Source: Streptacidiphilus jiangxiensis (GTDB lineage Bacteria > Actinomycetota > Actinomycetes > Streptomycetales > Streptomycetaceae). Taken from it: 64,000 nucleotides of DNA. Location: the NCBI RefSeq assembly GCF_900109465.1, contig NZ_FOAZ01000008.1, forward strand, positions 62,001-126,000. The letters are read 5' to 3'. This document shows positions 1 to 64,000 of the stretch, piece after piece. Position 1 is the first letter of the stretch. Each line of letters begins with the position of its first letter. Made by a program: the position numbers and the translations under genes. The notes beneath the pieces are model-generated. The model had not been told where the DNA came from. It made no database searches and saw only the letters and a list, made by a program, of their open reading frames with translations.

Positions 1-291
1 CTCCCAGGTCGGGGCGAGATTCCGGTACGGCCGACCCGCGTCCAGCGCGGCGCCGATCGCCTCCGCCTCGGCCGCGCCGACCACCCGCCACACCGGGGTG
101 TCCGCCGGCATCGGCGTTCCGCAGACCGAGCAGAGGCGCTGCTGCGCGCAGGCGGCGCTCTTCTCGTAGTCGGTCCGCGCGAAGCGCGGCTCGCCCTCCT
201 CGTACGGGGTGATCGCCGGGACGGGATAGCCGCGCCGGTCCTGCGGCCGCGCGGCCACGGAGGGGGGCTTGGGGACGGCGTCGAATCGCAC
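1..291 (-). CDS. Hypothetical protein with a CxxC pair (3' part cut by window edge)
   Basis: An open frame of 97 codons runs off the left edge of the window. It begins at a GTG (291) and opens VRFDAVPKPPSVAARPQDRR. A Cys pair in the motif LCSVCGTPM, about 60 residues in, looks like half of a small zinc ribbon or zinc knuckle; any second pair would lie outside the window. The frame has third-position GC bias throughout, which supports coding. I do not recognise a family and assign no function. It is transcribed in the same direction as the TetR gene and lies just downstream of it, with a gap of 21 bases, so the two may share a transcript. Confidence 0.55.
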   Translation of the reverse strand, partial: MRFDAVPKPPSVAARPQDRRGYPVPAITPYEEGEPRFARTDYEKSAACAQQRLCSVCGTPMPADTPVWRVVGAAEAEAIGAALDAGRPYRNLAPTWE

Positions 292-312
292 GGCGCGATC
301 CTATGCCGTGGT

Positions 313-897
313 TCAGACGCGCGGCCGCAGACCGTTGAAGATCTGTTCGATGAGGGCCTCGGCGTCGTCCGCGTCGAGCGCCGAGGTGCCGATCAGGTAG
401 CGGTAGTAGACGGGCCCGAAGAGCAGTTCGACCATGGTGGCGGAGGGGACGTCCGCGCGCAGCTCCCCGGTCGCCACGGCGGCTTCGAGCCGGTCCCGCC
501 AGCGCCGCAGCCTGGGCGTGAAGAAGTTGTCGCGCAGTTCCTGAGCCAGGGACGCGTCGCTCTGGGCGTCGGCCAGCAGGCCGCGCCAGACCACCCCGAG
601 CTCGCCGTTGAGCAGTCCGATCACCATCCGCAGCTGCTGGCTGAGGTCGGCCGTGAGGTCGCCGGTGTCGGGCACCTCCGCCGCCGGGCCGGACCGCTCG
701 CTGAGCGCCTCCAGCAGCACCGCGGACTTCCGCGGCCACCACCGGTAGATCGTCTGTTTGCCGACACCGGCCCGTGCCGCGATCGCCTCGACGGTGACCT
801 GGGCGTACCCGTCACGGGTGCCGAGTTCGATGGCGGCGTCGAGGATCGCGCGGCGGGACCGCGCGCTGCGGAGGTCGGGATTGGGAGTTCGGCCCAT
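313..897 (-). CDS. TetR/AcrR-family transcriptional repressor
   Basis: This 194-residue protein has the TetR layout. A helix-turn-helix lies at about residues 16-62 (AILDAAIELG ... VTVEAIAARAGVGKQTIYRW), followed by an all-helical ligand-binding and dimerisation domain. The conserved IYRWWPRKSAVLLEAL segment is typical of the subfamily with a TetR_C_11-like C-terminal domain. Such proteins repress nearby or own promoters and release DNA on binding a small hydrophobic ligand. No Shine-Dalgarno precedes the ATG; instead a good -10 hexamer lies 6 bases upstream, so the mRNA is probably leaderless. A 13-bp dyad at 930-942 sits where the -35 should be. The divergent side holds no gene, so autoregulation and control of the downstream partial gene are the simplest targets. 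Ligand unknown. Confidence 0.9.
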   Translation of the reverse strand: MGRTPNPDLRSARSRRAILDAAIELGTRDGYAQVTVEAIAARAGVGKQTIYRWWPRKSAVLLEALSERSGPAAEVPDTGDLTADLSQQLRMVIGLLNGELGVVWRGLLADAQSDASLAQELRDNFFTPRLRRWRDRLEAAVATGELRADVPSATMVELLFGPVYYRYLIGTSALDADDAEALIEQIFNGLRPRV

Positions 898-903
898 GAT
901 CGC

Positions 904-942
904 ATTCTAGGACGTCGGCCAGCGAGACGAGACGTCGCGTCT
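904..942 (-). promoter_or_regulatory. Leaderless tetR promoter with overlapping operator-like dyad
   Basis: On the minus strand TAGAAT (904-909) lies 6 bases before the ATG at 897, which places the expected transcription start on the start codon itself. The dyad AGACG-tcg-CGTCT (930-942) overlaps the expected -35 position. That placement fits an autorepressor operator. Seen directly: the hexamer, the spacing and the dyad. Inferred: the function. Confidence 0.45.
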
Positions 943-977
943 TGACATGTGCGTCCTGGGGCGGCAAGCATGAGCTC

Positions 978-1017
978 CGTCGAGGCGGGGGGTCGCGGGG
1001 GAGTCCCCGCCTCGACG
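978..1017 (-). terminator. Hairpin after the protease gene
   Basis: A perfect 13-bp stem (978-990 with 1005-1017, arm CGTCGAGGCGGGG) with a 14-base loop lies 42 bases beyond the stop codon of the protease gene. There is no U-tract, as is usual in streptomycete terminators. Confidence 0.55.
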
Positions 1018-1058
1018 CCCCTCGCCGATGGCCCGGGCCCGGCGGCTCGGGTCGGGGA

Positions 1059-2066
1059 TCAGCCCGCGACGGCCTGCTCGTACAGCGCCTGCGTGGTCGG
1101 GCCGAAGACGATGCTGTACGAGGTGTCGGCCGTGTCGCCGCCCTGCTGGTAGCCGCCGATCACGCCGATGATGCTGCCCTGGTCGGCGCCGGAGTCGTAG
1201 CCGGCCAGCCAGGCCGTCCCGCTGGTGCCGCCGGTGAAGGCGGTGCAGCCGACCACAAGCTGCGTCGTGGAGTACGCCGAGGCGTCGCCGGTGCAGGTGA
1301 TGGGCTCGTCCGTGGCGGAGGGGTAGCCGGTCATCTGGACGGTGGCTGCGGTGGTGCCCGAGGTCGACAGCGTGTAGCCGCCGCCGGCCGCCGATTCGAG
1401 GCTCTGGCCGTTCTGCGGGGCGACCAGCGCGAAGGCCACGTCGTTGTCCGCGTCGCCGTCGCCCGTCCACGCGGAGTTCTCCACGACCTGGGTGATGCTC
1501 CAGACGCCGTCCGGCGCGGAGCCGTCGCGGTAGCCGGGAACGAAGACCGCGCCGGCCTGGCCGCTGCTGAGGCAGTGCGCGGCGGTGACGATCACGTCGC
1601 CCGCCGGGCTGTCCACGACGCTGGCGGTGCAGTGGTGGTTGCCGGGCGTGATCGAGTCGGAGGAGAAGATCGCGCCGACCTTGGTGCTCTGCTGCGAGGC
1701 GGCGAGCACCTGGGACTGCCCGGTCGTGGTCACCGGCACGTTCCCACCGGCCGCCGCGGCGAAGGAAGCGGCGGCGGTGGCGGAGGTGGCAGCGGAGGTG
1801 GTGGGCGTCGGGCTCGGGCTCGCGCTCGCCGTCGGGCTCATCGACGCGGTCGTCGACGCGGACGCCGACGGCTTCGCGGTGGCGCTCGCGCTGGGCGTGG
1901 AGCTCGCCTTGGTCGGCGCGGATGCTGCGGTGCTGGTCGGGGCGGGTGCGGCCGAGGAGTGGCGGGGGGCGGCGACAGCCGGGACGACGGTCACGCCGAC
2001 ACCGGCGAGCAGCAGTCCACCCGCCACCAGCGTCGCGACCTTTCGTGCGGTCGTGTCCATCGCCAT
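1059..2066 (-). CDS. Secreted trypsin-like serine protease
   Basis: The protein has 335 residues from the ATG at 2066, which is preceded by GGAGG six bases upstream; in-frame ATGs further upstream have no ribosome site. Residues 1-33 form a signal peptide (MAMDTTARK then a hydrophobic run ending VVPAVAA). A low-complexity Ala/Ser/Thr/Pro linker fills about 34-110. A chymotrypsin-fold domain follows with the triad His164 (VTAAHC), Asp209 (DADNDVAF) and Ser282 (GGTSGTAW). Cys146/Cys165 and Cys258/Cys274 are placed like disulfides. The Ser motif GTSGTAW departs from the usual GDSGGP, as in the glutamyl-endopeptidase/V8-like trypsin-like family, so specificity cannot be inferred. It should act outside the cell. 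The gene is monocistronic, with a strong hairpin downstream. Confidence 0.88.
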   Translation of the reverse strand: MAMDTTARKVATLVAGGLLLAGVGVTVVPAVAAPRHSSAAPAPTSTAASAPTKASSTPSASATAKPSASASTTASMSPTASASPSPTPTTSAATSATAAASFAAAAGGNVPVTTTGQSQVLAASQQSTKVGAIFSSDSITPGNHHCTASVVDSPAGDVIVTAAHCLSSGQAGAVFVPGYRDGSAPDGVWSITQVVENSAWTGDGDADNDVAFALVAPQNGQSLESAAGGGYTLSTSGTTAATVQMTGYPSATDEPITCTGDASAYSTTQLVVGCTAFTGGTSGTAWLAGYDSGADQGSIIGVIGGYQQGGDTADTSYSIVFGPTTQALYEQAVAG

Positions 2067-2214
2067 CCCCTTCCTCCCGTTTCGCATATCGAGACTCCCC
2101 ACCGGGCCTGAGACATCGGTGGGAGCTACATGGGAGCTGGATGAGAAGCTCGGTTCACGAATTGCGACCGGTACCGTCCCGACGGACCGGATCGCCGAAG
2201 CAAGGGGATGCGGA

Positions 2215-3018
2215 ATGAGCGGAGCTGTCATGACGACGGCCGCCGGGCTGGCCGGGACATCCGGCTGGACTCAGGCGGGTGTCGCACTGGCCGGCGTGGG
2301 CGCTGGCTTGATCAACACCGTGGTCGGCTCGGGGACCCTGATCACCTTCCCGGTGCTGCTCGCGGCCGGGCTGCCACCGGTGACGGCGAACGTGTCGAAC
2401 ACGCTGGGCCTGGTGCCGGGGTCGGTCAGCGGAGCCTGGGGCTACCGCCGCGAGCTCGCGGGCCTCGGCCCGCTGGTGCGGCGGCTCGGCACGGCCGGGC
2501 TCGCCGGCGGTCTGACCGGCGCGGTGCTGCTGCTGGCTCTGCCCGCGAAGACCTTCGAGGCGGCGGTCCCGGTGCTGATCGCGGGCGCCCTGGCCCTGGT
2601 GCTGCTCCAGCCCCTGCTGGCCAAGCGCCTCGCCGCGCGTCCCGCGGACCGCCCCCGACCGGAGAACGGCGGGCGCGCGCTGCTGATCGGCGTCTACCTG
2701 TGCGGGATCTACGGCGGCTACTTCGGTGCGGCGCAGGGGGTGCTGCTGCTCGGGCTGATGGGTGTCCTGCTGGACCTGCCGCTGCAGCGGATCAACGGGG
2801 TGAAGAACGTCCTGGCCCTCGCGGTGAACGGGATCGCCGCGCTCTTCTTCATCGCCGACGGCCGGATCGACTGGCGTGCGGCCCTGCTGGTCGCCGCGGG
2901 CTCGGTGGTCGGCGGCCAGATCGGCGCGCTGGTGGGCAGGCGCCTGCCCGCACCGGTGCTGCGGGGCGTGATCGTTGCCGTCGGCGTGGTCGCGATCACC
3001 CGCGTCGTCATGAGCTGA
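2215..3018 (+). CDS. Sulfite exporter TauE/SafE family membrane protein
   Basis: The protein has 267 residues from the ATG at 2215 with AAGGGG seven bases upstream; a second in-frame ATG five codons later is possible. About eight hydrophobic segments fill the whole length. Two duplicated TauE/SafE signature regions are visible, each with a small-residue-rich GxGxG-type stretch: near residues 25-60 (AGLINTVVGSGTLITFP, VSNTLGLVPG) and near 160-200 (GGYFGAAQGVLLL, NGVKNVLALAVN). Members export sulfite, sulfoacetate or related organosulfur anions, or are uncharacterised; the substrate cannot be read from sequence. The gene is divergent from the protease across a 148-bp gap and is followed by an interspersed palindromic repeat. 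Confidence 0.88.
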   Translation: MSGAVMTTAAGLAGTSGWTQAGVALAGVGAGLINTVVGSGTLITFPVLLAAGLPPVTANVSNTLGLVPGSVSGAWGYRRELAGLGPLVRRLGTAGLAGGLTGAVLLLALPAKTFEAAVPVLIAGALALVLLQPLLAKRLAARPADRPRPENGGRALLIGVYLCGIYGGYFGAAQGVLLLGLMGVLLDLPLQRINGVKNVLALAVNGIAALFFIADGRIDWRAALLVAAGSVVGGQIGALVGRRLPAPVLRGVIVAVGVVAITRVVMS

Positions 3019-3034
3019 GGGTCGGTTGCACGAT

Positions 3035-3142
3035 CCAGGGGCGCGAGGAACTGCGCGACAGGCCACCTCTCTGCGGTGTGTCGCTGAACGAGCAGGGCCA
3101 TCCTCACGGGGTGGTTGCTCGCGCAGTTCCTCGCGCCCCTGG
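3035..3142. repeat. Interspersed palindromic repeat, copy 1
   Basis: Two perfect 24-base inverted arms (3035-3058 and 3119-3142) share the core GCGCGAGGAACTGCGCGA and are 60 bases apart. The element lies between the convergent TauE and geosmin synthase genes. The same core with G for A recurs at 7438 and, on the right arm, at 34405. Here both arms carry the matching A-T change (3046 pairs with 3131), so pairing is kept. It may serve as a bidirectional terminator or mRNA 3'-end stabiliser. Confidence 0.85.
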
Positions 3143-3153
3143 GGGCAGTGCAC

Positions 3154-5409
<2,256 letters not shown>

Positions 5410-5429
5410 TTACCCCGCCGGAAAAACGG

Positions 5430-6038
5430 TCATTCCGGTGCGGAAGTAGTCATATCGTCGGACTGAATTCCCGCGCGGCGTGCCCGCAGCGCGCGCACCC
5501 GTCCACGGCTCGCGCAGGCCGGTGACGGGCACCAGCGACGGCGCCCGGTCGGGTCGCTGAACAGGCCCAGGCAGTCCTGCTCCGGGCAGGCCTTGAGGGT
5601 CAGCCGCTCGGAGCCGGCGAGCTGGTCGACGGCCTGTCGCACGATCCGCGACAGGGCCGCCGCGGTGCCGTCGGGGGCGGCCCTGCGCAGACCCTCGTCG
5701 GTGGCGAGCAGTGCGACCGGGTCGTCGTGCTCGCGCAGGAACCGTGCGAGCTCGCCGACCGCCTCCTCGGGTGCGGGCGTGCCGGTGATCGTCGCCCAGG
5801 CGACCGCGCGGATCGGTCGGCGCAGGTGCTGCGCGAGCGCCACGTCGTCCTCGGTGACGGGTGCGGCCGGTGTGAGCTCGTGCAGGGCCAGCCAGGCGGC
5901 GAGACGGTCGGGCGTGGGGATCCGCTCGATCGGGGTGGGAGTGGGGTGGCGCCCCTGGGTCGCCAGCAGATTGAGCCAGGTGGCCCCGCAGTCGAGGCGG
6001 AAGGCGGTGGTGTCGTCGGCTGCGTCGGCGTGGGGCAT
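5430..6038 (-). CDS. CGNR-type zinc-finger (ABATE domain) regulator
   Basis: The 202-residue protein combines an N-terminal helical ABATE-like domain (DCGATWLNLLATQGR near residue 16, then an all-helical segment) with a C-terminal four-Cys treble-clef finger: Cys151, Cys156, Cys170 and Cys175 (KACPEQDCLGLF ... RRWCPSPACASRGRVRALRAR). In most relatives the last part reads CGNRxRVxxxR; here it is CASRGRV, a divergent but recognisable form. The family is predicted to bind DNA and act as a transcriptional regulator. The ATG at 6038 has no ribosome site, but a TACACT -10 ends 6 bases before it, so translation is probably leaderless. Two 17-bp dyads lie in the gap to the divergent CMD operon, one overlapping this -10, which suggests autoregulation and control of that operon. 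Confidence 0.82.
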   Translation of the reverse strand: MPHADAADDTTAFRLDCGATWLNLLATQGRHPTPTPIERIPTPDRLAAWLALHELTPAAPVTEDDVALAQHLRRPIRAVAWATITGTPAPEEAVGELARFLREHDDPVALLATDEGLRRAAPDGTAAALSRIVRQAVDQLAGSERLTLKACPEQDCLGLFSDPTGRRRWCPSPACASRGRVRALRARRAGIQSDDMTTSAPE

Positions 6039-6048
6039 GGCAGAAGTG

Positions 6049-6106
6049 TAACGCCTGAGCCGTTACGCATGCTACGGTCGTGGTGTCGGTAACGGCTGAG
6101 CCGTTA
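6049..6106. promoter_or_regulatory. Paired 17-bp operators between CGNR regulator and CMD operon
   Basis: Two near-identical dyads, TAACGCCTGAGCCGTTA (6049-6065) and TAACGGCTGAGCCGTTA (6090-6106), lie 41 bp apart centre to centre, close to four helical turns. The second is palindromic apart from its centre base. The first overlaps the -10 (minus strand, 6045-6050) of the regulator; the second overlaps the expected promoter of the CMD gene. This is what an autoregulated divergent switch would look like. The cognate protein is inferred, not shown. Confidence 0.6.
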
Positions 6107-6131
6107 CACATCCGCACCGGGGAGGCCACAG

Positions 6132-6533
6132 ATGCAGGACCAGTTCGCCCGCGCCACGCTCGACCGCGACGCCGGATACGCGCTCCTCGACGAGCTGCAG
6201 GACGAGGCGACCCGACAGGCCGCGTTCCCGGCCCTGGAGGGCCTCGCGCCGGGCTTCACCGACTGGGTGGTCACGGCGCTCTTCGGCGGCACCTACCAAC
6301 GCGACGGCGGCCTCTCCCTGCGGGACCGGCAGTTGCTCAACCTCGCCGCGCTCACCGCACTGGGCGGCGTCGAGCCGCAGTTGGTGGGGCATGTGCGCAG
6401 CAGCCTGCGGATCGGCATGAGCCGGGAGGAGATCGTGGAGAGCATGGTCCACCTGGCGCCCTACGTCGGCGTCCCCAAGGCCCTCGCCGGACTGCGCGCC
6501 GTGGGTGCGGCGTTCGCGGCGGTGGATCAGTGA
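6132..6533 (+). CDS. Carboxymuconolactone decarboxylase family protein
   Basis: The 133-residue all-helical protein matches the CMD fold: LSLRDRQLLNLAALTALGG at about 57-75 and HVRSSLRIGMSREEIVESM at about 86-104 are the two signature helices. It lacks the CxxC of AhpD peroxidases, so it belongs to the gamma-carboxymuconolactone decarboxylase side of the superfamily. Members decarboxylate or isomerise lactones, but many near regulators are uncharacterised. A good ribosome site (GGGGAGG) lies 8 bases before the ATG. It overlaps the start of the phosphotriesterase-like gene by four bases (GTGA), so the two form an operon under the paired operators. Confidence 0.85.
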   Translation: MQDQFARATLDRDAGYALLDELQDEATRQAAFPALEGLAPGFTDWVVTALFGGTYQRDGGLSLRDRQLLNLAALTALGGVEPQLVGHVRSSLRIGMSREEIVESMVHLAPYVGVPKALAGLRAVGAAFAAVDQ

Positions 6534-7492
6534 GCGCGCCTGTGGTGCGGACGGTTCTCGGGGACGTGGCCGCGACGGAACTCGGGCGCGTGGACGCGCA
6601 CGACCACCTCTTCCTGCGCTCGCCCGCGCTGCCGGGCGAGGAGCTGGACGACGCGGCGGCCGCGCAGGCCGAGCTCGCGGAGTTCGCCCGCCTCGGCGGC
6701 GGGACGCTCGTGCAGTGGACGCCCTACGGGCTGGGCCGCGGGGCGGTCGACCTGCCGCGACTCTCCAGGGATGCGGGCGTGCACATCGTCGCCGCGACCG
6801 GCCTGCACCAGGCGCGGCACTACCCGCCCGGCGTCGTCGAGGCGCTCGCCGGCCCGGCGCTCGCCGAGCTGTTCGTCCGCGAGCTGACGGAGGGGATCGT
6901 CCCGGGCGTCCGGGCAGGGATGATCAAGGTAGCGGGCGCGTACCACGGGCTCGACGCCCACGCCCGCTGGACGATGCGTGCCGCAGCCGAGGCCCACCAC
7001 GCCTCCGGCGCGACGATCGGCGTCCACCTGGAACACGGCAGCTCGGGGCCGGAGGTCGCGTCACTGCTCTGCGACGAGCTGGGTGTGGCACCGACGTCGG
7101 TGATCCTCGGCCACCTGAACCGTTTCCCCGACGACCGCGCCCTGCGCGAACTCGCCGCGACGGGCTGCTTCCTGGGCTTCGAGGGCCCGTCACGGGCTCA
7201 CCACGCCACGGACTGGCGGCTGTTCGACGCGCTCGCGTCGTTGATCGACGCCGGCCGGACGGATCAACTGCTGCTCGGCGGCGACACGGTGGTGGCCTCC
7301 GGGCGCGCGACGACGGGCGAGGGCCCAGGTGCGCCCTATCTCCCGAGGGTGCTGTGGCCCCGCCTACGACGCGAGTTCGGCGCGGATGCCGAGGTGGCGA
7401 TCACGATCACCAACGCAGCAAGCGCTGTGGCAAACGCCCAGGGGCGCGGGGAACTGCGCGACAAGCCACTTGAGCCGATGGTCCCCCAGTAA
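6530..7492 (+). CDS. Phosphotriesterase-family amidohydrolase
   Basis: The 320-residue protein begins at a GTG that overlaps the upstream stop. The binuclear-metal ligands of the phosphotriesterase (aryldialkylphosphatase-like) amidohydrolases are all visible: HxH at His24/His26 (DAHDH), a candidate carbamylated Lys133 (GMIKVAG), His166/His169 (GVHLEH), His195 (LGHLNR) and Asp252 (GGDT). Family members are mostly lactonases or organophosphate hydrolases; next to a CMD-type gene a lactone or other ring-cleavage intermediate is a fair guess but only inference. The last 18 residues, from about Ala303, are encoded by the left arm of an interspersed palindromic repeat, so the native C-terminus has been replaced or extended. 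Confidence 0.85.
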   Translation: MSAPVVRTVLGDVAATELGRVDAHDHLFLRSPALPGEELDDAAAAQAELAEFARLGGGTLVQWTPYGLGRGAVDLPRLSRDAGVHIVAATGLHQARHYPPGVVEALAGPALAELFVRELTEGIVPGVRAGMIKVAGAYHGLDAHARWTMRAAAEAHHASGATIGVHLEHGSSGPEVASLLCDELGVAPTSVILGHLNRFPDDRALRELAATGCFLGFEGPSRAHHATDWRLFDALASLIDAGRTDQLLLGGDTVVASGRATTGEGPGAPYLPRVLWPRLRREFGADAEVAITITNAASAVANAQGRGELRDKPLEPMVPQ

Positions 7493-7596
7493 CAGGGCCG
7501 TCCGCACAGGGTGGGTTGCTCGCGCCCACGCAGGGGGCACCTCCCGGCCGAAGGCTTGGGGAGGAGCCGCATCTCGGTAGAGTCCCGCGCCCCTGG
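7438..7596. repeat. Interspersed palindromic repeat, copy 2, interrupted
   Basis: The left arm (7438-7461, core GCGCGGGGAACTGCGCGA) lies inside the 3' end of the phosphotriesterase-like gene. The right arm is split: TCGCGC at 7520-7525 and its continuation at 7581-7596, separated by a 55-bp block (7526-7580). The element lies between that gene and the convergent gltX. Confidence 0.75.
7526..7580. repeat. Second repeat type nested in palindromic repeat copy 2
   Basis: This 55-bp block (containing CAGGGGGCACCTCCC, then CTTGGGGAGGAG) splits the right arm of the surrounding palindrome. It has its own short dyad, CCTCCC with GGGAGG. From memory, similar GGGGGCACCTCCC-type segments are scattered in streptomycete genomes; I cannot verify that here. 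Confidence 0.5.
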
Positions 7597-7605
7597 GTAG
7601 GGCAA

Positions 7606-9015
7606 CTACAGCTTCGCGATGGCCGCGTCCAGGCGGGCCAGGACGCGGTCGCGGCCCAGCGCCTCGAGGGACTCGAAGAGCGGGAGGCCGACCGTGCGGC
7701 CGGTGACGGCCACGCGGACCGGGGCCTGGGCCTTGCCCAGCTTCAGGCCGTGCTTCTCGCCGATGGCGAGCAGCGTCTCCTTCAGCGGCTCGGCCGCCCA
7801 CTCCGCGGTCTCGTACGCGCTGCGCGCGTCCCGCAGGATCGCGTCCGCGCCGGGCTTCATCGCCTTGGACCAGGACGCCTCGTCCTCCACCGGCTGGTCG
7901 AGGAAGAGGAAGTCCACGTTGGCGGTGATCTCCGACAGGACCGCGAGGCGGGTCTGCGCCAGCGGGGCGACCGTCTCGAAGAGGGCCTGGTCGAACTGCT
8001 CCGGAGTCCAGGTGGCGTAGGGCGCGGTCAGGTACGGCGCGCACGCGGCCAGGAACTGCTCGGGCGTCAGGGCGCGGATGTACTCGCCGTTGAAGGCCGT
8101 CAGCTTCTTGATGTCGAAGAAGGCCGGCGAGGTGTTGACGTCCGAGATCCGGAAGCGGCGGACCAGCTCCTCGAACGGGAGGATCTCCTCGTCCTCGCCC
8201 GGGGACCAGCCCAGCAGCATCAGGTAGTTGACCATGGCCTCGGGCAGGAAGCCCTCGGCCAGGTAGTCCTCCAGGGCGACCTTGTCGCGGCGCTTGGAGA
8301 GCTTCTGACGCTTCTCGTTGACGATCACGGACAGGTGCGCCCAGACCGGCGGGGTCGCGCCCAGGGCCTCCCAGAGCAACTGCTGCTTGGGGGTGTTGGA
8401 CAGGTGCTCCTCGCCGCGGATCACCTCGGTGATCTTCTCGTCGAGGTCGTCGACGACGTTGGCCAGCAGGAAGACGGCGGAGCCGTCGCCGCGGGCGATG
8501 ACGAAGTCCTCGATGGCCTTGTTCGGGAAGACCGTGTCGCCGCGCACCACGTCCTTGACGACGGTCTCGCCCTCGTCGGGGGTGCGGAAGCGCAGCGCGC
8601 GGCCCTCGGCGTAGGCGAGGCCCCGGTCGCGGCAGAAGCCGTCGTAGCCGAGGTGCTCGGAGCCGGTGCGGGCGGTCAGCTGCTCCCGGGTGCAGTCGCA
8701 GTAGTACGCGTGGCCGGAGGCCTTGAGCTGCTCGGCGGCCTCGCGGTGGCGCTCGGCGTGGTGCGACTGGAAGTAGGGGCCCTCGAAGGTCGGGTCGTCC
8801 TGGTGGATGCCGATCGCGGCGAGCGCGTTGATGATGCCCTCGGTCCACTCGGGCTTGTTGCGCGCCGCGTCGGTGTCCTCGACGCGCAGCACGAAGACAC
8901 CGCCGGACTGTCGCGCCACGGCCCAGTTGTACAGCGCGGAGCGGGCGCCGCCGACGTGGAACATGCCGGTGGGCGAGGGGGCGAAGCGGACACGTACCGG
9001 GGTAGCAGCAGACAT
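7606..9015 (-). CDS. gltX: Glutamyl-tRNA synthetase
   Basis: The 469-residue cytoplasmic class Ic synthetase charges tRNA-Glu with glutamate. The HIGH-type motif reads HVGG at about residues 20-23 ([20 protein letters not shown]) and the KMSKS-type motif reads KLSKR near residue 247. The Rossmann catalytic core is followed by the helical anticodon-binding domain ending near [17 protein letters not shown]. In actinobacteria lacking glutaminyl-tRNA synthetase this enzyme usually also mischarges tRNA-Gln, which GatCAB then corrects; that is family knowledge. The gene is divergent from the secreted-protein gene across 168 bp, and its 3' end faces the interrupted palindromic repeat. Identification is firm. 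Confidence 0.97.
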
Positions 9016-9183
9016 GGGCCAAGCCTATCCGTCGCCGGGCCCCGGACCCGCCCAGGTTTTCGGCGCGGCTGTTTCGCGGCTGTGACGCTGCGCGGATCAT
9101 TCCAAGATCGCTCCGGCTCTACTTTTCTCTTCGTCGCCGAACCAGTCGGCCATCAGCCGGAACACGAACCCAGGGGGCTCCCG

Positions 9184-10149
9184 ATGTCCGCTCGCATCAA
9201 CCGCTCCGTCGCCGCCACCGTCGCGGCCGCCGCACTGCTCGGCTCCGCCGCGCTGGCCTTCCCGGCCGCGGCGAACGCCGCGGCTCCCGCCCCGGCCGCC
9301 ACCAAGCCGGCCGCTCTGCAGCTGTCGGTCACGCCGACCGCGCGGGGTTCCTGGCTCCAGCCGGGCGGCGCCACTCGGACCGAGATCGTCAAGGTCACCA
9401 ACACCACCGGCAAGGCCCAGCGGTTCATGGGCAACCTGATGGCGACGACCGAGGGCGCGATCTACCTGCGGGCCGGGGAGCTCAAGGCCTCGGTCACGGC
9501 GCTCGGCAAGACTCCGGCGACGAGCACCGTCTTCCAGCCGCAGACCCCTGGATACGCGGGCGTCTTCTACGCCACGGGTACTCAGTTCGGCGCCTTCACC
9601 CTGCCGGCACACGCGACCTTCGCCTGGAAGCTCTCCGTCGCGGCCACCAAGGCCTGGCCCCTGAACGACGGTGTGCTCCGCTTCGACGTCGGCGTCAACC
9701 GGGGCACCGACCTCTCCGTGAAGAAGGAGATCGACTTCACCCTGGCGAAGCGGACCGACGGGCCGATGAACGAGAGCCTGCACGGCGACACGAGCCTCTC
9801 CGCCCGGCACGCGGCGTACGAGACGGTCACGGTGACCAACCGGACCGGCGCGGACCTGAAGCAGTCCTGGTGGTTCCTGCCGGCCGTCCAGCAGCTGAAC
9901 GGTGCGCGGCTCGCGGTCGACGTCTGGGTCGGCTCCGGCGCGAACGGCCACTGGAAGACCGTGACCGGCCACAGCCTGCTCGTGAACGGCCTGCCGGCCT
10001 GGGCTTCGGAGACCTTCAAACTGCGCCTGCGCGTCGTCGACTACACCGCGAAGACGGCCACCGTCAGCACGCAGCTGTCCCTGATCAACTGGGACGGTGT
10101 CGTCAACCCGGCCGGCCCGGTCATCCCGCTGACGGTCCACCGCGGCTGA
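9184..10149 (+). CDS. Secreted protein of unknown function
   Basis: The protein has 321 residues from the ATG at 9184 with AGGGGG six bases upstream. A signal peptide spans about residues 1-32 (MSARINRSVAATVAAAALLG ... ANAAAPAP), so export is expected. The mature part looks all-beta: two segments each contain a TxxxVTNxTG motif (EIVKVTNTTG near residue 77 and YETVTVTNRTG near 215), which suggests two immunoglobulin-like or jelly-roll modules related by duplication. There are no Cys residues, no anchor and no catalytic motif. It may bind the cell surface or a polymer, but I do not recognise a characterised family. Its 3' end overlaps the convergent sigma-factor gene by 29 bp. Confidence 0.75.
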   Translation: MSARINRSVAATVAAAALLGSAALAFPAAANAAAPAPAATKPAALQLSVTPTARGSWLQPGGATRTEIVKVTNTTGKAQRFMGNLMATTEGAIYLRAGELKASVTALGKTPATSTVFQPQTPGYAGVFYATGTQFGAFTLPAHATFAWKLSVAATKAWPLNDGVLRFDVGVNRGTDLSVKKEIDFTLAKRTDGPMNESLHGDTSLSARHAAYETVTVTNRTGADLKQSWWFLPAVQQLNGARLAVDVWVGSGANGHWKTVTGHSLLVNGLPAWASETFKLRLRVVDYTAKTATVSTQLSLINWDGVVNPAGPVIPLTVHRG

Positions 10150-11089
10150 GGTGCCGCAGCTTGTCGGGGTTGAGCACCGCGTACACCTCGGCGATCCGGC
10201 CCTCGGCGTCACAACCGAAGACGTAGACCACCTCACGCACCGGCGTTCGGATGACGAACGCCGGTGCGTTGTTGTAGGTGGCGAAGGTGATGTCCGTCCC
10301 GGCGTAGAAGCGCTCGAAGACCGCTGCGAAGAGGCGGGCCGCCTTCTCGGCGCCGTGGATCGGGTGGCGTCCGGCGCGGGCCATGCCGTTGCCGTCCGTG
10401 GTGACGACCACGTCCTCGCGCAGCAGTGACCGGAGCCGGCCGAGATCGCCGCCTTGGGCGGCGGCGAGGAACGCCTCGACGAGCGGGCGGGCGTCGGTGG
10501 GCGCGGTGACCGGCCGGACACGGCGCTCCGAGGCCACCCGCCGCCGCGCGCGGCTGAGCAGTTGACGGCAGGAGTCCTCGGTCCGCTCCAGGATCGCGGC
10601 GATCTCCTCGTACGGCAGGTCGAAGGCCTCGCGCAGCACGAACACCGCACGCTCCGGCGGGCTCAGCCGGTCCAGGAGCAGCAGCATGCCCATGGACGCG
10701 GTCTCGCGCAGTGCGAGGGACTCGGCCGGATCAGCCGCCGGATCTGCGGCCGGATCAGCGGCTGTCGGCAGCGGCTCGGGCAGCCAGGGGCCGATGTAGA
10801 CCTCACGGCGGACGGCGGCCGACCGCAGCCGGTCCAGGGCGAGCCGGGTGGTGACGGTGGTGAGGAAGGCGGCCGGGTTCACCACGGCCCCCTGGTCGGC
10901 CGCGCTCCAGCGCAGCCACGCGTCCTGCACCACGTCCTCGGCCTCGGTCACCTGCCCGAGCAGGCGGTAGGCGAGGGCGAGCAGCATCGGCCGGTGGCCG
11001 AGGAAGAGGTCCTCGGCCACGGTGTCGGTGGGGGCGCTCAGGCCCGTTCCTTCACGTGGAGCCGCGTCGCGACTCCCAGCCGGTTCCAC
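10121..11089 (-). CDS. ECF41-type sigma factor with SnoaL-like C-terminal domain (SigJ-like)
   Basis: The protein has up to 322 residues. Sigma region 2 lies at about 28-95 (HRPMLLALAYRLLGQ ... EDVVQDAWLRW), sigma region 4 at about 135-190 (LSPPERAVFVLREAFDLPYE), and a SnoaL-like domain fills the rest. The hallmarks of ECF41 are present: the linker motif GPWLPEPL and a C-terminal NPDKL. In this group the C-terminal domain controls the sigma factor in place of an anti-sigma protein, and the usual partner is a CMD/AhpD-like gene, exactly the upstream neighbour here. The only standard start is the GTG at 11089, inside the CMD gene; a CTG overlapping the CMD stop (CTGA, near 11042) would give a more typical N-terminus. 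The 3' end overlaps the convergent secreted-protein gene. Confidence 0.88.
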   Translation of the reverse strand: MEPAGSRDAAPREGTGLSAPTDTVAEDLFLGHRPMLLALAYRLLGQVTEAEDVVQDAWLRWSAADQGAVVNPAAFLTTVTTRLALDRLRSAAVRREVYIGPWLPEPLPTAADPAADPAADPAESLALRETASMGMLLLLDRLSPPERAVFVLREAFDLPYEEIAAILERTEDSCRQLLSRARRRVASERRVRPVTAPTDARPLVEAFLAAAQGGDLGRLRSLLREDVVVTTDGNGMARAGRHPIHGAEKAARLFAAVFERFYAGTDITFATYNNAPAFVIRTPVREVVYVFGCDAEGRIAEVYAVLNPDKLRHLSRGGPSAG

Positions 11090-11493
11090 GCATTGATCGT
11101 AACGATCGCGAGGAGCAGCCGGACCAGCTCCTTCTCGTCGAAGTGGGCGGCGGCGCCGTCCCAGACCGCGTCGGGCACGCCGTACTCACCGAGCCGGGTG
11201 ACGGCGTCGGTGAGGGCGAGGGCGGCCTGCTCCCGCTCGGTGAACAGGTGGCGCGCCTCCTCCCACGCGGCGACGGTCACCAGCCGCTGCAGGCTCTCAC
11301 CCTGGGCCAGGGCGTCGTGGGCGTGCAGGTCGAGGCAGTAGGCGCAGCCGTTCAGCCCGGAGGCGCGCATCCGCACCAGCTCGCGCAGCGTCGGATCGAG
11401 CTGACCGCCGGCGGTCTCCTCCAGGGCGAGCATCGCCTGCAGGGCGTCGGGCGCGACGCGGGCCCACGGGGTGCGCGGGGCGTGGGTGGTCAT
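11038..11493 (-). CDS. AhpD-like carboxymuconolactone decarboxylase family protein (ECF41 partner)
   Basis: The 151-residue protein starts at the ATG at 11493 with GGAAGG eight bases upstream; an upstream in-frame ATG lacks a site. The AhpD redox motif is intact: Cys50-AY-Cys53 with His57 (NGCAYCLDLHAHDA). Flanking helices (LRELVRMRAS and LLLAIVTINAWNRLGV) complete the alkylhydroperoxidase core. Such proteins reduce peroxides or other electrophiles through the Cys pair. This gene precedes and overlaps the ECF41 sigma gene, the classic arrangement in which the sigma factor drives the CMD-type gene. Mutual regulation is therefore likely, though no promoter motif was identified. Confidence 0.88.
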   Translation of the reverse strand: MTTHAPRTPWARVAPDALQAMLALEETAGGQLDPTLRELVRMRASGLNGCAYCLDLHAHDALAQGESLQRLVTVAAWEEARHLFTEREQAALALTDAVTRLGEYGVPDAVWDGAAAHFDEKELVRLLLAIVTINAWNRLGVATRLHVKERA

Positions 11494-11574
11494 GGCCGGT
11501 TCCTTCCGTCGAGGTTCGTCATCTCCTCGACGGAGAGGCACGTCGCTCTGTGACGGAAAGCGGTGTGACCGTCG

Positions 11575-12744
11575 TCACTGCGACGGGGTCGGGCCGACCA
11601 TCTGGTCGCTGAGCCAGGTGATGAGGCCGGCGCCCATGGCCGGGACGTAGGTGTAGGCGTTGTGCCGTCCGCCCTGGATGACGTTGACGGTGGTGTGGAT
11701 CGGGCCCTTGTTGCCGAACTGCTTGAGGAACCCGGTCACCGCGCCGATCTCGCCCGATCCCTCCCGGGTGCCGTACTGGAACGCCAGGTAGATGTCGGGC
11801 CCGCCGCGGGCGAGCAGCTGCTTGGCCAGCACGGGCGGGTTGTTCGCCGCCTGCTCCTTGGGGTGGCCCTTCCAGAACGGCGAGTCGGCCACGATGTCCG
11901 GCCCGGAGATCAGTGCGGCCTTGAACCGGTCCGGGTACTTCAGCACCGCCTTGAGCCCGGCGAAACCGCCGCTGGAGGAGCCCATGAAGGCCCAGCCGTC
12001 GCGCGACTTGATGGTCCGGAAGTTCTGTCGCATCAGGTCGGGGATGTCGTCCGTCAGCCACGTGCCCATCTTGGGCTGGCCGGGGATGTCGCTGCCGTCC
12101 CAGTAGTGGGCGTGGTCGTCCGGGCCGGGGTTGAGGACGGGCATGACCACCAGGAAGGGCTTGCTCTTGCCCTGCTGGTACCACTGGGTGATGCTCTGCT
12201 CCAGCTTGAGGCCGGGGTCCTTCCAGTAGTTGTCGTTGTAGCCCGGGCCGCCGGGCAGCGCGATCATGACCGGGAAGCCGCTGCGGGCGTACTTCGGGTC
12301 GCTGTAGGCCTTCGGGGCCCAGACCCAGACCTTGCCGGTGTAGCCGGACTTCGGGCCGGTGTAGGTGATCACGCCGATATGGGTGCCGTCGTCGAGCGTG
12401 TGCTCGACCTTCCACGGCGCCTCCGGGCCGGTCGGCAGCGAGGTCAGCGCGTCGACCCCGACGGCCTTGCCGTCGCCGCCGCCGTTGCGTCCGCCGCCGC
12501 CCTGCGGGGCGGGGGTGTCGAAGGTCAGCGGCTGGCCCTTCTCGCTGAAGGGCGGGATCTCGTAGTGCTTCATCACGGGTATCGCCACGCCGACCACCAC
12601 CGCGACGCTCGCCACCACGGCCGTCCAGATCAGCGCGCGCCGCCGGCGTGTCCGCCGCTTGCCCTGGACACCGGGAAGCGGTGCGCCGCACTCGCCGCAC
12701 GCGTCCGGGAGGAACTCGGCGGGCGGGCTGGACTGGTGGTTCAT
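11575..12744 (-). CDS. Membrane-anchored alpha/beta-hydrolase-fold esterase
   Basis: The 389-residue protein has a short cytoplasmic head with one CxxC (DACGECGAPLPG, Cys16/Cys19), an Arg-rich stop (KRRTRRRR), one transmembrane segment at about 37-57, a Gly-rich linker, and an extracellular esterase domain from about 105. The nucleophile is Ser257 in GSSSG (residues 255-259) and the catalytic His is probably His361 (GGRHNAYTY); the family is the Fes/EsD-like putative esterase group that includes mycolyltransferase-like and feruloyl-esterase-like enzymes. Substrate unknown. The Cys pair in the head could be half of a zinc knuckle formed by a dimer. Gene order gives no further clue. A 345-bp gap separates it from the divergent MFS gene. 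Confidence 0.82.
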   Translation of the reverse strand: MNHQSSPPAEFLPDACGECGAPLPGVQGKRRTRRRRALIWTAVVASVAVVVGVAIPVMKHYEIPPFSEKGQPLTFDTPAPQGGGGRNGGGDGKAVGVDALTSLPTGPEAPWKVEHTLDDGTHIGVITYTGPKSGYTGKVWVWAPKAYSDPKYARSGFPVMIALPGGPGYNDNYWKDPGLKLEQSITQWYQQGKSKPFLVVMPVLNPGPDDHAHYWDGSDIPGQPKMGTWLTDDIPDLMRQNFRTIKSRDGWAFMGSSSGGFAGLKAVLKYPDRFKAALISGPDIVADSPFWKGHPKEQAANNPPVLAKQLLARGGPDIYLAFQYGTREGSGEIGAVTGFLKQFGNKGPIHTTVNVIQGGRHNAYTYVPAMGAGLITWLSDQMVGPTPSQ

Positions 12745-13035
12745 CGCGCTACTCCGGCTGGGTATCGGCCCTGATCAGTCAGAGAGTGGGGGCAGAGTGA
12801 AAAATGTGATCAAAGGGTGATCTGATCCGGCGCTTAGGACGGTCAAACCACATTAATCGGTTCCCTGCTGTCCGAATTCGTCATATGAGCCCTCTTTGGA
12901 TCGCGTGTTGCCGGGGCGACTCCTGTGGCGTCGTCAGAAGCCGCCACCCGACCTGGGAGACGACTCCGTGCGGCTGAAGGTGCGTCAGCTACGGCGTCCG
13001 AGTGACGTTGACCACGTCATGGGTCCCCGGCTAAC
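12745..13035. other. Intergenic region, no gene seen
   Basis: This stretch is lower in GC than its flanks (for example GAAAAATGTGATCAAAGGG near 12800 and ATTAATCGG near 12855). No frame has a ribosome site and coding bias, and no RNA gene was recognised. It probably holds the promoter of the esterase gene. Confidence 0.5.
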
Positions 13036-13066
13036 ATCTCGACGTCAAGTCTCTTGATGTCGAGAT
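13036..13066. promoter_or_regulatory. 31-bp operator-like palindrome upstream of the MFS gene
   Basis: Arms ATCTCGACGTCAA (13036-13048) and TTGATGTCGAGAT (13054-13066) are inverted with one mismatch and a 5-base spacer. It ends 23 bases before the MFS start codon. Its form fits a dimeric winged-helix regulator such as a MarR-family protein; no such regulator is adjacent. Confidence 0.6.
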
Positions 13067-13089
13067 AAACGGAGTCGGCGGGGGCGGGA

Positions 13090-14457
13090 ATGACGGGATC
13101 CGAAGGGCTGTGGGCCCAGCTGCGGCGCCCACCGGGTGGGCGCGACGCGCGGACCATGCTGGGCGCGCTGTTCGTGGACCGCACCGGGACGGGCGTGTGG
13201 GCCGCGTCCTCGGTGCTCTACTTCACCTTCGTCTCCCACCTGGACGCCCGTCAGATCGGCCTGCTTCTCGGGGTCGCCGGGATCGCCGGGATCGCGGGCT
13301 CACCCCTCGCGGGCCGGCTCGCCGGGCGCTGCTCCGCCCGGAGGCTGCTGATCGGCAGTCACCTGCTGCGCCTGGCGGCCGTCGGCGGGCTGCTGTACGG
13401 CCACGGGGTCGCGATGCTGCTGCCCTTCGTCGCACTCACGGCGCTCGGCGAACGCGGCGCCAAGATGCTGGAGATGCTCTTCGCCACCCGCGTCGCCGGG
13501 GACCGCCGCACCGTCTACCAGGCCCTCTCCCGCACCACCGCGAACGCCGGCTACGCCCTCGGCGCGGGCATCGCCGCGGCCGGCCTCGCGCTCGGCACCG
13601 ACGACGCCTACCGGGCGCTCGCGCTGGGCAACGCCGTCTCCTACCTGCTCGCCGCGGCCCTGGTCTGGCGCACCGCCGAGCCCCGCGCGGGGCGGACCAC
13701 CCCGGTGGCCTCCTCGGCGGCCGTCCTCGGGCAGACCGCCGCCGCACACCCCGTGGGCGCCGGGCAGCCCCTGGGCGCCGGGGCGGTGGACGCACCGCGC
13801 AGCCCCTGGCGGGACCACCACTACCTCCTCTTCGTACTGCGCGACATCCCGCTCTGCCTGGACGACTCCGTCCTCAATGTCGGCCTGCCGCTGTGGCTGG
13901 TCGCGCACACCACCGCGCCGCACGCGCTCGTGCCCGCGTTCCTCGCCGTCAACACGGTGCTCGTGGTCGTGCTGCAGCTGCGTGTCTCCGCCGCGGCGGA
14001 GGGTCCGCGCGGGGCGGTGCGCGCGGTGCTCCGCTACGGCGCCGCGCTGCTGCTGACCTGCCTGCTCCTCGCCACCGCGACGGGTGGCGGTGCGCTCGCC
14101 GCCTCGCTGGCGCTGCTGGCGGCAGCGGTCCTGGTGACGGTCGCCGAGCTGCTGCGTTCGGTCAGCTCGTGGGAGCTGTCGGTGCTGCTCGCGCCGGAGC
14201 GCTCGCGGGCGGCGTACCTCGGGGTGGCGGGGATGTCGCAGTCCATCCAGAAGTCGGCCGGTCCGCCGCTGCTCACCGGCGTGGTCATGGCCGCCGGTCC
14301 GCTCGGCTGGCTGGGCCTGGGTCTGGCCGTCGCCGCGAACGCCGCCGTCCAGCACCGCGCCTGCTCCCGCCGCCTGGCCGCGCTCGCCGCGCTCGCGGCG
14401 CAACCCGCGTCCGCGCTGACCGCTGCCACAGCGGCGGCTCCCGTCCGGCGCGGCTGA
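13090..14457 (+). CDS. Major facilitator superfamily transporter
   Basis: The 455-residue protein has about twelve hydrophobic segments in two halves joined by a central loop at about residues 200-235 (Ala/Gly/Pro-rich, ending in RSPWRDHHYLL). The segment GVAGIAGIAGSPLAGRLAGR near residue 60 resembles MFS motif A between helices 2 and 3. A drug or metabolite efflux role is typical of this group, but no substrate can be deduced. A 31-bp palindrome lies directly upstream, so expression is probably repressed until an inducer appears. The ATG at 13090 follows GGGGGCGGGA, a G-rich but not ideal ribosome site. The gene is convergent with the next one. Confidence 0.88.
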   Translation: MTGSEGLWAQLRRPPGGRDARTMLGALFVDRTGTGVWAASSVLYFTFVSHLDARQIGLLLGVAGIAGIAGSPLAGRLAGRCSARRLLIGSHLLRLAAVGGLLYGHGVAMLLPFVALTALGERGAKMLEMLFATRVAGDRRTVYQALSRTTANAGYALGAGIAAAGLALGTDDAYRALALGNAVSYLLAAALVWRTAEPRAGRTTPVASSAAVLGQTAAAHPVGAGQPLGAGAVDAPRSPWRDHHYLLFVLRDIPLCLDDSVLNVGLPLWLVAHTTAPHALVPAFLAVNTVLVVVLQLRVSAAAEGPRGAVRAVLRYGAALLLTCLLLATATGGGALAASLALLAAAVLVTVAELLRSVSSWELSVLLAPERSRAAYLGVAGMSQSIQKSAGPPLLTGVVMAAGPLGWLGLGLAVAANAAVQHRACSRRLAALAALAAQPASALTAATAAAPVRRG

Positions 14458-14530
14458 GCGCGCCTCCCGCGGCGTCCCCGCCGCCCGGGGCCGACGAGCC
14501 GCGCCTGCCAGCCGCGCGGCACGTCAGCGG

Positions 14531-15517
14531 TCAGCGGGCTGCGACGCGGCGACGCGCGGGTGCGACGCTCCGCAGCAGTCCGACCAGGGTCAGCGCCCAG
14601 GCCGCGACCGCGACCCACAGCAGGACCTGGCCCGGTGTCCGCAGCCACCCCACCGACGCGGCCGTCGCGGTCGAGAGGGTGGCGGTGGCGGTCATGCCCA
14701 TCGGGAAGACCGTCGCCCAGCGCCGTACGTCGTAGCGGGGGCGCGGCCAGCGCAGCTCCGCGAGGACGAGGGCCAGGTACCAGAGCCAGACCAGGCCCAA
14801 CAGGACCAGCGTGAGCGGACGCAGCGTGTCGTGCAGACCGGTGCCGCGCCAGGCGGGGACGGCGAGGAGCTTCGCGCCCGCCAGGGCGGAGATCGCCAGG
14901 GCGCCGCCCGCCACCCAGTGGTCGCCCGCGCCGGTCCGCAGCTGCCGCAGCTCGAAGTGGCGGAAAGCCACCCCGTAGAGCACCAGCCCGAGCCCGAAGC
15001 AGACCAGGGCCGCCCAGGCCAACCAGGTCGCGGCCCGGGCGGTGGCCAGCGTCGCGCCGAGCACGGCCAGACCCTCGGTGGCCACGCACACCAGGAACAC
15101 CGCGCCCGGCATCCCGTGCCGGGCCCAGTGCCGCATCACGTGCGGCATCAGCACCGTCCAGGCGACGGCGGCCACCACCAGCGCGGCGGCGGCGAGCACC
15201 TGCCACCCGGAGCCTCCCGTGCCGAGCAGCGACACCCGGGTGCCGAGCACGGTCGTCGAGGCGATGGCGGTCAGCGCGGGCGGGGTGTCCGCCTCGGCCG
15301 CCCAGCGGGTCCGGTCGCGGAGCAGCCGCAGCATGAAGTCGGCGGAGAGCGTGAGCCAGGCGAGCCCGCCGAGGACGAGCAGCGCGACGGAGAGCCCCTC
15401 GGAGCCCACCAGGTGCAGCCCGACCGAGACGATCCCCGTCGCCATCACCGCCGAACCGGCCGCCGGCGGCAGCTCCGCCCACCACCGGCCCGCAGCGCCC
15501 TGTCGGTCCTCGTCCAC
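14531..15517 (-). CDS. Tellurite-resistance/C4-dicarboxylate transporter family (TDT) protein
   Basis: The protein has 328 residues from a GTG at 15517 with ten predicted membrane helices. The first helix carries MATGIVSVGLHLVG, the family signature (P-x-x-MATGIxS), and a later helix carries VFPMGMTATATLS, the second family landmark. Relatives include TehA, Mae1 and plant SLAC1 channels, which pass anions such as malate, sulfite or nitrate; the substrate here is open. The start is uncertain: GGAGGGG sits almost against the GTG, and an ATG 51 bases further up has no site. The gene is convergent with the MFS gene and follows the enoyl-CoA hydratase in the same direction. Confidence 0.82.
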   Translation of the reverse strand: MDEDRQGAAGRWWAELPPAAGSAVMATGIVSVGLHLVGSEGLSVALLVLGGLAWLTLSADFMLRLLRDRTRWAAEADTPPALTAIASTTVLGTRVSLLGTGGSGWQVLAAAALVVAAVAWTVLMPHVMRHWARHGMPGAVFLVCVATEGLAVLGATLATARAATWLAWAALVCFGLGLVLYGVAFRHFELRQLRTGAGDHWVAGGALAISALAGAKLLAVPAWRGTGLHDTLRPLTLVLLGLVWLWYLALVLAELRWPRPRYDVRRWATVFPMGMTATATLSTATAASVGWLRTPGQVLLWVAVAAWALTLVGLLRSVAPARRRVAAR

Positions 15518-15669
15518 CCCTCCACGCTCGACGCACCCGCCCCGGCCCGCAACGCGACGTGCCGTCATGCCGGGTCGGCATGGGTCCATCCGGGACAGGT
15601 CCTTCCCCGGACGCCCGGGCCGGGCCCGGCGTCGTCGAGCCGTAGCCCTGAGCCCGGGGAGAGGAACGG

Positions 15670-16359
15670 TCAGCCCAGCGCGACGTCCTTCTCGCGCAGC
15701 GCCTCCAGGGCCCGGCCGTACAGGCGCTCCTTGATCGTGCCGACCGTCGGGCCGGCCTTGGCGGCGTGCGGACGGGCCAGCTCGACCGCGGCCGCGCGCA
15801 GCCCCGCCTCGTCGGCCGTGGCGTCGACGATCCCGGCCGCCAGCGCGTCCACCCCGCCGAAGCGGCGGGCGGTGACCATCGCCGCGTGCGCGGTCTGCGG
15901 GGCCAGCCTCGCCTGGATCAGTGCGGACATCCCGTGGGTGAACGGAATGTTGATCTCCGCCTCCGGCAGGCACCAGAAGCCGCGGTCGGCGCGCATGATC
16001 CGCAGGTCGTGGGTGAGCGAGAGCATCGCCCCGGCGGCGAAGGTGTGGCCCTGCAGGGCGGCGACGGTGACGAAGGGCAGCGTCAGCACCCGAGCGAACA
16101 GCGCCTGCACCGACTCGACGTAGGCGCCGGCCTGGTCGGCGTGGGCGAAGAGCCAGTCCAGGTCGAGGCCGTTGGAGAAGAACTTGCCGGTCGCCGTGGT
16201 CACCAGCGCCTTCGGCCCCTCCGTCTGCTCCACCTCGTCGAGCAGCGCGCCGACAGCGGTCAGCCAGTCCGGGTGGAAGCGGTTCTCGCCGTCGCCGAGG
16301 TCGAGGACGAAGACCTCGCCGTCACGGTCGAGGCGGGGAGAGCTCTGCGGTGCGGTCAT
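15670..16359 (-). CDS. Enoyl-CoA hydratase/isomerase family protein
   Basis: The 229-residue protein starts at the ATG at 16359 with GAGGAG seven bases upstream. It has the crotonase fold: TTATGKFFSNGLDLDWL near residue 48 and the oxyanion-hole region VAALQGHTFAAGAMLSLTHD near residue 98. Where hydratases have catalytic Glu residues this protein reads LPEAEINIPFTHGMSALI, closer to the delta3-delta2 enoyl-CoA isomerase (PECI-like) branch. It probably handles unsaturated acyl-CoA in fatty-acid breakdown. The gene is divergent from glsA across about 115 bp and appears monocistronic. Confidence 0.85.
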   Translation of the reverse strand: MTAPQSSPRLDRDGEVFVLDLGDGENRFHPDWLTAVGALLDEVEQTEGPKALVTTATGKFFSNGLDLDWLFAHADQAGAYVESVQALFARVLTLPFVTVAALQGHTFAAGAMLSLTHDLRIMRADRGFWCLPEAEINIPFTHGMSALIQARLAPQTAHAAMVTARRFGGVDALAAGIVDATADEAGLRAAAVELARPHAAKAGPTVGTIKERLYGRALEALREKDVALG

Positions 16360-16474
16360 GAGGGGACTCCTCGAATGGCTACCGGTGAGTAACTTTCCCG
16401 GCGATCGTAGCAACGGACCCGGTCCGTGTCCGGGGCTCGCTCAGGTTGGCCGCCCGGCCAGCGAGAATGTCCGC

Positions 16475-17404
16475 GTGGACAACGCCGTGGACTACCAGGA
16501 ACTGCTCGTCGCCTCGATGGCCGCGGCCTTGCGGACCGCCGGGACGGGACGCGTCGCCGACTACATCCCCGCGCTCGCGCGGGAGGACGGTGACGCGTTC
16601 GGCATGGCGCTGGCCACCGTCGAGGGAGAGGTCTACGGCGTCGGCGACTGGGGGCGGCCGTTCTCCGTCCAGAGCATCTCCAAGCTGCTCACGCTGATAC
16701 TCACGCTCGCCGAGGGCGGCGAGGCGGACCTGTGGCAGCGGGTCGGCCGCGAGCCGTCCGGCAACCCCTTCAACTCGCTGATCCAGCTGGAGACCGAACA
16801 CGGCATTCCGCGCAACCCGTTCATCAACGCGGGCGCGATCGTGGTCACCGACCGCCTGCACAGCCTGACCGACGGGCACGCGGCGCAGGCCGTCGTCGAC
16901 TTCCTGCGGGCCGAGTCCGGCAACCCCGCGCTCGCGACCGACCAGGAGGTCGCCGCGTCCGAGGCGGAGCACGGGCACCGCAACGCGGCCCTCGCGCACT
17001 TCATCGCCAGCCACGGCAACCTGGTCAACGACGTCGACACGGTCCTTGCGGAGTACTACGCCCACTGCGCGATCGCCGCCTCCTGCGAGGACCTCGCCCG
17101 CACCGGCCTCGTCCTCGCCCGCCACGGCCTGCGCGCCGACGGCACACGGCTGCTGACCCGCAGCGAGGCCAAGCGCATCAACGCCATCCTCCTCACCTGC
17201 GGCACCTACGACGCCGCCGGCGACTTCGCCTACCGCGTGGGCCTCCCCGGCAAGTCCGGCGTCGGCGGCGGCATCCTCGCCGTCCTCCCCGGCCGCGCCG
17301 CGGTCTGCGCCTGGGGCCCGGCCCTCGATCCCGCCGGCAACTCCGTCGCCGCGGCGGCGGCGCTGGACGCCTTCACGACGCTGTCGGGCTGGTCCGTCTT
17401 CTGA
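16475..17404 (+). CDS. glsA: Glutaminase (serine-dependent, glsA type)
   Basis: The 309-residue enzyme hydrolyses L-glutamine to glutamate and ammonia in the cytoplasm. It has the beta-lactamase-like glutaminase fold with Ser67 and Lys70 in FSVQSISK, plus the conserved stretches GREPSGNPFNS, NPFINAGAI and LPGKSGVGGGI. Length matches the bacterial family (about 305-310). The start is the GTG at 16475; a second GTG four codons on is possible and neither has a clear ribosome site. The gene is convergent with poxB, and a perfect 11-bp hairpin overlaps both 3' ends. Confidence 0.93.
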   Translation: MDNAVDYQELLVASMAAALRTAGTGRVADYIPALAREDGDAFGMALATVEGEVYGVGDWGRPFSVQSISKLLTLILTLAEGGEADLWQRVGREPSGNPFNSLIQLETEHGIPRNPFINAGAIVVTDRLHSLTDGHAAQAVVDFLRAESGNPALATDQEVAASEAEHGHRNAALAHFIASHGNLVNDVDTVLAEYYAHCAIAASCEDLARTGLVLARHGLRADGTRLLTRSEAKRINAILLTCGTYDAAGDFAYRVGLPGKSGVGGGILAVLPGRAAVCAWGPALDPAGNSVAAAAALDAFTTLSGWSVF

Positions 17405-17411
17405 CGCTGCG

Positions 17412-17446
17412 GCAACCTCAGGGCCGGGGAATGTTCCTGAGGTTGC
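17412..17446. terminator. Shared hairpin between glsA and poxB
   Basis: GCAACCTCAGG (17412-17422) pairs perfectly with CCTGAGGTTGC (17436-17446). The stem covers the poxB stop codon (17418-17420) and starts 8 bases after the glsA stop, so it could end transcription from both sides. Confidence 0.55.
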
Positions 17447-19172
17447 TCCTTGCCAGGTCCAGCATCTTGCCGACGCCGCCGTCCAGCACCGTGCGTCCTG
17501 CGGCCAGGGCGAAGCCCTTGAGCTGGGTGGCGGTGATGGTCGGCGGGAGGGAGAGGGCGTTCGGGTCGGTGACCACGTCGATCAGGGCCGGGCCCGGGAC
17601 GGCGAAGGCCTCGCTCAGGGCGTCGCGGACGGCGGAGGGCTCGGTGACGCGGATGCCGTGGACGCCGCAGGCGCGGGCGATGGCGGCGTAGTCGACGTCG
17701 CCGTTGTCGATCTCGTACTCCGGGTAGCCGCTGACCATCATCTCCAGCTTGATCATGCCGAGCGCGCCGTTGTTGAAGACCACCACCTTCACCGGCGCCC
17801 GCCGGCCGTACTTCGCCAGCGTCAGCAACTCGCCCATCAGCATGCCGAGCCCTCCGTCGCCGGAGAGGGCGACCACCTGGCGGCCGGGGTGGGCCAGCTG
17901 CGCGCCGATCGCGTGCGGCAGGGCGTTCGCCATCGAGCCGTGCAGGAAGGAGCCGATGACGCGGCGACGGCCGTTCGGGGTGAGGTAGCGGGCGGCCCAG
18001 ACGTTGTTCATGCCCGTGTCCACGGTGAAGACCGCGTCGTCCGCGGCCACGTCGTCCAGGATCGCGGCCACGTACTCGGGGTGGATCGGGGTGTGGTGCT
18101 CGATGTTCTTCGTGTAGGCGCCGACCACCCGTTCCAGTGCCGCGCCGTGGCGCCGCAGCATGTCGTCGAGGAACGAGCGGTCGTGACGCTGCTTCAGCAG
18201 CGGCTGCACGGCGCGCAGCGTCGCCGCCACGTCGCCGTGGACGGCCAGGTCCAGGGGCGTGCGGCGGCCGAAGCGCGTCGGGTCGTGGTCGATCTGGACG
18301 GTGTGGCGGCCGGGCAGGAAGGAGTCGTAGGGGAAGTCGGTGCCCAGCAGCAGCACCAGGTCCGCCTCGTGCAGCGCGTCGTGACAGGCGCCGTAGCCGA
18401 GCAGGCCGCTCATGCCCACGTCGTAGGGGTTGTCGAACTGGATCCACTCCTTGCCGCGCAGCGAGTGGCCGATCGGCGCGAGGACCGTCTCCGCCAGCCG
18501 CATCACCTCCGCGTGCGCGCCGCGCACGCCCGCGCCCGCGAACAGCACCGGCTTGCGGGCCGCGTTGATCGCCTCGGCCAGCGCCTCGACCTGGGCCGGC
18601 GCGGGCACCGGCGTCGCCCGCTCGTGCGGCTGCAGGAACGCGCTGCTGCCGGTCGGGTGGGCGACGGGCAGTGCGGCCACGTCGCCGGGGAAGGCCACCA
18701 CGGACACGCCGCTCTGCCCGAGTGCGTGCTGGATCGCGGTGCGCAGCACCCGCGGGAGCTGGGCCGGCGTGCTGATGGTCTCGCAGTAGCCGGAGCAGTC
18801 CGCGAAGACCCTTTCGGGGTGCGTCTCCTGGAAGAAGCCCATGCCGATCTGCGCGGACGGGATGTGCGAGGCGAGGCCGAGCACCGGCACACCGGAGCGG
18901 TGCGCGTCGTACAGGCCCTGGATCAGGTGGGTGTTGCCCGGCCCGCAGGAGCCGGCGCAGACGGCGAGCCGTCCGGTCGTCTCCGCCTCGGCCGCCGCGG
19001 CGAACGCCCCGGCCTCCTCGTTGCGTACGTGGACCCACTCCAGTGCCCCGTCACTGCGCCGGATGGCGTCCACCACGGGGTTCAGGCTGTCGCCGACCAC
19101 CCCGTAGATCCGCTGTACGCCGGCCTGGCGCAGCACGGTGATCATCTGCTCGGCGACCGTGCGGTCGGCCAT
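17418..19172 (-). CDS. poxB: Thiamine-diphosphate pyruvate oxidase/dehydrogenase (quinone)
   Basis: The 584-residue protein starts at the ATG at 19172 with GGAG eight bases upstream; longer readings lack a site. It has the three-domain TPP enzyme layout: PYR domain (1-180; GVVGDSLNPVVDA, and Glu in RNEEAGAFAAAAEA), FAD-binding middle domain (about 190-340), and PP domain with the TPP motif from GDGGLGM to VVFNNGALGM (near 425-460). These features match the PoxB group, which decarboxylates pyruvate to acetate and CO2 and passes electrons to membrane quinone. A generic acetolactate-synthase-like role is less likely because of the GDSLNP and PERVFADC sequences typical of pyruvate oxidases. Convergent with glsA. 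Confidence 0.88.
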   Translation of the reverse strand: MADRTVAEQMITVLRQAGVQRIYGVVGDSLNPVVDAIRRSDGALEWVHVRNEEAGAFAAAAEAETTGRLAVCAGSCGPGNTHLIQGLYDAHRSGVPVLGLASHIPSAQIGMGFFQETHPERVFADCSGYCETISTPAQLPRVLRTAIQHALGQSGVSVVAFPGDVAALPVAHPTGSSAFLQPHERATPVPAPAQVEALAEAINAARKPVLFAGAGVRGAHAEVMRLAETVLAPIGHSLRGKEWIQFDNPYDVGMSGLLGYGACHDALHEADLVLLLGTDFPYDSFLPGRHTVQIDHDPTRFGRRTPLDLAVHGDVAATLRAVQPLLKQRHDRSFLDDMLRRHGAALERVVGAYTKNIEHHTPIHPEYVAAILDDVAADDAVFTVDTGMNNVWAARYLTPNGRRRVIGSFLHGSMANALPHAIGAQLAHPGRQVVALSGDGGLGMLMGELLTLAKYGRRAPVKVVVFNNGALGMIKLEMMVSGYPEYEIDNGDVDYAAIARACGVHGIRVTEPSAVRDALSEAFAVPGPALIDVVTDPNALSLPPTITATQLKGFALAAGRTVLDGGVGKMLDLARSNLRNIPRP

Positions 19173-19290
19173 GGGCTCCGCTCCCTCCGCAGCGCGGACT
19201 GATGCTCGTCCCCCGATCCTCTCCCGCGAGCGGCGGCGCGGCGGGATATTTCGCGAGCGCGTCGCTTGGGCACGGGCGATACTCGCGATC

Positions 19291-20058
19291 ATGGACCACT
19301 CCTCACCTTCCTTCGACGACCTCATCGCCGAGGCGGACGCGGTCTCCGTCGACGGCTGGGACTTCTCCTGGCTCGACGGCCGTGCCACCGAGGAGAGACC
19401 CCCTTGGGGTTACCAGCGGCTGCTGGGCGAGCGCCTGCGCGGCGCCCGGGCGGCGCTCGACATCCAGACCGGCGGCGGCGAGGTCCTCGCGGGCGCCACC
19501 GACAGCTTTCCGCCGACGGCGGTGGCCACCGAGTCCTGGCCGCCCAACCTGGCCAAGGCGACCGCCCTGCTCCACCCGCGCGGCGTCGTGGTCGTCGCCG
19601 ATCCGGACGAACCCCCGCTGCCCTTTGCCGACGGCGCCTTCGACCTGGTCTCCTCCCGACACCCGGCCACCGTCCACTGGGCCGAGATCGCCCGCGTGCT
19701 GGCTCCGGGCGGCACCTACCTCGCCCAGCACGTCGGCCCGGCCACCTCCCTGGAGCTCACCGAGTGGTTCCTCGGCCCCTGGCCGAGTTCCGGCGCGGAC
19801 CGCCACCCGGACGTGGAGACCGCCGAGGCCCGTGCCGCGGGCCTGGAGATCGTCGACCTGCGCACCGCCCGCCTGCGGATGGAGTTCCACGACATCGGCG
19901 CGGTGGTCTACTTCCTGCGCAAGGTGCTGTGGACGGTCCCGGAGTTCTCCGTGGCGAAGTACCGCGACCGGCTGCGCGAGATGGACGCGGCGATCCGCCG
20001 CGACGGCCTCTTCCTGGCCCACTCCACCCGCCACCTCATCGAGGCAAGAAAGCCGTGA
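19291..20058 (+). CDS. SAM-dependent methyltransferase (class I)
   Basis: The 255-residue protein begins at the ATG at 19291, without a strong ribosome site. A Rossmann core begins at LDIQTGGGEVL (motif I, near residue 51), followed by an acidic VVVADPDEPPLPFADGAFDL region (motifs II-III, near 93-112) and the ARVLAPGGTYLAQHVGP segment of methyltransferase family 11. The substrate is unknown. The last codons run straight into a 17-bp terminator stem that starts one base before its TGA stop. It stands alone between the divergent poxB gene and the tRNA. Confidence 0.82.
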   Translation: MDHSSPSFDDLIAEADAVSVDGWDFSWLDGRATEERPPWGYQRLLGERLRGARAALDIQTGGGEVLAGATDSFPPTAVATESWPPNLAKATALLHPRGVVVVADPDEPPLPFADGAFDLVSSRHPATVHWAEIARVLAPGGTYLAQHVGPATSLELTEWFLGPWPSSGADRHPDVETAEARAAGLEIVDLRTARLRMEFHDIGAVVYFLRKVLWTVPEFSVAKYRDRLREMDAAIRRDGLFLAHSTRHLIEARKP

Positions 20059-20093
20059 GGGGCGGTCTTCCTTGTCGGAAGACCGCCCCTCAC
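20055..20093. terminator. Terminator hairpin shared by methyltransferase and tRNA-Pro 1
   Basis: A perfect 17-bp stem (arm GTGAGGGGCGGTCTTCC, 20055-20071 with 20077-20093) has a 5-base loop, TTGTC. It overlaps the methyltransferase stop codon and lies 16 bases after the tRNA 3' end on the minus strand. A near copy follows the second tRNA-Pro at 23792. Confidence 0.8.
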
Positions 20094-20108
20094 CTGCGGT
20101 TTCACCAG

Positions 20109-20182
<74 letters not shown>

Positions 20183-20217
20183 GTGCAACGAGACGTAACT
20201 CTACCCGACCGGTGAGG

Positions 20218-21888
20218 TCACTTCTGCTTGTCGGAGTCCGGGATGCCGTTCTTGGTGGCCAGGGCGTAGGCCTGCTCCACGGTGAGGCCCTGGTAGGCGT
20301 TGGCGGAGGCGGGCATGCCCTCCAGGCGGTAGATGCTGGCCTTGGCGCACTGGACCGTGTCGCCCGCGACCTCGACGGAGGCGTCCTGCGTCGCCTGGCC
20401 GATGTTCGCCGGGGGCTTCGAGCCGGAGGAGCCGCTGCCGCTACCGACCTTCAGATCCGTGCCGACCACCACGTGGACGGTGGTCAGGCCGGGGGTCGCG
20501 GTGAGCGAGGAGTCGGGCAGGCCGAGGGCGGAGGCGACCTGCTGGGCCTCGCGCTTGTAGCGCGGGTCCGAGGCCGAGTACTCGACCTTGCTGGCGCCGG
20601 TCGGCATCGGGGTGTGCTCGACGATCGAGTTGGAGTAGCCCTTGCCGGCCAGCTCGGTCTGCACGGCCGCGGCGCGCCCCGAGATGCCGGTGCCGTTGAA
20701 GACGTGCACCTCGACGGTCGAGGGGTCGATCGTCTGCGCGGCCGAGGGGGTGGCCCCGGCGGTGGGCTTGGACGAGGACGAACCCGGGGTCAGCGACTGG
20801 TCGTTGGCGATCGCGTCGAACAGCTGCTGCGCATTCGGCTTCGGCACCAGCCAGGCGCTCGGCCGGTACGGGTCCTGGTCGTACGGCATGGTCGTGAAGG
20901 TGATCCGGTTGCTCGGGATGCCGCCCAGGGTGTTGGCGAGGCTGATCAGCTTGGTGACGCCGCTGAGGCCGTCGTCCACCTGGAACGCCTTGGAGCCCGC
21001 CTCGGCCAGGCTGTAGACGTTGGTGGGGTCGGCCAGCGTGCTGGCGCTCTTCATCTTGTGGATCAGCGCGCTGAGGAAGATGTGCTGGGTTGCGGCGCGG
21101 TCGGTGTCGCTGGCGCCGCCGAAGGCGTGGCGGGTGCGCAGGAACTCCAGCGCGCCCTGGCCGACCAGGGTGTGCTTGCCGGCGGGCAGCTTGAGGTGGG
21201 AGCCCGGGTCGTAGACGTTGTGGTCGGTGCAGACGTCGACGCCTCCGACGGCGTCGGACATGTTCACCACGCCGTCGAAGTCGACCATCATGAAGTGGTC
21301 GATGTGGATCCCGGTCAGGTTGTTGACCGCGGACACCGTGCAACCGGGGCCGTAGTTCAGGCTGTTGGTGATCTGGTCGTGCGTGGGGAAGTGGTACGTC
21401 TTCCCGTTCTGCGTGCAGTCCGGCATCGATGTGTCGGTGTCGCGCGGGATGCTCATCACGGTGGCGTTCTGGTGGTCCGCCGAGACGTGCAGCAGCATCT
21501 CCACATCGGCGTGCGGCAGCGAGTCGTCCTGCCCGCCGAGCGAGGCGTTCCCGCCGAGGCGGGTGTCCGAGCCGATGATCATGATGTTCATCGCGCCGGG
21601 GATGACCGCGCCCTTCTGCGGCGAGGAGCCGGTGTCCAGGGCGCTGTGCTTGATGTTGCTGTCCAGCTGGTAGATCCACGCGCACCCGGCGGCGGCCACC
21701 AGCACCACGAAGGCGCTGACGCCCATGGCTATTCGCTTCGCCCGCTTGCGGCGCTTGGCGCTGCCGCCCCTCGAGCCGCCACCGTTCGAGTCGCGGCGCC
21801 CGGTCCCGTGGCCGCCCCCACCTGTCCCGGGAGTCGGCGGGCCGTAAGCGGCTCGGCCGTCACCGAGGGAGTCAACGGGAGATGTCAT
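20218..21888 (-). CDS. LytR-CpsA-Psr (LCP) family protein with LytR_C domain, paralog A
   Basis: The 556-residue membrane protein starts at the ATG at 21888. A Gly/Arg-rich cytoplasmic head (1-55) precedes one membrane helix (about 54-74). The extracellular LCP catalytic domain covers about 95-265, with MNIMIIGSDTR, MSIPRDTDT and the phosphate-binding RTRHAF. A LytR_C domain follows at about 385-470 (VEVHVFNGTGISGRAAAVQ). LCP enzymes move undecaprenyl-linked wall polymers, such as teichoic acids or arabinogalactan-like glycans, onto peptidoglycan. The gene lies 36 bases upstream of tRNA-Pro in the same direction. It is followed on the promoter side by a second, very similar LCP gene, so the pair arose by tandem duplication. 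Confidence 0.92.
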   Translation of the reverse strand: MTSPVDSLGDGRAAYGPPTPGTGGGGHGTGRRDSNGGGSRGGSAKRRKRAKRIAMGVSAFVVLVAAAGCAWIYQLDSNIKHSALDTGSSPQKGAVIPGAMNIMIIGSDTRLGGNASLGGQDDSLPHADVEMLLHVSADHQNATVMSIPRDTDTSMPDCTQNGKTYHFPTHDQITNSLNYGPGCTVSAVNNLTGIHIDHFMMVDFDGVVNMSDAVGGVDVCTDHNVYDPGSHLKLPAGKHTLVGQGALEFLRTRHAFGGASDTDRAATQHIFLSALIHKMKSASTLADPTNVYSLAEAGSKAFQVDDGLSGVTKLISLANTLGGIPSNRITFTTMPYDQDPYRPSAWLVPKPNAQQLFDAIANDQSLTPGSSSSKPTAGATPSAAQTIDPSTVEVHVFNGTGISGRAAAVQTELAGKGYSNSIVEHTPMPTGASKVEYSASDPRYKREAQQVASALGLPDSSLTATPGLTTVHVVVGTDLKVGSGSGSSGSKPPANIGQATQDASVEVAGDTVQCAKASIYRLEGMPASANAYQGLTVEQAYALATKNGIPDSDKQK

Positions 21889-22026
21889 GGCGGGCGCGCT
21901 CCTTGCCGCAGAGGTTCAGAAGCGATCGGATAGTCGCTTCCTTCGCTCAAGAGACGCTGTGAGCACGGCAGTCGGTTTCACCCCGGCAGCCCCCGTGGGG
22001 GAACCGGGGCTCACCACCCCCTGCTC

Positions 22027-23667
22027 CTACTTCTGCTTGTCGGAGTCCGGGATGCCGTTCTTGGTGGCCAGCGCGTAGGCCTGCTCCACGGTGAGGCCCT
22101 GGTAGGCCGCCGCGGAGGCCGGGAGGCCGCCCAGCGGGAACGGGCTGGCCTGGGCGCACTTGACCGTGTCGCCGGCGATCTCGGCGGAGGCGCCCTGCGT
22201 CGCCTGGCCGATGTTGGCCGACGGCTTCGGGGCCGCCGAGCCGCTGCCGCTGCCGACCTTCAGGTCCGAGCCGACCACCACATGGACGGTGGTCAGGCCC
22301 GGCGTCACGGTGAGCGAGGAGGACGGCAGGCCCAGTGCGCTCGCCACCTGCTGCGCCTCGCGCTTGTACTGCGGGTCCGAGGCCGAGTACTCGACCTTGC
22401 TCGAGCTCACCGACATCGCGGTGTGCTCGACGATCGAGTTGGAGTAGCCCTTTCCGGCCAGCTCGGTCTGCACGGCCGCGGCCCGTCCGGGGACGCCGGT
22501 GCCGTTGAAGACGTGCACCTCGATGCTCGACGGGTCCACCGCCGCGCTCGCCGAGGCGGAGGCGCCCGCCGTGGGCTTGGTGGAGGAGCCACCGGACAGC
22601 GACTGGTCGTTGGCGATCGCGTTGAAGAGCTGCTGCGCGTTCGGGGCCGGCGCCAGCCAGGCGTTCGGGTTGTACGGGTCGTTGATCGCGGGCATGGTCA
22701 CGAAGGTGATGTGGCTCGTGGGGATGCCTGCGAGGGTGTTGGCCAGGCTGATCAGCTTGGTGATGCTGTTGAGGCCGTTGTCCACCTGGAACGCCCTGGT
22801 GGCGGCCTCGGCGAGGCTGTAGACGTTGGTCGGGTCCGCCAGCGTGCTGGCGCTCTTCATCTTGTGCATCAGCGCACTGAGGAAGATGTGCTGCGTCACC
22901 GTGCGGTCGATGTCGCTCGCGTTGCCGAACGCGTGGCGGGTGCGCAGGAACTCCAGCGCGCCCTGGCCGACCAGGGTGTGGGAGCCGGCGCTCAGCTTGA
23001 GGTGGGAGCCCGGGTCGTAGACGTTGTGGGTGGTGCAGACGTCGACGCCGCCGACGGCGTCGGACATGTTCACCACGCCGTCGAAGTCGACCACCATGAA
23101 GTGGTCGATGTGGACGCCGGTGAGCGCGTTGACCGCGGACACCGTGCAGCCCGGACCGTAGTTCAGGCTGTTGGTGATCTGGTCGTGCGCGCCGAAGTGG
23201 TACGTCTTCCCGTTCTGCGTGCAGTCCGGGATCTGCGTGTCGGTGTCGCGCGGGATGCTCATCACGGTGGCGTTCTGGTGGTCCGCCGAGACGTGCAGCA
23301 GCATCTCCACGTCGGCGTGCGGCAGCGAGTTGTCCTGCCCGCCGAGGGAGGCGTTGCCGCCGATGCGCGTGTCCGAGCCGATCAGCATGATGTTGATCGC
23401 GCCGGGGATCACGGCGCCCTTCTGCGGCGAGGAGCCGGTGTCCAGGGCGCTGTGCTTGATGTTGCTGTCCAGCTGGTAGACCCACGCGCAGCCCGCCGCG
23501 GCCACCAGCACCACGAAGGCGCTGACGCCCATGGCTATTCGCTTGCCGCGCTTCTTCGGCTTCGTCTTGCGGCGCCCCGTCGGGACGGCTCCTGCCGGAG
23601 CCGACTTGCCACGCCCGGCCCGACGTGCCGCAGCGCGGCCGCCGAACGACTCTTCGGGTGGTGTCAT
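22027..23667 (-). CDS. LytR-CpsA-Psr (LCP) family protein with LytR_C domain, paralog B
   Basis: The 546-residue protein starts at the ATG at 23667 with GGAGT upstream. It is collinear with paralog A across its whole length: same membrane helix (KRIAMGVSAFVVLVAAAG), same LCP core (INIMLIGSDTR, SIPRDTDTQ, RTRHAFGNASD) and same C-terminal NGIPDSDKQK. The differences cluster in the Arg/Gly-rich head and in the linker before LytR_C (residues about 355-385), where A has TPGSSSSKPTAGATPSAAQ and B has SGGSSTKPTAGASASAS. The two may work on different polymers or back each other up. The 138-bp gap to paralog A contains GGAACCGG..CCCGG-rich sequence but no clear terminator, so cotranscription is possible. 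Confidence 0.92.
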   Translation of the reverse strand: MTPPEESFGGRAAARRAGRGKSAPAGAVPTGRRKTKPKKRGKRIAMGVSAFVVLVAAAGCAWVYQLDSNIKHSALDTGSSPQKGAVIPGAINIMLIGSDTRIGGNASLGGQDNSLPHADVEMLLHVSADHQNATVMSIPRDTDTQIPDCTQNGKTYHFGAHDQITNSLNYGPGCTVSAVNALTGVHIDHFMVVDFDGVVNMSDAVGGVDVCTTHNVYDPGSHLKLSAGSHTLVGQGALEFLRTRHAFGNASDIDRTVTQHIFLSALMHKMKSASTLADPTNVYSLAEAATRAFQVDNGLNSITKLISLANTLAGIPTSHITFVTMPAINDPYNPNAWLAPAPNAQQLFNAIANDQSLSGGSSTKPTAGASASASAAVDPSSIEVHVFNGTGVPGRAAAVQTELAGKGYSNSIVEHTAMSVSSSKVEYSASDPQYKREAQQVASALGLPSSSLTVTPGLTTVHVVVGSDLKVGSGSGSAAPKPSANIGQATQGASAEIAGDTVKCAQASPFPLGGLPASAAAYQGLTVEQAYALATKNGIPDSDKQK

Positions 23668-23791
23668 GTCGGCCCCACTCCTTGCAGCAGAAAGTCATCA
23701 CGTGATCGGATCCCGAGATACTAGTGCTGCCTCGTGAGGATTCGGCCAGGGGGACTGCCAGCTCTTATCTCGTTCTTGCCCGCACATACAG

Positions 23792-23830
23792 GTGAGGGGC
23801 GGCTCTCCTCAACGGAAAGCCGCCCCTCAC
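23792..23830 (-). terminator. Hairpin after tRNA-Pro 2
   Basis: Arm GTGAGGGGCGGCTCTCC (23792-23808) pairs with 23814-23830 with one mismatch; the loop is TCAAC. It lies 15 bases beyond the 3' end of the second tRNA-Pro and is a diverged copy of the hairpin at 20055-20093. Confidence 0.75.
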
Positions 23831-23845
23831 CTTCGGTTTCACCAG

Positions 23846-23919
<74 letters not shown>

Positions 23920-24018
23920 GTGCAACAAGGATTACTCTAGCGGACCACCTGCCCAGGAACGAAATCCGATTCCGTGGGCCATGCCGTCACGGCATCACCG
24001 AGCTCCTAAGATGGACGC

Positions 24019-25029
24019 ATGTCCGAGCTGCGTCGCCTGCGTTACTTCCTGGCCGTCGCCGAGGAACGGAACTACACCCGTGCCGCGGAGCGCCTGCACA
24101 TCGCGCAGCCGGCGCTGAGCCGCCAGGTGCGGGAACTGGAGCGGGAGCTCGGGGTCGAGCTGCTGGCGCGCACCACGCACAAGGTCGAGCCCACCGAGGC
24201 CGGACGCATGCTGCTGGAGCGCGGCCCCGCGCTGCTGGAGGCGGCGGAGAGCCTGTGGCGCGGGGTCCGCGAGTTCGCGGACGGCCGGATGGGCAGCGTC
24301 AGCCTCGGCTACGGCATGAGCGCCGGGTACGAGACGGCACCGCAGCTGCTGCGCGCGATGGGCGAGGAGGCCCCCGGCATCGAGGTCTCGGCCCGGGTGA
24401 TGGCCTTCGCCGACATCATCGACTCCGTCGCCGCCCGCACCCTGGACGTGGGTCTGGTCCGCTCCGCGCAGCCGGAGACGCTGCCGGACGACGTCGAGCT
24501 CACCCTGCTGCGCAGGGAACGCCAGGGCGTCGTGATCAGCCGCGAGCACCCGCTGGCCGCGAGCGGCGCCGAGTCGGTCGACCCCGCCGCGCTGGACGGC
24601 CTCAAGCTGCTGCTGCACCCCCGCGCGCACAACCCCGGCCACTACGACGAGATCATGGAGATCTGCGCCCGGGCGGGTGCGAAGCCCGAGGTCCTCTACC
24701 GCGGCCTCGACTTCGACGCCTCCTACACCCCGGTCGCCTCCGGATCGGCCGTGACGATGGTCGGCTACAGCGGCCGCATCGGCCTGCCCAGCGGCCTGCT
24801 CTGGCTGCCGGTGACACCCCCGGCGTTCATCGAGGTGCACCTGGTCACCCGCCGCGTGAACCACTCGCCGGCGGTGAACCGCCTGCTGCGCGTGGCCGAG
24901 CAGACGTCCCGCCAGCAGGGCTGGCTCACGGGCGCGTTGGAGGAGCCGGTCGCCGGCGTCCGCAACCGCCGCACCCTGCCGCTCGACGGCGCGGACATCG
25001 GCGCGATCGACGGGGCGTACGAGGTCTAG
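24019..25029 (+). CDS. LysR-family transcriptional regulator
   Basis: The 336-residue protein has an N-terminal winged helix-turn-helix (1-62: MSELRRLRYFLAVAEERNYT, then AERLHIAQPALSRQVRELE) and a periplasmic-binding-protein-like effector domain from about residue 90. The effector domain keeps VSLGYGMSAGYETAPQLL and VVISREHPLAA. The usual LysR target is a divergent neighbour, but here the upstream neighbour is tRNA-Pro, and the convergent gene 9 bp downstream is a phosphoesterase, so its regulon is not evident. The C-terminal 30 residues (PLDGADIGAIDGAYEV) extend past the usual domain end. Effector unknown. Confidence 0.9.
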   Translation: MSELRRLRYFLAVAEERNYTRAAERLHIAQPALSRQVRELERELGVELLARTTHKVEPTEAGRMLLERGPALLEAAESLWRGVREFADGRMGSVSLGYGMSAGYETAPQLLRAMGEEAPGIEVSARVMAFADIIDSVAARTLDVGLVRSAQPETLPDDVELTLLRRERQGVVISREHPLAASGAESVDPAALDGLKLLLHPRAHNPGHYDEIMEICARAGAKPEVLYRGLDFDASYTPVASGSAVTMVGYSGRIGLPSGLLWLPVTPPAFIEVHLVTRRVNHSPAVNRLLRVAEQTSRQQGWLTGALEEPVAGVRNRRTLPLDGADIGAIDGAYEV

Positions 25030-25038
25030 CAGACGGCC

Positions 25039-25998
25039 CTAGTCCCGGGCCCGCGGCGTGAGCGTGAGCAGCGTCGCCTCCGGGGGGCAGGCGAAGCGGA
25101 CGGGGGTGTAGCGGTTGGTGCCGCAGCCCGCGGAGACGTGGAGGAAGCTGCGGCGGCCGCCCGCCGCGTGCGTGGAGAGGCCCTTGACCCGCTTGCGGTC
25201 GATGTCGCAGTTGGTGACCAGCGCCCCGTAGAAGGGCAGGCACAGCTGGCCGCCGTGGGTGTGCCCGGCGAGGATCAGCGGGTAGTTGTCCGCGGTGAAC
25301 GCGTCCAGGACGCGCAGGTAGGGGGCGTGCACCACGCCGAAGGAGAGGTCCGCCTCGGGCGACGGGCCGCCGGCCACCTCGGCGTAGCGGTCCCGGCGGA
25401 TGTGCGGGTCGTCCAGACCCGTCAGCTCCAGCTCCAGGTCGTTGACCTTCAGCGTGCCGCGGCGGTTGGTCAGGTCCAGCCAGCCCGCCGCGTCGAAGCC
25501 GTCGCGCAGGTCCGTCCACGGGTTGTGGATCGCGCCCTTGACGCCGCGCCGCGCCGAGCCGTCGGCGTTGTTCATGCCGTGGTTGCCGCTGACCATCGCG
25601 GACAGGTAGCGCGTCGGGCTCTTCGGCTGAGGGCCGTAGTAGTCGTTGGAGCCGAAGACGTACGCGCCGGGAAAGTCCATCAGCGGGCCGAGCGCGTCGA
25701 GGGTCTGCGGGACCGCATCCGGGTCGGACAGGTTGTCGCCGGTGTTGATCACCAGATCGGGGCGGAGCGCCGCCAGGCCGCCCAGCCACACCTGCTTCTT
25801 GCGTTGGCCGTTCACCATGTGGATGTCGGAGACCTGGAGCACCCGCATCGGCTTCGCGCCCGGGGGCAGCACCGGCACCTCCACGCGGCGCAGCCGGAAC
25901 GAGCGCACCTCGTAGCCGGCGGCGTAGCCGACGCAGACCGCGCCGACGGCGGCGGTGACTCCAAGGGCCTTCAGCGGAGCGGCGTATCGGGTGCGCAT
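25039..25998 (-). CDS. Metallophosphoesterase (YkuE/calcineurin-like)
   Basis: The protein has 319 residues from the ATG at 25998; an in-frame ATG 18 codons earlier would put a Cys/His-rich tail before the membrane segment and is less likely. An N-terminal helix (about 6-30) anchors the protein. The dinuclear-metal motifs follow in order: SDIHMVNG (DxH), NTGDNLSD (GDxx), VSGNHGMN (GNHD-type, with Gly for Asp) and LAGHTHGGQL (GHxH). Members of this group hydrolyse phosphodiesters or phospholipid-linked substrates at the membrane. In other streptomycetes, from memory, the same gene lies beside the yqeY-type and PBP genes, as here. Confidence 0.88.
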   Translation of the reverse strand: MRTRYAAPLKALGVTAAVGAVCVGYAAGYEVRSFRLRRVEVPVLPPGAKPMRVLQVSDIHMVNGQRKKQVWLGGLAALRPDLVINTGDNLSDPDAVPQTLDALGPLMDFPGAYVFGSNDYYGPQPKSPTRYLSAMVSGNHGMNNADGSARRGVKGAIHNPWTDLRDGFDAAGWLDLTNRRGTLKVNDLELELTGLDDPHIRRDRYAEVAGGPSPEADLSFGVVHAPYLRVLDAFTADNYPLILAGHTHGGQLCLPFYGALVTNCDIDRKRVKGLSTHAAGGRRSFLHVSAGCGTNRYTPVRFACPPEATLLTLTPRARD

Positions 25999-26107
25999 CC
26001 GTCCATGGTGGCAGACGCCGCAGGAGACCTCGTACGACGGGGGCGGGATCATGGACCGGCGAGGTTAATCCGGGCGCCGAGCTGCGCACAGGTGTCAGAC
26101 TTGCGGC

Positions 26108-26575
26108 ATGACCACCACGCTCAAGCAGCAGCTGCAGGAGGACCTCACCGCCGCCATTCGCGCCCGTGACGACCTCCGCTCCGGCACGATCCGGCTGACC
26201 CTCGCCGCCATCACCAAGGAGGAGGTGGCCGGCAAGACCGCGCGCGAGCTCAGCGACGAGGAGGTCCTGCAGGTCATCACCCGCGAGGCGAAGAAGCGGC
26301 GCGAGGCCGCCGAGGCGTTCGAGCAGGGCGGCCGCGCCGAGTCGGCGGCCCGCGAGCGGGCGGAGGGCGTGCTGCTCGCCGAGTACCTGCCCCGGCAGCT
26401 GAGCGACGAGGAGCTCACCACGATCGTCACCGCCGCGGTGGCCGAGGCGAAGGCCGCCGGAGCCGAGGGGCCGAAGGCGATGGGCGCGATCATGAAGATC
26501 GTGAACCCCAAGGTCAAGGGCCTCGCGGAGGGCGGCCGGGTCGCCGCCGCCGTGAAGCAGGCCCTGGCCGGCTGA
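26108..26575 (+). CDS. GatB/YqeY domain-containing protein
   Basis: The 155-residue cytoplasmic protein consists of a YqeY-type helical domain: TLKQQLQEDLTAAIRARD, KRREAAEAFEQGGR, and a C-terminal GAIMKIVNPKVKGLAEGGRVAAAV. The same fold forms the tail of GatB in tRNA-dependent amidotransferases; free-standing YqeY proteins are tied to tRNA amidation or quality control by homology only. It is divergent from the metallophosphoesterase gene (109 bp from that start) and convergent with the PBP gene, with a perfect 21-bp terminator between. Confidence 0.92.
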   Translation: MTTTLKQQLQEDLTAAIRARDDLRSGTIRLTLAAITKEEVAGKTARELSDEEVLQVITREAKKRREAAEAFEQGGRAESAARERAEGVLLAEYLPRQLSDEELTTIVTAAVAEAKAAGAEGPKAMGAIMKIVNPKVKGLAEGGRVAAAVKQALAG

Positions 26576-26597
26576 GCAGCCCGAACGACCGAAGCGC

Positions 26598-26647
26598 CGA
26601 GGGGCGCGGCACTCTGCGACTCGATCCGCAGAGTGCCGCGCCCCTCG
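26598..26647. terminator. Bidirectional terminator between yqeY-type gene and PBP gene
   Basis: A perfect 21-bp stem (26598-26618 with 26627-26647; arm begins CGAGGGGCGCGGCACTC) has an 8-base loop, ACTCGATC. It lies 22 bases after one stop and 31 bases before the other, between convergent genes. Confidence 0.85.
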
Positions 26648-26678
26648 CGCGTCAGTGGCGTCGCCGACGTCGGCGGCG

Positions 26679-28931
26679 TCAGTGGCCCGTGGTGCCGCCC
26701 CCGCCGAAGGGGTTCCCGATCGTGCCGCCGGCGATCCCCACGATGCCGGTGGTACCGGGGCCGCCGGTGGTGCCGCCGTTCTTGCCGCCCTTGCCCTTGC
26801 CCTTGCCGTTCCCGTTGCCGTTCTTGCTGTCGTTGGACTTCTGCGGTCCTGCGGGCAGCTGCACCAGGTTGAAGTTGCTGAACGGGACCCCGGACAGCGC
26901 GCCGTCCATCGCGTCGTGCCAGATCGGGCCGGCCACCGTGGCGCCGAAGGCGACCTGGGTGATGCCGCCGATGGACTGGTCGGAGAGGCTGGTCAGCCTG
27001 ATGCCGGTGTCGCTCACCACGGTGGCGGCGGCGATCTCCGGGGTGTAGCCGACGAACCACACCTGCTTGTGCTCGTTGGTGGTACCCGTCTTGCCGGCGC
27101 TCTGGCGACCGTCCGAGAAGCCGTCGGCCGCGCCCGTGCCGTCCTGGACCACGCCGTAGAGCATGGTCGTGATGGCGTCGGCGGTGTTCTGCTGCATCAC
27201 CTGCTGGCAGTTGGCCTGCGGCACCGTCAGCTGCTTGTGGTCCGCCGTCGTCACCGAGGTGATCGCGGTGGGGGTGCAGTACAGGCCGCGGGCCGCGAAG
27301 GTGGCGTAGACGTTGGCCATCTCCAGCGGGGTGAGGCTGTTGGTGCCCAGCGTCAGCGACTGCACCTGGGCGATGGGCGCCAGCGAACCGCTCTTGTCGT
27401 ACGTCGCCTGGCTGGTGATGCCCAGCTTGTTCATCATGTGCACGACGTTGCACAGGCCCGTGTCCCGCTCCAGCGGCACGAAGTAGGTGTTCACCGACTT
27501 GGCCATGGCCTGCGCCATGTCGAACGGACCGACCAGGTCGGGGGAGTCGTTCTGGTCCGGCGGGCTGGCCGACTCGGCGATGGTGTTGCCGGCGCAGTCC
27601 TGCATCGCCGGGTACGGCTCCTGGTAGGGCGACGGGTAGGTCTTGTCCATCCCGATGCCCTGCTCGATCGCGGCCGCCGCGGTGATCGGCTTGAACGTCG
27701 AACCCGTCGGGAAGCCGCCACCGCCGCCCATGGTGCGGTCGACGTTGTAGTTCAGGCTGGTGACGCCCGGGTCGTTGCTGACGCCGTAGGGGCGGCTCTG
27801 GCCCATGGCGAGGATCTTGCCGGTGCCCGGCTGGACCATCGTCATGGCGGTGGCGGCCTTGTCGGTCGCGTACACGTGCGAGGTCACCGAGGAGTAGAGG
27901 GAGGCCTGCGCCTTCGGGTCCAGGGTGGTGTGGATCTGCAGGCCGCCCCGGTCCCACAGGGCCTGGCGCGCGGTCTCGGTGGCGCCGAAGGCCGGGTCGC
28001 GCAGGATCACGTGCTCGACGTAGTCGCAGAAGAAGGCCTCACCGTTGTGGCTCGCGGTGATGCAGCCCTCCTTGGCCTTCTGCGGGTGCAGGCCGAGCGG
28101 CGTCGCCTTGGCGGTGTCGGCCTGGGCCTGGGTGATCGAGCCGTACTCCGCCATCTTGTCCAGGACGGTGTTGCGGCGCTTGAGCGCGACGTCCGGGTAG
28201 GTGATCGGGTCGTAGTAGGTCGGCGACTGCACCATGCCGGCGAGCAGGGCGGCCTGCTGCACCTTCAGCTGGTTGGCGTGGACGCCGAAGTACCGCTCCG
28301 AGGCGGCCTCGATGCCGTAGGCCTGCTCGCCGAAGAAGGTGATGTTGAGGTACGCGGTGAGGATCTGATCCTTGGTCATCTTCTCCTCGACCTGGATCGC
28401 GTACTTCAGTTCCTGGATCTTGCGACCCAGGGTCTGCCGCTGCGCCTCCAGGACCAGCGCCTGGTCGTTGCCGGCCTGCTCGACGAAGACGTTCTTCACG
28501 TACTGCTGGGTCAGCGTCGATCCGCCCTGGACCGCGCCGCCGCCGCCGTTGTTGGTCAGCGCACGCAGCATGCCCCGCAGGTCGACGGCGCCGTGCTGGT
28601 AGAAGCGGTTGTCCTCGATGTCGACCAGCGCCTGGCGCATCAGCGGGGAGATCTGGCTCTCCGAGACGACCGTGCGGTCACGCGAGTAGACCTTGGCGAT
28701 GACGTTGTTCTGGTTGTCGTAGATGTAGGAGGCCTGCGACAGCGGCGGCGCGGTGAAGTCGGCGGGGAGCGAGTTGAAGTCGTTCACCGCGTTCTTGGCC
28801 CCGAGGCCGAGAGCGCCGACAGCGGGCAGTGCGAGGCCCGCCACGAGGCCGCCGGCCAGCACACTCGCGCCGAGAAGCCTGGCGCCGAGCGAGATCTGCT
28901 GGAGGGGGGACACCTTGCGCTTCGCTGCCAT
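26679..28931 (-). CDS. Class A penicillin-binding protein (transglycosylase/transpeptidase)
   Basis: The 750-residue protein polymerises and cross-links peptidoglycan outside the membrane. A short cytoplasmic head and membrane helix (about 20-45) come first. The GT51 transglycosylase domain follows (catalytic Glu106 in IEDNRFYQHG; GGSTLTQQYVKN at 137-148; YLNITFFGEQAYG near 194-206). The transpeptidase domain has Ser411 in GSTFK, SVN at 479-481 and KTG at 614-616. The C-tail is Gly/Asn/Lys-rich low complexity (about 700-750). The ATG at 28931 has a poor ribosome site. The gene is divergent from wblA, and this PBP-wblA pair is conserved in streptomycetes (S. coelicolor SCO3580-SCO3579, from memory). 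Confidence 0.94.
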   Translation of the reverse strand: MAAKRKVSPLQQISLGARLLGASVLAGGLVAGLALPAVGALGLGAKNAVNDFNSLPADFTAPPLSQASYIYDNQNNVIAKVYSRDRTVVSESQISPLMRQALVDIEDNRFYQHGAVDLRGMLRALTNNGGGGAVQGGSTLTQQYVKNVFVEQAGNDQALVLEAQRQTLGRKIQELKYAIQVEEKMTKDQILTAYLNITFFGEQAYGIEAASERYFGVHANQLKVQQAALLAGMVQSPTYYDPITYPDVALKRRNTVLDKMAEYGSITQAQADTAKATPLGLHPQKAKEGCITASHNGEAFFCDYVEHVILRDPAFGATETARQALWDRGGLQIHTTLDPKAQASLYSSVTSHVYATDKAATAMTMVQPGTGKILAMGQSRPYGVSNDPGVTSLNYNVDRTMGGGGGFPTGSTFKPITAAAAIEQGIGMDKTYPSPYQEPYPAMQDCAGNTIAESASPPDQNDSPDLVGPFDMAQAMAKSVNTYFVPLERDTGLCNVVHMMNKLGITSQATYDKSGSLAPIAQVQSLTLGTNSLTPLEMANVYATFAARGLYCTPTAITSVTTADHKQLTVPQANCQQVMQQNTADAITTMLYGVVQDGTGAADGFSDGRQSAGKTGTTNEHKQVWFVGYTPEIAAATVVSDTGIRLTSLSDQSIGGITQVAFGATVAGPIWHDAMDGALSGVPFSNFNLVQLPAGPQKSNDSKNGNGNGKGKGKGGKNGGTTGGPGTTGIVGIAGGTIGNPFGGGGTTGH

Positions 28932-28983
28932 GGCAGAACCATACGTGGCGTTCCTCGGACAGGTGGCCAGGTGTTCGCCTACT

Positions 28984-29279
28984 CTTGTCACAAGCCTGCA
29001 CCAAGTTGCCGTATGCCCACTCGCTTCACTCTTGTGGGTGATGAGAGATGACCGAATCATGGCGGATTGCCTGGCATATGCCAGGCGTATGAGCTCGTGG
29101 GAACGGTAGGGCGGGTCCCCGAAGCCCGCAAAGCCCGCCGACCTGCGATCACTCCAACGGGTGATCTCCCGGGCACGCATAGTCCAAACGGGCCATAAGG
29201 ATTGGGCCCCAGGGGGCTGTTGCAACGCGCACTTCTTCCGTAACGTCCTCAACTGGCAACGGCATATTCGCCGTTGCCG
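28984..29279. promoter_or_regulatory. wblA-PBP divergent control region with three dyads
   Basis: The 387-bp gap (28932-29318) has no gene. It contains CTTGT-c-ACAAG (28984-28994), a perfect 18-bp palindrome GCCTGGCATATGCCAGGC (29069-29086), and a 9-bp dyad GGCAACGGC/GCCGTTGCC with a 6-base loop (29256-29279) 39 bp before the wblA start. The last may be an mRNA leader hairpin; the others look like protein sites. Confidence 0.6.
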
Positions 29280-29318
29280 CCGTGGGGGAGCCTCGATTCG
29301 GGAGAGGACGGCGCCAGC

Positions 29319-29633
29319 ATGAGCTGGGTTGAGGACTGGAGTGCGCAGGCCGCCTGCCGCACCAGCGATCCGGACGAACTGTTCGTCCAGGGGGCGGCAC
29401 AGAACCGCGCCAAGGCGGTGTGCACGGGATGTCCGGTGCGCACGGAGTGCCTGGCGGATGCTCTGGACAACCGTGTCGAGTTCGGTGTCTGGGGGGGCAT
29501 GACCGAGCGCGAGCGCAGAGCGCTGCTGCGCCGCAGGCCGACTGTGGTCTCGTGGCGCCGGCTGCTCGAGACGGCGCGCAGCGAGTACGAGCAGGCCTAC
29601 ACCATCAACGTGGACTTCGCCGAAGCGGGCTGA
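29319..29633 (+). CDS. wblA: WhiB-like iron-sulfur regulator WblA
   Basis: The 104-residue protein carries the four [4Fe-4S] Cys ligands: one in SAQAACRTS near residue 13, then the closely spaced AVCTGCPVRTEC (near 35-46). The GVWGG turn near 59 and a basic tail ERERRALLRRR complete the WhiB layout. The sequence DPDELFVQGAAQNRAKAVC is characteristic of WblA, which in Streptomyces represses antibiotic production and is needed for spore maturation. The start is the ATG at 29319, with GGAGAGG about 11 bases upstream. The neighbours (PBP on one side, paired ArsA-like ATPases on the other) match the known wblA locus. The C-terminus is shorter than that of the S. coelicolor protein as I remember it. 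Confidence 0.95.
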   Translation: MSWVEDWSAQAACRTSDPDELFVQGAAQNRAKAVCTGCPVRTECLADALDNRVEFGVWGGMTERERRALLRRRPTVVSWRRLLETARSEYEQAYTINVDFAEAG

Positions 29634-29648
29634 GACGCGCAAGCGTCT
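29633..29648. terminator. Short hairpin between wblA and ArsA-like gene
   Basis: AGACGC (29633-29638) pairs with GCGTCT (29643-29648) around a GCAA tetraloop of the stable GNRA type. It starts on the last base of the wblA stop and lies 17 bases before the end of the convergent gene. Confidence 0.5.
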
Positions 29649-29664
29649 TCAGGGGCAGTGCAAC

Positions 29665-30813
29665 TCACCCCTCTGCCAACCGGCTGCCGATCGCGCGGAG
29701 GCCGTCGAGGTCGTGGACGTCGCCGGGTAGGGCGGGGACGTCGGCGACCTTGACGTTCGGGTAGACGGAGGCGAAGCGGTCGCGCATGCGCCGCTCGCGT
29801 GCGATCACCTGCATCCGTTCCGCGTGCAGCCGCAGGAGGCCCGCGGCCAGCTGCTCCGCGTCCCCCGGTGGGGCCTCGTCGAGGGCCTCGGCTGCCGCCC
29901 GCGCGCGCTCCGCACTGAGCTGGGGCGCGCCGGTGTCGTGCACGCGGTTCAGCACCAGGCCGGCCAGCGGCATGCGGTCCGCCTCCAGGCGGTCGACGAA
30001 GTACGCCGCTTCCCGCAGCGCGTCCCGCTCCGGCGCGGCGACGACGAGGAACGCCGTGCCCTTGGCCTGCAGCAGCGCGTACGTGCGGTCCGCGCGCTCG
30101 CGGAAGCCGCCGAACATGGAGTCCATGGCGGCGACGAACGTGGAGACGTCCTGCAGCACCGTCGCGCCCAGCACCTTGCTGAGCACGCCGGTGAACATCG
30201 TCATGCCGACGTTCAGCATCTTCATCGCGCTGCGGCCGCCGACCTTCGCGGGGGCCGTCAGGACCTTGATGAGCCGGCCGTCCAGGAACGACCCCAGCCG
30301 GTTCGGCGCGTCCAGGAAGTCCAGCGCCGAACGGCTCGGCGGGGTGTCGACGACGATCAGGTCCCAGGTGCCGTCGGCGTGCAGCTGGCCCAGCTTCTCC
30401 ATCGCCATGTACTCCTGCGTGCCGGCGAAGCCGGAGGAGAGCGACTGGTAGAAGGGGTTCTCCATGATCTGCCGGGCCCGTTCGGCGTCGGCGGCGGCCA
30501 GCACGACCTCGTCGAAGGTCCGCTTCATGTCCAGCATCATGGCCTGCAGCTCGCCCGTGCCGGAGACGCCCTTGACCACGCGCGGGGTGTTGTCGAGCTC
30601 GGTCAGGCCCATCGACTGGGCCAGCCGCCGCGCGGGATCGATCGTCAGGACGACGACCCTGCGGCCGCGTTCGGCCGCCCGCAGGCCCAGCGCCGCCGCG
30701 GTCGTGGTCTTGCCGACGCCACCGCTTCCGCAGCAGACGATGATCTTCGTCTTCCGGTCGTCCAGCAGCGCGTCCACGTCCAACCGGTGCGTGGTCAATG
30801 CGGAGTTCGTCAT
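29665..30813 (-). CDS. ArsA-like anion-transporting ATPase, second of pair
   Basis: The 382-residue P-loop ATPase has the deviant Walker A motif GSGGVGKTTT at about 29-38, switch I region TIDPARRLAQSMG near 57, and Walker B-type WDLIVVDTPPSRSALDFLD near 150. This is the ArsA/GET3 branch of SIMIBI NTPases. It lacks the Cys triad of arsenite pumps, so arsenic transport is unlikely; partner-protein targeting or chaperone-like roles are inference. Start ATG overlaps the stop of the first ATPase gene (ATGA), so the two are translationally coupled and probably form a heterodimer. The pair lies next to wblA, as in other streptomycetes. Confidence 0.9.
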   Translation of the reverse strand: MTNSALTTHRLDVDALLDDRKTKIIVCCGSGGVGKTTTAAALGLRAAERGRRVVVLTIDPARRLAQSMGLTELDNTPRVVKGVSGTGELQAMMLDMKRTFDEVVLAAADAERARQIMENPFYQSLSSGFAGTQEYMAMEKLGQLHADGTWDLIVVDTPPSRSALDFLDAPNRLGSFLDGRLIKVLTAPAKVGGRSAMKMLNVGMTMFTGVLSKVLGATVLQDVSTFVAAMDSMFGGFRERADRTYALLQAKGTAFLVVAAPERDALREAAYFVDRLEADRMPLAGLVLNRVHDTGAPQLSAERARAAAEALDEAPPGDAEQLAAGLLRLHAERMQVIARERRMRDRFASVYPNVKVADVPALPGDVHDLDGLRAIGSRLAEG

Positions 30814-31853
30814 GCCGCCCCCTGGGTCCGCAGTTCGGCGGCGAGCCGGTACAGGCCGCCGAGGTCGACGCCGCCCGGAAGCTGCGGCAGTTCGTACGTG
30901 GGCAGGCGCAGGCCCTGGATGTCCGCTCGCTGGGCGCGCTCCAGTTCGACACGTGCCGCGTGTTCGCGTCCCTCTGCGAGCAGCGGGCCGACCAGCTTGC
31001 GCACCGTCGGCCCCGGGCCGCCCCCGTTCGCGGCGGTACGGCGTCCGCCGAGGCCGGCCTCGGTCAGCGCGAGCGCCAGCTCCTCCTCGTGCCCGTCCTC
31101 GGCGGCCAGCAGCGCCGCCTGGTCCAGCACCGGCGGCCGGACCATGTTGACGAAGACCCCGCCCACCGGCAGCTTCGCCGCCTGCAGGTCGGCCACCCCG
31201 TCCACGGTCTCCTGGACCGGCATCTCCTCCAGCAGGGTCACCAGGTGCACGGCCGTCTCCGGGGACTGGATCACCCGCATCACCGCCTGCGACTGGTTGT
31301 GGATCGGCCCGACCCGGGCCAGCCCCGCCACCTCGGTGTTGATGTTGAGGAACCTGGTCACCCGGCCCGTCGGCGGGGCGTCCATCACCACCGCGTCGTA
31401 GACGCGTCGCCCGTCCGGGCGACGGCGGCGCACCGCTTCGCAGGCCTTGCCGGTCAGCAGCACGTCCCGCAGGCCCGGCGCGATCGTCGTGGCGAAGTCG
31501 ATGAAGCCGAGCTTGCGCAGCGCCTTGCCCGCGCGGCCCAGCTTGTAGAACATCTCCAGGTACTCCAGCAGGGCCTGCTCGATGTCGATGGCCAGTGCGA
31601 AGACCTCGCCGTGGCCGCGACCGCCGGCCACCTTGCGCTCCTCGTAGGGCAGCGCGGCTATCCCGAAGAGCTCGGCGATGCCCTGGCGCTCCTCGACCTC
31701 GATCAACAGCGTCCGGCGGCCCTCCTTGGCCAGCGCGAGCGCCAGCGCCGCCGCGACGGTGGTCTTGCCGGTGCCGCCCTTGCCGGTGACGACGTGGAGT
31801 CGGACACCCTCCCAGTCCGGACCTGTCGGACCTGCAGGTGGAGCTGCGGGCAT
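30810..31853 (-). CDS. ArsA-like anion-transporting ATPase, first of pair
   Basis: The 347-residue protein has Walker A VTGKGGTGKTTVAAAL at about 21-36, the switch I analogue LIEVEERQGIAELFG near 49, and a Walker B region YDAVVMDAPPTGRVTRFL near 156. Like its partner it belongs to the ArsA/GET3 fold but replaces the usual VSTDPA with IEVEE, so the two subunits are not equivalent. It comes first in the two-gene operon and overlaps its partner by four bases. The upstream gap to the divergent DUF4177 gene is 97 bp and probably holds both promoters. Confidence 0.9.
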   Translation of the reverse strand: MPAAPPAGPTGPDWEGVRLHVVTGKGGTGKTTVAAALALALAKEGRRTLLIEVEERQGIAELFGIAALPYEERKVAGGRGHGEVFALAIDIEQALLEYLEMFYKLGRAGKALRKLGFIDFATTIAPGLRDVLLTGKACEAVRRRRPDGRRVYDAVVMDAPPTGRVTRFLNINTEVAGLARVGPIHNQSQAVMRVIQSPETAVHLVTLLEEMPVQETVDGVADLQAAKLPVGGVFVNMVRPPVLDQAALLAAEDGHEEELALALTEAGLGGRRTAANGGGPGPTVRKLVGPLLAEGREHAARVELERAQRADIQGLRLPTYELPQLPGGVDLGGLYRLAAELRTQGAA

Positions 31854-31950
31854 GGGCCGTGCCTCCCTGGCGATCGCGCGTCACGTCATTGCTGCCGTCC
31901 GGTCGAGCGTAACCAATGGGTGTCCGGTGGACGGGCTAGAGTCCAGTGTC

Positions 31951-32109
31951 ATGACCAAGTGGGAATACGTGACGGTGCCGCTGCTGGTGCACGCCACCAA
32001 GCAGATCCTGGACACCTGGGGCGAGGACGGCTGGGAGCTCGTCCAGGTCGTCCCTGGCCCGAACAACCCCGAGCAGCTGGTGGCGTACCTGAAGCGGGAG
32101 AAGCAGTAA
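31951..32109 (+). CDS. Small DUF4177-type protein
   Basis: This 52-residue protein (MTKWEYVTVPLL ... WGEDGWELVQVVPG ... YLKREKQ) has the WEY and GWEL motifs of DUF4177, a compact beta-beta-alpha domain. No function is known for the family. It starts at the ATG at 31951 and is followed two bases after its stop by the RidA gene, so the two are cotranscribed. In other streptomycetes the same small gene also precedes ridA near crp (from memory). Confidence 0.88.
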   Translation: MTKWEYVTVPLLVHATKQILDTWGEDGWELVQVVPGPNNPEQLVAYLKREKQ

Positions 32110-32111
32110 CC

Positions 32112-32576
32112 ATGAGCAAGGTTGAGAGCCGCCTGGCCGAGCTGGGCCTTTCGCTGCCCGAGGTCGTTCCGCCGCTGGCGGCCTACGTCCCGGCCGTGCA
32201 GACCGGAGAGTTCGTCTACACCTCGGGCCAGCTGCCGATGGTGGCCGGCAAGCTCGGCCTGACCGGCAAGGTCGGCGCCGAGGTCACCGCCGAGGAGGCC
32301 AAGGAGCAGGCGAGGATCTGCGCGATCAACGCGCTGGCGGCCGTCAAGTCCGTCATCGGCGACCTGGACCGCATCGAGCGTGTCGTCAAGGTCGTCGGCT
32401 TCGTCGCCTCCGCCCCCGACTTCACCGGGCAGCCGGGCGTCGTCAACGGCGCCAGCGAGTTCCTCGGCGAGGTCCTCGGTGACGCGGGCGTCCACGCCCG
32501 CAGCGCGGTCGGCGTCGCGGTGCTGCCGCTGGACGCGCCGGTCGAGGTCGAGATCCAGGTCAAGGTCCGCGCCTGA
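32112..32576 (+). CDS. ridA: RidA family protein (enamine/imine deaminase)
   Basis: The 154-residue protein has the RidA/YjgF trimer-forming fold: VQTGEFVYTSGQLPMVAG near residues 29-46, and ARSAVGVAVLPLDAPVEVEI at the C-terminus. It is the longer subgroup (about 150 residues) often written as YjgF/endoribonuclease L-PSP-like. True RidA has a catalytic Arg near position 105 (NRP-type motif); here the stretch is HARSAVGV with Arg at about 134, so deaminase activity is plausible but not certain. It hydrolyses reactive enamine/imine products of PLP enzymes. It lies in an operon with the DUF4177 gene and probably the NUDIX gene. Confidence 0.88.
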   Translation: MSKVESRLAELGLSLPEVVPPLAAYVPAVQTGEFVYTSGQLPMVAGKLGLTGKVGAEVTAEEAKEQARICAINALAAVKSVIGDLDRIERVVKVVGFVASAPDFTGQPGVVNGASEFLGEVLGDAGVHARSAVGVAVLPLDAPVEVEIQVKVRA

Positions 32577-32646
32577 CCTGCTGCTGAGGCATGCCCCACC
32601 CCGGGGCGAGGTGGGCATTTCGAGGCCTGCGCCGTACGATCCGGCC

Positions 32647-33510
32647 ATGAGTGATCGACGGAACGATCGTCTCCCCGCAAGCTGGGCGGACCGGATCGCG
32701 GCGCAGGCCCGCGGCGAGCTGACCCCCGTCGAGCCGCGCCGCGCGGCCACGGTGGTGCTGCTGCGCTCGCACGACGAGGCCGTCGAGGCCTATCTGCTGC
32801 GTCGCCGCACCTCCATGGCCTTCGCCGGCGGCGCCTACGCCTACCCCGGCGGCGCCGTCGACCCGCGCGACAGCGCCCCCGGCCTCGGTTGGGCCGGCCC
32901 CGACGCGGCGGCCTGGGGCGAACGCCTGGGCGTCCCCGCGGACGACGCGCGGGCCATCGTCTGTGCGGCGGTCCGGGAGACCTTCGAGGAGTCCGGCGTG
33001 CTGCTGGCCGGCCCCGACGCGGCCTCCGTGGTCGCCGACGTCTCCGGCGAGGAGTGGCGCGCGGCGCGCGCCGCGCTGGAGGCCCACGAGCTCTCCTTCG
33101 GCGAGTTCCTCGCCTCGCGCGGCCTGGTGCTCCGCAGCGACCTGCTGGGTGCCTGGTCCCGCTGGATCACCCCGGAGTTCGAGGAGCGCCGCTACGACAC
33201 CTGGTTCTTCGTCGCGACCGTCCCCGACGGCCAGCGCACGGCGGAGGTCCCGGGCGAGGCGGACCGGGTGCTGTGGATCTCCCCGGAGGAGGCCGTCGGG
33301 CACCACGCGGCGGGCGAGTTCTTCATGCTGCCGCCGACGGTCACGACCCTGCGCGAGCTGAGCCCGTTCGGGACGCCGGACGCGGCCCTGACCGCGGCGA
33401 AGGCACGCTCGATCGACCCGATCCTGGCGACGGCGCAGATCGACGCCGACGGTGCCGTCGTGGTCAGCTGGCCCGGCTACCCGGGCCTCGCCCTGCGGGG
33501 CAATCTGTGA
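32647..33510 (+). CDS. NUDIX hydrolase (NUDT19-like, long insertion)
   Basis: The 287-residue protein begins at the ATG at 32647. The NUDIX region starts with AGGAYAYPGGAVDPRD near residues 61-76 and has the catalytic helix AVRETFEESGVLLAG near 111-125; about 35 residues are inserted between the two halves, as in NUDT19/RP2-like coenzyme A or acyl-CoA hydrolases. The substrate is a nucleoside diphosphate derivative, probably a CoA ester by subgroup, but this is inference. It overlaps the metallo-beta-lactamase-fold gene by four bases (GTGA). Confidence 0.88.
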   Translation: MSDRRNDRLPASWADRIAAQARGELTPVEPRRAATVVLLRSHDEAVEAYLLRRRTSMAFAGGAYAYPGGAVDPRDSAPGLGWAGPDAAAWGERLGVPADDARAIVCAAVRETFEESGVLLAGPDAASVVADVSGEEWRAARAALEAHELSFGEFLASRGLVLRSDLLGAWSRWITPEFEERRYDTWFFVATVPDGQRTAEVPGEADRVLWISPEEAVGHHAAGEFFMLPPTVTTLRELSPFGTPDAALTAAKARSIDPILATAQIDADGAVVVSWPGYPGLALRGNL

Positions 33511-34286
33511 GCACCGTCGTCACCGACCGCGCCACCCTCGTCCTGGCGCCGAACCCGTCCCCGATGACGCTGGAGGGCACCAACACCTGGATCCTGGCCG
33601 AGCCGGGGTCCGACCAGGCCGTCGTCGTCGACCCCGGTCCGCTGCACGAAGGCCACCTGGCCGCGGTGCTCGCGGCGGTCGAGTCCCAGGGCCGCAGGGT
33701 CGCCGCGACGCTGCTGACCCACGGCCACCACGACCACGCGGAGGGCGCGGCCCGCTTCGCGGCGCTGAGCGGCAGCGGGGTCCGGGCGCTGGACCCCGCG
33801 CTGCGACTGGGCGCGGAGGGCCTGGCGGACGGGGACGTCCTGGAGGTCGGCGGCCTGGAGCTTCGCGTCCTCGGGACGCCGGGACACACCTCGGACTCCC
33901 TGTGCTTCACCCTGCCCGCCGAGGGCTCCCTGCTGACCGGCGACACCGTCCTCGGTCGGGGCACCACCGTCGTCGCCCACCCGGACGGCCGCCTGGGCGA
34001 CTACCTCGCCTCCCTGCGCCGGCTCCGTGCCCTGGCGGAGTCCCGGGAGGCCACCACCGTCCTCCCGGGCCACGGCCCGGTCCTGGCGGACCCTCTCGGC
34101 GCGGTGGAGTACTACCTCGCGCACCGGGAGCAGCGCTTGGCGCAGGTCGCTGCGGCGGTCGAGGCAGGGTTCACGACGCCCTCGGAGGTCGTCGCACACG
34201 TGTACGCGGACGTCGACCGGTCGCTCTGGCCCGCGGCGGAGTGGTCGGTCCGGGCCCAGCTCGAGTACCTGCGCGAAAACAGGTAG
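33507..34286 (+). CDS. Metallo-beta-lactamase-fold hydrolase (LACTB2-like)
   Basis: The 259-residue protein starts at a GTG overlapping the NUDIX stop. The Zn-binding THGHHDHAEG (HxHxDH) lies at about 71-80, GTPGHTSDSL at about 120 gives the third His, LLTGDTVLG at about 141 the bridging Asp, and LPGHGPV the last His. NPSPMTLEGTNTWIL near the start is typical of the LACTB2/hydroxyacylglutathione-hydrolase-like group. Substrates in that group include RNA and thioesters, so activity is open. It closes the DUF4177-ridA-NUDIX-MBL operon. A palindromic repeat follows. Confidence 0.9.
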   Translation: MSTVVTDRATLVLAPNPSPMTLEGTNTWILAEPGSDQAVVVDPGPLHEGHLAAVLAAVESQGRRVAATLLTHGHHDHAEGAARFAALSGSGVRALDPALRLGAEGLADGDVLEVGGLELRVLGTPGHTSDSLCFTLPAEGSLLTGDTVLGRGTTVVAHPDGRLGDYLASLRRLRALAESREATTVLPGHGPVLADPLGAVEYYLAHREQRLAQVAAAVEAGFTTPSEVVAHVYADVDRSLWPAAEWSVRAQLEYLRENR

Positions 34287-34297
34287 CTGCACTACCT

Positions 34298-34428
34298 CAG
34301 GGCGCGGGGCTCTGCCGATTTGCGGCTCCGCCGCGTGGGCGCGACAAGCCACCCGGTGAGATGGAGCCCCGAACGTTCAGGGCCATCCGCTCATCAGTGG
34401 TTTCTCGCGCAGTTCCCCGCGCCCCTGG
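34298..34428. repeat. Interspersed palindromic repeat, copy 3 (variant left arm)
   Basis: The right arm (34405-34428) ends CGCGCAGTTCCCCGCGCCCCTGG. The left arm is split: CAGGGCGCGGGG at 34298-34309, then a 29-base segment containing TGCGGCTCCGCCGCG, then GCGCGACAAGCCAC at 34339-34352. The insert has its own small dyad, CGGC/GCCG. The element lies between the convergent MBL-fold and crp genes. Confidence 0.75.
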
Positions 34429-34433
34429 AAGGA

Positions 34434-35108
34434 TTACCGCGACCGGCGGGCGAGACGCTCGACGTCCAGCAGGATCACGGCGCGAGCCTCGAGGCGGAGC
34501 CAACCGCGCTGGGCGAAGTCCGCGAGAGCCTTGTTGACCGTCTCGCGCGACGCGCCCACCAGCTGGGCCAGCTCCTCCTGGGTGAGGTCGTGCACCACGT
34601 GGATGCCCTCGTCCGAGGGGACGCCGAAGCGGCGCGAGAGGTCGAGCAGGGCCTTCGCCACGCGGCCGGGCACGTCCGAGAAGACCAGGTCCGACATGAC
34701 GTCGTTGGTCCGGCGCAGTCGCCGCGCGATCGCCCGGAGCAGGGCGATGGCGACCTCGGGGCGGGTCTGCAGCCACGGCTGCAGATCGCCGTGGCCGAGG
34801 CCGAGCAGCTTGACCTCGGTCAGTGCCGAGGCGGTCGCGGTGCGCGGGCCCGGGTCGAAGAGCGAGAGCTCACCGATCATCTCGCTCGGCCCCACCACCG
34901 CGAGCATGTTCTCGCGGCCGTCGGCCGAGGCCCGGTGCAGCTTCACCTTGCCGTCGACGATGACGTAGAGCCGGTCCCCGGGGTCTCCCTCGTGGAACAA
35001 CGACTCGCCGCGGCTCAGCGTCGTCTCCGTCATGGAGGCACGCAGCTCGGCGGCCTGCTCGTCGTCCAGTGCGGTGAAGAGCGGTGCCCGCCGCAGAACG
35101 TCGTCCAC
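34434..35108 (-). CDS. crp: Crp/Fnr-family cAMP-type regulator
   Basis: The 224-residue protein has a cyclic-nucleotide-binding beta-roll at about 8-118 (the phosphate-binding cassette reads MIGELSLFDPGPRTATASAL near 78-97), a long dimerisation helix (about 118-140), and a winged HTH at 165-215 (LTQEELAQLVGASRETVNKAL). This matches the Crp of streptomycetes (SCO3571), a global regulator of germination, development and antibiotic synthesis. A GTG(N8)CAC half-site pair lies upstream at 35173-35186 inside a larger dyad, which suggests autoregulation. The gene follows the third LCP gene in the same direction, with a 154-bp gap. Confidence 0.95.
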   Translation of the reverse strand: MDDVLRRAPLFTALDDEQAAELRASMTETTLSRGESLFHEGDPGDRLYVIVDGKVKLHRASADGRENMLAVVGPSEMIGELSLFDPGPRTATASALTEVKLLGLGHGDLQPWLQTRPEVAIALLRAIARRLRRTNDVMSDLVFSDVPGRVAKALLDLSRRFGVPSDEGIHVVHDLTQEELAQLVGASRETVNKALADFAQRGWLRLEARAVILLDVERLARRSR

Positions 35109-35163
35109 TCGGTCCTCCTAGTCGGCCGTGCAGGCTTGAGGTGCGATCCCCATCATGCCCGAC

Positions 35164-35212
35164 CGGGAAACAGTGCGATCAATCACAACAAGTGTGTCTT
35201 ACGTGTTTCCCG
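35164..35212. promoter_or_regulatory. Crp-like site inside a 9-bp inverted repeat upstream of crp
   Basis: CGGGAAACA (35164-35172) and TGTTTCCCG (35204-35212) are perfectly inverted and enclose GTGCGATCAATCAC (35173-35186), close to the Crp consensus GTG(N6)GNCAC but lacking the internal G. It may be an autoregulatory site, or the outer stem may end transcription from the LCP gene. Confidence 0.45.
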
Positions 35213-35262
35213 ATCTCCTAGCCGGGTGCCACCCCTGAGACGGATCCGTCCACCAGCCGGGA

Positions 35263-36942
35263 TCAGTCGACGCAGGGGATGCCCTTGCCCATGTCGACCG
35301 AGGCGCCCTGGAACGGAATGCTCGAGGTCGTTCCGCCCGTCGCGGCGCTGTCGGACGAGCTGCCGGAGGTGCCCCCGGCGGCGCCCGCGTCGGCGCCGAG
35401 GAGGACCTCGACGTGGCCTGCCGCGACGTTCGCCGACGCGGTCGGCACCGCGGAGACGCCGAGCTTGGCCGCGACCTGCTTCGCGGCCTTGGCCGCGTCC
35501 GCGCCGGAGCCGTAGCGGATGACGGTGTGCGCGCGGGCCGTGGCGTTGCCGGTGCGGCCGGCGGTCCAGCCGGCGTCGACGAGGTCCTTCTGCTTCTGTG
35601 CGGCGAGACCGGTGACGCCGGATCCGTTGAGCACGTCGACCGCCGCGGGGGCCACGGGCGTGGACTGCCGCTGCGCTCCGGAGGCCGGCGCCGGTGCGGG
35701 CGCGGTCGTGGAGGGCGCGGCGGCGGGGCTGGGGTCGACGGAGATGAGTCGCTGCATGATCCGCTGGATCTGCTGGGCGTCCACCAGGTTCACCGACTCG
35801 CCGTTGCGGGTGGCGAAGCCCTGGATCGGCAGGGTGTTGAAGACGACGTTGCCACCCGTCAGGTTCGGCACCTGCTGGGCGAAGTCGAGGACGTTCCACT
35901 GGGAGTCCAGCACGACGTCCTGCTTCACCACGTCGAACAGGCCCTGCATCTTGCCCAGGTCGTTGAAGAGGCCCTCCTGCTTCAGCTTGTACATCACCGA
36001 GGAGATGAAGGCCTGCTGCCGGTGGGTGCGGTCCAGGTCGCCGTTGGTCAGGTTGTGCCGTTGACGGACGAAGGAGAGGGCCCCGGCCGCGTCCAGGGTG
36101 TTGTAGCCGGCGTGGAAGTCGGCGCCGGAGCCCTGGCCGGTCATGGCCGGGTCCTTGGTGGCGTGCTTGAGGCAGACCGTGATCGGCTGGACGACCTTGG
36201 CGATGTCGTAGAAGCCGAGCAGGTTGACCTCGGCGAAGTGGTCGATGCGCACGCCCAGGAACTGCTGGACGGTGGCGAGGGTGGCCTCGCGCCCGGCCTC
36301 GCGGCTCTGCTGTTCGAGGGCGGCGCCGGTGACGCCCTGGGCCTTGAGCGTGGGCTCGACCGCGGCCTTGGCCAGGCCGTAGGCCTCCTTGATCTTGTGG
36401 TGACCCTGGGAGGTGCCGTCGCCGTTGAGCGTCTCGACGTAGTCGTCGCGCGGGATGGAGAAGGCCTGGACCTTGCCGCCGTTGGCGGGGATGTGGAGCA
36501 GGATCAGGGTGTTGGTGTTGTAGCCGCCGATGTCGCTGGAGCCGGCGTGCAGGTCCTGCTCGACGAACTGCTTGGGCAGGTCGTTGCCGTTCATGTCCTT
36601 GCGGCTGTCCAGGCCGATCAGCAGCAGGTTGATCGAGTTGTCCAGCTTGGGCGGCGCGTGCCGCTGGGTGATGCCGAGGGCGTCGGAGGTGTTCAGGCCG
36701 TCCGTCAGCGAGTGGTAGGTGAACCAGGAGACGCCGCTGCCCAGCAGCACCACGGCCGAGGCGGTGGCCACCACGGCGCGTCCGGCGCGGACCAGTGGCG
36801 TCGCGGGACGCCGACCCACCACGCGGTCCGCGGGCCGCTCGCCGGGGCGGTCGCCGTCACGCTCGCCGGTGCGGTCCGAGGGACGGCCCGAGGGACGGCC
36901 CGAAGGACGCCGCTGCGGGCGGTCCTGGGGGCGGTCAGCCAT
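35263..36942 (-). CDS. LytR-CpsA-Psr (LCP) family protein with LytR_C domain, paralog C
   Basis: The 559-residue protein is a more distant LCP member than the twins at 20-24 kb. The head (1-45) is a run of GRPSGRPSDRTGER-type repeats, followed by a membrane helix (about 50-72). The LCP domain begins at NSINLLLIGLDSRKD (near 101), includes AFSIPRDDYVE and the catalytic-site SFVRQRHNLTNGDLDRTHRQQ (near 280-300). A LytR_C-like domain, VDVLNGSGVTGLAAQKQ, lies near 430. It transfers lipid-linked polymers to the wall. Its start overlaps the stop of the upstream DUF6542-like gene by 8 bases, so they are coupled. Confidence 0.92.
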   Translation of the reverse strand: MADRPQDRPQRRPSGRPSGRPSDRTGERDGDRPGERPADRVVGRRPATPLVRAGRAVVATASAVVLLGSGVSWFTYHSLTDGLNTSDALGITQRHAPPKLDNSINLLLIGLDSRKDMNGNDLPKQFVEQDLHAGSSDIGGYNTNTLILLHIPANGGKVQAFSIPRDDYVETLNGDGTSQGHHKIKEAYGLAKAAVEPTLKAQGVTGAALEQQSREAGREATLATVQQFLGVRIDHFAEVNLLGFYDIAKVVQPITVCLKHATKDPAMTGQGSGADFHAGYNTLDAAGALSFVRQRHNLTNGDLDRTHRQQAFISSVMYKLKQEGLFNDLGKMQGLFDVVKQDVVLDSQWNVLDFAQQVPNLTGGNVVFNTLPIQGFATRNGESVNLVDAQQIQRIMQRLISVDPSPAAAPSTTAPAPAPASGAQRQSTPVAPAAVDVLNGSGVTGLAAQKQKDLVDAGWTAGRTGNATARAHTVIRYGSGADAAKAAKQVAAKLGVSAVPTASANVAAGHVEVLLGADAGAAGGTSGSSSDSAATGGTTSSIPFQGASVDMGKGIPCVD

Positions 36943-37519
36943 GGTGGCTCCTTCGCGGGACAGGGACCTGGGCGTCGCGGTCGGCGGCCGCGCGGGCGGT
37001 GGCCCGGACGGCGGCGCGGTGGGTCAGCACGCGCCGCAACGCGGGGGCGGCGAGGGCGGCGAGCAGCGCGAAGAACATCGCCGGGAAGAGCTCGACGGAC
37101 CACTTCAGCAGCCCGGTGCCGAGCTTGGTCCCGGCGAAGTCGGAGCTGTGCAGCAGCAGTTGGTCGAGGAACGCGATCCCGGCGATCACCAGCGGCGGGC
37201 TGGGCAGCACCCACCACAGCCCACGCCTGGTCACCAGCAGAGCGGCCCAGGCCGAGGCCAGCACCGAGCAGACGGCGAACACGGTGCCGAGCGGCGCGCC
37301 GGACACCTCGTCGACCAGGGCGCCGAACAGCGGCAGGCCCAGCAGTACCCAGCCGGCCTGCGGCCGGGCGAGCCGCAGGCGCGCCGATCCGGTTCGCGTC
37401 GGTCCGCCGCGTTGCGGCGTGGGCTGCCCGCCCTGGGGGCGGACCGCGCGTTGGGTCGGCGGCTGGGCGGCCCGGTCGCCCGGTCGCTGCGTCGGACGCT
37501 GCGTCGACTGCCCAGTCAT
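36935..37519 (-). CDS. Membrane protein of DUF6542 type, LCP partner
   Basis: The 194-residue protein starts at the ATG at 37519 with GAGGAGAGG three to eight bases upstream. A Gln/Arg/Pro-rich disordered head (MTGQSTQRPTQRPGDRA...) of about 50 residues precedes three or four membrane helices (GWVLLGLPLFGALVDEV, VFAVCSVLASAWAALLV, VLPSPPLVIAGIAFLDQLLL, LFPAMFFALLAALAAPAL). This is the DUF6542 arrangement as I remember it. The function is unknown. Translational overlap with the LCP gene implies a shared role in wall-polymer attachment. Confidence 0.8.
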   Translation of the reverse strand: MTGQSTQRPTQRPGDRAAQPPTQRAVRPQGGQPTPQRGGPTRTGSARLRLARPQAGWVLLGLPLFGALVDEVSGAPLGTVFAVCSVLASAWAALLVTRRGLWWVLPSPPLVIAGIAFLDQLLLHSSDFAGTKLGTGLLKWSVELFPAMFFALLAALAAPALRRVLTHRAAVRATARAAADRDAQVPVPRRSHHG

Positions 37520-37679
37520 ACCTCTCCTCTCACGCCGGTCCTCCGCACTGCGTGTCAAAACCCATAAACCCACAAGATCGGGCTTAACAGGTGTAACAGA
37601 CGCACAGGGGACATTCATGGTTCCGCGCGGAAGTCGCGGTGTCACGTGTGCATCGCCGCAGGTCGATTCGGCCCGATCG

Positions 37680-38333
37680 TCACGCGCCGGGCGTGCGCCC
37701 CCCGGCGCGCGGGGCGTTCCCGCGCGACTCCACGGCGAGCGCGACCAGCTCGGCCCACCAGCCGTCGCGACCCCGGGTCAGCAGCTCCTGGGCCTCCTGC
37801 GGTGGCATGACGCGAACCTCGACCACGGACTCCCCGTCCTCCGGATTGGTCGGCGCGGAGTCGACGACCACCTCGGCCCAGCCCCACAGCCAGGCCTTCT
37901 CCGGGTGCGGCTGCCACGGACGGTAGGGCGTCGGCCGGTCGGTGACGCACCGGTGCGCGCCGATCCACACCGGCGCGTCCAGCAGCCGCGCGCCCGCCTC
38001 CTCGCGCAGCTCACGGGCCAGGCAGTCGTCGATGCTCTCGTCCCGCTCCCGGGTGCCGCCGGGCAGGAACCAGTGGTCGCGCTCGTCACGGCAGAGCACG
38101 ACGCCGTCGCCCGGGCCGGGGCCCTCCGGCGTGTCGGGCAGCGGGGCGAAGCCGATCAGGTGCACGTTGGTGACCAGCCGGTCCTCCGGCATGACGGCGG
38201 CGAACTGGGCGTCGTAGCCGCCCCAGGCCCAGAACTGTGGTGCGTGCAGGCGCGGGAAGCGCCGTGCCAGGGCCTGAAGTTCGGTGGGATCCGGCCGGGC
38301 CGGGTCGTCAGAACGCGTCGTCGTCCGTGTCAT
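37680..38333 (-). CDS. NUDIX hydrolase
   Basis: The 217-residue protein has a canonical NUDIX box near 100-122: GGTRERDESIDDCLARELREEAG, whose core keeps Gly, the REx2EE helix and the final Gly. About 60 residues precede the box (FPRLHAPQFWAWGGYDAQF), an N-terminal extension of unknown role. The substrate is a nucleoside diphosphate linked to an unknown moiety. It lies downstream of, and co-directional with, the GT-C-like gene (gap 115 bp). Confidence in family is high, in substrate nil. Confidence 0.9.
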   Translation of the reverse strand: MTRTTTRSDDPARPDPTELQALARRFPRLHAPQFWAWGGYDAQFAAVMPEDRLVTNVHLIGFAPLPDTPEGPGPGDGVVLCRDERDHWFLPGGTRERDESIDDCLARELREEAGARLLDAPVWIGAHRCVTDRPTPYRPWQPHPEKAWLWGWAEVVVDSAPTNPEDGESVVEVRVMPPQEAQELLTRGRDGWWAELVALAVESRGNAPRAGGRTPGA

Positions 38334-38448
38334 TGATCGAGCGTAGCGGCTCGACTGGCCCGTTCGGGGGAGCGCGCGAAGTGCAACGGTTTGACGCGCG
38401 GTTGCCGAAACGTCACTGCGGGTGCGCGACCGCGGACGGCCCGACGGG

Positions 38449-39750
38449 TCACCCCGCGTCGACCAACTCCGGTGCCGCAGCGTGCCGGGACGAGCGGGCC
38501 GAGGATCCCGCCGCGCCGGCCGCGACCTGGGCTCGGCGCCCGGCCCGGCGCCCGGCTCGACGCTCGGCGCGACGCCGCTTGCGCTGCCGCTTCGCGCCCG
38601 GCGTCGGCCACAGCAGCACGTAGGCGACGGACAGGGCCACGAAGCCCAGCCGCACCAGGCCGCGGGTCGGGTCGTCCGGGATGACCAGCGTCCCGCCGTA
38701 GAGCGAGAGCAGTGCGATCCAGCTCCACCACGGCACCAGGCGCCGCTGCCCCACCGCGTCCCACAGCAGCGTGCCGAGCAGCACCGAGGCGCTGTAGTAG
38801 GTGTAGACGCTCGGGTCGAGCAGGATGCGCGCGTCCGCGCCCAGCAGGATCACGGCCGGCCAGCGTCCGCGCCACACCGCGATCGCCCCCAGCAGACCCC
38901 CGAGCGCGAACTGCGCCGGGCGGTCCCAGGGCGGCGTGCCCGCGCTGTGGACGCCCAGCCAGCGCAGCGAGGACGCGGGCTGGTTGGGTATCGCGAACTT
39001 CGCCGCCGAGATCGAACCCAGGTTGCCCAGGTAGAACGGCAGCCAGGCGCCCGCGACCAGCGCGCAGAAGAGCAGGAACGGCCCGCGCCGCCCGCCGCGC
39101 GGCAGCGCCAGCAGAAGTACCGCGAACGGCACCGCGGTCGGCTTGGCGTCGACGGACAGCGCCAGCCACACCGCCACCGCCCAGCTGCCGCCCCGCGCGA
39201 GCGAGTGCACGGCCACGGTGGCGAAGAAGAGCGCCAGCACGTCGTCCAGGTGCGCGAAGCGGACCGAGACCTCGATCCACATCGGGATGAAGGCCAGCCC
39301 CGCGGTGAGGATCCGCTGCTGCAGCCGCCGGTGGTTGGTGCCCGTGCCCAGGTAGTGCAGGGCGGCCGTGCGGCCCACCAGGATCAGCATCACCAGGCCC
39401 AGCACCGACATGGCCGCCTCGGCCAGCAGCTGCCCGGTGGCCGGCGCGAACGGCTGGAACAGCCGGGCCGCGGCCAGGCTGACCGGCCCGATCTGCAGAT
39501 CCGGGTGGTTCGCGTACAGCGACAGACCCCCGCCCGGCTGGTCGCCGAAGAGGAGTTGCTCGCCCTGGCGCAGGTAGTGCCACGACACGCCGCCGCTGGG
39601 CACGACCAGCACGAACCAGAGCGCAGTCCACCCGACCAGCAGCGCGTGGTGCCTGCGCAGCGGCAGCCACGACGCGATGCGTCCGGTGTGCGCCCGGTAG
39701 TCGGAAAGCGGTCCCTCCCCGCCGGATCGGCCCACGTTCTTCTCTTTCAC
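38449..39750 (-). CDS. Polytopic membrane protein, GT-C-like glycosyltransferase fold
   Basis: The 433-residue protein starts at a GTG (39750) with AGGA nine bases upstream. It has about ten membrane helices, with a His/Asp-containing first extracytoplasmic loop (YANHPDLQIGPVSL near 80) and RFAHLDDVLALFFA near 165, the kind of acidic loop motif seen in polyprenyl-phosphate-dependent GT-C enzymes (GT87-like). The C-tail (about 380-433) is very Arg/Ala-rich (RQRKRRRAERRAGRRAGRR) and presumably cytoplasmic. A role in glycan assembly would fit the LCP neighbours, but that is inference. The upstream AT-rich segment near 39790 probably holds divergent promoters. Confidence 0.7.
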   Translation of the reverse strand: MKEKNVGRSGGEGPLSDYRAHTGRIASWLPLRRHHALLVGWTALWFVLVVPSGGVSWHYLRQGEQLLFGDQPGGGLSLYANHPDLQIGPVSLAAARLFQPFAPATGQLLAEAAMSVLGLVMLILVGRTAALHYLGTGTNHRRLQQRILTAGLAFIPMWIEVSVRFAHLDDVLALFFATVAVHSLARGGSWAVAVWLALSVDAKPTAVPFAVLLLALPRGGRRGPFLLFCALVAGAWLPFYLGNLGSISAAKFAIPNQPASSLRWLGVHSAGTPPWDRPAQFALGGLLGAIAVWRGRWPAVILLGADARILLDPSVYTYYSASVLLGTLLWDAVGQRRLVPWWSWIALLSLYGGTLVIPDDPTRGLVRLGFVALSVAYVLLWPTPGAKRQRKRRRAERRAGRRAGRRAQVAAGAAGSSARSSRHAAAPELVDAG

Positions 39751-39810
39751 CCGATTCAGTCCTTTGTTCCCCCCGGGCGCGGCACATCCTAGGCGTTGAA
39801 TGAAAGAAAT

Positions 39811-40623
39811 ATGAGTGGCACAGTCCGGACGAAAGTCTTACCGAGTGGTGGTGGTCCGTTGAGCGCGTGGGTTCTCTTCGTCACCGTCCTGCTGGCCTGC
39901 GCCGTCGAGGCCGTCGAGGCGCTGACGGTGGTCCTGGCCGCAGGCGTCGGCCGGGACTGGCGTTCCGCCGGCCAAGGCGTCCTCGCGGCGCTCACCGCGC
40001 TCACCGCGACGGTCGCGGTGCTCGGCCCCGCCGTCGGCCGGATCCCCTTGGGCGGTCTGCGCCTGGTCGTCGGCGCGCTGTTGTTGGTCTTCGGCCTCCA
40101 GTGGCTGCGCAAGGCCGTCCTGCGGGCCTCGGGTCTCAAGGCGCTGCGCGACGAGGAGGCCGCCTACACCCGCGGCCTGGCCTCGGCCCGCGCCGCGGCG
40201 GCGGGCGGGCGCGGCGTGGTGCGCGACTGGTACGCCTTCACGCTGGCGTTCAAGGGGGTCTTCCTGGAGGGTCTGGAGGTGGTCTTCATCGTCCTGACGT
40301 TCGGCGCGAACGCCCACGATGTTCCGCTGGCCGCGCTCGCCGCGGCGGTCGCGGTGGCGCTGGTGGCCGGCGCCGGTTTCGCGGTGCGGGGACCGCTCGC
40401 GCGGGTCCCGGAGAACACCATGAAGTTCGTGGTCGGCACGATGCTGACGGCCTTCGGCGTGTTCTGGTCCACGGAGGGCGCGGGCGCCCACTGGCCCGGC
40501 TCGGACGCGGCCCTGCTCGTGCTGGTCCCCGGGATCGCCCTGGTCGCCCTCGGCTACGTGCGGCTCCTGCGGAGGGCGGAGCGGAAGACGGAGAAGTCGG
40601 AGAGGACGGGGGCGACGGCGTGA
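39811..40623 (+). CDS. COG4280-type predicted membrane protein (FTR1-like)
   Basis: The 270-residue protein has about seven membrane helices and two related acidic motifs: CAVEAVEALTVVLAAG in helix 1 and FLEGLEVVFIVLTFG in a later helix, both resembling the REGLE motif of FTR1/EfeU iron permeases. This places it in the COG4280 family, thought to be cation permeases. No EfeO or EfeB-like partner is nearby, so iron import is only a guess. The start is uncertain: the ATG at 39811 has a weak site, and a TTG at 39796 or 39859 is possible. It overlaps the next small gene by four bases (GTGA). Confidence 0.78.
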   Translation: MSGTVRTKVLPSGGGPLSAWVLFVTVLLACAVEAVEALTVVLAAGVGRDWRSAGQGVLAALTALTATVAVLGPAVGRIPLGGLRLVVGALLLVFGLQWLRKAVLRASGLKALRDEEAAYTRGLASARAAAAGGRGVVRDWYAFTLAFKGVFLEGLEVVFIVLTFGANAHDVPLAALAAAVAVALVAGAGFAVRGPLARVPENTMKFVVGTMLTAFGVFWSTEGAGAHWPGSDAALLVLVPGIALVALGYVRLLRRAERKTEKSERTGATA

Positions 40624-40817
40624 GGACCCTGCGTGCGTTCGGACGGTTCTGGTACGACTTCGTCATCGGCGACGACTGGCGCGTCGCGGTGGGTGTCGCC
40701 GTCGCCCTCGGTTGCACGGCCGCGCTGGTCCACGCGGGCGTCGACGCCTGGTGGCTGACGCCGCCCGCGGTCGTGCTCCTCCTCGGCCTCTCGCTGAGGC
40801 GGGCCGCGAAGCGGTGA
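40620..40817 (+). CDS. Small two-helix membrane protein coupled to the COG4280 gene
   Basis: This 65-residue protein starts at a GTG overlapping the upstream stop. The sequence opens VRTLRAFGRFWYDFVIGDDW, then two hydrophobic helices (AVGVAVALGCTAALVHAG and WLTPPAVVLLLGLSL) and a basic end, RRAAKR. The FWYDFVIGDDW segment before the first helix is typical of small proteins that sit next to COG4280 permeases (from memory). It may be an accessory subunit. It is convergent with the response-regulator gene, 5 bp apart. Confidence 0.75.
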   Translation: MRTLRAFGRFWYDFVIGDDWRVAVGVAVALGCTAALVHAGVDAWWLTPPAVVLLLGLSLRRAAKR

Positions 40818-40822
40818 CCGGT

Positions 40823-41455
40823 TCATCGGCCCGGGGCGAGGATGCCGCGTTCCATGGCCGTGGTCACCGCGGCGGTGCGGTCGGTGACGCCCAGCTTGCC
40901 GAAGGCGCGCAGCAGGTGGGTCTTGACCGTCGCCTCGCTGATCAGCAGCTCGCGGCCGATCTCGGCGTTGGTCAGGCCGGTGGCGACCAGGCGCAGGACC
41001 TCCAGCTCGCGTGCGGACAGGGCGGTGGTCGGGCCGGTGGTCCGGATCCGGGAGACGAGCTTGGCCGCCACGGTCGGGGCCAGCACGGTCTCGCCCCGGG
41101 CGGCCGCCCGGATGGCGTGGGCGAGCTCCTGCCGGGTGCAGTCCTTGAGCAGGTAGCCCGCGGCCCCGGCCGCCACGGCCCGCAGGATGTCGGCGTCGGT
41201 CTCGTAGGTGGTGACCACGACGACCCTGGTGCCGGGGCTCTCGGCAAGGATCATCGCGGTCGCGTCGGCACCGTCGGTCCCGGGCATCCGCAGGTCCATC
41301 AGAACGACCTCCGGCCTGTTCAGCAGCGTGGCGGCGACGGCCTCGGCCGCGCTGCCGGCCTCCCCGACAACCTCCAGGTCGGCCTCGGGCGCCAGCATGC
41401 CGCGGAGCCCTTCACGCACCACCGGGTGGTCGTCCACGAGCAGTACCTTGATCAC
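40823..41455 (-). CDS. NarL/FixJ-family response regulator
   Basis: The 210-residue protein starts at a GTG (41455) overlapping the stop of the kinase gene. The receiver domain (1-120) has Asp8-Asp9, the phosphoacceptor Asp54 (VVLMDLRMPG) and Lys at about 104 (YLLKD). The LuxR-type HTH spans about 145-205 (LSARELEVLRLVATGLTNAE). It is the output partner of the adjacent histidine kinase. Targets are unknown; the divergent VC0807-family gene beyond the kinase is the first candidate. Confidence 0.93.
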   Translation of the reverse strand: MIKVLLVDDHPVVREGLRGMLAPEADLEVVGEAGSAAEAVAATLLNRPEVVLMDLRMPGTDGADATAMILAESPGTRVVVVTTYETDADILRAVAAGAAGYLLKDCTRQELAHAIRAAARGETVLAPTVAAKLVSRIRTTGPTTALSARELEVLRLVATGLTNAEIGRELLISEATVKTHLLRAFGKLGVTDRTAAVTTAMERGILAPGR

Positions 41456-42657
41456 TGAGCTATCTCCACCCGGAGTCGGGTCCCGTCGCCGGGAGAGCTG
41501 TCCACGCTGAGCCGCCCGCCCACGCGGCCGACCCTGTCCTGCATGCCGACGAGACCGAAACCGCCCTCGTGCCCCTTCGTCCTGGCCCGTTCCGTGGGGA
41601 AGCCCACGCCGTCGTCGGCCACGTCGAGCCGGACCGATTCGGGCGCGTAGGTCAGGACCACGTCGACGGTGTCCGCCCGCGCGTGTTTGCGGACGTTGGC
41701 CAACGCCTCCTGGGCCGCCCGCAGCATCGTGATCTCGGCGTCGGTCGGCAGTCTTCGGGGCTCGCCGACGGTGCGGTAGCGGGCCCGGATGCCGGTCTCC
41801 TCGTCGAGCTGCCCGGTCAACCGGCCGAGCGCGTCGGAGAGGCTGGCCGAGTCGAGCGCGCTCGGTCCCTGCGAGGCGACCAGTGCGCGCGCCTCGGCCA
41901 GGTTCTCCCGCGCCGTGCGGGCCGCGAGGCCGAGCTGCCGGCACGCCTGTTCGGGATCCGGGTCGACCTGGGCCTCCGCGGCCTGGATCAGCATCAGGAT
42001 GCTGCTGAAGCCCTGGGCCAGCGTGTCGTGGATCTCTCCGGCCATGCGCTGGCGCTCCTCCAGGGCGCCCTGCCGGCGGTGCGCCTCGGCCAGTTCGGCG
42101 CGGGCCTGCTTCAGCTGCCCGATCAGGTGGTGGCGCTCCCGGCTCTCGGCGATGATCTGGTTGATCCAGCCGCCCAGGATGCTGGAGTGCGCGACGCCCA
42201 GTGCGCCGGCGGCGCCCACGATCGCGGCCGTGCGCGGGTCGTGCCGGGCCAGCGCGAACAGCGGTGGGATCAGGTTGACGCCGACGAACGCCAGGAAGGC
42301 CCGGCGGGGCGGGAAGGCCATGAAGAACTGCGGGTTGAGCGCATAGAGCAGGAAGGTCAGCGTCAGTCCGACGGGCAACTGTGACTGCGCCGCCGCCAAC
42401 AGGGCCGCCTGGCCGGCCAGGTAGGGGACGGCTGTCGCCCGGGGCTTGGGGCCGTTGCGCAGAATGGCGTGATGGCCGATCAGGCCGTACCACAGGCCCA
42501 TGGCCGCGACGCAGCCGATCCCGACCAGATGCGACCGGCTGCCGGCGCCCGGAGACAGGCCCAGCATGACCAGCGTGCAGGCGAAAACCAGCGAGCAGCT
42601 GAGGTCCCATCGGTTGGCCGGGCTGTCCCACACGTTCCACGCCGGAGTCCTGTCCAC
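41452..42657 (-). CDS. Sensor histidine kinase (NarL-type, HisKA_3)
   Basis: The 401-residue protein starts at a GTG (42657). About five membrane helices fill residues 20-160 with little extracellular sequence, so it probably senses a membrane signal. A coiled-coil linker (QLKQARAELAEAHRRQGALEE cut short here) leads into HisKA_3 with phosphoacceptor His210 (GEIHDTLAQGF). The ATPase domain has the N-box-like QEALANVRKHA near 310 and the G-boxes DDGVGF and GGFGLVGM. It phosphorylates the response regulator translated from the overlapping downstream gene. Confidence 0.93.
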   Translation of the reverse strand: MDRTPAWNVWDSPANRWDLSCSLVFACTLVMLGLSPGAGSRSHLVGIGCVAAMGLWYGLIGHHAILRNGPKPRATAVPYLAGQAALLAAAQSQLPVGLTLTFLLYALNPQFFMAFPPRRAFLAFVGVNLIPPLFALARHDPRTAAIVGAAGALGVAHSSILGGWINQIIAESRERHHLIGQLKQARAELAEAHRRQGALEERQRMAGEIHDTLAQGFSSILMLIQAAEAQVDPDPEQACRQLGLAARTARENLAEARALVASQGPSALDSASLSDALGRLTGQLDEETGIRARYRTVGEPRRLPTDAEITMLRAAQEALANVRKHARADTVDVVLTYAPESVRLDVADDGVGFPTERARTKGHEGGFGLVGMQDRVGRVGGRLSVDSSPGDGTRLRVEIAQ

Positions 42658-42768
42658 GCGCGGAAGTGTGGCACGTGCCGTTCGTCGAGCGTGTCAACCG
42701 ATCGGTGGACACCGGTGTGACCGCCCGGTGGATCGCGGCAACTACCGTTCCACGCAAGGCTTGTGAGT
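42658..42768. promoter_or_regulatory. Divergent promoter gap between kinase and VC0807-family gene
   Basis: The 111-bp gap contains two short perfect palindromes, CCGATCGG (42698-42705) and ACACCGGTGT (42709-42718), 12 bp apart centre to centre. They are candidate sites for the response regulator. No clear hexamers were assigned. Confidence 0.35.
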
Positions 42769-43491
42769 ATGACCACCACGCAGTCGACGCCGGCCGGGCC
42801 GCGACCCGGTGCGCGCAGGGGCCGGACCCTGCTGATGACCTGGGGCCCGACCATCCTCTTCAACGGGCTTCTGCCCTACTTCACTTACTCCTACCTCACC
42901 GGTCACGGGGCCTCCGAGGTGCAGGGTCTGCTGCTCATCGCGGCCTGGCCGGTGGTGGAGCTCCTGGTGTACTACCTGCTGCACAAGCGGTTGGACGAGT
43001 TCGGCGCGATGATGCTGGTGATGTTCCTGCTGACGGCGCTGTCCGCGGTGGCCTACGACAGCTCAAAGCTGCTGCTGCTGAAGGAGTCGGCGCTGACCGT
43101 GCTGCTCGGAGCGGCCTTCCTGGGCAGCCTGCTGCTGCCGCGACCGCTGATGTTCTACTTCGGCCGCAAGTTCGCCACCGACGGCTCGCCGGACAGCCTC
43201 GCCTGGTGGAACGGGCTGTGGCAGTACCCCGGCTTCCGGCACTCCCAGCGGGTTCTGACGGTCGTCTGGGGCCTGGGCTTCGTCGGGCAGGGCGTCCTGC
43301 TCGGCGCGCTGACGGCGGTGGTCTCCACCAGGACCATGGTCGGTCTCAACTCCACCGTCCCCTACGTCTGCATCGGCCTCCAGGTCCTCTTCACCATCGT
43401 CTACTCCAAGCGCTCCGCGGCACGCGGCGCGGCCCGGGCCGCCGCGGAGACCACGGCCCCCGGCTCAGCCCCCGGCCTCGTCGCCCAGTAG
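42769..43491 (+). CDS. VC0807-family membrane protein
   Basis: The 240-residue protein starts at the ATG at 42769, nine bases after AAGG; a GTG two codons earlier is closer to the site. It has six or seven membrane helices and the family landmarks TWGPTILFNGLLPYFTY (helix 1), PVVELLVYY (helix 2) and LPRPLMFYFGRKFA. The function is unknown; some members are called intracellular septation-like. It is divergent from the two-component system, so it may be its target. Its 3' end overlaps the convergent MocR gene by 27 bp. Confidence 0.82.
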   Translation: MTTTQSTPAGPRPGARRGRTLLMTWGPTILFNGLLPYFTYSYLTGHGASEVQGLLLIAAWPVVELLVYYLLHKRLDEFGAMMLVMFLLTALSAVAYDSSKLLLLKESALTVLLGAAFLGSLLLPRPLMFYFGRKFATDGSPDSLAWWNGLWQYPGFRHSQRVLTVVWGLGFVGQGVLLGALTAVVSTRTMVGLNSTVPYVCIGLQVLFTIVYSKRSAARGAARAAAETTAPGSAPGLVAQ

Positions 43492-44859
43492 GGCCGACAA
43501 CTCGGCGACGGCGCTCGGGAAGGCGCCGTCACGCGGGGTTCCGTAGCCGATCACGAGGCCGGTACGCGGGGCGGCCGAGGGCTCGTGCCAGTGCTCGCCC
43601 AGCAGGCCGAAGGCCAGACCCCGGGCGGAGGCCCGGCGGAGCAGCTGCGCCTCGGGCGGCGCGCCGGGCGGGAGGCCGAGCAGTACGTGCTGGCCGGCGG
43701 CCACGCCCTCCAGGGAGTAGCCCTCCAGCTCCGACAGGAGCAGGTCACGGCGGCGGCGGTAGCGGCCGCGGCTCGCGCGGACGTGGCGGTCGTAGGCGTG
43801 GGAGGTGATGAACTCCGCCAGGGTCAGCTGGCCCAGCGCCTCGGACTGGAAGTCCGTCAGCCGCTTGGCCCGCATCACTGGCTCGACCAGGCGGCCGGGC
43901 AGGACCATCCAGGCCAACCGGACGCCGGGGGCCAGGGTCTTCGACGCCGTGCCGATGTAGACGACCGAGTCCGGCGCCGTGCCCTGGAGCGCGCCGACGG
44001 GTTGGCGGTCGTAGCGGAACTCGCCGTCGTAGTCGTCCTCGACGACGACTGCGTCGGTGGCCCGCGCCCAGGCGACCAGCGCTCGGCGCCGTTCCGGGTG
44101 CAGGGTGACGCCGGTGGGGTACTGGTGGGCGGGGGTGACGACCGCCGCCGCGACATCAGCGGGCAGCGAGGCCGGGTCGGCGCCCTCGGCGTCGACCCGG
44201 AGCGGGCGGACGTCACGGCCGTTGAAGCGCAGCACCTCGCGGTGGAACGGCAGGCCGGGGTCCTCCAGGGCGAACGCGCCCTCCCGCAGGGCGTGGGCGA
44301 GGAGGGTGAGGGCCTGCACGTAGCCGGCGGTGACGACGATGCGGCCCGGCGAGGCGTCGACACCGCGCGCGCGGCCGAGGTAGTCGGCGAGTGCGGCGCG
44401 CAGCTCGGGGCGGCCGCGACTGTCTCCGTAGGCGAACGCCGCGGGAGGGGCCGAGCCCAGCGCGCGGCGGGAGGCGCTCAGCCAGGCGGCGACGGGGAAC
44501 GAGCCGACGTCCGGCGTGCCGGGGCGCAGGTCGTGGCGGGGCGGGCGCGGGGTGCCCCGGGTCGCCCGTGGCTCGGGTCGGGCGATCTCCGCGACGCGGG
44601 TGCCGGAGCCGTGACGGGCGATCAGGTAGCCCTCGGCCACCAGCTGGTCGTAGGCCGCGCTGACGGTGCCCCGGGACAGGCCCAGCTCCGAGGCCAGGAC
44701 GCGGGTCGCCGGCAGCAGGGCGCCGGTGGTCAACCGGCCGTCGCGGATCGCCTCGCGCAGCGACCGCTCCAGGGCGGCCCGGACGCCCTCGCCGCCGACG
44801 CGCCCGGCGGTCAGGTCGAGGTGGAGGTCGACGCCGAAAGTGGACCACTCATCGGTCAT
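43465..44859 (-). CDS. MocR/PdxR-type regulator (GntR HTH fused to aminotransferase)
   Basis: The 464-residue protein has a GntR winged helix (about 12-80: LPATRVLASELGLSRGTVSAAYDQLVAEGYL) fused to a fold-type I aminotransferase domain (about 110-455). The PLP Lys is in TASKTLAPGVRLAW near residue 300, and the Asp/Tyr for the pyridine ring is in VVEDDYDGEFRY near 265. Such proteins sense PLP or an amino compound. It is divergent from a CMD gene across 47 bp, a common pairing for this group. Three GGACC elements lie at 44842-44883 around its start codon. Confidence 0.92.
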   Translation of the reverse strand: MTDEWSTFGVDLHLDLTAGRVGGEGVRAALERSLREAIRDGRLTTGALLPATRVLASELGLSRGTVSAAYDQLVAEGYLIARHGSGTRVAEIARPEPRATRGTPRPPRHDLRPGTPDVGSFPVAAWLSASRRALGSAPPAAFAYGDSRGRPELRAALADYLGRARGVDASPGRIVVTAGYVQALTLLAHALREGAFALEDPGLPFHREVLRFNGRDVRPLRVDAEGADPASLPADVAAAVVTPAHQYPTGVTLHPERRRALVAWARATDAVVVEDDYDGEFRYDRQPVGALQGTAPDSVVYIGTASKTLAPGVRLAWMVLPGRLVEPVMRAKRLTDFQSEALGQLTLAEFITSHAYDRHVRASRGRYRRRRDLLLSELEGYSLEGVAAGQHVLLGLPPGAPPEAQLLRRASARGLAFGLLGEHWHEPSAAPRTGLVIGYGTPRDGAFPSAVAELSALLGDEAGG

Positions 44860-44884
44860 GGGAATGGACCTTATCGTGGGACCA
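44841..44884. promoter_or_regulatory. Repeated TGGACC-type elements between MocR gene and CMD gene
   Basis: GGACC occurs at 44842-44846, 44866-44870 and 44879-44883, in the same orientation; two are in TGGACC context. The last two are 13 bp apart and lie in the short divergent gap. MocR proteins often bind direct repeats, so these are candidate sites. Small elements can recur by chance. Confidence 0.4.
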
Positions 44885-44906
44885 CTGGCGCGCCAGACTC
44901 TTACTC

Positions 44907-45389
44907 ATGACGACGAACACGAACACGAAGACCGAGAACCCGCAGATCACCGTCCGCATCGCCGCGGACAAGCTGGCCCCCGCCGCGATGCGTGCGATGG
45001 TCGCGCTGGACAAGGCGACCTCCGGGAGCGACCTGGAGGTGGGCCTGAAGGAGCTGGTGCGGGCGCGTGCCTCGCAGATCAACGGCTGCGCCTACTGCGT
45101 CGACACCCACTCCGCCGACGCGCTGGCCGGCGGCGAGGACCAGCGGCGGCTGCTGCTGCTGCCGGTGTGGCAGGAGACGGGCCTGTTCTCGCGCCGCGAG
45201 CGTGCCGCGCTGGCGCTGACCGAGGCGGTCACCCGCCTGTCGGAGGGGCCGGTCCGGGACGAGGTGTGGTCCGCCGCGGCCGAGGAGTTCGAGGAGACCG
45301 AGCTCGCCGAGCTGCTCTGGCTGATCACCACCATCAACGCCTGGAACCGCGTCAGCGTCGCGGCGCAGGCCTGGCCCGTCAACGAGTGA
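44907..45389 (+). CDS. AhpD-like carboxymuconolactone decarboxylase family protein (MocR partner)
   Basis: The 160-residue protein keeps the AhpD motif Cys61-AY-Cys64 with His68 (NGCAYCVDTHSADA) and the C-terminal LLWLITTINAWNRVSV helix. It is clearly related to the CMD protein at 11.0-11.5 kb (same NGCAYC, ALTEAVTRL and INAWNR blocks) but has a different N-terminus (MTTNTNTKTENPQIT). It probably reduces peroxides or electrophiles. The divergent MocR gene is the likely regulator. Confidence 0.9.
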   Translation: MTTNTNTKTENPQITVRIAADKLAPAAMRAMVALDKATSGSDLEVGLKELVRARASQINGCAYCVDTHSADALAGGEDQRRLLLLPVWQETGLFSRRERAALALTEAVTRLSEGPVRDEVWSAAAEEFEETELAELLWLITTINAWNRVSVAAQAWPVNE

Positions 45390-45429
45390 AGGACGGACCA
45401 GGCGTGCGGCGCCGGGAGCGCGCCTCGGC

Positions 45430-47070
45430 TCAGTGGTTGAGGGCGACCTCGACGATCTTGACGACGACCAAGATCATCGCGATCAGCAGGTAGCCGCGGA
45501 GCGCGCTCATGCCGATCCTGCGGCCGGTGGCCATGGCGGGCCGGGTCAGCGTCTCCAGCGGCGGCATCCGCCAGTTGTCGCGGTCGGTCCGGTCGACGGG
45601 GTCCTCCTTGGTGGCGGTGCGGCGCTTGGTGAAGGCGTAGCCCGCCGCCAGGACCCCGGCGACTCCGCAGCCGGCCATGATGTCGATGATCGCGCCGGCG
45701 GTGATGTCCGGGAACAGCACCGAGGCCGTAAGGATGATCGACAGGGTGACCAGGACGCCGACGACGGCCGCCGTGAAGGCGTTGGTCCTGGGGCCGTTGA
45801 CCCACGGGCCGAGCACCTGCTTGTCGTTGCAGAGCAGCAGCAGGAAGACCGTCGCGGAGGGCAGCAGCACGCCCGCGAGCGTCTGCACGCCCTCGGTCAG
45901 CAGGCCCAGCGGCGAGCCGGGGATCAGCACGACCGCGGCCGCGAGGGCCACGATGCCGGCGTAGACGGCGTAGAAGCCCTTGGCGCCCTTGACCCCGCGG
46001 TGCAGCGAGTGCCTGATGCCGAAGACGTCACCGATCGCGTAGGCGGTGGAGAGCGAGACCGCGAACGCGCCGATGATCGAGGCGTCCAGCAGCGCGACGG
46101 CGAACAGCACCCCGGCGACCTTGCCCGCGTGGGCCTCGATGCCGTGCGCGAGCCCGGCCGCGTCCGTGAAGTTGCCGAAGCCGTCGGGACCGGTGGTGCC
46201 GGCGAACGCGGCGGCGGTCGCGCCCATCAGCGCGGCGGCGCCGACGACGACGATCACGATGCCGAGCCACAGGTCGGCCTTCTCGTACTTCATGAAGCGC
46301 GGGGTGATCCGCTTGTCGATGACGTAGCTCTGCTGGAAGAACAGCTGCCAGGGCGCGACGGTGGTGCCGACGATGCCGATGATCAGCAGCATCACGGTGG
46401 CGAGCTGGCCCTGCCCGCCCGGCAGGTTCGGGACCACGAAGTCGTGGGCCATCTGCGAGGTCTTCGGGTGGGACAGGAAGTAGATCGGCACCAGCAGCAG
46501 CGAGCCGGCGCAGAGCGCGATCGCGATCCGCTCGAAGCGCTGGAACGAACCGGTGAAGGCCGAGGCGACGATGATCGCGGCGGCGAGCACCACGGCGAGT
46601 GCCTTGGGCAGGCCCAGATAGCCCGCGGCCAGCGTGATCCCGATGAACTCCGTCACCAGCGTCAGTGCGTTGAGGATGAACAGGTCGATGACGCTGAACG
46701 CGCCCCAGAACCTGCCGAAGCGCTCCAGGATCAGCCGGGCGTGGCCCACCCCGGTGACCGCGCCCAGGCGGAGCACCATCTCCTGGTTGACGTAGAGCAC
46801 CGGCACGAGCAGCAGCAGCGTCCACAGCAGGTGGGTGCCGTAGTTCTGCCCGGCCTGGCCGTAGGTGGCGAAGGCGCCGGCGTCGTTGTCGCCGACCATG
46901 ACGATCAGGCCGGGGCCGACGATCGCGAGCAGCGTCTTGAGCTTCGCGGACAGGCCGCGGCGGTCGCCGTGGTCGTCGAGCCTGATGGTGCCGAGTGCGC
47001 CGCGGATGTCGCCGACGTGCGCGTCGTCGAGCACCGCCGAACGGGTCCGGGTGTCGATGGTGGTGGTCAT
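45430..47070 (-). CDS. NRAMP-family divalent metal transporter, probably magnesium (NRMT-like)
   Basis: The 546-residue protein starts at the ATG at 47070 with GGAGGG seven bases upstream. It has eleven or so membrane helices with the NRAMP fold. Helix 1 reads GPGLIVMVGDNDAGAFATY (Asp61-Asn62-Asp63) instead of the DPGN of Mn/Fe transporters, and helix 6 reads VAPWQLFFQQS near residue 235 where classical NRAMPs have the metal-binding MPH. Loss of the soft Met ligand is a mark of NRAMP-related magnesium transporters. The 5' leader contains an M-box, the Mg2+ riboswitch class, which supports magnesium as substrate. The gene is monocistronic and convergent with the CMD gene. Confidence 0.88.
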   Translation of the reverse strand: MTTTIDTRTRSAVLDDAHVGDIRGALGTIRLDDHGDRRGLSAKLKTLLAIVGPGLIVMVGDNDAGAFATYGQAGQNYGTHLLWTLLLLVPVLYVNQEMVLRLGAVTGVGHARLILERFGRFWGAFSVIDLFILNALTLVTEFIGITLAAGYLGLPKALAVVLAAAIIVASAFTGSFQRFERIAIALCAGSLLLVPIYFLSHPKTSQMAHDFVVPNLPGGQGQLATVMLLIIGIVGTTVAPWQLFFQQSYVIDKRITPRFMKYEKADLWLGIVIVVVGAAALMGATAAAFAGTTGPDGFGNFTDAAGLAHGIEAHAGKVAGVLFAVALLDASIIGAFAVSLSTAYAIGDVFGIRHSLHRGVKGAKGFYAVYAGIVALAAAVVLIPGSPLGLLTEGVQTLAGVLLPSATVFLLLLCNDKQVLGPWVNGPRTNAFTAAVVGVLVTLSIILTASVLFPDITAGAIIDIMAGCGVAGVLAAGYAFTKRRTATKEDPVDRTDRDNWRMPPLETLTRPAMATGRRIGMSALRGYLLIAMILVVVKIVEVALNH

Positions 47071-47184
47071 GGTGAATCCCTCCCTGTGGCCGTGAGGCCT
47101 GGTGGAGGGCATGCAGCATCCATCCGCCCTGCGAGCACCGAGCACACGGGCGCGCAGAATGGGGCGGTTCAGGAAGGCAGGTGG

Positions 47185-47262
47185 TTACCGCATGCCGGAA
47201 GAAGACGAGGTCAAGCGGGTGTCGTGGGGCCGTTTGTGGCCCGGACTAGGACTGCAGTCCAC
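47185..47262 (-). CDS. Possible 25-codon leader peptide between M-box and NRAMP-like gene
   Basis: A GTG at 47262 follows a strong ribosome site (GGAGGGAGG, nine bases upstream) and opens a 25-residue frame, VDCSPSPGHKRPHDTRL then TSSSSGMR, ending in TAA 114 bases before the transporter ATG. Three of the first twelve residues are Pro. A perfect palindrome GGACTGCAGTCC (47249-47260) adjoins the start codon and could hide it. Leader peptides with Pro codons modulate some Mg2+ transporter genes elsewhere; here this is a hypothesis from position and ribosome site only. Confidence 0.4.
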   Translation of the reverse strand: MDCSPSPGHKRPHDTRLTSSSSGMR

Positions 47263-47320
47263 TGCTTCTCGCCTCCCTCCGGTCAAGACGCACGCATCGC
47301 GCGGTACGTCGTAGCGGCAG

Positions 47321-47365
47321 GGGGCACACCGGACACGGATCGCCGACGCGGATCCGGTACACCCC
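47321..47365 (-). promoter_or_regulatory. Hairpin after the M-box aptamer (candidate expression platform)
   Basis: On the minus strand GGGGTGTACCGGA (47365-47353) pairs with TCCGGTGTGCCCC (47333-47321), 13 bp with three G-U pairs and a 19-base loop. It starts three bases after the aptamer's closing stem, the position expected for a regulatory hairpin. Confidence 0.5.
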
Positions 47366-47367
47366 AA

Positions 47368-47517
47368 CTCGTCAGAGCTTTGGCACTCCACGGCGTAGCA
47401 CTCGCGTGCAGCCACTTGGCCTCAACCCTTAGGTCGGGAAGAGGTGTCCTGATCCGGAGCGTCTCTCGACGGTTGGGATCAGTGGCCTGTGTCCGTGAAG
47501 ACGCCTCACCGAACGAG
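47368..47517 (-). ncRNA. M-box (ykoK leader) magnesium riboswitch aptamer
   Basis: Reading the minus strand from 47517, the conserved M-box blocks appear in order: GGTGAGGC, ACACAGGCCACTG, GTCGAGAGACGC, GGATCAGGACA, AAGTGGCTGC, and the end block GTGGAGTGCCAAAGCTCT. The closing stem P1 pairs CTCGT (47517-47513) with ACGAG (47372-47368). Length is about 150 bases, as expected. M-boxes fold compactly at high Mg2+ and switch off Mg2+ transporter genes; here the downstream gene is the NRAMP-like transporter. The match was made by eye to the remembered consensus. Confidence 0.88.
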
Positions 47518-47542
47518 GTGTCTCTCTCGTAAGAACTCCACC

Positions 47543-47572
47543 ATGGTTGCTCTCGTGCACGTGGGGTGTCAA
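47543..47572 (-). promoter_or_regulatory. Promoter of the M-box/NRAMP transcript
   Basis: A perfect TTGACA (-35, 47572-47567) and a weak AACCAT (-10, 47548-47543) are separated by 18 bp on the minus strand. Initiation would fall about 20 bases before the aptamer. Confidence 0.4.
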
Positions 47573-47589
47573 ATGCGTTGACGCGACCT

Positions 47590-48639
47590 TTACGCCTTTT
47601 GCCGGGCCAGGTCCGTGTGCCGAGCGTCGGCTCCGCTGCGGCCCGCCGGCAGGTCCGGGAGCGCCGCCGGGACCGGCAGCACGCCCGGGAGCGCCGCCGG
47701 GCCCGGCAGCTGGTCCGGAAGCGCCGCCGGGCCCGACAGCAGGTCCGGCAGCAGGTCCGCTGTGCGGGAGAAGCGGAAGCCGAGGGTCTCGGCGCGGGTC
47801 GTGTCCATCGCGTAGGCGCGTTCGAACGAGAACGGCGAGGCGGGCGCCCCGACCTCGACGATCGCCGCCGGGTCGATGGCCAATGCCAACTCCCGTGCGG
47901 TCAAAGTCCCCTGGCCGGCCGCGTTGACCGGCCCGGTGAACTCGGCGGCTGCCGTCCAGGCCAGGAACCGGGCGATCTCCGGCGCGTGGACGAACGAGGC
48001 CGGCTGCGGGTCGGGGTGGACCAGGATCGGCCGACGGGCGGCGATCCGCTCCGTGTAGTGGGCGAGCCGCCCGGTGAAGTCACCGTCGCCCAGCACGTGG
48101 GCGGTTCGCACGCTCGTGAACGTGCTGTCCGCCGAGGCGAAGGCCGCCTGCAGGACGGCCTCGGCCTGGCGCTTGCCCTCACCGTAGTGGCGGTCGAGGA
48201 AATCCGGTTCGTGCCACGGGAGTTCCGGCCGGATCCGGACCGCGGCGAGATCGACGGCGTCCTCGGTGAGCGTCGGACCGTGCGGGCGTCCGAGTTCCGC
48301 GTAGACCTCGACGGTCGAGGTCATCACGTACCGCGCCGTGCGGCCCGCGAACACCCGTGCCGCGACGGCTGCTTGGCGCGGCGTGTAGCAGACCTGGTCC
48401 ACGACGGCGTCGAAGCGCCGCTCGCCCAGCGCCGCGTGCAGCGCCGCCTCGTCGTCACGGTCCGCCCGCGCGTGCGTGACGCCCTGTGGCGGTGGCGCGG
48501 AGCCTCGGTTGACGACGGTGACCTCGGCTCCGGCCGCGCACAGCTCCGTGACCAGGAGCCGTCCGAAGTAGCGGCTCCCGCCGATCACGGCGACGGAGCG
48601 TCCGGCGAGAGCCGCGAGGGGTTGGCGCGTGTGGTCCAT
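47590..48639 (-). CDS. NAD-dependent epimerase/dehydratase with repetitive C-terminal tail
   Basis: The 349-residue protein starts at the ATG at 48639; a GTG seven codons earlier is possible. A Rossmann fold begins with VAVIGGSRYFGRLLV (near 18; G-G-x-x-x-x-G), followed by VVNRGSAPPPQGV and MTSTVEVYAELG. The usual YxxxK appears as HYGEGKRQAE near 158 (Tyr, then Lys four on). It belongs to the extended atypical SDR group with NAD-dependent reductase-like members. From about residue 305 the sequence turns into 10-residue repeats rich in Pro, Ala and Leu (GPAALPD, GPAALPG, VPAALPD), encoded by 30-bp DNA repeats. The divergent LysR gene, 70 bp away, is the likely regulator. Confidence 0.82.
   Translation of the reverse strand: MDHTRQPLAALAGRSVAVIGGSRYFGRLLVTELCAAGAEVTVVNRGSAPPPQGVTHARADRDDEAALHAALGERRFDAVVDQVCYTPRQAAVAARVFAGRTARYVMTSTVEVYAELGRPHGPTLTEDAVDLAAVRIRPELPWHEPDFLDRHYGEGKRQAEAVLQAAFASADSTFTSVRTAHVLGDGDFTGRLAHYTERIAARRPILVHPDPQPASFVHAPEIARFLAWTAAAEFTGPVNAAGQGTLTARELALAIDPAAIVEVGAPASPFSFERAYAMDTTRAETLGFRFSRTADLLPDLLSGPAALPDQLPGPAALPGVLPVPAALPDLPAGRSGADARHTDLARQKA
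47650..47751. repeat. 30-bp tandem repeat in the epimerase 3' end
   Basis: Three 30-bp units (47650-47679, 47680-47709, 47710-47739; core AGCGCCGCCGGG) and a partial fourth. The unit is a multiple of three, so reading frame is kept and each encodes about ten residues of the C-terminal tail. Confidence 0.85.
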
Positions 48640-48709
48640 GAGGCCAGCCTGTCGGGGCACTGTCGACAGCGGTAGTGTCGATCTGCTGAAGCCGTCCTAA
48701 GGAGAACTG
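48640..48709. promoter_or_regulatory. Divergent epimerase-LysR control gap
   Basis: The 70-bp gap contains the perfect palindrome TGTCGACA (48661-48668) and a near repeat GTGTCGAT 16 bp on. This T-N11-A-like layout is a candidate LysR site. Confidence 0.4.
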
Positions 48710-49675
48710 GTGATCGACGTCCAGCGGCTGGCCGTGCTGCGCGAGGTGTCCCGCCAGGGCAGCTTCAACCAGGCGGCGGGCGTGCTGCGGCTCACCCCCT
48801 CGGCCGTCTCCCAGCAGATCGCGGCGCTGGAACGGCGGCTGGGCTCCCGGGTGGTCGAACGCAGCACGCGGGGCGTGGTGCTGACCGAGGCCGGACGGCT
48901 GCTGGTCGACGCGGCCGAGGCCATCGCGGCCGAACTCGCCGACGCGCAGCAGCGCATCGACCGGCTCGCCCAGCCGCGGCAGACGCTGACCGTGGCCACC
49001 TTCGCCAGCGGTGGCCGTCATCTGCTGCCGGGCGTCCTCGGTGGGTTCGTCGCCGACCATCCGGAGGCGGAGCTGACGATCGTCGAGGCCGAGCCCGAGG
49101 AGAGCCTGCCGCTGGTCCGCGAGGGACGTGTGGACGTGGCTCTCGCCTACCACTTCGACGGTCCGCCGCCCGCCCGCCCCGGTGACCGCACCGGCCTGGA
49201 CTGGGCCCCGTTGCTGGACGACCCGCTGCGGGTCGTCCTCCCGCGCGCGCACCCCCGCGCGGGCGGGCCGGCGACTGTGGACCTGGCCGACCTGGCGGGG
49301 GAGCGGTGGGTGCTGGGCTGTCTCAAGTCCGCCGCACAGCTGGCCCGTTACGCGGAGCTGGCAGGAGTGGAGTTGAGCGTGTCGTGCAGCTCGACGGACT
49401 ACGCCTTTGCCCAGTCGCTGGTCCGCGCGGGGGTCGGCATCGCGCTGATCCCGCAGATCGCGGTCGAGCGGGCACCGGATCTCGTGGCGCTCACGCCGGC
49501 CTCGCCCGCCCCGGTCCGCCACATCGGCCTCGCCCGCGCCCGCCGCCACCGCGGCCCGGCGGACCGGCTGACCGACGAGCTCTCGGCTCGTCTGCGCGCC
49601 GCAGTCGCAGCCGACGCCGGAGCCGCAGCCCCAGGGAACGCCCCAGCCGACGCCGACGCCTGCGCCGCGTCGTAG
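48710..49675 (+). CDS. LysR-family transcriptional regulator
   Basis: The 321-residue protein starts at the GTG at 48710, six bases after AAGGAG. The winged HTH covers 1-62 (VLREVSRQGSFNQAAGVLRL, SAVSQQIAALERRLG). The effector domain begins near 90 (LTVATFASGGRHLLPGVLGG) and ends near 290. A short Ala/Asp-rich tail follows. The divergent epimerase gene is the expected target. The convergent glycosylase gene begins two bases after its stop. Confidence 0.92.
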   Translation: MIDVQRLAVLREVSRQGSFNQAAGVLRLTPSAVSQQIAALERRLGSRVVERSTRGVVLTEAGRLLVDAAEAIAAELADAQQRIDRLAQPRQTLTVATFASGGRHLLPGVLGGFVADHPEAELTIVEAEPEESLPLVREGRVDVALAYHFDGPPPARPGDRTGLDWAPLLDDPLRVVLPRAHPRAGGPATVDLADLAGERWVLGCLKSAAQLARYAELAGVELSVSCSSTDYAFAQSLVRAGVGIALIPQIAVERAPDLVALTPASPAPVRHIGLARARRHRGPADRLTDELSARLRAAVAADAGAAAPGNAPADADACAAS

Positions 49676-49677
49676 CG

Positions 49678-50283
49678 TCAGCCCGCGGTGGCCGACTTGG
49701 CCGCCTTCGCGGCCTTCGCGGCGGCCTTCATCTCCTGCTTGTGGGCCCGGACCTTCTCCAGGGATGCGGGCCCGGTGATGTCCGCGATCGAGCGGAAGCT
49801 GTCCTTCTCGCCGTAGGCCCCCGCCGCCTCGCGCCAGCCCTTGGGGCGGACGCCGAGCTGCTTGCCCAGCAACGCCAGGAAGATCTGTGCCTTCTGCCGG
49901 CCGAAGCCCGGCAGGTCCACGAGACGGTCCAGCAGCTCGTCGCCGCTCGACGCGTCCCGCCACAGGGCCTCCGCGTCGCCGTCGTAGTGGGCGTCGAGGT
50001 AGGCGCAGAGCTGCTGGATCCGCTTGGCCATTGATCCCGGGTAGCGGTGGATGGCCGGCTTCTCCGCGCAGAGCGCGGCGAACGCGTCCGGGTCGTGGTC
50101 GGCGATCCGGTGCGCGTCGAGATCGTCTCCGCCCAGGCGTTCGAGCAGCGTGGCGGGGCCGCTGAAGGCCCACTCCATGGGTACCTGCTGGTCCAGCAGC
50201 ATGCCGATGAGAGCGGCCAGCGGGCTGCGACTGAGCAGGGCGTCCGCGTCGCGGTTCTGCGCGAGGTGGAGATCGGTCGCCAT
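49678..50283 (-). CDS. HhH-GPD-type DNA glycosylase-like protein
   Basis: The 201-residue protein starts at the ATG at 50283 with AAGGAGG six bases upstream. It has the helix-hairpin-helix motif LVDLPGFGRQKAQIFLALLG near 130-149. The HhH-GPD fold usually has a catalytic Asp about 18 residues after the hairpin; here that segment reads GVRPKGWREAAGAYG and lacks a clear Asp, so glycosylase activity is doubtful. The family is annotated as base-excision repair by homology. The last 20 residues are Lys/Ala-rich (MKAAAKAAKAAKSATAG), possibly a DNA-contacting tail. It is convergent with the LysR gene. Confidence 0.8.
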   Translation of the reverse strand: MATDLHLAQNRDADALLSRSPLAALIGMLLDQQVPMEWAFSGPATLLERLGGDDLDAHRIADHDPDAFAALCAEKPAIHRYPGSMAKRIQQLCAYLDAHYDGDAEALWRDASSGDELLDRLVDLPGFGRQKAQIFLALLGKQLGVRPKGWREAAGAYGEKDSFRSIADITGPASLEKVRAHKQEMKAAAKAAKAAKSATAG

Positions 50284-50389
50284 GGCGCCCTCCTTCGGGA
50301 CGTTCGTGCGCGTTGCCCATTCTCCGTGCCGCGCCCCGCCGCCGCCCGGTGACACGCAGCACGGGGAGCCGTGGCGACAGGTCAAGATT

Positions 50390-50443
50390 TGGTAATGGTT
50401 TTCATCTCGTACTCATTCGGGCTAGTGATGAAAACCATTTCCA
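50390..50443. promoter_or_regulatory. Two Zur boxes upstream of the zinc ABC operon
   Basis: TGGTAATGGTTTTCA (50390-50404) and TGAAAACCATTTCCA (50429-50443) both fit the 7-1-7 Zur palindrome TGxxAAT-x-ATTxxCA and are close to each other's reverse complement. They are 39 bp apart centre to centre and flank the likely znuA promoter; the second ends 52 bases before the start codon. Zinc-loaded Zur should repress here. Confidence 0.78.
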
Positions 50444-50495
50444 CCTAACGTGAAGGAGTCAGCTTCGCCGCGACTGCCCCAGGGGGTCCAGCACC

Positions 50496-51482
50496 ATGCG
50501 CTCGTCCGTCCCGTCCCGTCCGACCACCCACCGCCGCCTGGCCCGTACGGTGCTCGGCGGTACGGCGATCGCCCTGGTGGCGACGGTCAGCGCGTGCGCC
50601 ACCACGGCCCCGGCCGGATCCCGCGCCACTGACGGCTCGGGCGCCGACGCCGCGGCCGGCGGCAAGGTGATCCAGGTCGTCGCCGCGGAGAACTTCTGGG
50701 GCTCCATAGCCGCCCAGCTCGGCGGTTCGCACGTGCACGTGACCAGCATCATCACCAACCCGGACACGGACCCGCACTCCTACGAACCGACCGCCGCCGA
50801 CGCGCGCACCGTCACCACGGCCCAGTACGCGATCGTCAACGGCATCGGCTACGACGCCTGGGCGGACAAGCTGCTCGCCACCAACCCCGGCAGCGGCCGC
50901 ACCGAGCTCAAGGTCGGCGACCTGGTCGGGATCCAGCCCGGCGGGAACCCGCACCGCTGGTACTCGCCCACCGACGTGCACCAGGTCATCGAGCAGATCA
51001 CGGCCGACTACAAGAAGATCGACCCTGCCGACGCGGCCTGGTTCGACCAGCAGAAGCAGACGTTCGAGACGCAGACGCTGGCCCGGTACAACCAGCTGAT
51101 CTCCGACATCAGGGCGAAGTACGCGGGCACGCCGATCGGCGCGTCGGAGTCCATCGTCACGCCGCTCGCCGAGGGCCTGGGCCTGAAGATGGCGACGCCG
51201 GAGACCTTCCTCGACGCGATGAGCGAGGGCACCGACCCGACCGCCGCGGACAAGGCGCTGATCGACCAGCAGATCAGGACCAAGCAGATCAAGGTCTACG
51301 TCTACAACAGCCAGAACTCCACCCCCGACGTCGTCGCCCAGGTGAAGCTGGCCAAGTCCGAGGGCATTCCGGTCGCCACCGTGACCGAGACCCTCGCGCC
51401 CGCCGGCGACACCTTCCAGCAGTGGCAGACCACCGAGCTCCAGGGCATCGAGCAGGCCCTCCACCAGGCCACCGGGAAGTGA
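50496..51482 (+). CDS. znuA: Zinc ABC transporter substrate-binding lipoprotein
   Basis: The 328-residue protein has a lipoprotein signal ending in the lipobox VSAC (Cys34), so it is anchored outside the membrane. It is a cluster A-I metal-binding protein: His94 (DPHSYE), His153 (GNPHRWY), Glu in GASESIVTPLAEGLGL near 225, and VYNSQNSTPDV near 270 supply the usual ligands. The His-rich loop of many ZnuA proteins is absent. Zinc is inferred from the Zur boxes; manganese binders share this fold. The first gene of a four-gene operon. Confidence 0.9.
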   Translation: MRSSVPSRPTTHRRLARTVLGGTAIALVATVSACATTAPAGSRATDGSGADAAAGGKVIQVVAAENFWGSIAAQLGGSHVHVTSIITNPDTDPHSYEPTAADARTVTTAQYAIVNGIGYDAWADKLLATNPGSGRTELKVGDLVGIQPGGNPHRWYSPTDVHQVIEQITADYKKIDPADAAWFDQQKQTFETQTLARYNQLISDIRAKYAGTPIGASESIVTPLAEGLGLKMATPETFLDAMSEGTDPTAADKALIDQQIRTKQIKVYVYNSQNSTPDVVAQVKLAKSEGIPVATVTETLAPAGDTFQQWQTTELQGIEQALHQATGK

Positions 51483-51490
51483 GAACCCAC

Positions 51491-52387
51491 GTGAACCCTG
51501 TCGTCGCCCCCACTTCGCAGCCCTCGGCGCCCTCGGCCTCCGCGGCCTCCGGGGCCTCCGGGGCCTCCGGGGCACCGGCCCCCGTCATCGGCCTGCGCGG
51601 CGCGGCCGTTCGCGTCGGCGGCCGGACGCTCTGGTCGGGTGTCGATCTCGACGTCCGCGCGGGCGAGTTCACCGCCGTGCTCGGCCCGAACGGCGTCGGC
51701 AAGTCCACGCTGGTCAAGGTGCTGCTCGGCATCGTGCCCGCGGCGTCCGGTGAGATCCGCGTGCTCGACCGCCGTCCCGGTGAGGCGGGCAGCCGCGTCG
51801 GCTACCTGCCGCAGCGCCGGAGTTTCGACCCGGACCTGCGCATCCGCGGGATCGACGTGGTCCGCCTCGGCCTCGACGGCGACCGCTGGGGCGTCCCCCT
51901 GCCGTTCTCCCGCACCCGCCGCGACGAGCGGGAGCGCATAGCCGAAGTGGTCGAACTGGTCGGCGCGAGCGCCTACGCGCACCGCCCGATCGGCCAGTGC
52001 TCGGGCGGCGAGCAGCAGCGGCTGCTGATCGCCCAGGCGCTCGTGCGCCGCCCCGAGGTGCTGCTCCTCGACGAGCCGCTCGACAGCCTCGACCTGCCCA
52101 ACCAGAGCGCCGTCGCGGCGCTCATCGGCCGCATCTGCCATCAGGAGCGCGTCGCCGTGGTGATGGTCGCCCACGACGTCAACCCGATCCTGCACCACCT
52201 CGACCGGGTCGTGTACATCGCCGAGGGCGGCGCGGTCTCCGGCACGCCCGACGAGGTCATCGACTCCGACACGCTGACCCGCCTCTACGGCACCCCGGTG
52301 GAGGTGCTGCGCACCCGCGACGGACGCCTCGTCGTGGTCGGCCAGCCCGAGGCGCCCGCCGTCCACAGCGACCGGCACGCGGGGTGA
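51491..52387 (+). CDS. znuC: Zinc ABC transporter ATP-binding protein
   Basis: The 298-residue ATPase has a Ser/Ala/Gly-rich N-terminal extension (SAPSASAASGASGASGAP) before the ABC domain. Walker A GPNGVGKST lies near 70, the ABC signature CSGGEQQR near 175, Walker B VLLLDEP near 195 and the switch His in VAHDVNP. It energises import through the two permeases. The start is either this GTG or one 12 bases upstream that overlaps the znuA stop (GTGA); neither has a strong ribosome site. The next gene starts six bases after its stop. Confidence 0.92.
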   Translation: MNPVVAPTSQPSAPSASAASGASGASGAPAPVIGLRGAAVRVGGRTLWSGVDLDVRAGEFTAVLGPNGVGKSTLVKVLLGIVPAASGEIRVLDRRPGEAGSRVGYLPQRRSFDPDLRIRGIDVVRLGLDGDRWGVPLPFSRTRRDERERIAEVVELVGASAYAHRPIGQCSGGEQQRLLIAQALVRRPEVLLLDEPLDSLDLPNQSAVAALIGRICHQERVAVVMVAHDVNPILHHLDRVVYIAEGGAVSGTPDEVIDSDTLTRLYGTPVEVLRTRDGRLVVVGQPEAPAVHSDRHAG

Positions 52388-52393
52388 ACTGAC

Positions 52394-53302
52394 ATGGGTT
52401 CACCGGTCCTCTCCTGGAACCTCCTCGACGACTTCCAGCTCATGTGGTCCTACCCGTTCATGGTCAACGCCTTCCGCGCCGGCGCGATCGTCGCCGTCGT
52501 CGCCGGGGCCGTCGGCTGGTTCATGGTGCTGCGCCGCCAGACCTTCGCCGGGCACACGCTGTCCGTCGTCGCCTTCCCCGGCGCCGCCCTGGCGACGCTC
52601 GCCGGATTCAGCCTGAGCCTCGGCTACTTCGGCTTCTGCATCGCCGCCGCGCTCGCGGTCGCGGCCCTGCGCCGCGGCCGCGAGCCCGGCGGCTCGGAGG
52701 AGTCGGCCGCCACGGGCACCGTCCAGGCGTTCCTGCTGGCCTGCGGCTACCTGTTCATGGCCCTCTACAAGGGCTTGTTGGAGGGACCGCAGTCGTTGCT
52801 CTTCGGCAGCTTCCTCGGGATCACCGGTGGGCAGGTCACGGTGCTTGCCGTGGCCGGGGTCGTGGTCCTGGCCGCCCTCGCGGCGATCGGGCGCCCGCTC
52901 CTGTTCGCCTCCGTCGACCCGCAGGTCGCGGCCGCGCGCGGGGTGCCGGTGCGGCTGCTCTCCGTCGCATTCCTCGTCCTGCTCGGCGCCGCCACGGCCG
53001 AGGCCGCGCAGATCACCGGCGCGCTGCTGGTCTTCGCCCTCATGGTGCTTCCGGCGGCGACCGCCCAGGTGCTCACCGCCCGGCCCGGCCTCAGCCTGCT
53101 GCTGACCGTGGCCATCGGGTTCGCCGTCACCTGGGCCGGTCTGGTCGCCGCCTTCTACCAGCCCTATCCGCTCGGATTCTTCGTGACCTCCTTCGCCTTC
53201 GCGCTGTTCCTGCTCGCGCACGGCGCCCGCGCCGTCGCCCGCGCGCGGGAGCGCCGTCGCGCCGAGTCGGGCCGGCCGGTTCTCGTGGGGAGCGCCGCAT
53301 GA
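52394..53302 (+). CDS. znuB: Zinc ABC transporter permease, first
   Basis: The 302-residue protein has about eight membrane helices of the ABC-3 family. Landmarks are WFMVLRRQTFAGHTLSVVAFPGA near 42, GSFLGITGGQV near 140 and VPVRLLSVAFLVLLGAATAEAAQ near 180. It overlaps the next permease by four bases (ATGA), so the two are made in equal amounts and probably form a heterodimeric channel. The order binding protein, ATPase, two permeases is shared with SitABCD/MntABCD-type manganese systems, but the Zur boxes favour zinc. Confidence 0.9.
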   Translation: MGSPVLSWNLLDDFQLMWSYPFMVNAFRAGAIVAVVAGAVGWFMVLRRQTFAGHTLSVVAFPGAALATLAGFSLSLGYFGFCIAAALAVAALRRGREPGGSEESAATGTVQAFLLACGYLFMALYKGLLEGPQSLLFGSFLGITGGQVTVLAVAGVVVLAALAAIGRPLLFASVDPQVAAARGVPVRLLSVAFLVLLGAATAEAAQITGALLVFALMVLPAATAQVLTARPGLSLLLTVAIGFAVTWAGLVAAFYQPYPLGFFVTSFAFALFLLAHGARAVARARERRRAESGRPVLVGSAA

Positions 53303-54234
53303 ACGCCCTCCTGGCTTCTGCGTCCGCCTCTGCGTCCGCCTCTGCGTCCGTTGCGTCCGCTGCCACGTCCGGCGCGTCCGGCATGACGACGTCCGTCTGG
53401 GCCCAGCCGTTCTTCCACCACGCGCTGCTCGCAGGCACGTTCATCGCCCTCGCGGCGGGCCTGGTCGGCTACTTCCTGGTGCTGCGCGCCCAGGTCTTCA
53501 CCGGCGACGCGCTCAGCCACGTCGCCTTCACCGGCGCCATGGCCGCCCTCGCCGGCGGTTACGACCTGCGGCTCGGTCTGTTCGTGGGCTGCGTCCTGGT
53601 CGCCCTGCTGCTGGCCGGGGTCGGTCGCCGCGGCAAGGCGGACGACGTCGTCATCGGCAGCGCGTTCGCCTGGGTGCTGGGCCTCGGCTCGTTCTTCCTG
53701 ACCCTCTACACCACCTCGGCCAGCGGTCTCGGCGACGGAGGCGCCGGCACCTCGGTGCTCTTCGGCTCCATCTTCGGCCTGGACGGCGGACAGGCGCTGG
53801 TCGCCGTGCTGGTCGCGCTCGCCGTCGCCGTCGCCGTGCTGCTGATCGCCCGCCCGCTGCTCTTCGCCACCCTCGACGAGAACGTCGCCGCCGCACGCGG
53901 TGTCCCGGTCAAAGCGCTGGGCCTCGGCTTCCTCGTCCTCGTCGGCGTCACGGCCGGCGAAGCGACCCAGGCGGTGGGCTCCCTGCTCCTGCTCGGGCTG
54001 CTCGCCGCCCCGGCAGGCGCCGCGGTCCGCCTCACCGATCGCCCCTTCCACGGCCTCGCCCTCGCGGCGGGCCTCGCCGTGGGCGAGATGTGGGCGGGCC
54101 TCGCCCTCTCCGCGTGGATCCCGCAGTGCCCGCCGAGCTTCGCCGTCATGGCCGCCGCCACGGCGGTCTACGCCGCGACCTGGCTGCGGCCGCGCCGGGC
54201 GTCCCGCTCCTCGCTGGTGGTGGCCCGCGGTTGA
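53299..54234 (+). CDS. Zinc ABC transporter permease, second
   Basis: The 311-residue protein is another ABC-3 permease. It has YFLVLRAQVFTGDALSHVAFTGA near 60, FGSIFGLDGGQALV near 155 and VPVKALGLGFLVLVGVTAGEATQ near 205, collinear with the first permease. The N-terminal 30 residues are a Ser/Ala low-complexity run (SASASASASASVAS) encoded by short DNA repeats, and an internal ATG (MTTSVWAQPFF, residue 31) could be the real start of the folded part. It ends the operon; no zinc-responsive regulator gene is adjacent. Confidence 0.88.
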   Translation: MNALLASASASASASASVASAATSGASGMTTSVWAQPFFHHALLAGTFIALAAGLVGYFLVLRAQVFTGDALSHVAFTGAMAALAGGYDLRLGLFVGCVLVALLLAGVGRRGKADDVVIGSAFAWVLGLGSFFLTLYTTSASGLGDGGAGTSVLFGSIFGLDGGQALVAVLVALAVAVAVLLIARPLLFATLDENVAAARGVPVKALGLGFLVLVGVTAGEATQAVGSLLLLGLLAAPAGAAVRLTDRPFHGLALAAGLAVGEMWAGLALSAWIPQCPPSFAVMAAATAVYAATWLRPRRASRSSLVVARG

Positions 54235-54325
54235 ACCGGCCGCGGGTCGGGCCGAGATCACCTCCCTTGCGGCGCAAGCCAGTTACTGTTGATCGACCGA
54301 AACGATCACAGGAAAGCGAGTGTTC

Positions 54326-54988
54326 ATGACGGACAAGGGCAGTGCTCTGATCGTCGGTGTCGGCCCGGGCCTGGGCGTCGCCGTGGCCCGCGCGTTCGCC
54401 GAGGCAGGTCACCCGGTGGCACTGATCGGCCGGACCGACACGAAGCTCAAGGAGTTGGCCGCTCAGCTCCACGCCGAGGGCCACACCGCTCAGGCCTACC
54501 AGGCGGACGCCGCCGACCCGGCACGACTGCGGTCCGTGCTGGACGCTGCCGTCGCCGAGCTGGGGGCACCCGAGGTGCTCGTCTACAACGCCGCCCTCGC
54601 CCGCCCCGACACCCCGACGGGCGTCAGCCCCGAGGACTGGACGGCCGGTCTGGCCGTCAACGTCGTCGGCGCCACAGTGGCGGCGAGCCACGTGATCCCC
54701 GCCCTCCGCGGCGGCCGCGGCACGGTTCTGTTCACCGGCGGCGGCTTCGCCCTCGCACCGTCCCCCGTCTACGCCACGCTCTCCGTCGGCAAGGCCGCCC
54801 TGCGCGCCTACGCCCAGGCCCTGCACGAGGACCAGCGCGACGCGGGCGTGCACGTGACCACGGTGACGATCGGCGGCTTCATCAACGCGGGCGACGACCG
54901 CTTCGACCCGGCGGCCATCGCCCGGGTCTACGTCGAGCTGCACCAGCATCCGCAGGACCAGTGGCAGGCGGAGCACCTCTACGCCTGA
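54326..54988 (+). CDS. SDR-family oxidoreductase lacking the usual YxxxK
   Basis: The 220-residue protein starts at the ATG at 54326, nine bases after AGGAAAG. The cofactor-binding motif is GVGPGLGVAVARAFAEAG near 11-28 and the Asn of the NNAA-type motif is YNAALARP near 90. At the active site, where SDRs have YxxxK, the sequence reads VYATLSVGKAAL: the Tyr is seven residues before the Lys instead of four. It may therefore be catalytically changed or use another residue. The gene is alone after the zinc operon. Confidence 0.85.
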   Translation: MTDKGSALIVGVGPGLGVAVARAFAEAGHPVALIGRTDTKLKELAAQLHAEGHTAQAYQADAADPARLRSVLDAAVAELGAPEVLVYNAALARPDTPTGVSPEDWTAGLAVNVVGATVAASHVIPALRGGRGTVLFTGGGFALAPSPVYATLSVGKAALRAYAQALHEDQRDAGVHVTTVTIGGFINAGDDRFDPAAIARVYVELHQHPQDQWQAEHLYA

Positions 54989-55129
54989 CCGCGCGCGTCG
55001 CCGCCGTGCCCCGGGCCGTCGGGGGCCGTCCTCCGGTGCGACCCACCGACGCGTCCACCGGGGCGGCCTGCCCTGGTGGGTGCGTCGGATGGGGCTTGAG
55101 CGTCCGTGCCGGGTCGTAGTCTGGCGGGT

Positions 55130-56053
55130 ATGGCGAAGAGTGGCGTGTCCGTGACCGCTGGGGCTGCTGGTGGGCCGGGCTTCAAGAAGGCACCGTTCCC
55201 GAAGACGCACATCGCGAGGGTGCGAGCGGCAAGGAAGATCAACCGGGCGCTGGCGGAGGTGTATCCGTACGCGCATCCGGAGCTGGACTTCGAGTCGCCC
55301 TTCGAACTGCTGGTGGCCACGGTGCTTTCGGCACAGACGACGGACCTCCGGGTGAACCAGACGACGCCGGCGCTGTTCGCGAAGTACCCGACGGCGGAGG
55401 CGATGGCGGACGCCGACCCCGAGGTGCTGGAGGAGCTGATCCGGCCGACGGGCTTCTTCCGGAACAAGGCGAAATCTCTGCTGGGCCTGTCCAAGGCGTT
55501 GCGTGACGACTTCGACGGTGAGGTGCCGGGGCGGCTGGAGGATCTGGTCACCCTGCCCGGCGTGGGCCGCAAGACGGCCAATGTCGTCCTCGGCAACGCG
55601 TTCGGGGTCCCCGGCATCACGGTGGACACCCACTTCGGCCGCCTCGCCAAGCGCTTCGGCTGGACGGAGTCCGACGACCCGGTCAAGGTCGAGCAGGAGG
55701 TCGGCGAGCTGGTCGAGAAGAGCGAGTGGACCATGCTGTCGCACCGGGTCGTCTTCCACGGTCGCCGTATCTGCCACGCTCGCCGTCCCGCCTGCGGCGC
55801 CTGCCCGATCGCCCGCCTCTGCCCCTCCTACGGCGAGGGCGAGACCGACCCGGTGAAGGCCGAGAAGCTGCTCAAGTACGAGAAGGGCGGCGCTCCCGGC
55901 CAGCGGCTCAAGCCCCCGGCCGACTACCCCGGCGAGGCCGCCGCCCGGGCCACGGGCGGGACCGTCGACTCCGCCGACGCCGCCGACGCCGATGTCGATG
56001 TCGATGCCGCCGCTGATGTCGCCGCCGACGCCGCCGAGGGGGTGGGCGCGTGA
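55130..56053 (+). CDS. nth: Endonuclease III (DNA glycosylase/AP lyase)
   Basis: The 307-residue base-excision repair enzyme removes oxidised pyrimidines and nicks at abasic sites. The HhH motif [13 protein letters not shown] carries catalytic Lys148; Asp166 is in VDTHFGR. The [4Fe-4S] cluster ligands are Cys215, Cys222, Cys225 and Cys231 (spacing 6-2-5). N-terminal 20 residues and an Ala/Asp-rich tail after about 265 ([19 protein letters not shown]) are extra to the core. The stop overlaps the GTG of the next gene, so the two are coupled. Confidence 0.96.
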
Positions 56054-56898
56054 GTGCCTCGGCAGCCCTCGGGGTGCAGCGGGAAGGCATCCCGGACTGG
56101 CTCGTCCCCGTCCGCCAGGTCGCCGAGTCCGTGCAGCCGCGGCAGCTGAGCCGGTTCCTGCCGCCCGCGCAGGGTGGTCGGCGCTCCGCGGTGCTGGTGC
56201 TCTTCGGCGAGGCGCCCGGCGGGCAGGGCCCGGACCTGCTGCTGATCGAGCGGGCGCGACGGCTGCGTTCACACGCCGGTCAGCCGTCCTTCCCCGGCGG
56301 CGCCCTGGACCCCGTCGACGGCGACCCTGCCGGGGAGGGCCGCATCCGCGCCGCGCTGCGCGAGGCCGAGGAGGAGACCGGGCTGGACCCGGCCGGGGTA
56401 CAGGTCTTCGGCGTCCTGCCGGATCTCTACATCCCCGTCAGCGACTTCGTGGTCACCCCGGTCCTCGGCTGGTGGCACACGCCGACCCCGGTGGCCCCGG
56501 TGGACGAGGGCGAGGTGGCCGAGGTCTTCCGCGTCCCGGTCGCCCGTCTCGCCGACCCGGCCAACCGAGCCCGCGTCAAGCACCCCAGCGGCTTCCGCGG
56601 CCCGGCCTTCCAGATCGACGGTCATGTGGTCTGGGGCTTCACGGCGGGTGTGATCGACCGCTTGCTTCACCACGCCGGTTGGGAGCGCCCCTGGGACGGC
56701 GCCCGCGAGATCGAGCTCGGAGACCCGTCGGTCTTCGCCTCGCAAGAGGAACAGGCCAGGGCGCTCGCGCTGATGCGCGAAGGCACACTGCCGGGCCCCG
56801 ACGGCGAGGGCGCTGAGAGCACGGACGCCGCTGGGAGTCGGGACGGTGCTGGGGCCGCTGGTGGTCGCGACAGCCGTGACGACCTCGGACGTGGCTGA
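56050..56898 (+). CDS. NUDIX hydrolase, CoA-pyrophosphatase type
   Basis: The 282-residue protein starts at a GTG overlapping the nth stop. The CoA-diphosphatase signature [16 protein letters not shown] lies near 73-88 and the NUDIX helix [13 protein letters not shown] near 100-112. Enzymes of this type split coenzyme A or oxidised CoA into phosphopantetheine and ADP. The last 35 residues ([20 protein letters not shown]...) are low complexity and end at the edge of a 24-bp tandem repeat, whose first unit begins two bases before the end of the stop codon. Confidence 0.92.
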
Positions 56899-57058
56899 GG
56901 CGTGCCGCCCGGACGAATGCGAGGCGTGCCGCCCGGACGAATGCGAGGCGTGCCGCCCGGACGAATGCGAGGCGTGCCGCCCGGACGGGGGCGAGGCGTG
57001 CCGCCCGGACGAATGCGAGGCGTGCCGCCCGGACGAGGGCGAGGTGTCCCGTCCGGGC
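56897..57058. repeat. 24-bp tandem repeat (minisatellite), six units and a degenerate seventh
   Basis: Units GAGGCGTGCCGCCCGGACGAATGC start at 56897, 56921, 56945, 56969, 56993 and 57017; units 4 and 6 differ in the last seven bases, and a degenerate copy ends at 57058. The period is a multiple of three, so all frames stay open: one would encode ACRPDECE octapeptides. It fills most of the gap between the NUDIX and MarP-like genes. Confidence 0.92.
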
Positions 57059-57128
57059 GTGTCACGAGTTGTCCACAGGCGAGGAGAGGGGACTGCGCCC
57101 ACTCGGGCCAGCATGGCAAGGTAGCCGG

Positions 57129-58307
57129 GTGAACGTCCTCGATGTCCTGCTGATCCTGGCCGCCGTCGGATTCGCCGTGAGCGGCTACCGGCAGGGTTTC
57201 GTGGTGGGTGCGCTCTCCGTGCTCGGCTTCCTCGGTGGCGGCGTGATCGCGGTGCAGCTGCTGCCGCTGCTGCTGACCCATCTCTCCCCGGGCGTGGTCA
57301 CCTCTGTCATCGCCGTCGTGGTCGTCATCGTCTTCGCGGCCTTCGGGCAGGCGTTCACCACGCACTGGGCCTGGAAGCTGCGCGGCCGCGTGAGCCGCAG
57401 TCGGGCGCGCGTCCCCGACGCGATCGGCGGCGCGCTGGTCAACGTCGTGGCGATGCTGCTGGTCGCCTGGCTCATCGGCTCCGCTCTCGCGGGCACCTCC
57501 CTGCCCACCGTCGCGCACCAGGTCCGCAGCTCCAAGGTGCTCGGTGGCGTGCAGGACATGCTGCCCGCCGACGCCCCGGGCTGGTTCTCGGACTTCACCT
57601 CCACCCTGGCCCGCAACGGCTTCCCGCAGGTCTTCGACCCGTTCCAGAACGAGCCGATCACCAACGTGCCGCCGCCGGACCCGGCCCTGGTCAACGAGCC
57701 CGCGGTCCGCACCGCACGGCAGAGCATCGTGAAGGTGATCGGGACCGCCCCCTCGTGCAGCAAGGTCATCGAGGGGACGGGCTTCGTCTACGCGTACCAG
57801 CGCGTCATGACCAACGCCCACGTCGTCGGCGGTGTCACCGACCCGACCGTGCGGCTGGGCGACCGCACCTACCAGGCCCGCGTGGTCCTGTACGACTGGC
57901 AGCGCGACCTCGCCGTGCTGGACGTGCCGGGCCTGCACGCGCCCACGCTCACCTTTGCGGGCAGCGCCCACAGCGGTGCGGACGCCATCGTCGCCGGTTT
58001 CCCCGAGAACGGTCCGTTCAACGTCCAGGCCGCCCGCATCCGCGGCCGCATCCAGGCCGAGGGCCCCGACATCTACCACCGCGGCAACGTCAGCCGGGAC
58101 GTCTACTCGATCCGCTCCACCGTCCGCCAGGGCAACTCCGGCGGACCCCTGCTGACGACGGACGGCGAGGTCTACGGCGTGGTCTTCGCCAAGTCCCTGG
58201 ACGACGCGCAGACGGGCTACGCACTCACCGTCGACGAGGTCCGCGCCGACGCCCAGCGCGCCGCCGACCTCACCGCGCCGGTCAGCACCGACGCCTGCGC
58301 GCTGTAG
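57129..58307 (+). CDS. MarP-like membrane serine protease (CvpA domain + trypsin domain)
   Basis: The 392-residue protein starts at a GTG (57129), eight bases after AAGG. Residues 1-125 hold four CvpA/colicin-V-type membrane helices. The extracytoplasmic trypsin-like domain follows with His231 (TNAHVV), Asp260 (RDLAVL) and Ser337 (GNSGGP). This layout matches MarP of Mycobacterium, which is needed for acid and oxidative-stress tolerance through cleavage of a wall hydrolase. Cys210 and Cys390 may form the regulatory disulfide known in MarP. A perfect terminator hairpin lies eight bases after the stop. Confidence 0.93.
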   Translation: MNVLDVLLILAAVGFAVSGYRQGFVVGALSVLGFLGGGVIAVQLLPLLLTHLSPGVVTSVIAVVVVIVFAAFGQAFTTHWAWKLRGRVSRSRARVPDAIGGALVNVVAMLLVAWLIGSALAGTSLPTVAHQVRSSKVLGGVQDMLPADAPGWFSDFTSTLARNGFPQVFDPFQNEPITNVPPPDPALVNEPAVRTARQSIVKVIGTAPSCSKVIEGTGFVYAYQRVMTNAHVVGGVTDPTVRLGDRTYQARVVLYDWQRDLAVLDVPGLHAPTLTFAGSAHSGADAIVAGFPENGPFNVQAARIRGRIQAEGPDIYHRGNVSRDVYSIRSTVRQGNSGGPLLTTDGEVYGVVFAKSLDDAQTGYALTVDEVRADAQRAADLTAPVSTDACAL

Positions 58308-58314
58308 GACCGGC

Positions 58315-58340
58315 GGGCCCGGCGGTTGCGCCGGGCCCGG
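58315..58340 (+). terminator. Terminator of the MarP-like gene
   Basis: A perfect 11-bp stem CGGGCCCGGCG/CGCCGGGCCCG (58315-58325 with 58330-58340) has a GTTG tetraloop. Confidence 0.75.
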
Positions 58341-58462
58341 TCGGCGCGCTCGGCGTGCTCGGCGTCGGGCGCGACCGAAGTGGGCCTCTCCTGGTGACGT
58401 GCCTTCCTGGTACGGTCTGGCCGAGCGTGAGATCACGTCAGCAACCAGGAGGACGACCAGTC

Positions 58463-59161
58463 ATGATGGGCCACTCGCATGCGGTGAGCGGGGCGCTGCT
58501 CTTCGCGGCCACCTCGTCCTTCCTGCCGCCGCTGGTGATGCACGCTCACCTCAAGCCGCAGGAGATCCTGATGGGCACGATCCTGTGCGCCGGGGCCGCC
58601 CTGCTGCCGGACCTCGACCACCACGACGGCACCATCGCCAACTTCCTCGGCCCGGTGAGCAAGCTGCTGTGCCGCTTCGTCGCCTGGATCTCGGGCGGAC
58701 ACCGGCACGCCACGCACTCGCTCTTCTTCGTGGCCCTGATGACCGCCGGCACCTGGGCCGGGGTGACCTACGTGGGGCGCGGCTTCACGCTCGGCATGAC
58801 CTTCTTCCTGCTGGCCATGGCCGTGCGCGCGCTCAACCTCTGCCCGCCGGGGCACGCTTTCAACGCCTGGGGCACCATCGTGGCGGAGGCCGCCATCGGC
58901 ACCGCCGTGATCGCCAAGTTCATCCCCTCGGCGCCGGGTTGGCTGCCCTATGCGGTCGGGCTCGGCTGCCTGGCCCACCTGATGGGCGACTCCATCACCA
59001 AGATGGGCGCTCCGTGGCTGTGGCCGATCAAGACCCGCTACGAGATCGAGATCATCAAGAGCAGTGGCAACAAGCTGGAGACGGAGATACTCGTCCCGCT
59101 GATGGGCGTCGGCACGATCGCCCTGCTCTGGTTCACCGCGCTCTCGCCGCACAAGCTCTAG
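58463..59161 (+). CDS. YdjM-like/DUF457 membrane-bound metal-dependent hydrolase
   Basis: The 232-residue protein starts at the ATG at 58463, ten bases after AGGAGG. Early HSHAVSG (residues 4-10), LLPDLDHHDG near 54 and GGHRHATHSL near 78 are the metal-binding His/Asp motifs of the LexA-regulated, inner-membrane YdjM family. Four or five membrane helices follow. The C-terminal part has HLMGDSITKMGAPWLWPI, the last family landmark. Substrate unknown; the family is linked to the SOS response in enterobacteria, but no LexA box was seen here. Confidence 0.88.
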   Translation: MMGHSHAVSGALLFAATSSFLPPLVMHAHLKPQEILMGTILCAGAALLPDLDHHDGTIANFLGPVSKLLCRFVAWISGGHRHATHSLFFVALMTAGTWAGVTYVGRGFTLGMTFFLLAMAVRALNLCPPGHAFNAWGTIVAEAAIGTAVIAKFIPSAPGWLPYAVGLGCLAHLMGDSITKMGAPWLWPIKTRYEIEIIKSSGNKLETEILVPLMGVGTIALLWFTALSPHKL

Positions 59162-59167
59162 CCTTCG

Positions 59168-59208
59168 CGAACACCCCGCGATCCTGCGCCTGACATCGCG
59201 GGGATTCG
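59168..59208 (+). terminator. Hairpin after the YdjM-like gene
   Basis: CGAA..CCCCGCGA (59168-59181) pairs with TCGCGGGG..TTCG (59196-59208), with a small internal loop. Repeats of GGGGATTCGC follow to about 59240. It lies six bases after the stop codon. Confidence 0.55.
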
Positions 59209-59323
59209 CGGGGATGGGCGGGGATTCGCAGGGATTCACGAGCGCGCGGGAAACGGGTACACGTCGGACGGGTCGGCCTCGGGTTTCGGGGTCGACCCGT
59301 CCGGCGTTGGAATCAGCGTCGGC

Positions 59324-59455
59324 TCAGCGCTGGCGCAGCCGGGAGGTGACCCAGCGGGCGCGACGGCCGATCAGGCGGGGGAAGCCGACATGGTCGGCGG
59401 GCTCCGAGGGCTCCAGGGGCTCAGCGCGCTCCAGCAGGGTGGGAGCGGCGTTCAT
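59324..59455 (-). CDS. Small 43-residue protein, possible
   Basis: A short frame runs from the ATG at 59455, five bases after GAGGAG, to a TGA at 59324. It reads MNAAPTLLERAEPLEPSEPA, then a Phe/Pro/Arg-rich end (VGFPRLIGRRARWVTSRLRQR, 21 residues when the V is counted). The basic tail contrasts with the acidic head. The strong ribosome site and clean frame support translation. I do not recognise a family. It lies in a 478-bp gap between the YdjM-like gene and the convergent-facing hydrolase gene, in which nothing else was seen apart from the hairpin at 59168. Confidence 0.5.
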   Translation of the reverse strand: MNAAPTLLERAEPLEPSEPADHVGFPRLIGRRARWVTSRLRQR

Positions 59456-59639
59456 GGCACTCCTCGAGCCCGTGGGCGGGCCCGACGGGGAGCGGCGACG
59501 GTTTCGGGACGTGGAGGCGCGGTCGTGCATCCAGCTCATACTCCGAAGGTGCCCGCGCCGGAGGCCGGATAATCCCGAGCACGAGTTCCAATTGGCTTAT
59601 GCCAGGGGCGCATTCACTCGACGGGTGGCGCCCCGCCGG

Positions 59640-60575
59640 TCACCTCTGGTGGCCCTTCAACCACTCCAGCAGCAGCGCGGAGAACCCGTCGGGATCCTCC
59701 TCGTGCGGGTAGTGGCCGATCCCGTCGAGCGGACGCCAGTCGTAGGGCGCGTCGACGTAGGCGCCGGAGCTGAGGGCGGTCTCCGGCAGCAGCACCGGGT
59801 CGGCCTCACCGTGTACGTGCAGGGTCGGCACACGAAGCTTGCGGTTCATGCGCCGGGAGAACTGGAAACCGTCGGGGCGGCCCATGGAGCGCATCAGCCA
59901 TCGGTAGGGCTCGATCGAGCAGTGCCGGGTGTTCGACAGGAGCATGGCCTGTCGGTACGTCAGCAGCTCCTTCTCGCTCGGCCGGTGCCCGGGGCCGGAC
60001 CAGTCCCGCAGGTAGTCGCCGACCAGGGCCGCATCCCCCGCGGCGAGCTGCCGCTCGGGCATCCACGGGCGCTGGAACCCCAGCAGGTGGTCGGCGGCGA
60101 CAATCTGGCGTCGGTCCGTCAGCAGTGCGCGCCGCAGGCTGCGCGGGTGCGCGCTGGAGACCACGACGAGGTGCCGGACCAGGGCGGGCCGCATCGCGGC
60201 CGCGGTCCAGGCAAGGAAGCCGCCCCAGTCGTGCCCGACCAGGGTCGCGTCGGAGGCGCCCAGGGACCGGATCACCCCGGTCAGGTCCAGCGCCATGTTG
60301 GAGGGGTCGTATCCGCGGGGCGTCCGGTCGCTGCCGCCGACGCCGCGGAGGTCGACCGCGACGGCGCGGTAGCCGGCGCCCGCCAGGGCGGTCAGCTGGT
60401 GCCGCCACGTCCACCAGAACTGCGGCCAGCCGTGCACGAACAGCACCAGCGGCCCTTCGCCGAGCTCGGCGATGTGGAACCGTGCCCCGTTCGCGGCGAG
60501 GTCACGGTGCGTCCACGGACCTTCGATCCGGGGATCGAAGGCGTCAGCGCTGGAGGCGGCAGGGTCGAAGGCCAT
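59640..60575 (-). CDS. Alpha/beta hydrolase, epoxide-hydrolase-like
   Basis: The 311-residue protein has the oxyanion-hole motif VLFVHGWPQFWWTW near 44-57 and the nucleophile elbow LVGHDWGGFLAW near 112-123, in which Asp replaces Ser as in epoxide hydrolases and haloalkane dehalogenases. The catalytic acid/His pair is probably in HGEADPVLL and GIGHYPHEE. HGWPQFWWTWR favours an epoxide-hydrolase role. In other streptomycetes a similar gene lies between nth and nhaA (from memory). It is followed by low-complexity GTCCGCGCG-rich sequence upstream of its start. Confidence 0.9.
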   Translation of the reverse strand: MAFDPAASSADAFDPRIEGPWTHRDLAANGARFHIAELGEGPLVLFVHGWPQFWWTWRHQLTALAGAGYRAVAVDLRGVGGSDRTPRGYDPSNMALDLTGVIRSLGASDATLVGHDWGGFLAWTAAAMRPALVRHLVVVSSAHPRSLRRALLTDRRQIVAADHLLGFQRPWMPERQLAAGDAALVGDYLRDWSGPGHRPSEKELLTYRQAMLLSNTRHCSIEPYRWLMRSMGRPDGFQFSRRMNRKLRVPTLHVHGEADPVLLPETALSSGAYVDAPYDWRPLDGIGHYPHEEDPDGFSALLLEWLKGHQR

Positions 60576-60719
60576 GGGAAGAGCGTGTCACACCTCGGGC
60601 CCCGCACGCCGCCTCCGGCACCCGTCCGCGCGTCCGGTCGCCGGGCCGCCGGCACCCGTCCACGCGTCCGGGCGCCCACGCGTCCACGCGTCCGGACGAG
60701 CGCGCGGACGGGACGGGGG

Positions 60720-61178
60720 TCAGCGCGTCAGTGCCTTGTGGCCGTCACCGGACACCACGGCGCCGACCACGGGGCCCGGGTGCGGCTTGGCGGACTTCAG
60801 TACGTCCGCCGTCGCCTTGGCGCCCGCGATGGTGCGCTCCGGCGGGGACAGCTTCTTGAAGAAGCGGATCGCGACCAGTGCCGCGATCACGGCGAGCACG
60901 ACGTAGACACCGCCGATGATCAGGAAGCACCAGACCAGACCCAGGCCGGTCGAGTGGATCCCGTACGCGGCCGCGAAGCTGAACATCGGGATGGAGGCCA
61001 GCAGGATCACCGCAGCGGCGCCGATCGAGCCGAGGCCCGAGGCGCCGCGGACGACATCCTTCTTGATCTCCTGCTTGGCCAGCGCGATCTCGTCATGCAC
61101 CAACGCCGACAGATCCGCGGTCGCGGAAGCGAACAGCTGCCCCACCGTGCGCTCGGTCCCGGTTTCGGGAGCGGCCAT
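60720..61178 (-). CDS. Phage-holin-family (DUF1469-type) membrane protein
   Basis: The 152-residue protein starts at the ATG at 61178 with GAGGAG eight bases upstream. A short N-terminal helix (LFASATADLSALVHDEIALAK), two membrane helices (AAAVILLASIPMFSFAAAYG and FLIIGGVYVVLAVIAALVAI), and a basic tail match Phage_holin_3_6/DUF1469. Despite the name the family is chromosomal and not a lysis protein. The function is unknown. It follows nhaA in the same direction (gap 73 bp), so cotranscription is possible. Confidence 0.88.
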   Translation of the reverse strand: MAAPETGTERTVGQLFASATADLSALVHDEIALAKQEIKKDVVRGASGLGSIGAAAVILLASIPMFSFAAAYGIHSTGLGLVWCFLIIGGVYVVLAVIAALVAIRFFKKLSPPERTIAGAKATADVLKSAKPHPGPVVGAVVSGDGHKALTR

Positions 61179-61251
61179 CTCGCTTCTCCTCATCTCGCGC
61201 GATCCCCGTGGGCGGTCGGTGCGACGCTCTCGCACGACCGCTGTTGCTCTA

Positions 61252-62553
61252 TCAGATCATGCCGCTACCGGACGGTACGTCACCACCGGACACTATGCCG
61301 TCCTCCGAGTCCTCTTCGTCACACAGTCGCTGATACTTCCGGTTCCGCATCCGCAGCAGGACGGACGCCGCCACCGCGCAGATCACGGAGCCCACCAGCA
61401 CCGCCGCCTTGGCGCGTTCGGTGAGCTCGGGATTGCCGGAGAAGGCCAGCTCGGCGATGAGCAGCGAGACGGTGAAGCCGATACCGGAGAGCACCGAGAT
61501 CGAGAAGAGATCGGCCCAGGCCAGTTCGGGATTCAGCTCCGCCCGGGTGAACCGTGCCGTCAGCCAGGTGCCGCCGAAGACGCCGAAGGTCTTGCCCACC
61601 ACGAGCCCGAGCACGACACCGAGTGGCGCAGCCTCGGTGAAGACCTGGCCGAGGGCATGGGGGCTGATGGAGACGCCGGCCGCGAAGAGCGCGAAGACGG
61701 GCACGCAGAAGCCGGCCGAGAACGGGCGGACCAGGTGCTCGATGTGCTCGCCCGGCGCGTGCTCCTCGCCCGGGTCCTTGGTCACCCGCAGCATCAGCCC
61801 CATCGCCACGCCGGCCACCGTGGCGTGCACGCCGCCCTCGTGCATGAGCGCCCAGATCAGCACGGCGAGTGGCACGTACAGGTACCAGCCGTGCACCCGG
61901 GCCCGGTGCAGCACGTAGAAGAGGATCAGGCCGAGCAGCGCGAGCCCCAGTGCCCAGGGCTTGACGCCGTGGCTGTAGAAGATCGCGATGATCAGGATCG
62001 CGATCAGGTCGTCCACCACCGCCAGGGTCAGCAGGAAGGCCCGCAGGGGCGAGGGCAGGTGGGAGCCGACGACGGCCAGCACGCCCAGCGCGAAGGCGAT
62101 GTCCGTCGCCGTGGGGATGGCCCAGCCGCCCAGGTGACCACCGGGCCCGCTGTTGATGAGGACGTCGATGACGGCCGGCAGGGCGACTCCGCACACCGCG
62201 GCGGCGACCGGCAGCAGGGCGGCCCGCGGATCGCGCAGCTCGCCCACCACGAGCTCGCGCTTGAGCTCGATGCCGGCCACGAAGAAGAAGACGGTGAGCA
62301 GGCCGTCCTTGGCCCAGTCGGCGAGCGTCAGGTTCAGGTGGAGCGGCGTGCTCGGGCCGATCGTGTAGTTGCTGACGCTCTCGTAGGAACCGGGCCACGC
62401 GTTCGCCCAGACGAGTGCGACCACCGCGGCCACCAGGAGCAGGATGCCGCCGACCGTCTCCGCCCGCAGGGCGTCCGCGATGAAGGCGCGTTCCGGCAGG
62501 GGGAGCCTGGCAAGGAACTGGCGGCGCGGCGTCGGCGTCGGCTCGCTGCTCAC
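61252..62553 (-). CDS. nhaA: Na+/H+ antiporter NhaA
   Basis: The 433-residue protein has about twelve membrane helices. The ion-binding site is intact: ATDIAFALGVLAV near 150 and the paired Asp in LTLAVVDDLIAI near 182. GIELKRELVVGELRDPRAA near 99 and the GIGFTVSLLIAELAF segment near 375 are also typical. It exchanges external protons for internal sodium, giving salt and pH tolerance. The start is the GTG at 62553, nine bases after GAGG; a GTG five codons earlier is possible. The C-tail is acidic (CDEEDSEDG). The gene precedes the holin-family gene and follows acs. Confidence 0.95.
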   Translation of the reverse strand: MSSEPTPTPRRQFLARLPLPERAFIADALRAETVGGILLLVAAVVALVWANAWPGSYESVSNYTIGPSTPLHLNLTLADWAKDGLLTVFFFVAGIELKRELVVGELRDPRAALLPVAAAVCGVALPAVIDVLINSGPGGHLGGWAIPTATDIAFALGVLAVVGSHLPSPLRAFLLTLAVVDDLIAILIIAIFYSHGVKPWALGLALLGLILFYVLHRARVHGWYLYVPLAVLIWALMHEGGVHATVAGVAMGLMLRVTKDPGEEHAPGEHIEHLVRPFSAGFCVPVFALFAAGVSISPHALGQVFTEAAPLGVVLGLVVGKTFGVFGGTWLTARFTRAELNPELAWADLFSISVLSGIGFTVSLLIAELAFSGNPELTERAKAAVLVGSVICAVAASVLLRMRNRKYQRLCDEEDSEDGIVSGGDVPSGSGMI

Positions 62554-62746
62554 GCGAGGGCACCTCACTTCTGTCAGTTACGACCGTTTGCATCCGTTTT
62601 GTCACATGCTACGGATGTACGACAGAAGCGCGCCGAAGGCTGCGGCCCGCCGACGACGGCGGCCCGCCCCCGGCCGGATGACGGCTGGGGACGGGCCGTG
62701 GTCAGGACCTTCGGCTGATCCGGGTCAGTGCTCGCTCAGTCCTCGC

Positions 62747-64000
62747 TCAGTCCTCGCTGGGAGCGGCAGGGAGCTTGCTCTGGATCAGGTCCATGACGGT
62801 GGTGTCCGCCAGCGTGGTGACGTCACCGACCTCGCGGTTCTCGGCCACGTCGCGCAGCAGGCGTCGCATGATCTTGCCGGAGCGGGTCTTGGGCAGCTCG
62901 CTGACGGTCAGGATCCGCTTGGGCTTGGCGATCGGGCCGAGCACCTTGGCCACGTGGTCACGCAGCTCGGCGGTGAGCTCGTCACTGTCCTGCGCGGTGC
63001 CGCGCAGGATGACGAAGGCGACGATCGCCTGGCCGGTGGTGGCGTCGGTGGCGCCGACGACCGCGGCCTCCGCCACCTGCGGGTGCGAGACCAGGGCGGA
63101 CTCGACCTCGGTGGTGGAGATGTTGTGGCCGGAGACCAGCATCACGTCGTCCACCCGGCCGAGCAGCCAGATGTCGCCGTCCTCGTCCTTCTTGGCACCG
63201 TCGCCGGCGAAGTAGCGGCCCTCGAAACGCGACCAGTAGGTGTCGATGTACCGCTGGTCGTCGCCCCAGATGGTGCGGAGCATCGACGGCCACGGCTCGG
63301 TCAGCACCAGGTAGCCGCCGGAGCCGTTGGGTACCTCGTGGGCCTCGTCGTCGACCACGGTGGCCGCGATGCCGGGCAGCGGGACCTGCGCCGAACCGGG
63401 CTTGGTCTCGGTGACGCCCGGCAGCGGGCTGATCATGATCGCGCCGGTCTCGGTCTGCCACCAGGTGTCCACGATCGGGGTCCGGCCGCCGCCGATGTGC
63501 TCGCGGTACCAGACCCACGCCTCGGGGTTGATCGGCTCGCCGACGCTGCCCAGCACGCGCAGCGAGGACAGGTCGAACTTGGCGGGGATGTCGTCGCCCC
63601 ACTTCATGAACGTGCGGATCGCGGTCGGCGCCGTGTAGAGGATCGTGACGCCGTACTTCTGCACGATCTCCCAGAACCGGCCCTGGTGCGGGGTGTCCGG
63701 CGTGCCCTCGTACATGACCTGGGTGGCGCCGTTGGAGAGCGGCCCGTAGACGATGTAGGAGTGGCCGGTGACCCAGCCGATGTCGGCGGTGCACCAGTAG
63801 ACGTCGGTCTCCGGCTTGAGGTCGAAGACCGCGTTGTGGGTGTAGCTGGCCTGGGTCAGGTAGCCGCCGGTGGTGTGCAGGATGCCCTTCGGCTTACCCG
63901 TGGTGCCCGAGGTGTACAGGATGAACAGCGGGTGCTCGGCCGCGTGCGCCTCGGCGGTGTGCTCGGCGGACTGACGCTCGGTGATCTCGTGCCACCACAC
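62747..64000 (-). CDS. acs: Acetyl-CoA synthetase (5' part outside the window)
   Basis: 417 C-terminal residues are present; the real start lies beyond the right edge. The enzyme activates acetate to acetyl-CoA through acetyl-AMP. Adenylate-forming motifs are in order: [11 protein letters not shown] (A3, near the start), TWWQTETGA (A5), [20 protein letters not shown] (A7-A8 region) and [11 protein letters not shown] (A10), whose Lys is the acetylation-controlled catalytic residue. The C-terminal 30 residues follow the usual end. Just after the stop codon the sequence AGCGAGGACTGA is repeated, so SED-stop is encoded three times in near-tandem. Confidence 0.97.

Follow-up and report, generated by a model that had tools for sequence, protein, structure and literature searches.

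The window, the 64,000-nucleotide stretch of Streptacidiphilus jiangxiensis DNA analyzed here, probably carries a Mg2+-responsive OFF switch that controls an NRAMP-type magnesium importer by way of a small upstream open reading frame (uORF); all features described lie on the minus strand. At high Mg2+, an M-box riboswitch would close, and its closing stem P1 would hide a GGGGUG (47365-47360); the anti-Shine-Dalgarno freed in this state (anti-SD; GCCCCCUGCCG, 47325-47315) would pair with the Shine-Dalgarno (SD) of the uORF (GGAGGGAGG, 47280-47272), the uORF would go untranslated, and Rho would load on its naked, C-rich 3′ half and stop transcription ahead of the transporter. When Mg2+ is low, P1 would open and GGGGUG would capture the anti-SD in an extended hairpin, leaving ribosomes on the uORF to shield the Rho-loading stretch, so that the transporter (47070-45430) would be made and would import Mg2+.

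The sensor is a complete aptamer. The covariance model of the M-box (ykoK leader) magnesium riboswitch, RF00380, matches 47524-47356 with 139.5 bits (cmscan; E 2.1e-31, gathering threshold 44) and is covered over positions 1-169 of 169, and a covariance-model search of the whole 9.5 Mb genome found this one copy. The preliminary description had placed an M-box with a paired closing stem at 47517-47368 and had proposed the RF00380 search as a check; the strong match bears out the element and its strand, and CACCUC does pair with GGGGUG in P1. Mg2+ is the presumed ligand. A sigma-70 pattern scan for a promoter returned none; by eye only, we noticed a TTGACA upstream of the aptamer.

To place this leader among its relatives, we used 165 M-box leaders (160 distinct) drawn from overlapping sources: 30 of the 64 matches from one search (the other 34 were not taken as such), 47 from another, and 91 from the genomes of transporter homologues, of which 50 adjoin the homologues and 41 lie elsewhere. 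The pairings were followed in an alignment of 57 leaders (A1), whose members were picked by uORF peptide pattern, so that frame statistics inside it are conditioned on that pattern. One anti-SD could, from its complementarity, either join the 3′ strand of P1 through a covarying hairpin or mask the SD of the uORF. The P1 strand GGGGUG is paired within P1 in 98.2% of cells and, in the window, can form six of six pairs with the stretch that holds the anti-SD; these six pairs show one both-side change over the 57 leaders, and P1 itself is nearly invariant. Hairpin H1 (ACCGGAU / GUCCGGU, 47358-47328) would link the P1 strand and the anti-SD in the ON state. Seven of the 13 pairs of the ON helix have both-side changes, and the ON structure has 44 both-side cells, almost all in H1, against 9.3 after shuffling (0/500). 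The OFF helix, between the anti-SD and the uORF SD (whose position is conserved in the 57 leaders), is paired in 94.0% of cells, with a U-A to C-G change in six leaders, and the minimum-energy fold of the window leader puts the anti-SD on this SD. For P1 and the OFF helix together we counted three both-side pairs (shuffled 2.1, 126/500) and nine both-side cells (5/500); slid versions of this structure equal it or do better by some criteria (14 both-side cells at −3; a score of 0.070 at +1 versus 0.068), but none pairs in more than 59% of cells. Both pairings are possible in nearly all 57 leaders, with covariation that is strong for H1 and weak elsewhere, and the leader is predicted to switch between them. 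We dropped a pairing between the uORF SD and CCACCUUCC, which lies beyond the stop of the uORF (88.1% paired, no covariation, 279/500), as well as leader folding energy as evidence (z −0.69, ordinary).

The uORF (25 codons and a stop, starting with GTG; MDCSPSPGHKRPHDTRLTSSSSGMR, 47262-47185) begins 93 nt after the aptamer, behind a strong SD that should allow its translation. The preliminary description mentioned neither the uORF nor the expression platform. Under a strict rule (SD plus ORF), a uORF follows the aptamer in 133 of the 160 distinct leaders, that of the window among them (mean of shuffles 4.05), and is absent in 27; it occurs in streptomycetes and other actinobacteria, before unlike genes. 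A profile of the streptomycete-type leader, with its threshold above the best of 515 shuffles, finds the element in 16/32 mycobacterial-type, 12/12 Catenulispora-type, and 23/59 other leaders (the first two labels were inferred from PPE genes and coinciding named loci, and the "other" leaders are partly streptomycete too). The second half of the uORF and the sequence beyond it form a C-rich, G-poor, rut-like stretch (47230-47153; C/G 2.33) on which Rho would act; the same stretch has a median C/G of 2.12 (1.32-2.73) in the 57 leaders, and the aptamer has 0.95.

This layout resembles that of the M. tuberculosis pe20 M-box (uORF2/Rv1805A), for which reporter and Rho-depletion evidence exists: an SD1 region at the aptamer end, the anti-SD, and the uORF SD follow in the same order, and the pe20 leader, as PMC12810186 describes it, also has no intrinsic terminator. 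The window has the SD2 and uORF after the aptamer and an anti-SD with two possible partners, and the uORF start lies within the range seen in mycobacterial-type loci (82-127 nt after the aptamer). Some leaders have ORFs between the aptamer and SD2, where M. tuberculosis has a first uORF, with no conserved peptide noticed by eye. Unlike the pe20 M-box, which controls PE/PPE genes (PMC12810186), that of the window precedes a transporter. It also differs from most M-boxes, which are described as working through an intrinsic terminator (PMC4072509): in place of the terminator that follows the aptamer in leaders of the B. subtilis ykoK type, the window has the anti-SD, uORF, and C-rich stretch, and a simple consensus scan of 45300-47700 found no intrinsic-terminator-like site.

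It is doubtful that the M-box controls the transporter directly, through the transporter's own SD or through uORF-independent termination, with no regulatory role for the uORF. By sequence, the transporter SD (GGGAGGG, 47084-47078) can pair with CCCUCC (47109-47104), and the main termination site of the M. tuberculosis leader precedes uORF2 (PMC12810186). On folding, the transporter SD was mostly paired (median 0.8, 44 leaders), a value that we set aside because no control was run. Against direct control, the scan for intrinsic terminators was empty, the anti-SD and both of its partners precede the uORF, 245 nt from the gene start, and the uORF is retained in most leaders before unlike genes. 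The sensor probably acts through the uORF.

We also regard it as unlikely that the M-box leaders of actinobacteria act as double magnesium sensors, in which the aptamer and a ribosome-based sensor in the uORF jointly decide Rho termination. Early acidic and proline codons of the uORF would then shed ribosomes at low Mg2+, as in mgtQ. A similar ribosome fall-off at low Mg2+ occurs in mgtL. Like Salmonella mgtQ, the window has a short uORF before a magnesium transporter with acidic residues near its start (PMC8092293); the mgtQ passages of that paper do not mention an M-box. In favor of the double sensor, 99 of the 133 uORFs have D or E somewhere in residues 2-6 (shuffled average 37, maximum 54). 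Against it, most Catenulispora-type uORFs carry lysine as their second residue and lack early acidic residues, and the GA letters may be conserved for the sake of the RNA.

That the uORF functions through its peptide, as a small regulatory protein of the kind suggested for Rv1805A, is quite unlikely in our view. The frame is well kept: among 78 leaders with the core of a hairpin that lies inside the uORF (GGGCC-ACAAAC-GGCCC, 47242-47227), four lack an SD-preceded start (L156, L013, L026, and L037), and start and core are in frame in 71 of the remaining 74; of the three exceptions, two (L031 and L036) have an ATG in frame shortly after the counted GTG and L172 does not. The peptide pattern M-x(2-8)-S-[PSR] is found in 122 of the 133 uORFs, against 73 after shuffling, and variability peaks at the third codon position in the small Catenulispora-type set (0.107, 0.120, and 0.150 for positions one to three). 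However, the third-position excess expected from peptide selection is absent in the two larger sets, in which the third position is no more variable than the first (0.224, 0.188, and 0.178 in streptomycete-type uORFs; 0.266, 0.245, and 0.264 in mycobacterial-type uORFs), and the crude pN/pS is 0.83 for the 57 streptomycete-type uORFs and 0.76 for the 27 mycobacterial-type ones. The peptide SPGHxRP is the translation of the paired hairpin, in which 94.4% of cells pair and a single pair shows a both-side change, seen in two sequences. Little synonymous excess and the C-rich 3′ half thus suggest constraint at the RNA level, pointing to Rho loading.

The gene behind the leader (ATG at 47070, stop at 45430; P0001, 546 aa) encodes an NRMT-like transporter with a putative magnesium-type metal site. 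It matches the Pfam family Nramp (260.6 bits), and the motifs named in the preliminary description are both present, GDNDAG in helix 1 (residues 60-65) and APWQ in helix 6 (residues 239-242), in columns invariant over 33 aligned homologues. The site reads D63-A-G-A66 in helix 1 and T236-T-V-A239-P-W241 in helix 6, with T236, A239, and W241 invariant across the 33 rows; the Met of manganese carriers is absent and the His is replaced, as in the TxxA/T helix 6 of NRMTs. In MntH proteins, helix 1 carries DPGN and helix 6 carries A/CxxM together with a His; here GDNDAGA and GTTVAPW stand instead, and among the best 80 of 572 confirmed homologue matches GDNDAGA and GTT[VI]APW are found in 80/80 and DPGN in 0/80.

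EleNRMT of Eggerthella lenta (PDB 7qia) is the best match in a sequence search of the PDB (172 bits; next 71) and scores 4.1e−17 in Foldseek, against 1.5e−12 for the first MntH; when only the fold is compared, EleNRMT is level with one MntH structure (Z 37.5, 37.2, and 36.9). With residue roles taken from PMC8806188 and positions transferred by alignment, the two proteins share Asp in helix 1, Thr and Ala in helix 6 (TxxA), Glu in helix 3, Trp in place of His, and Gln in helix 10. Identity is about 30%, and the window protein is the longer of the two: its N-terminal residues 12-29 are conserved, and residues 515-543 form a helix. NRMTs, EleNRMT among them, have DxxG in helix 1 (PMC8806188), whereas the window protein and all of the best 80 of 572 homologues have DxxA; DxxG is present in 6/6 mycobacterial-type full loci and in locus L121. 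In an unrooted tree with some long branches (36 of the collected loci, 29 Nramp-family loci, and six references; L221 excluded as short), 21 MntH rows separate from the rest (100/100), and the NRMT rows (EleNRMT among them), the clade of the window protein, and a mycobacterial-type sister share one branch (100/99). The DxxA places the protein in a sister clade rather than among strict NRMTs. The phylogeny proposed in the preliminary description thus puts it outside the manganese-type NRAMPs and, together with the EleNRMT match and the Met-less site, supports the magnesium reading made there; the expectation that routine annotation would call the gene manganese transport holds in part, with the NCBIfam general Nramp equivalog near its cut-off (49.7 of 50 bits) but the MntH model far below (89 of 430 bits).

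Genomic context was surveyed for 79 of the 80 homologue loci (L108 excluded), with M-boxes paired to genes by coordinate and strand, without contig names. An M-box lies 231-469 nt upstream in 49 of these loci; the GCCAAA check was negative in three of the 49 nearest matches (L081, L083, and L099), all retained. The 30 loci with none upstream comprise 17 actinobacterial loci and all 13 of the Pseudomonadota loci, as assigned from organism names, and the upstream DNA is short in some loci (L092: 383 nt). Conversely, an NRAMP label follows 97/165 leaders (92/160 distinct, 93 using more queries). The Nramp-type genes behind the 160 leaders have as best match the window protein (91) or its own-genome NRMT-type paralogue (2), with no MntH best match in the downstream stretch examined (mostly 1.5 to 6 kb, under 1 kb for four leaders), a span that would not reach a gene lying farther away. 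Of the small proteins encoded after other M-boxes, four were compared with Pfam and matched no family at E up to 0.1.

The pairing itself was published in 2014 for Clostridium, and the present one is a further member: as in C. acetobutylicum nrmT (Ca_c0685 and Ca_c3329), for which Mg2+ transport and Mg2+ repression were shown, an M-box precedes an NRAMP-related gene outside the MntH groups, genes of this type being found mostly in Clostridia and Deltaproteobacteria (PMC4072509). That the transporter is instead an MntH-kind manganese or iron carrier, its M-box incidental or sensing another metal, is very unlikely given the tree split, the conserved Met-less motifs, the low MntH score, and the lack of MntH in the stretches examined behind the 160 leaders, even though the Pfam family is the general Nramp one, EleNRMT can transport Mn2+ in vitro as well (PMC8806188), and a single relative of NrmT, from A. 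capsulatum, rescued a manganese defect and behaves as a manganese carrier (PMC4072509). The transporter looks made for magnesium, not manganese, and, from its predicted metal site, Mg2+ would be its substrate.

If this reading is true, the M-box would help to separate magnesium from manganese NRAMPs in actinobacteria, and those mycobacterial M-box loci that are called "manganese-type" (PMC12810186) may encode magnesium transporters. The uORF, whose Rv1805A peptide is called specific for mycobacteria (PMC12810186), would be a wider component of actinobacterial M-box switches, and the question of its role would shift from peptide function toward a function of RNA and Rho that is testable in Streptomyces.

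A cmscan of the window against Rfam returned a single minus-strand M-box (RF00380; 47524-47356), with 139.5 bits (gathering threshold 44) and all 169 model positions matched; it was also the sole RF00380 match found in the 9,537,027-base genome. The transporter gene lies on the same strand (ATG at 47070, end at 45430) with GGGAGGG before its start. The full-length match bears out the preliminary description, which had placed an M-box on this strand ahead of an NRAMP-like gene, and both of the motifs it had read in the protein, GDNDAG and APWQ, are present. We judge its magnesium reading of the pair correct, and of a kind already known: M-boxes with NRAMP-related transporters have been published, and the search described there met genes of this sort chiefly in Clostridia and Deltaproteobacteria (PMC4072509).

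Pfam assigns the window protein to the general Nramp family. The NCBIfam MntH model gave 89 bits where 430 are required, and the general Nramp equivalog gave 49.7 where 50 are required. Among solved structures the top sequence match was EleNRMT (172 bits), the Eggerthella lenta magnesium transporter, followed by the B. fragilis Nramp (71 bits). We built a tree of 71 proteins, which is unrooted and in which the program flags long branches, including those of the B. fragilis Nramp and the paralogue from the window's own genome. The 21 MntH rows, with E. coli, D. radiodurans, and S. capitis among them, split off at 100/100, and the window protein falls outside them, the outcome on which its separation from manganese transporters had been staked. 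On one and the same side lie the window clade (30 rows, 97/98), a mycobacterial-type sister (6 rows, 100/98), and the EleNRMT group (10 rows, 98/94); the nearest protein is that of S. anmyonensis (L033), 93-94% identical. VIA-align of an AlphaFold model (mean pLDDT 76, pTM 0.80) placed EleNRMT closest but tied with one MntH (Z 37.5 and 37.2 versus 36.9), while Foldseek separated them more (4.1e-17 for EleNRMT versus 1.5e-12 for MntH). Given this near-tie, we base the assignment on sequence and tree, with which the fold agrees.

According to the relevant passages of PMC8806188, Mn/Fe NRAMPs carry DxxN and A/CxxM, and NRMTs carry DxxG and TxxA/T; in EleNRMT, Trp and Asn replace the two His, the Glu of helix 3 and the Gln of helix 10 are kept, and loss of the threonine abolished detectable Mg2+ transport. 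The window protein has D63-A-G-A66, T236-T-V-A239, W241, Q246, E141, and Q396, all at columns invariant in 33 aligned homologues except V238, which is nearly invariant. The soft Met ligand is therefore lost at T236-T-V-A239, as had been proposed. GDNDAGA and GTT(V/I)APW occur in 80/80 homologues (the best 80 of 572 confirmed matches) and DPGN in none of these 80; mycobacterial-type relatives have GDNDAGG. The threonine without which EleNRMT showed no detectable Mg2+ transport is also present, whereas helix 1 reads DxxA, not DxxG. Because Met is gone and Thr is present, yet helix 1 is DxxA, we call the protein a member of an NRMT-like sister clade that would work like an NRMT, rather than an NRMT in the strict sense. 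Two further stretches lie outside the part matched by EleNRMT: residues 12-29, ahead of helix 1 and rich in residues invariant in the clade (LDDAHVGDIRGALGTI), and residues 500-543, in which a conserved stretch (WRMPPL) precedes a C-terminal helix.

Of the 79 homologue loci searched (from the same best 80 of 572), 49 had a same-strand RF00380 match lying 231-469 nt upstream and 30 had no M-box upstream. Seventeen of the 30 are actinobacterial by name; the other 13 belong to Burkholderia, Paraburkholderia, Caballeronia, Bradyrhizobium, Aquitalea, and Paludibacterium, genera in which none of the loci searched had an M-box. Among 160 distinct M-box leaders, the downstream gene was best matched by the window protein in 91 and by the own-genome paralogue type in 2, and MntH was the best match in none of the 160 downstream stretches examined. 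Other leaders precede genes that we take to be MgtC-like, CorA-like, MgtE-domain, P-type ATPase, and PPE genes, and presumably also small genes linked to ileS and genes for small uncharacterized proteins. Of the four Nramp-family genes in one mycobacterial-type genome with three M-boxes (G198), the NRMT-like gene is preceded by an M-box, and the other three have none ahead of them at the coordinates listed.

The small proteins found behind actinobacterial M-boxes are about 60-100 aa long and fall into several recurrent families (L143, L146, L017, L028, L165, L168, L172, L175; L149, L150, L151, L159, L161; L027, L125, L129). Pfam at E up to 0.1 gave no match for one member each of three families and one ileS-linked mycobacterial-type protein; they may be magnesium-stress proteins. 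Some streptomycete-type genomes (G045, G004, G091, G104) have 5 to 8 M-boxes, in some cases in clusters that span a few kb and both strands, in others back to back (G104:C2:259936-277003 with L148, L159, L160, L165, and L174; G103:C361:10199-13094; G004:C15:21906-22468; also G091).

The window's genome encodes two CorA proteins, and no protein matching the MgtE channel family was found in it. It has a second NRMT-type gene without an M-box (L111, G000:C70:138708-139754), preceded by a gene whose product, as we read it, combines an MgtE-like N-terminal domain with CBS domains. An M-box lies ahead of a similar MgtE-like/CBS protein in two other members of the window's genus (L022, L026). An NRMT-type gene behind an MgtE-domain protein is an arrangement also found in other NrmT genes, as described in part of PMC4072509. 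Elsewhere in the window, identical minus-strand tRNA genes (20109-20182 and 23846-23919) flank ORFs 20218-21888 and 22027-23667, which encode tandem similar proteins. These are presumably LytR-CpsA-Psr family cell-wall enzymes, and the tandem is perhaps a local duplication.

The preliminary description was right about the aptamer but went no further and missed the expression platform. A simple scan of 45300-47700 found no intrinsic-terminator-like site. A uORF (47262-47185, minus strand) begins 93 nt after the aptamer, with a GTG start and 25 codons (MDCSPSPGHKRPHDTRLTSSSSGMR). Under a strict rule (GGAGG, then ATG or GTG, 10-50 codons, 20-300 nt past the aptamer) a uORF was found in 133/160 leaders, 84/92 before NRMT-like genes and 49/68 before others, against a mean of 4.05 and a maximum of 7 in 20 rounds of dinucleotide shuffling. 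With the hairpin core instead of the peptide as the anchor, start and core were in frame in 71/74 leaders at distances of 3-21 nt, and two of the three out-of-frame leaders have an in-frame ATG too. A streptomycete-type SD-uORF nucleotide profile beat the best of 515 shuffles in 12/12 Catenulispora-type, 16/32 mycobacterial-type (single scores weak, E 0.007 and up), and 23/59 other leaders, several of these 59 being streptomycete leaders on which the profile had not been trained. The matches were mostly placed at the uORF, and the SD was part of most. As matches extend beyond mycobacterial-type leaders, the uORF is probably not specific for mycobacteria, contrary to PMC12810186.

In an alignment of 57 streptomycete-type leaders, picked by uORF peptide pattern, the elements run in the order P1 3' strand (GGGGUG), variable hairpin H1, anti-SD (consensus GCUCCUUGCCG, window GCCCCCUGCCG), variable spacer, and SD (CGG(A/G)AGGAGG or CGGAGGGAGG); the aptamer-to-SD distance varies freely. 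The anti-SD has two possible partners, GGGGUG, which would extend H1 (ON), or the SD (OFF, with P1 closed). In the ON structure 93.9% of cells were paired and covariation was 0.242 (slid versions at most 0.102), with both-side changes in 8 pairs where shuffles gave 3.3 and in 44 cells where they gave 9.3 (0/500). Since 41 of these 44 cells lie in H1 (1 in the six GGGGUG/anti-SD pairs, 2 in the uORF hairpin), H1 is well supported, and what backs the extension is consistent pairing (50-57/57 per pair). The OFF structure with P1 was 95.7% paired (slid versions at most 59.3%). Its both-side changes numbered 9 cells versus 4.2 shuffled (5/500) and 3 pairs versus 2.1 (126/500), pair types showed no excess over shuffles (400/500), and slid controls went as high as 14 both-side cells and scored up to 0.070 versus 0.068 unslid. 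The clearest OFF-helix change, U-A to C-G, occurs in six leaders, all from the window's genus; P1 is nearly invariant and hence no proof either way. The minimum-energy fold of the window's leader puts the anti-SD on the SD, with an ordinary energy (z -0.69).

The window's platform order is the SD1/anti-SD/SD2 order of M. tuberculosis pe20, for which there is reporter and Rho-depletion evidence (PMC12810186). We favor, as a reasonably probable best explanation, a Mg2+ OFF switch that would act through the uORF and Rho to control a putative Mg2+ importer; we lowered our confidence slightly because the slid controls speak against OFF-helix covariation.

Variation at codon positions 1, 2, and 3 of the uORF was 0.224, 0.188, and 0.178 (streptomycete-type) and 0.266, 0.245, and 0.264 (mycobacterial-type). 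Crude pN/pS was 0.83 and 0.76, respectively, 1.07 and 0.67 in two mycobacterial-type subsets, and 0.82 in the Catenulispora-type set (n = 12, two of them others), where the third position was most variable. SPGHxRP translates the conserved hairpin GGGCC-GGCCC, which is 94.4% paired and has U-A in place of C-G in two leaders; the serine-rich end is the reading of a C-rich tract. Rho favors C-rich, G-poor RNA; over 78 nt from the hairpin, the window has a C/G of 2.33 and the 57 leaders have a median of 2.12, compared with 0.95 for the aptamer and 1.18 for the gene's first 600 nt (48 leaders). We infer that the reading frame is conserved for the sake of ribosomes, and the RNA that carries it for the sake of Rho. 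An acidic residue falls within uORF positions 2-6 in 99/133 cases against 37 by shuffling, which leaves room for ribosome destabilization, known from mgtQ (in part of PMC8092293).

Among the open-license papers listed for actinobacteria we found no report of an M-box uORF platform outside mycobacteria, and the relevant passages of PMC3766115, PMC9495176, and PMC12121620 do not treat one. Judging from six mycobacterial-type loci (L184, L186, L188, L192, L195, L198), these NRMT-like genes may correspond to the mycobacterial M-box class that PMC12810186 calls "Mn2+-type". The headline finding is thus known in kind; what is added is a distinct transporter clade and a candidate M-box expression platform with a uORF, found repeatedly across actinobacteria.
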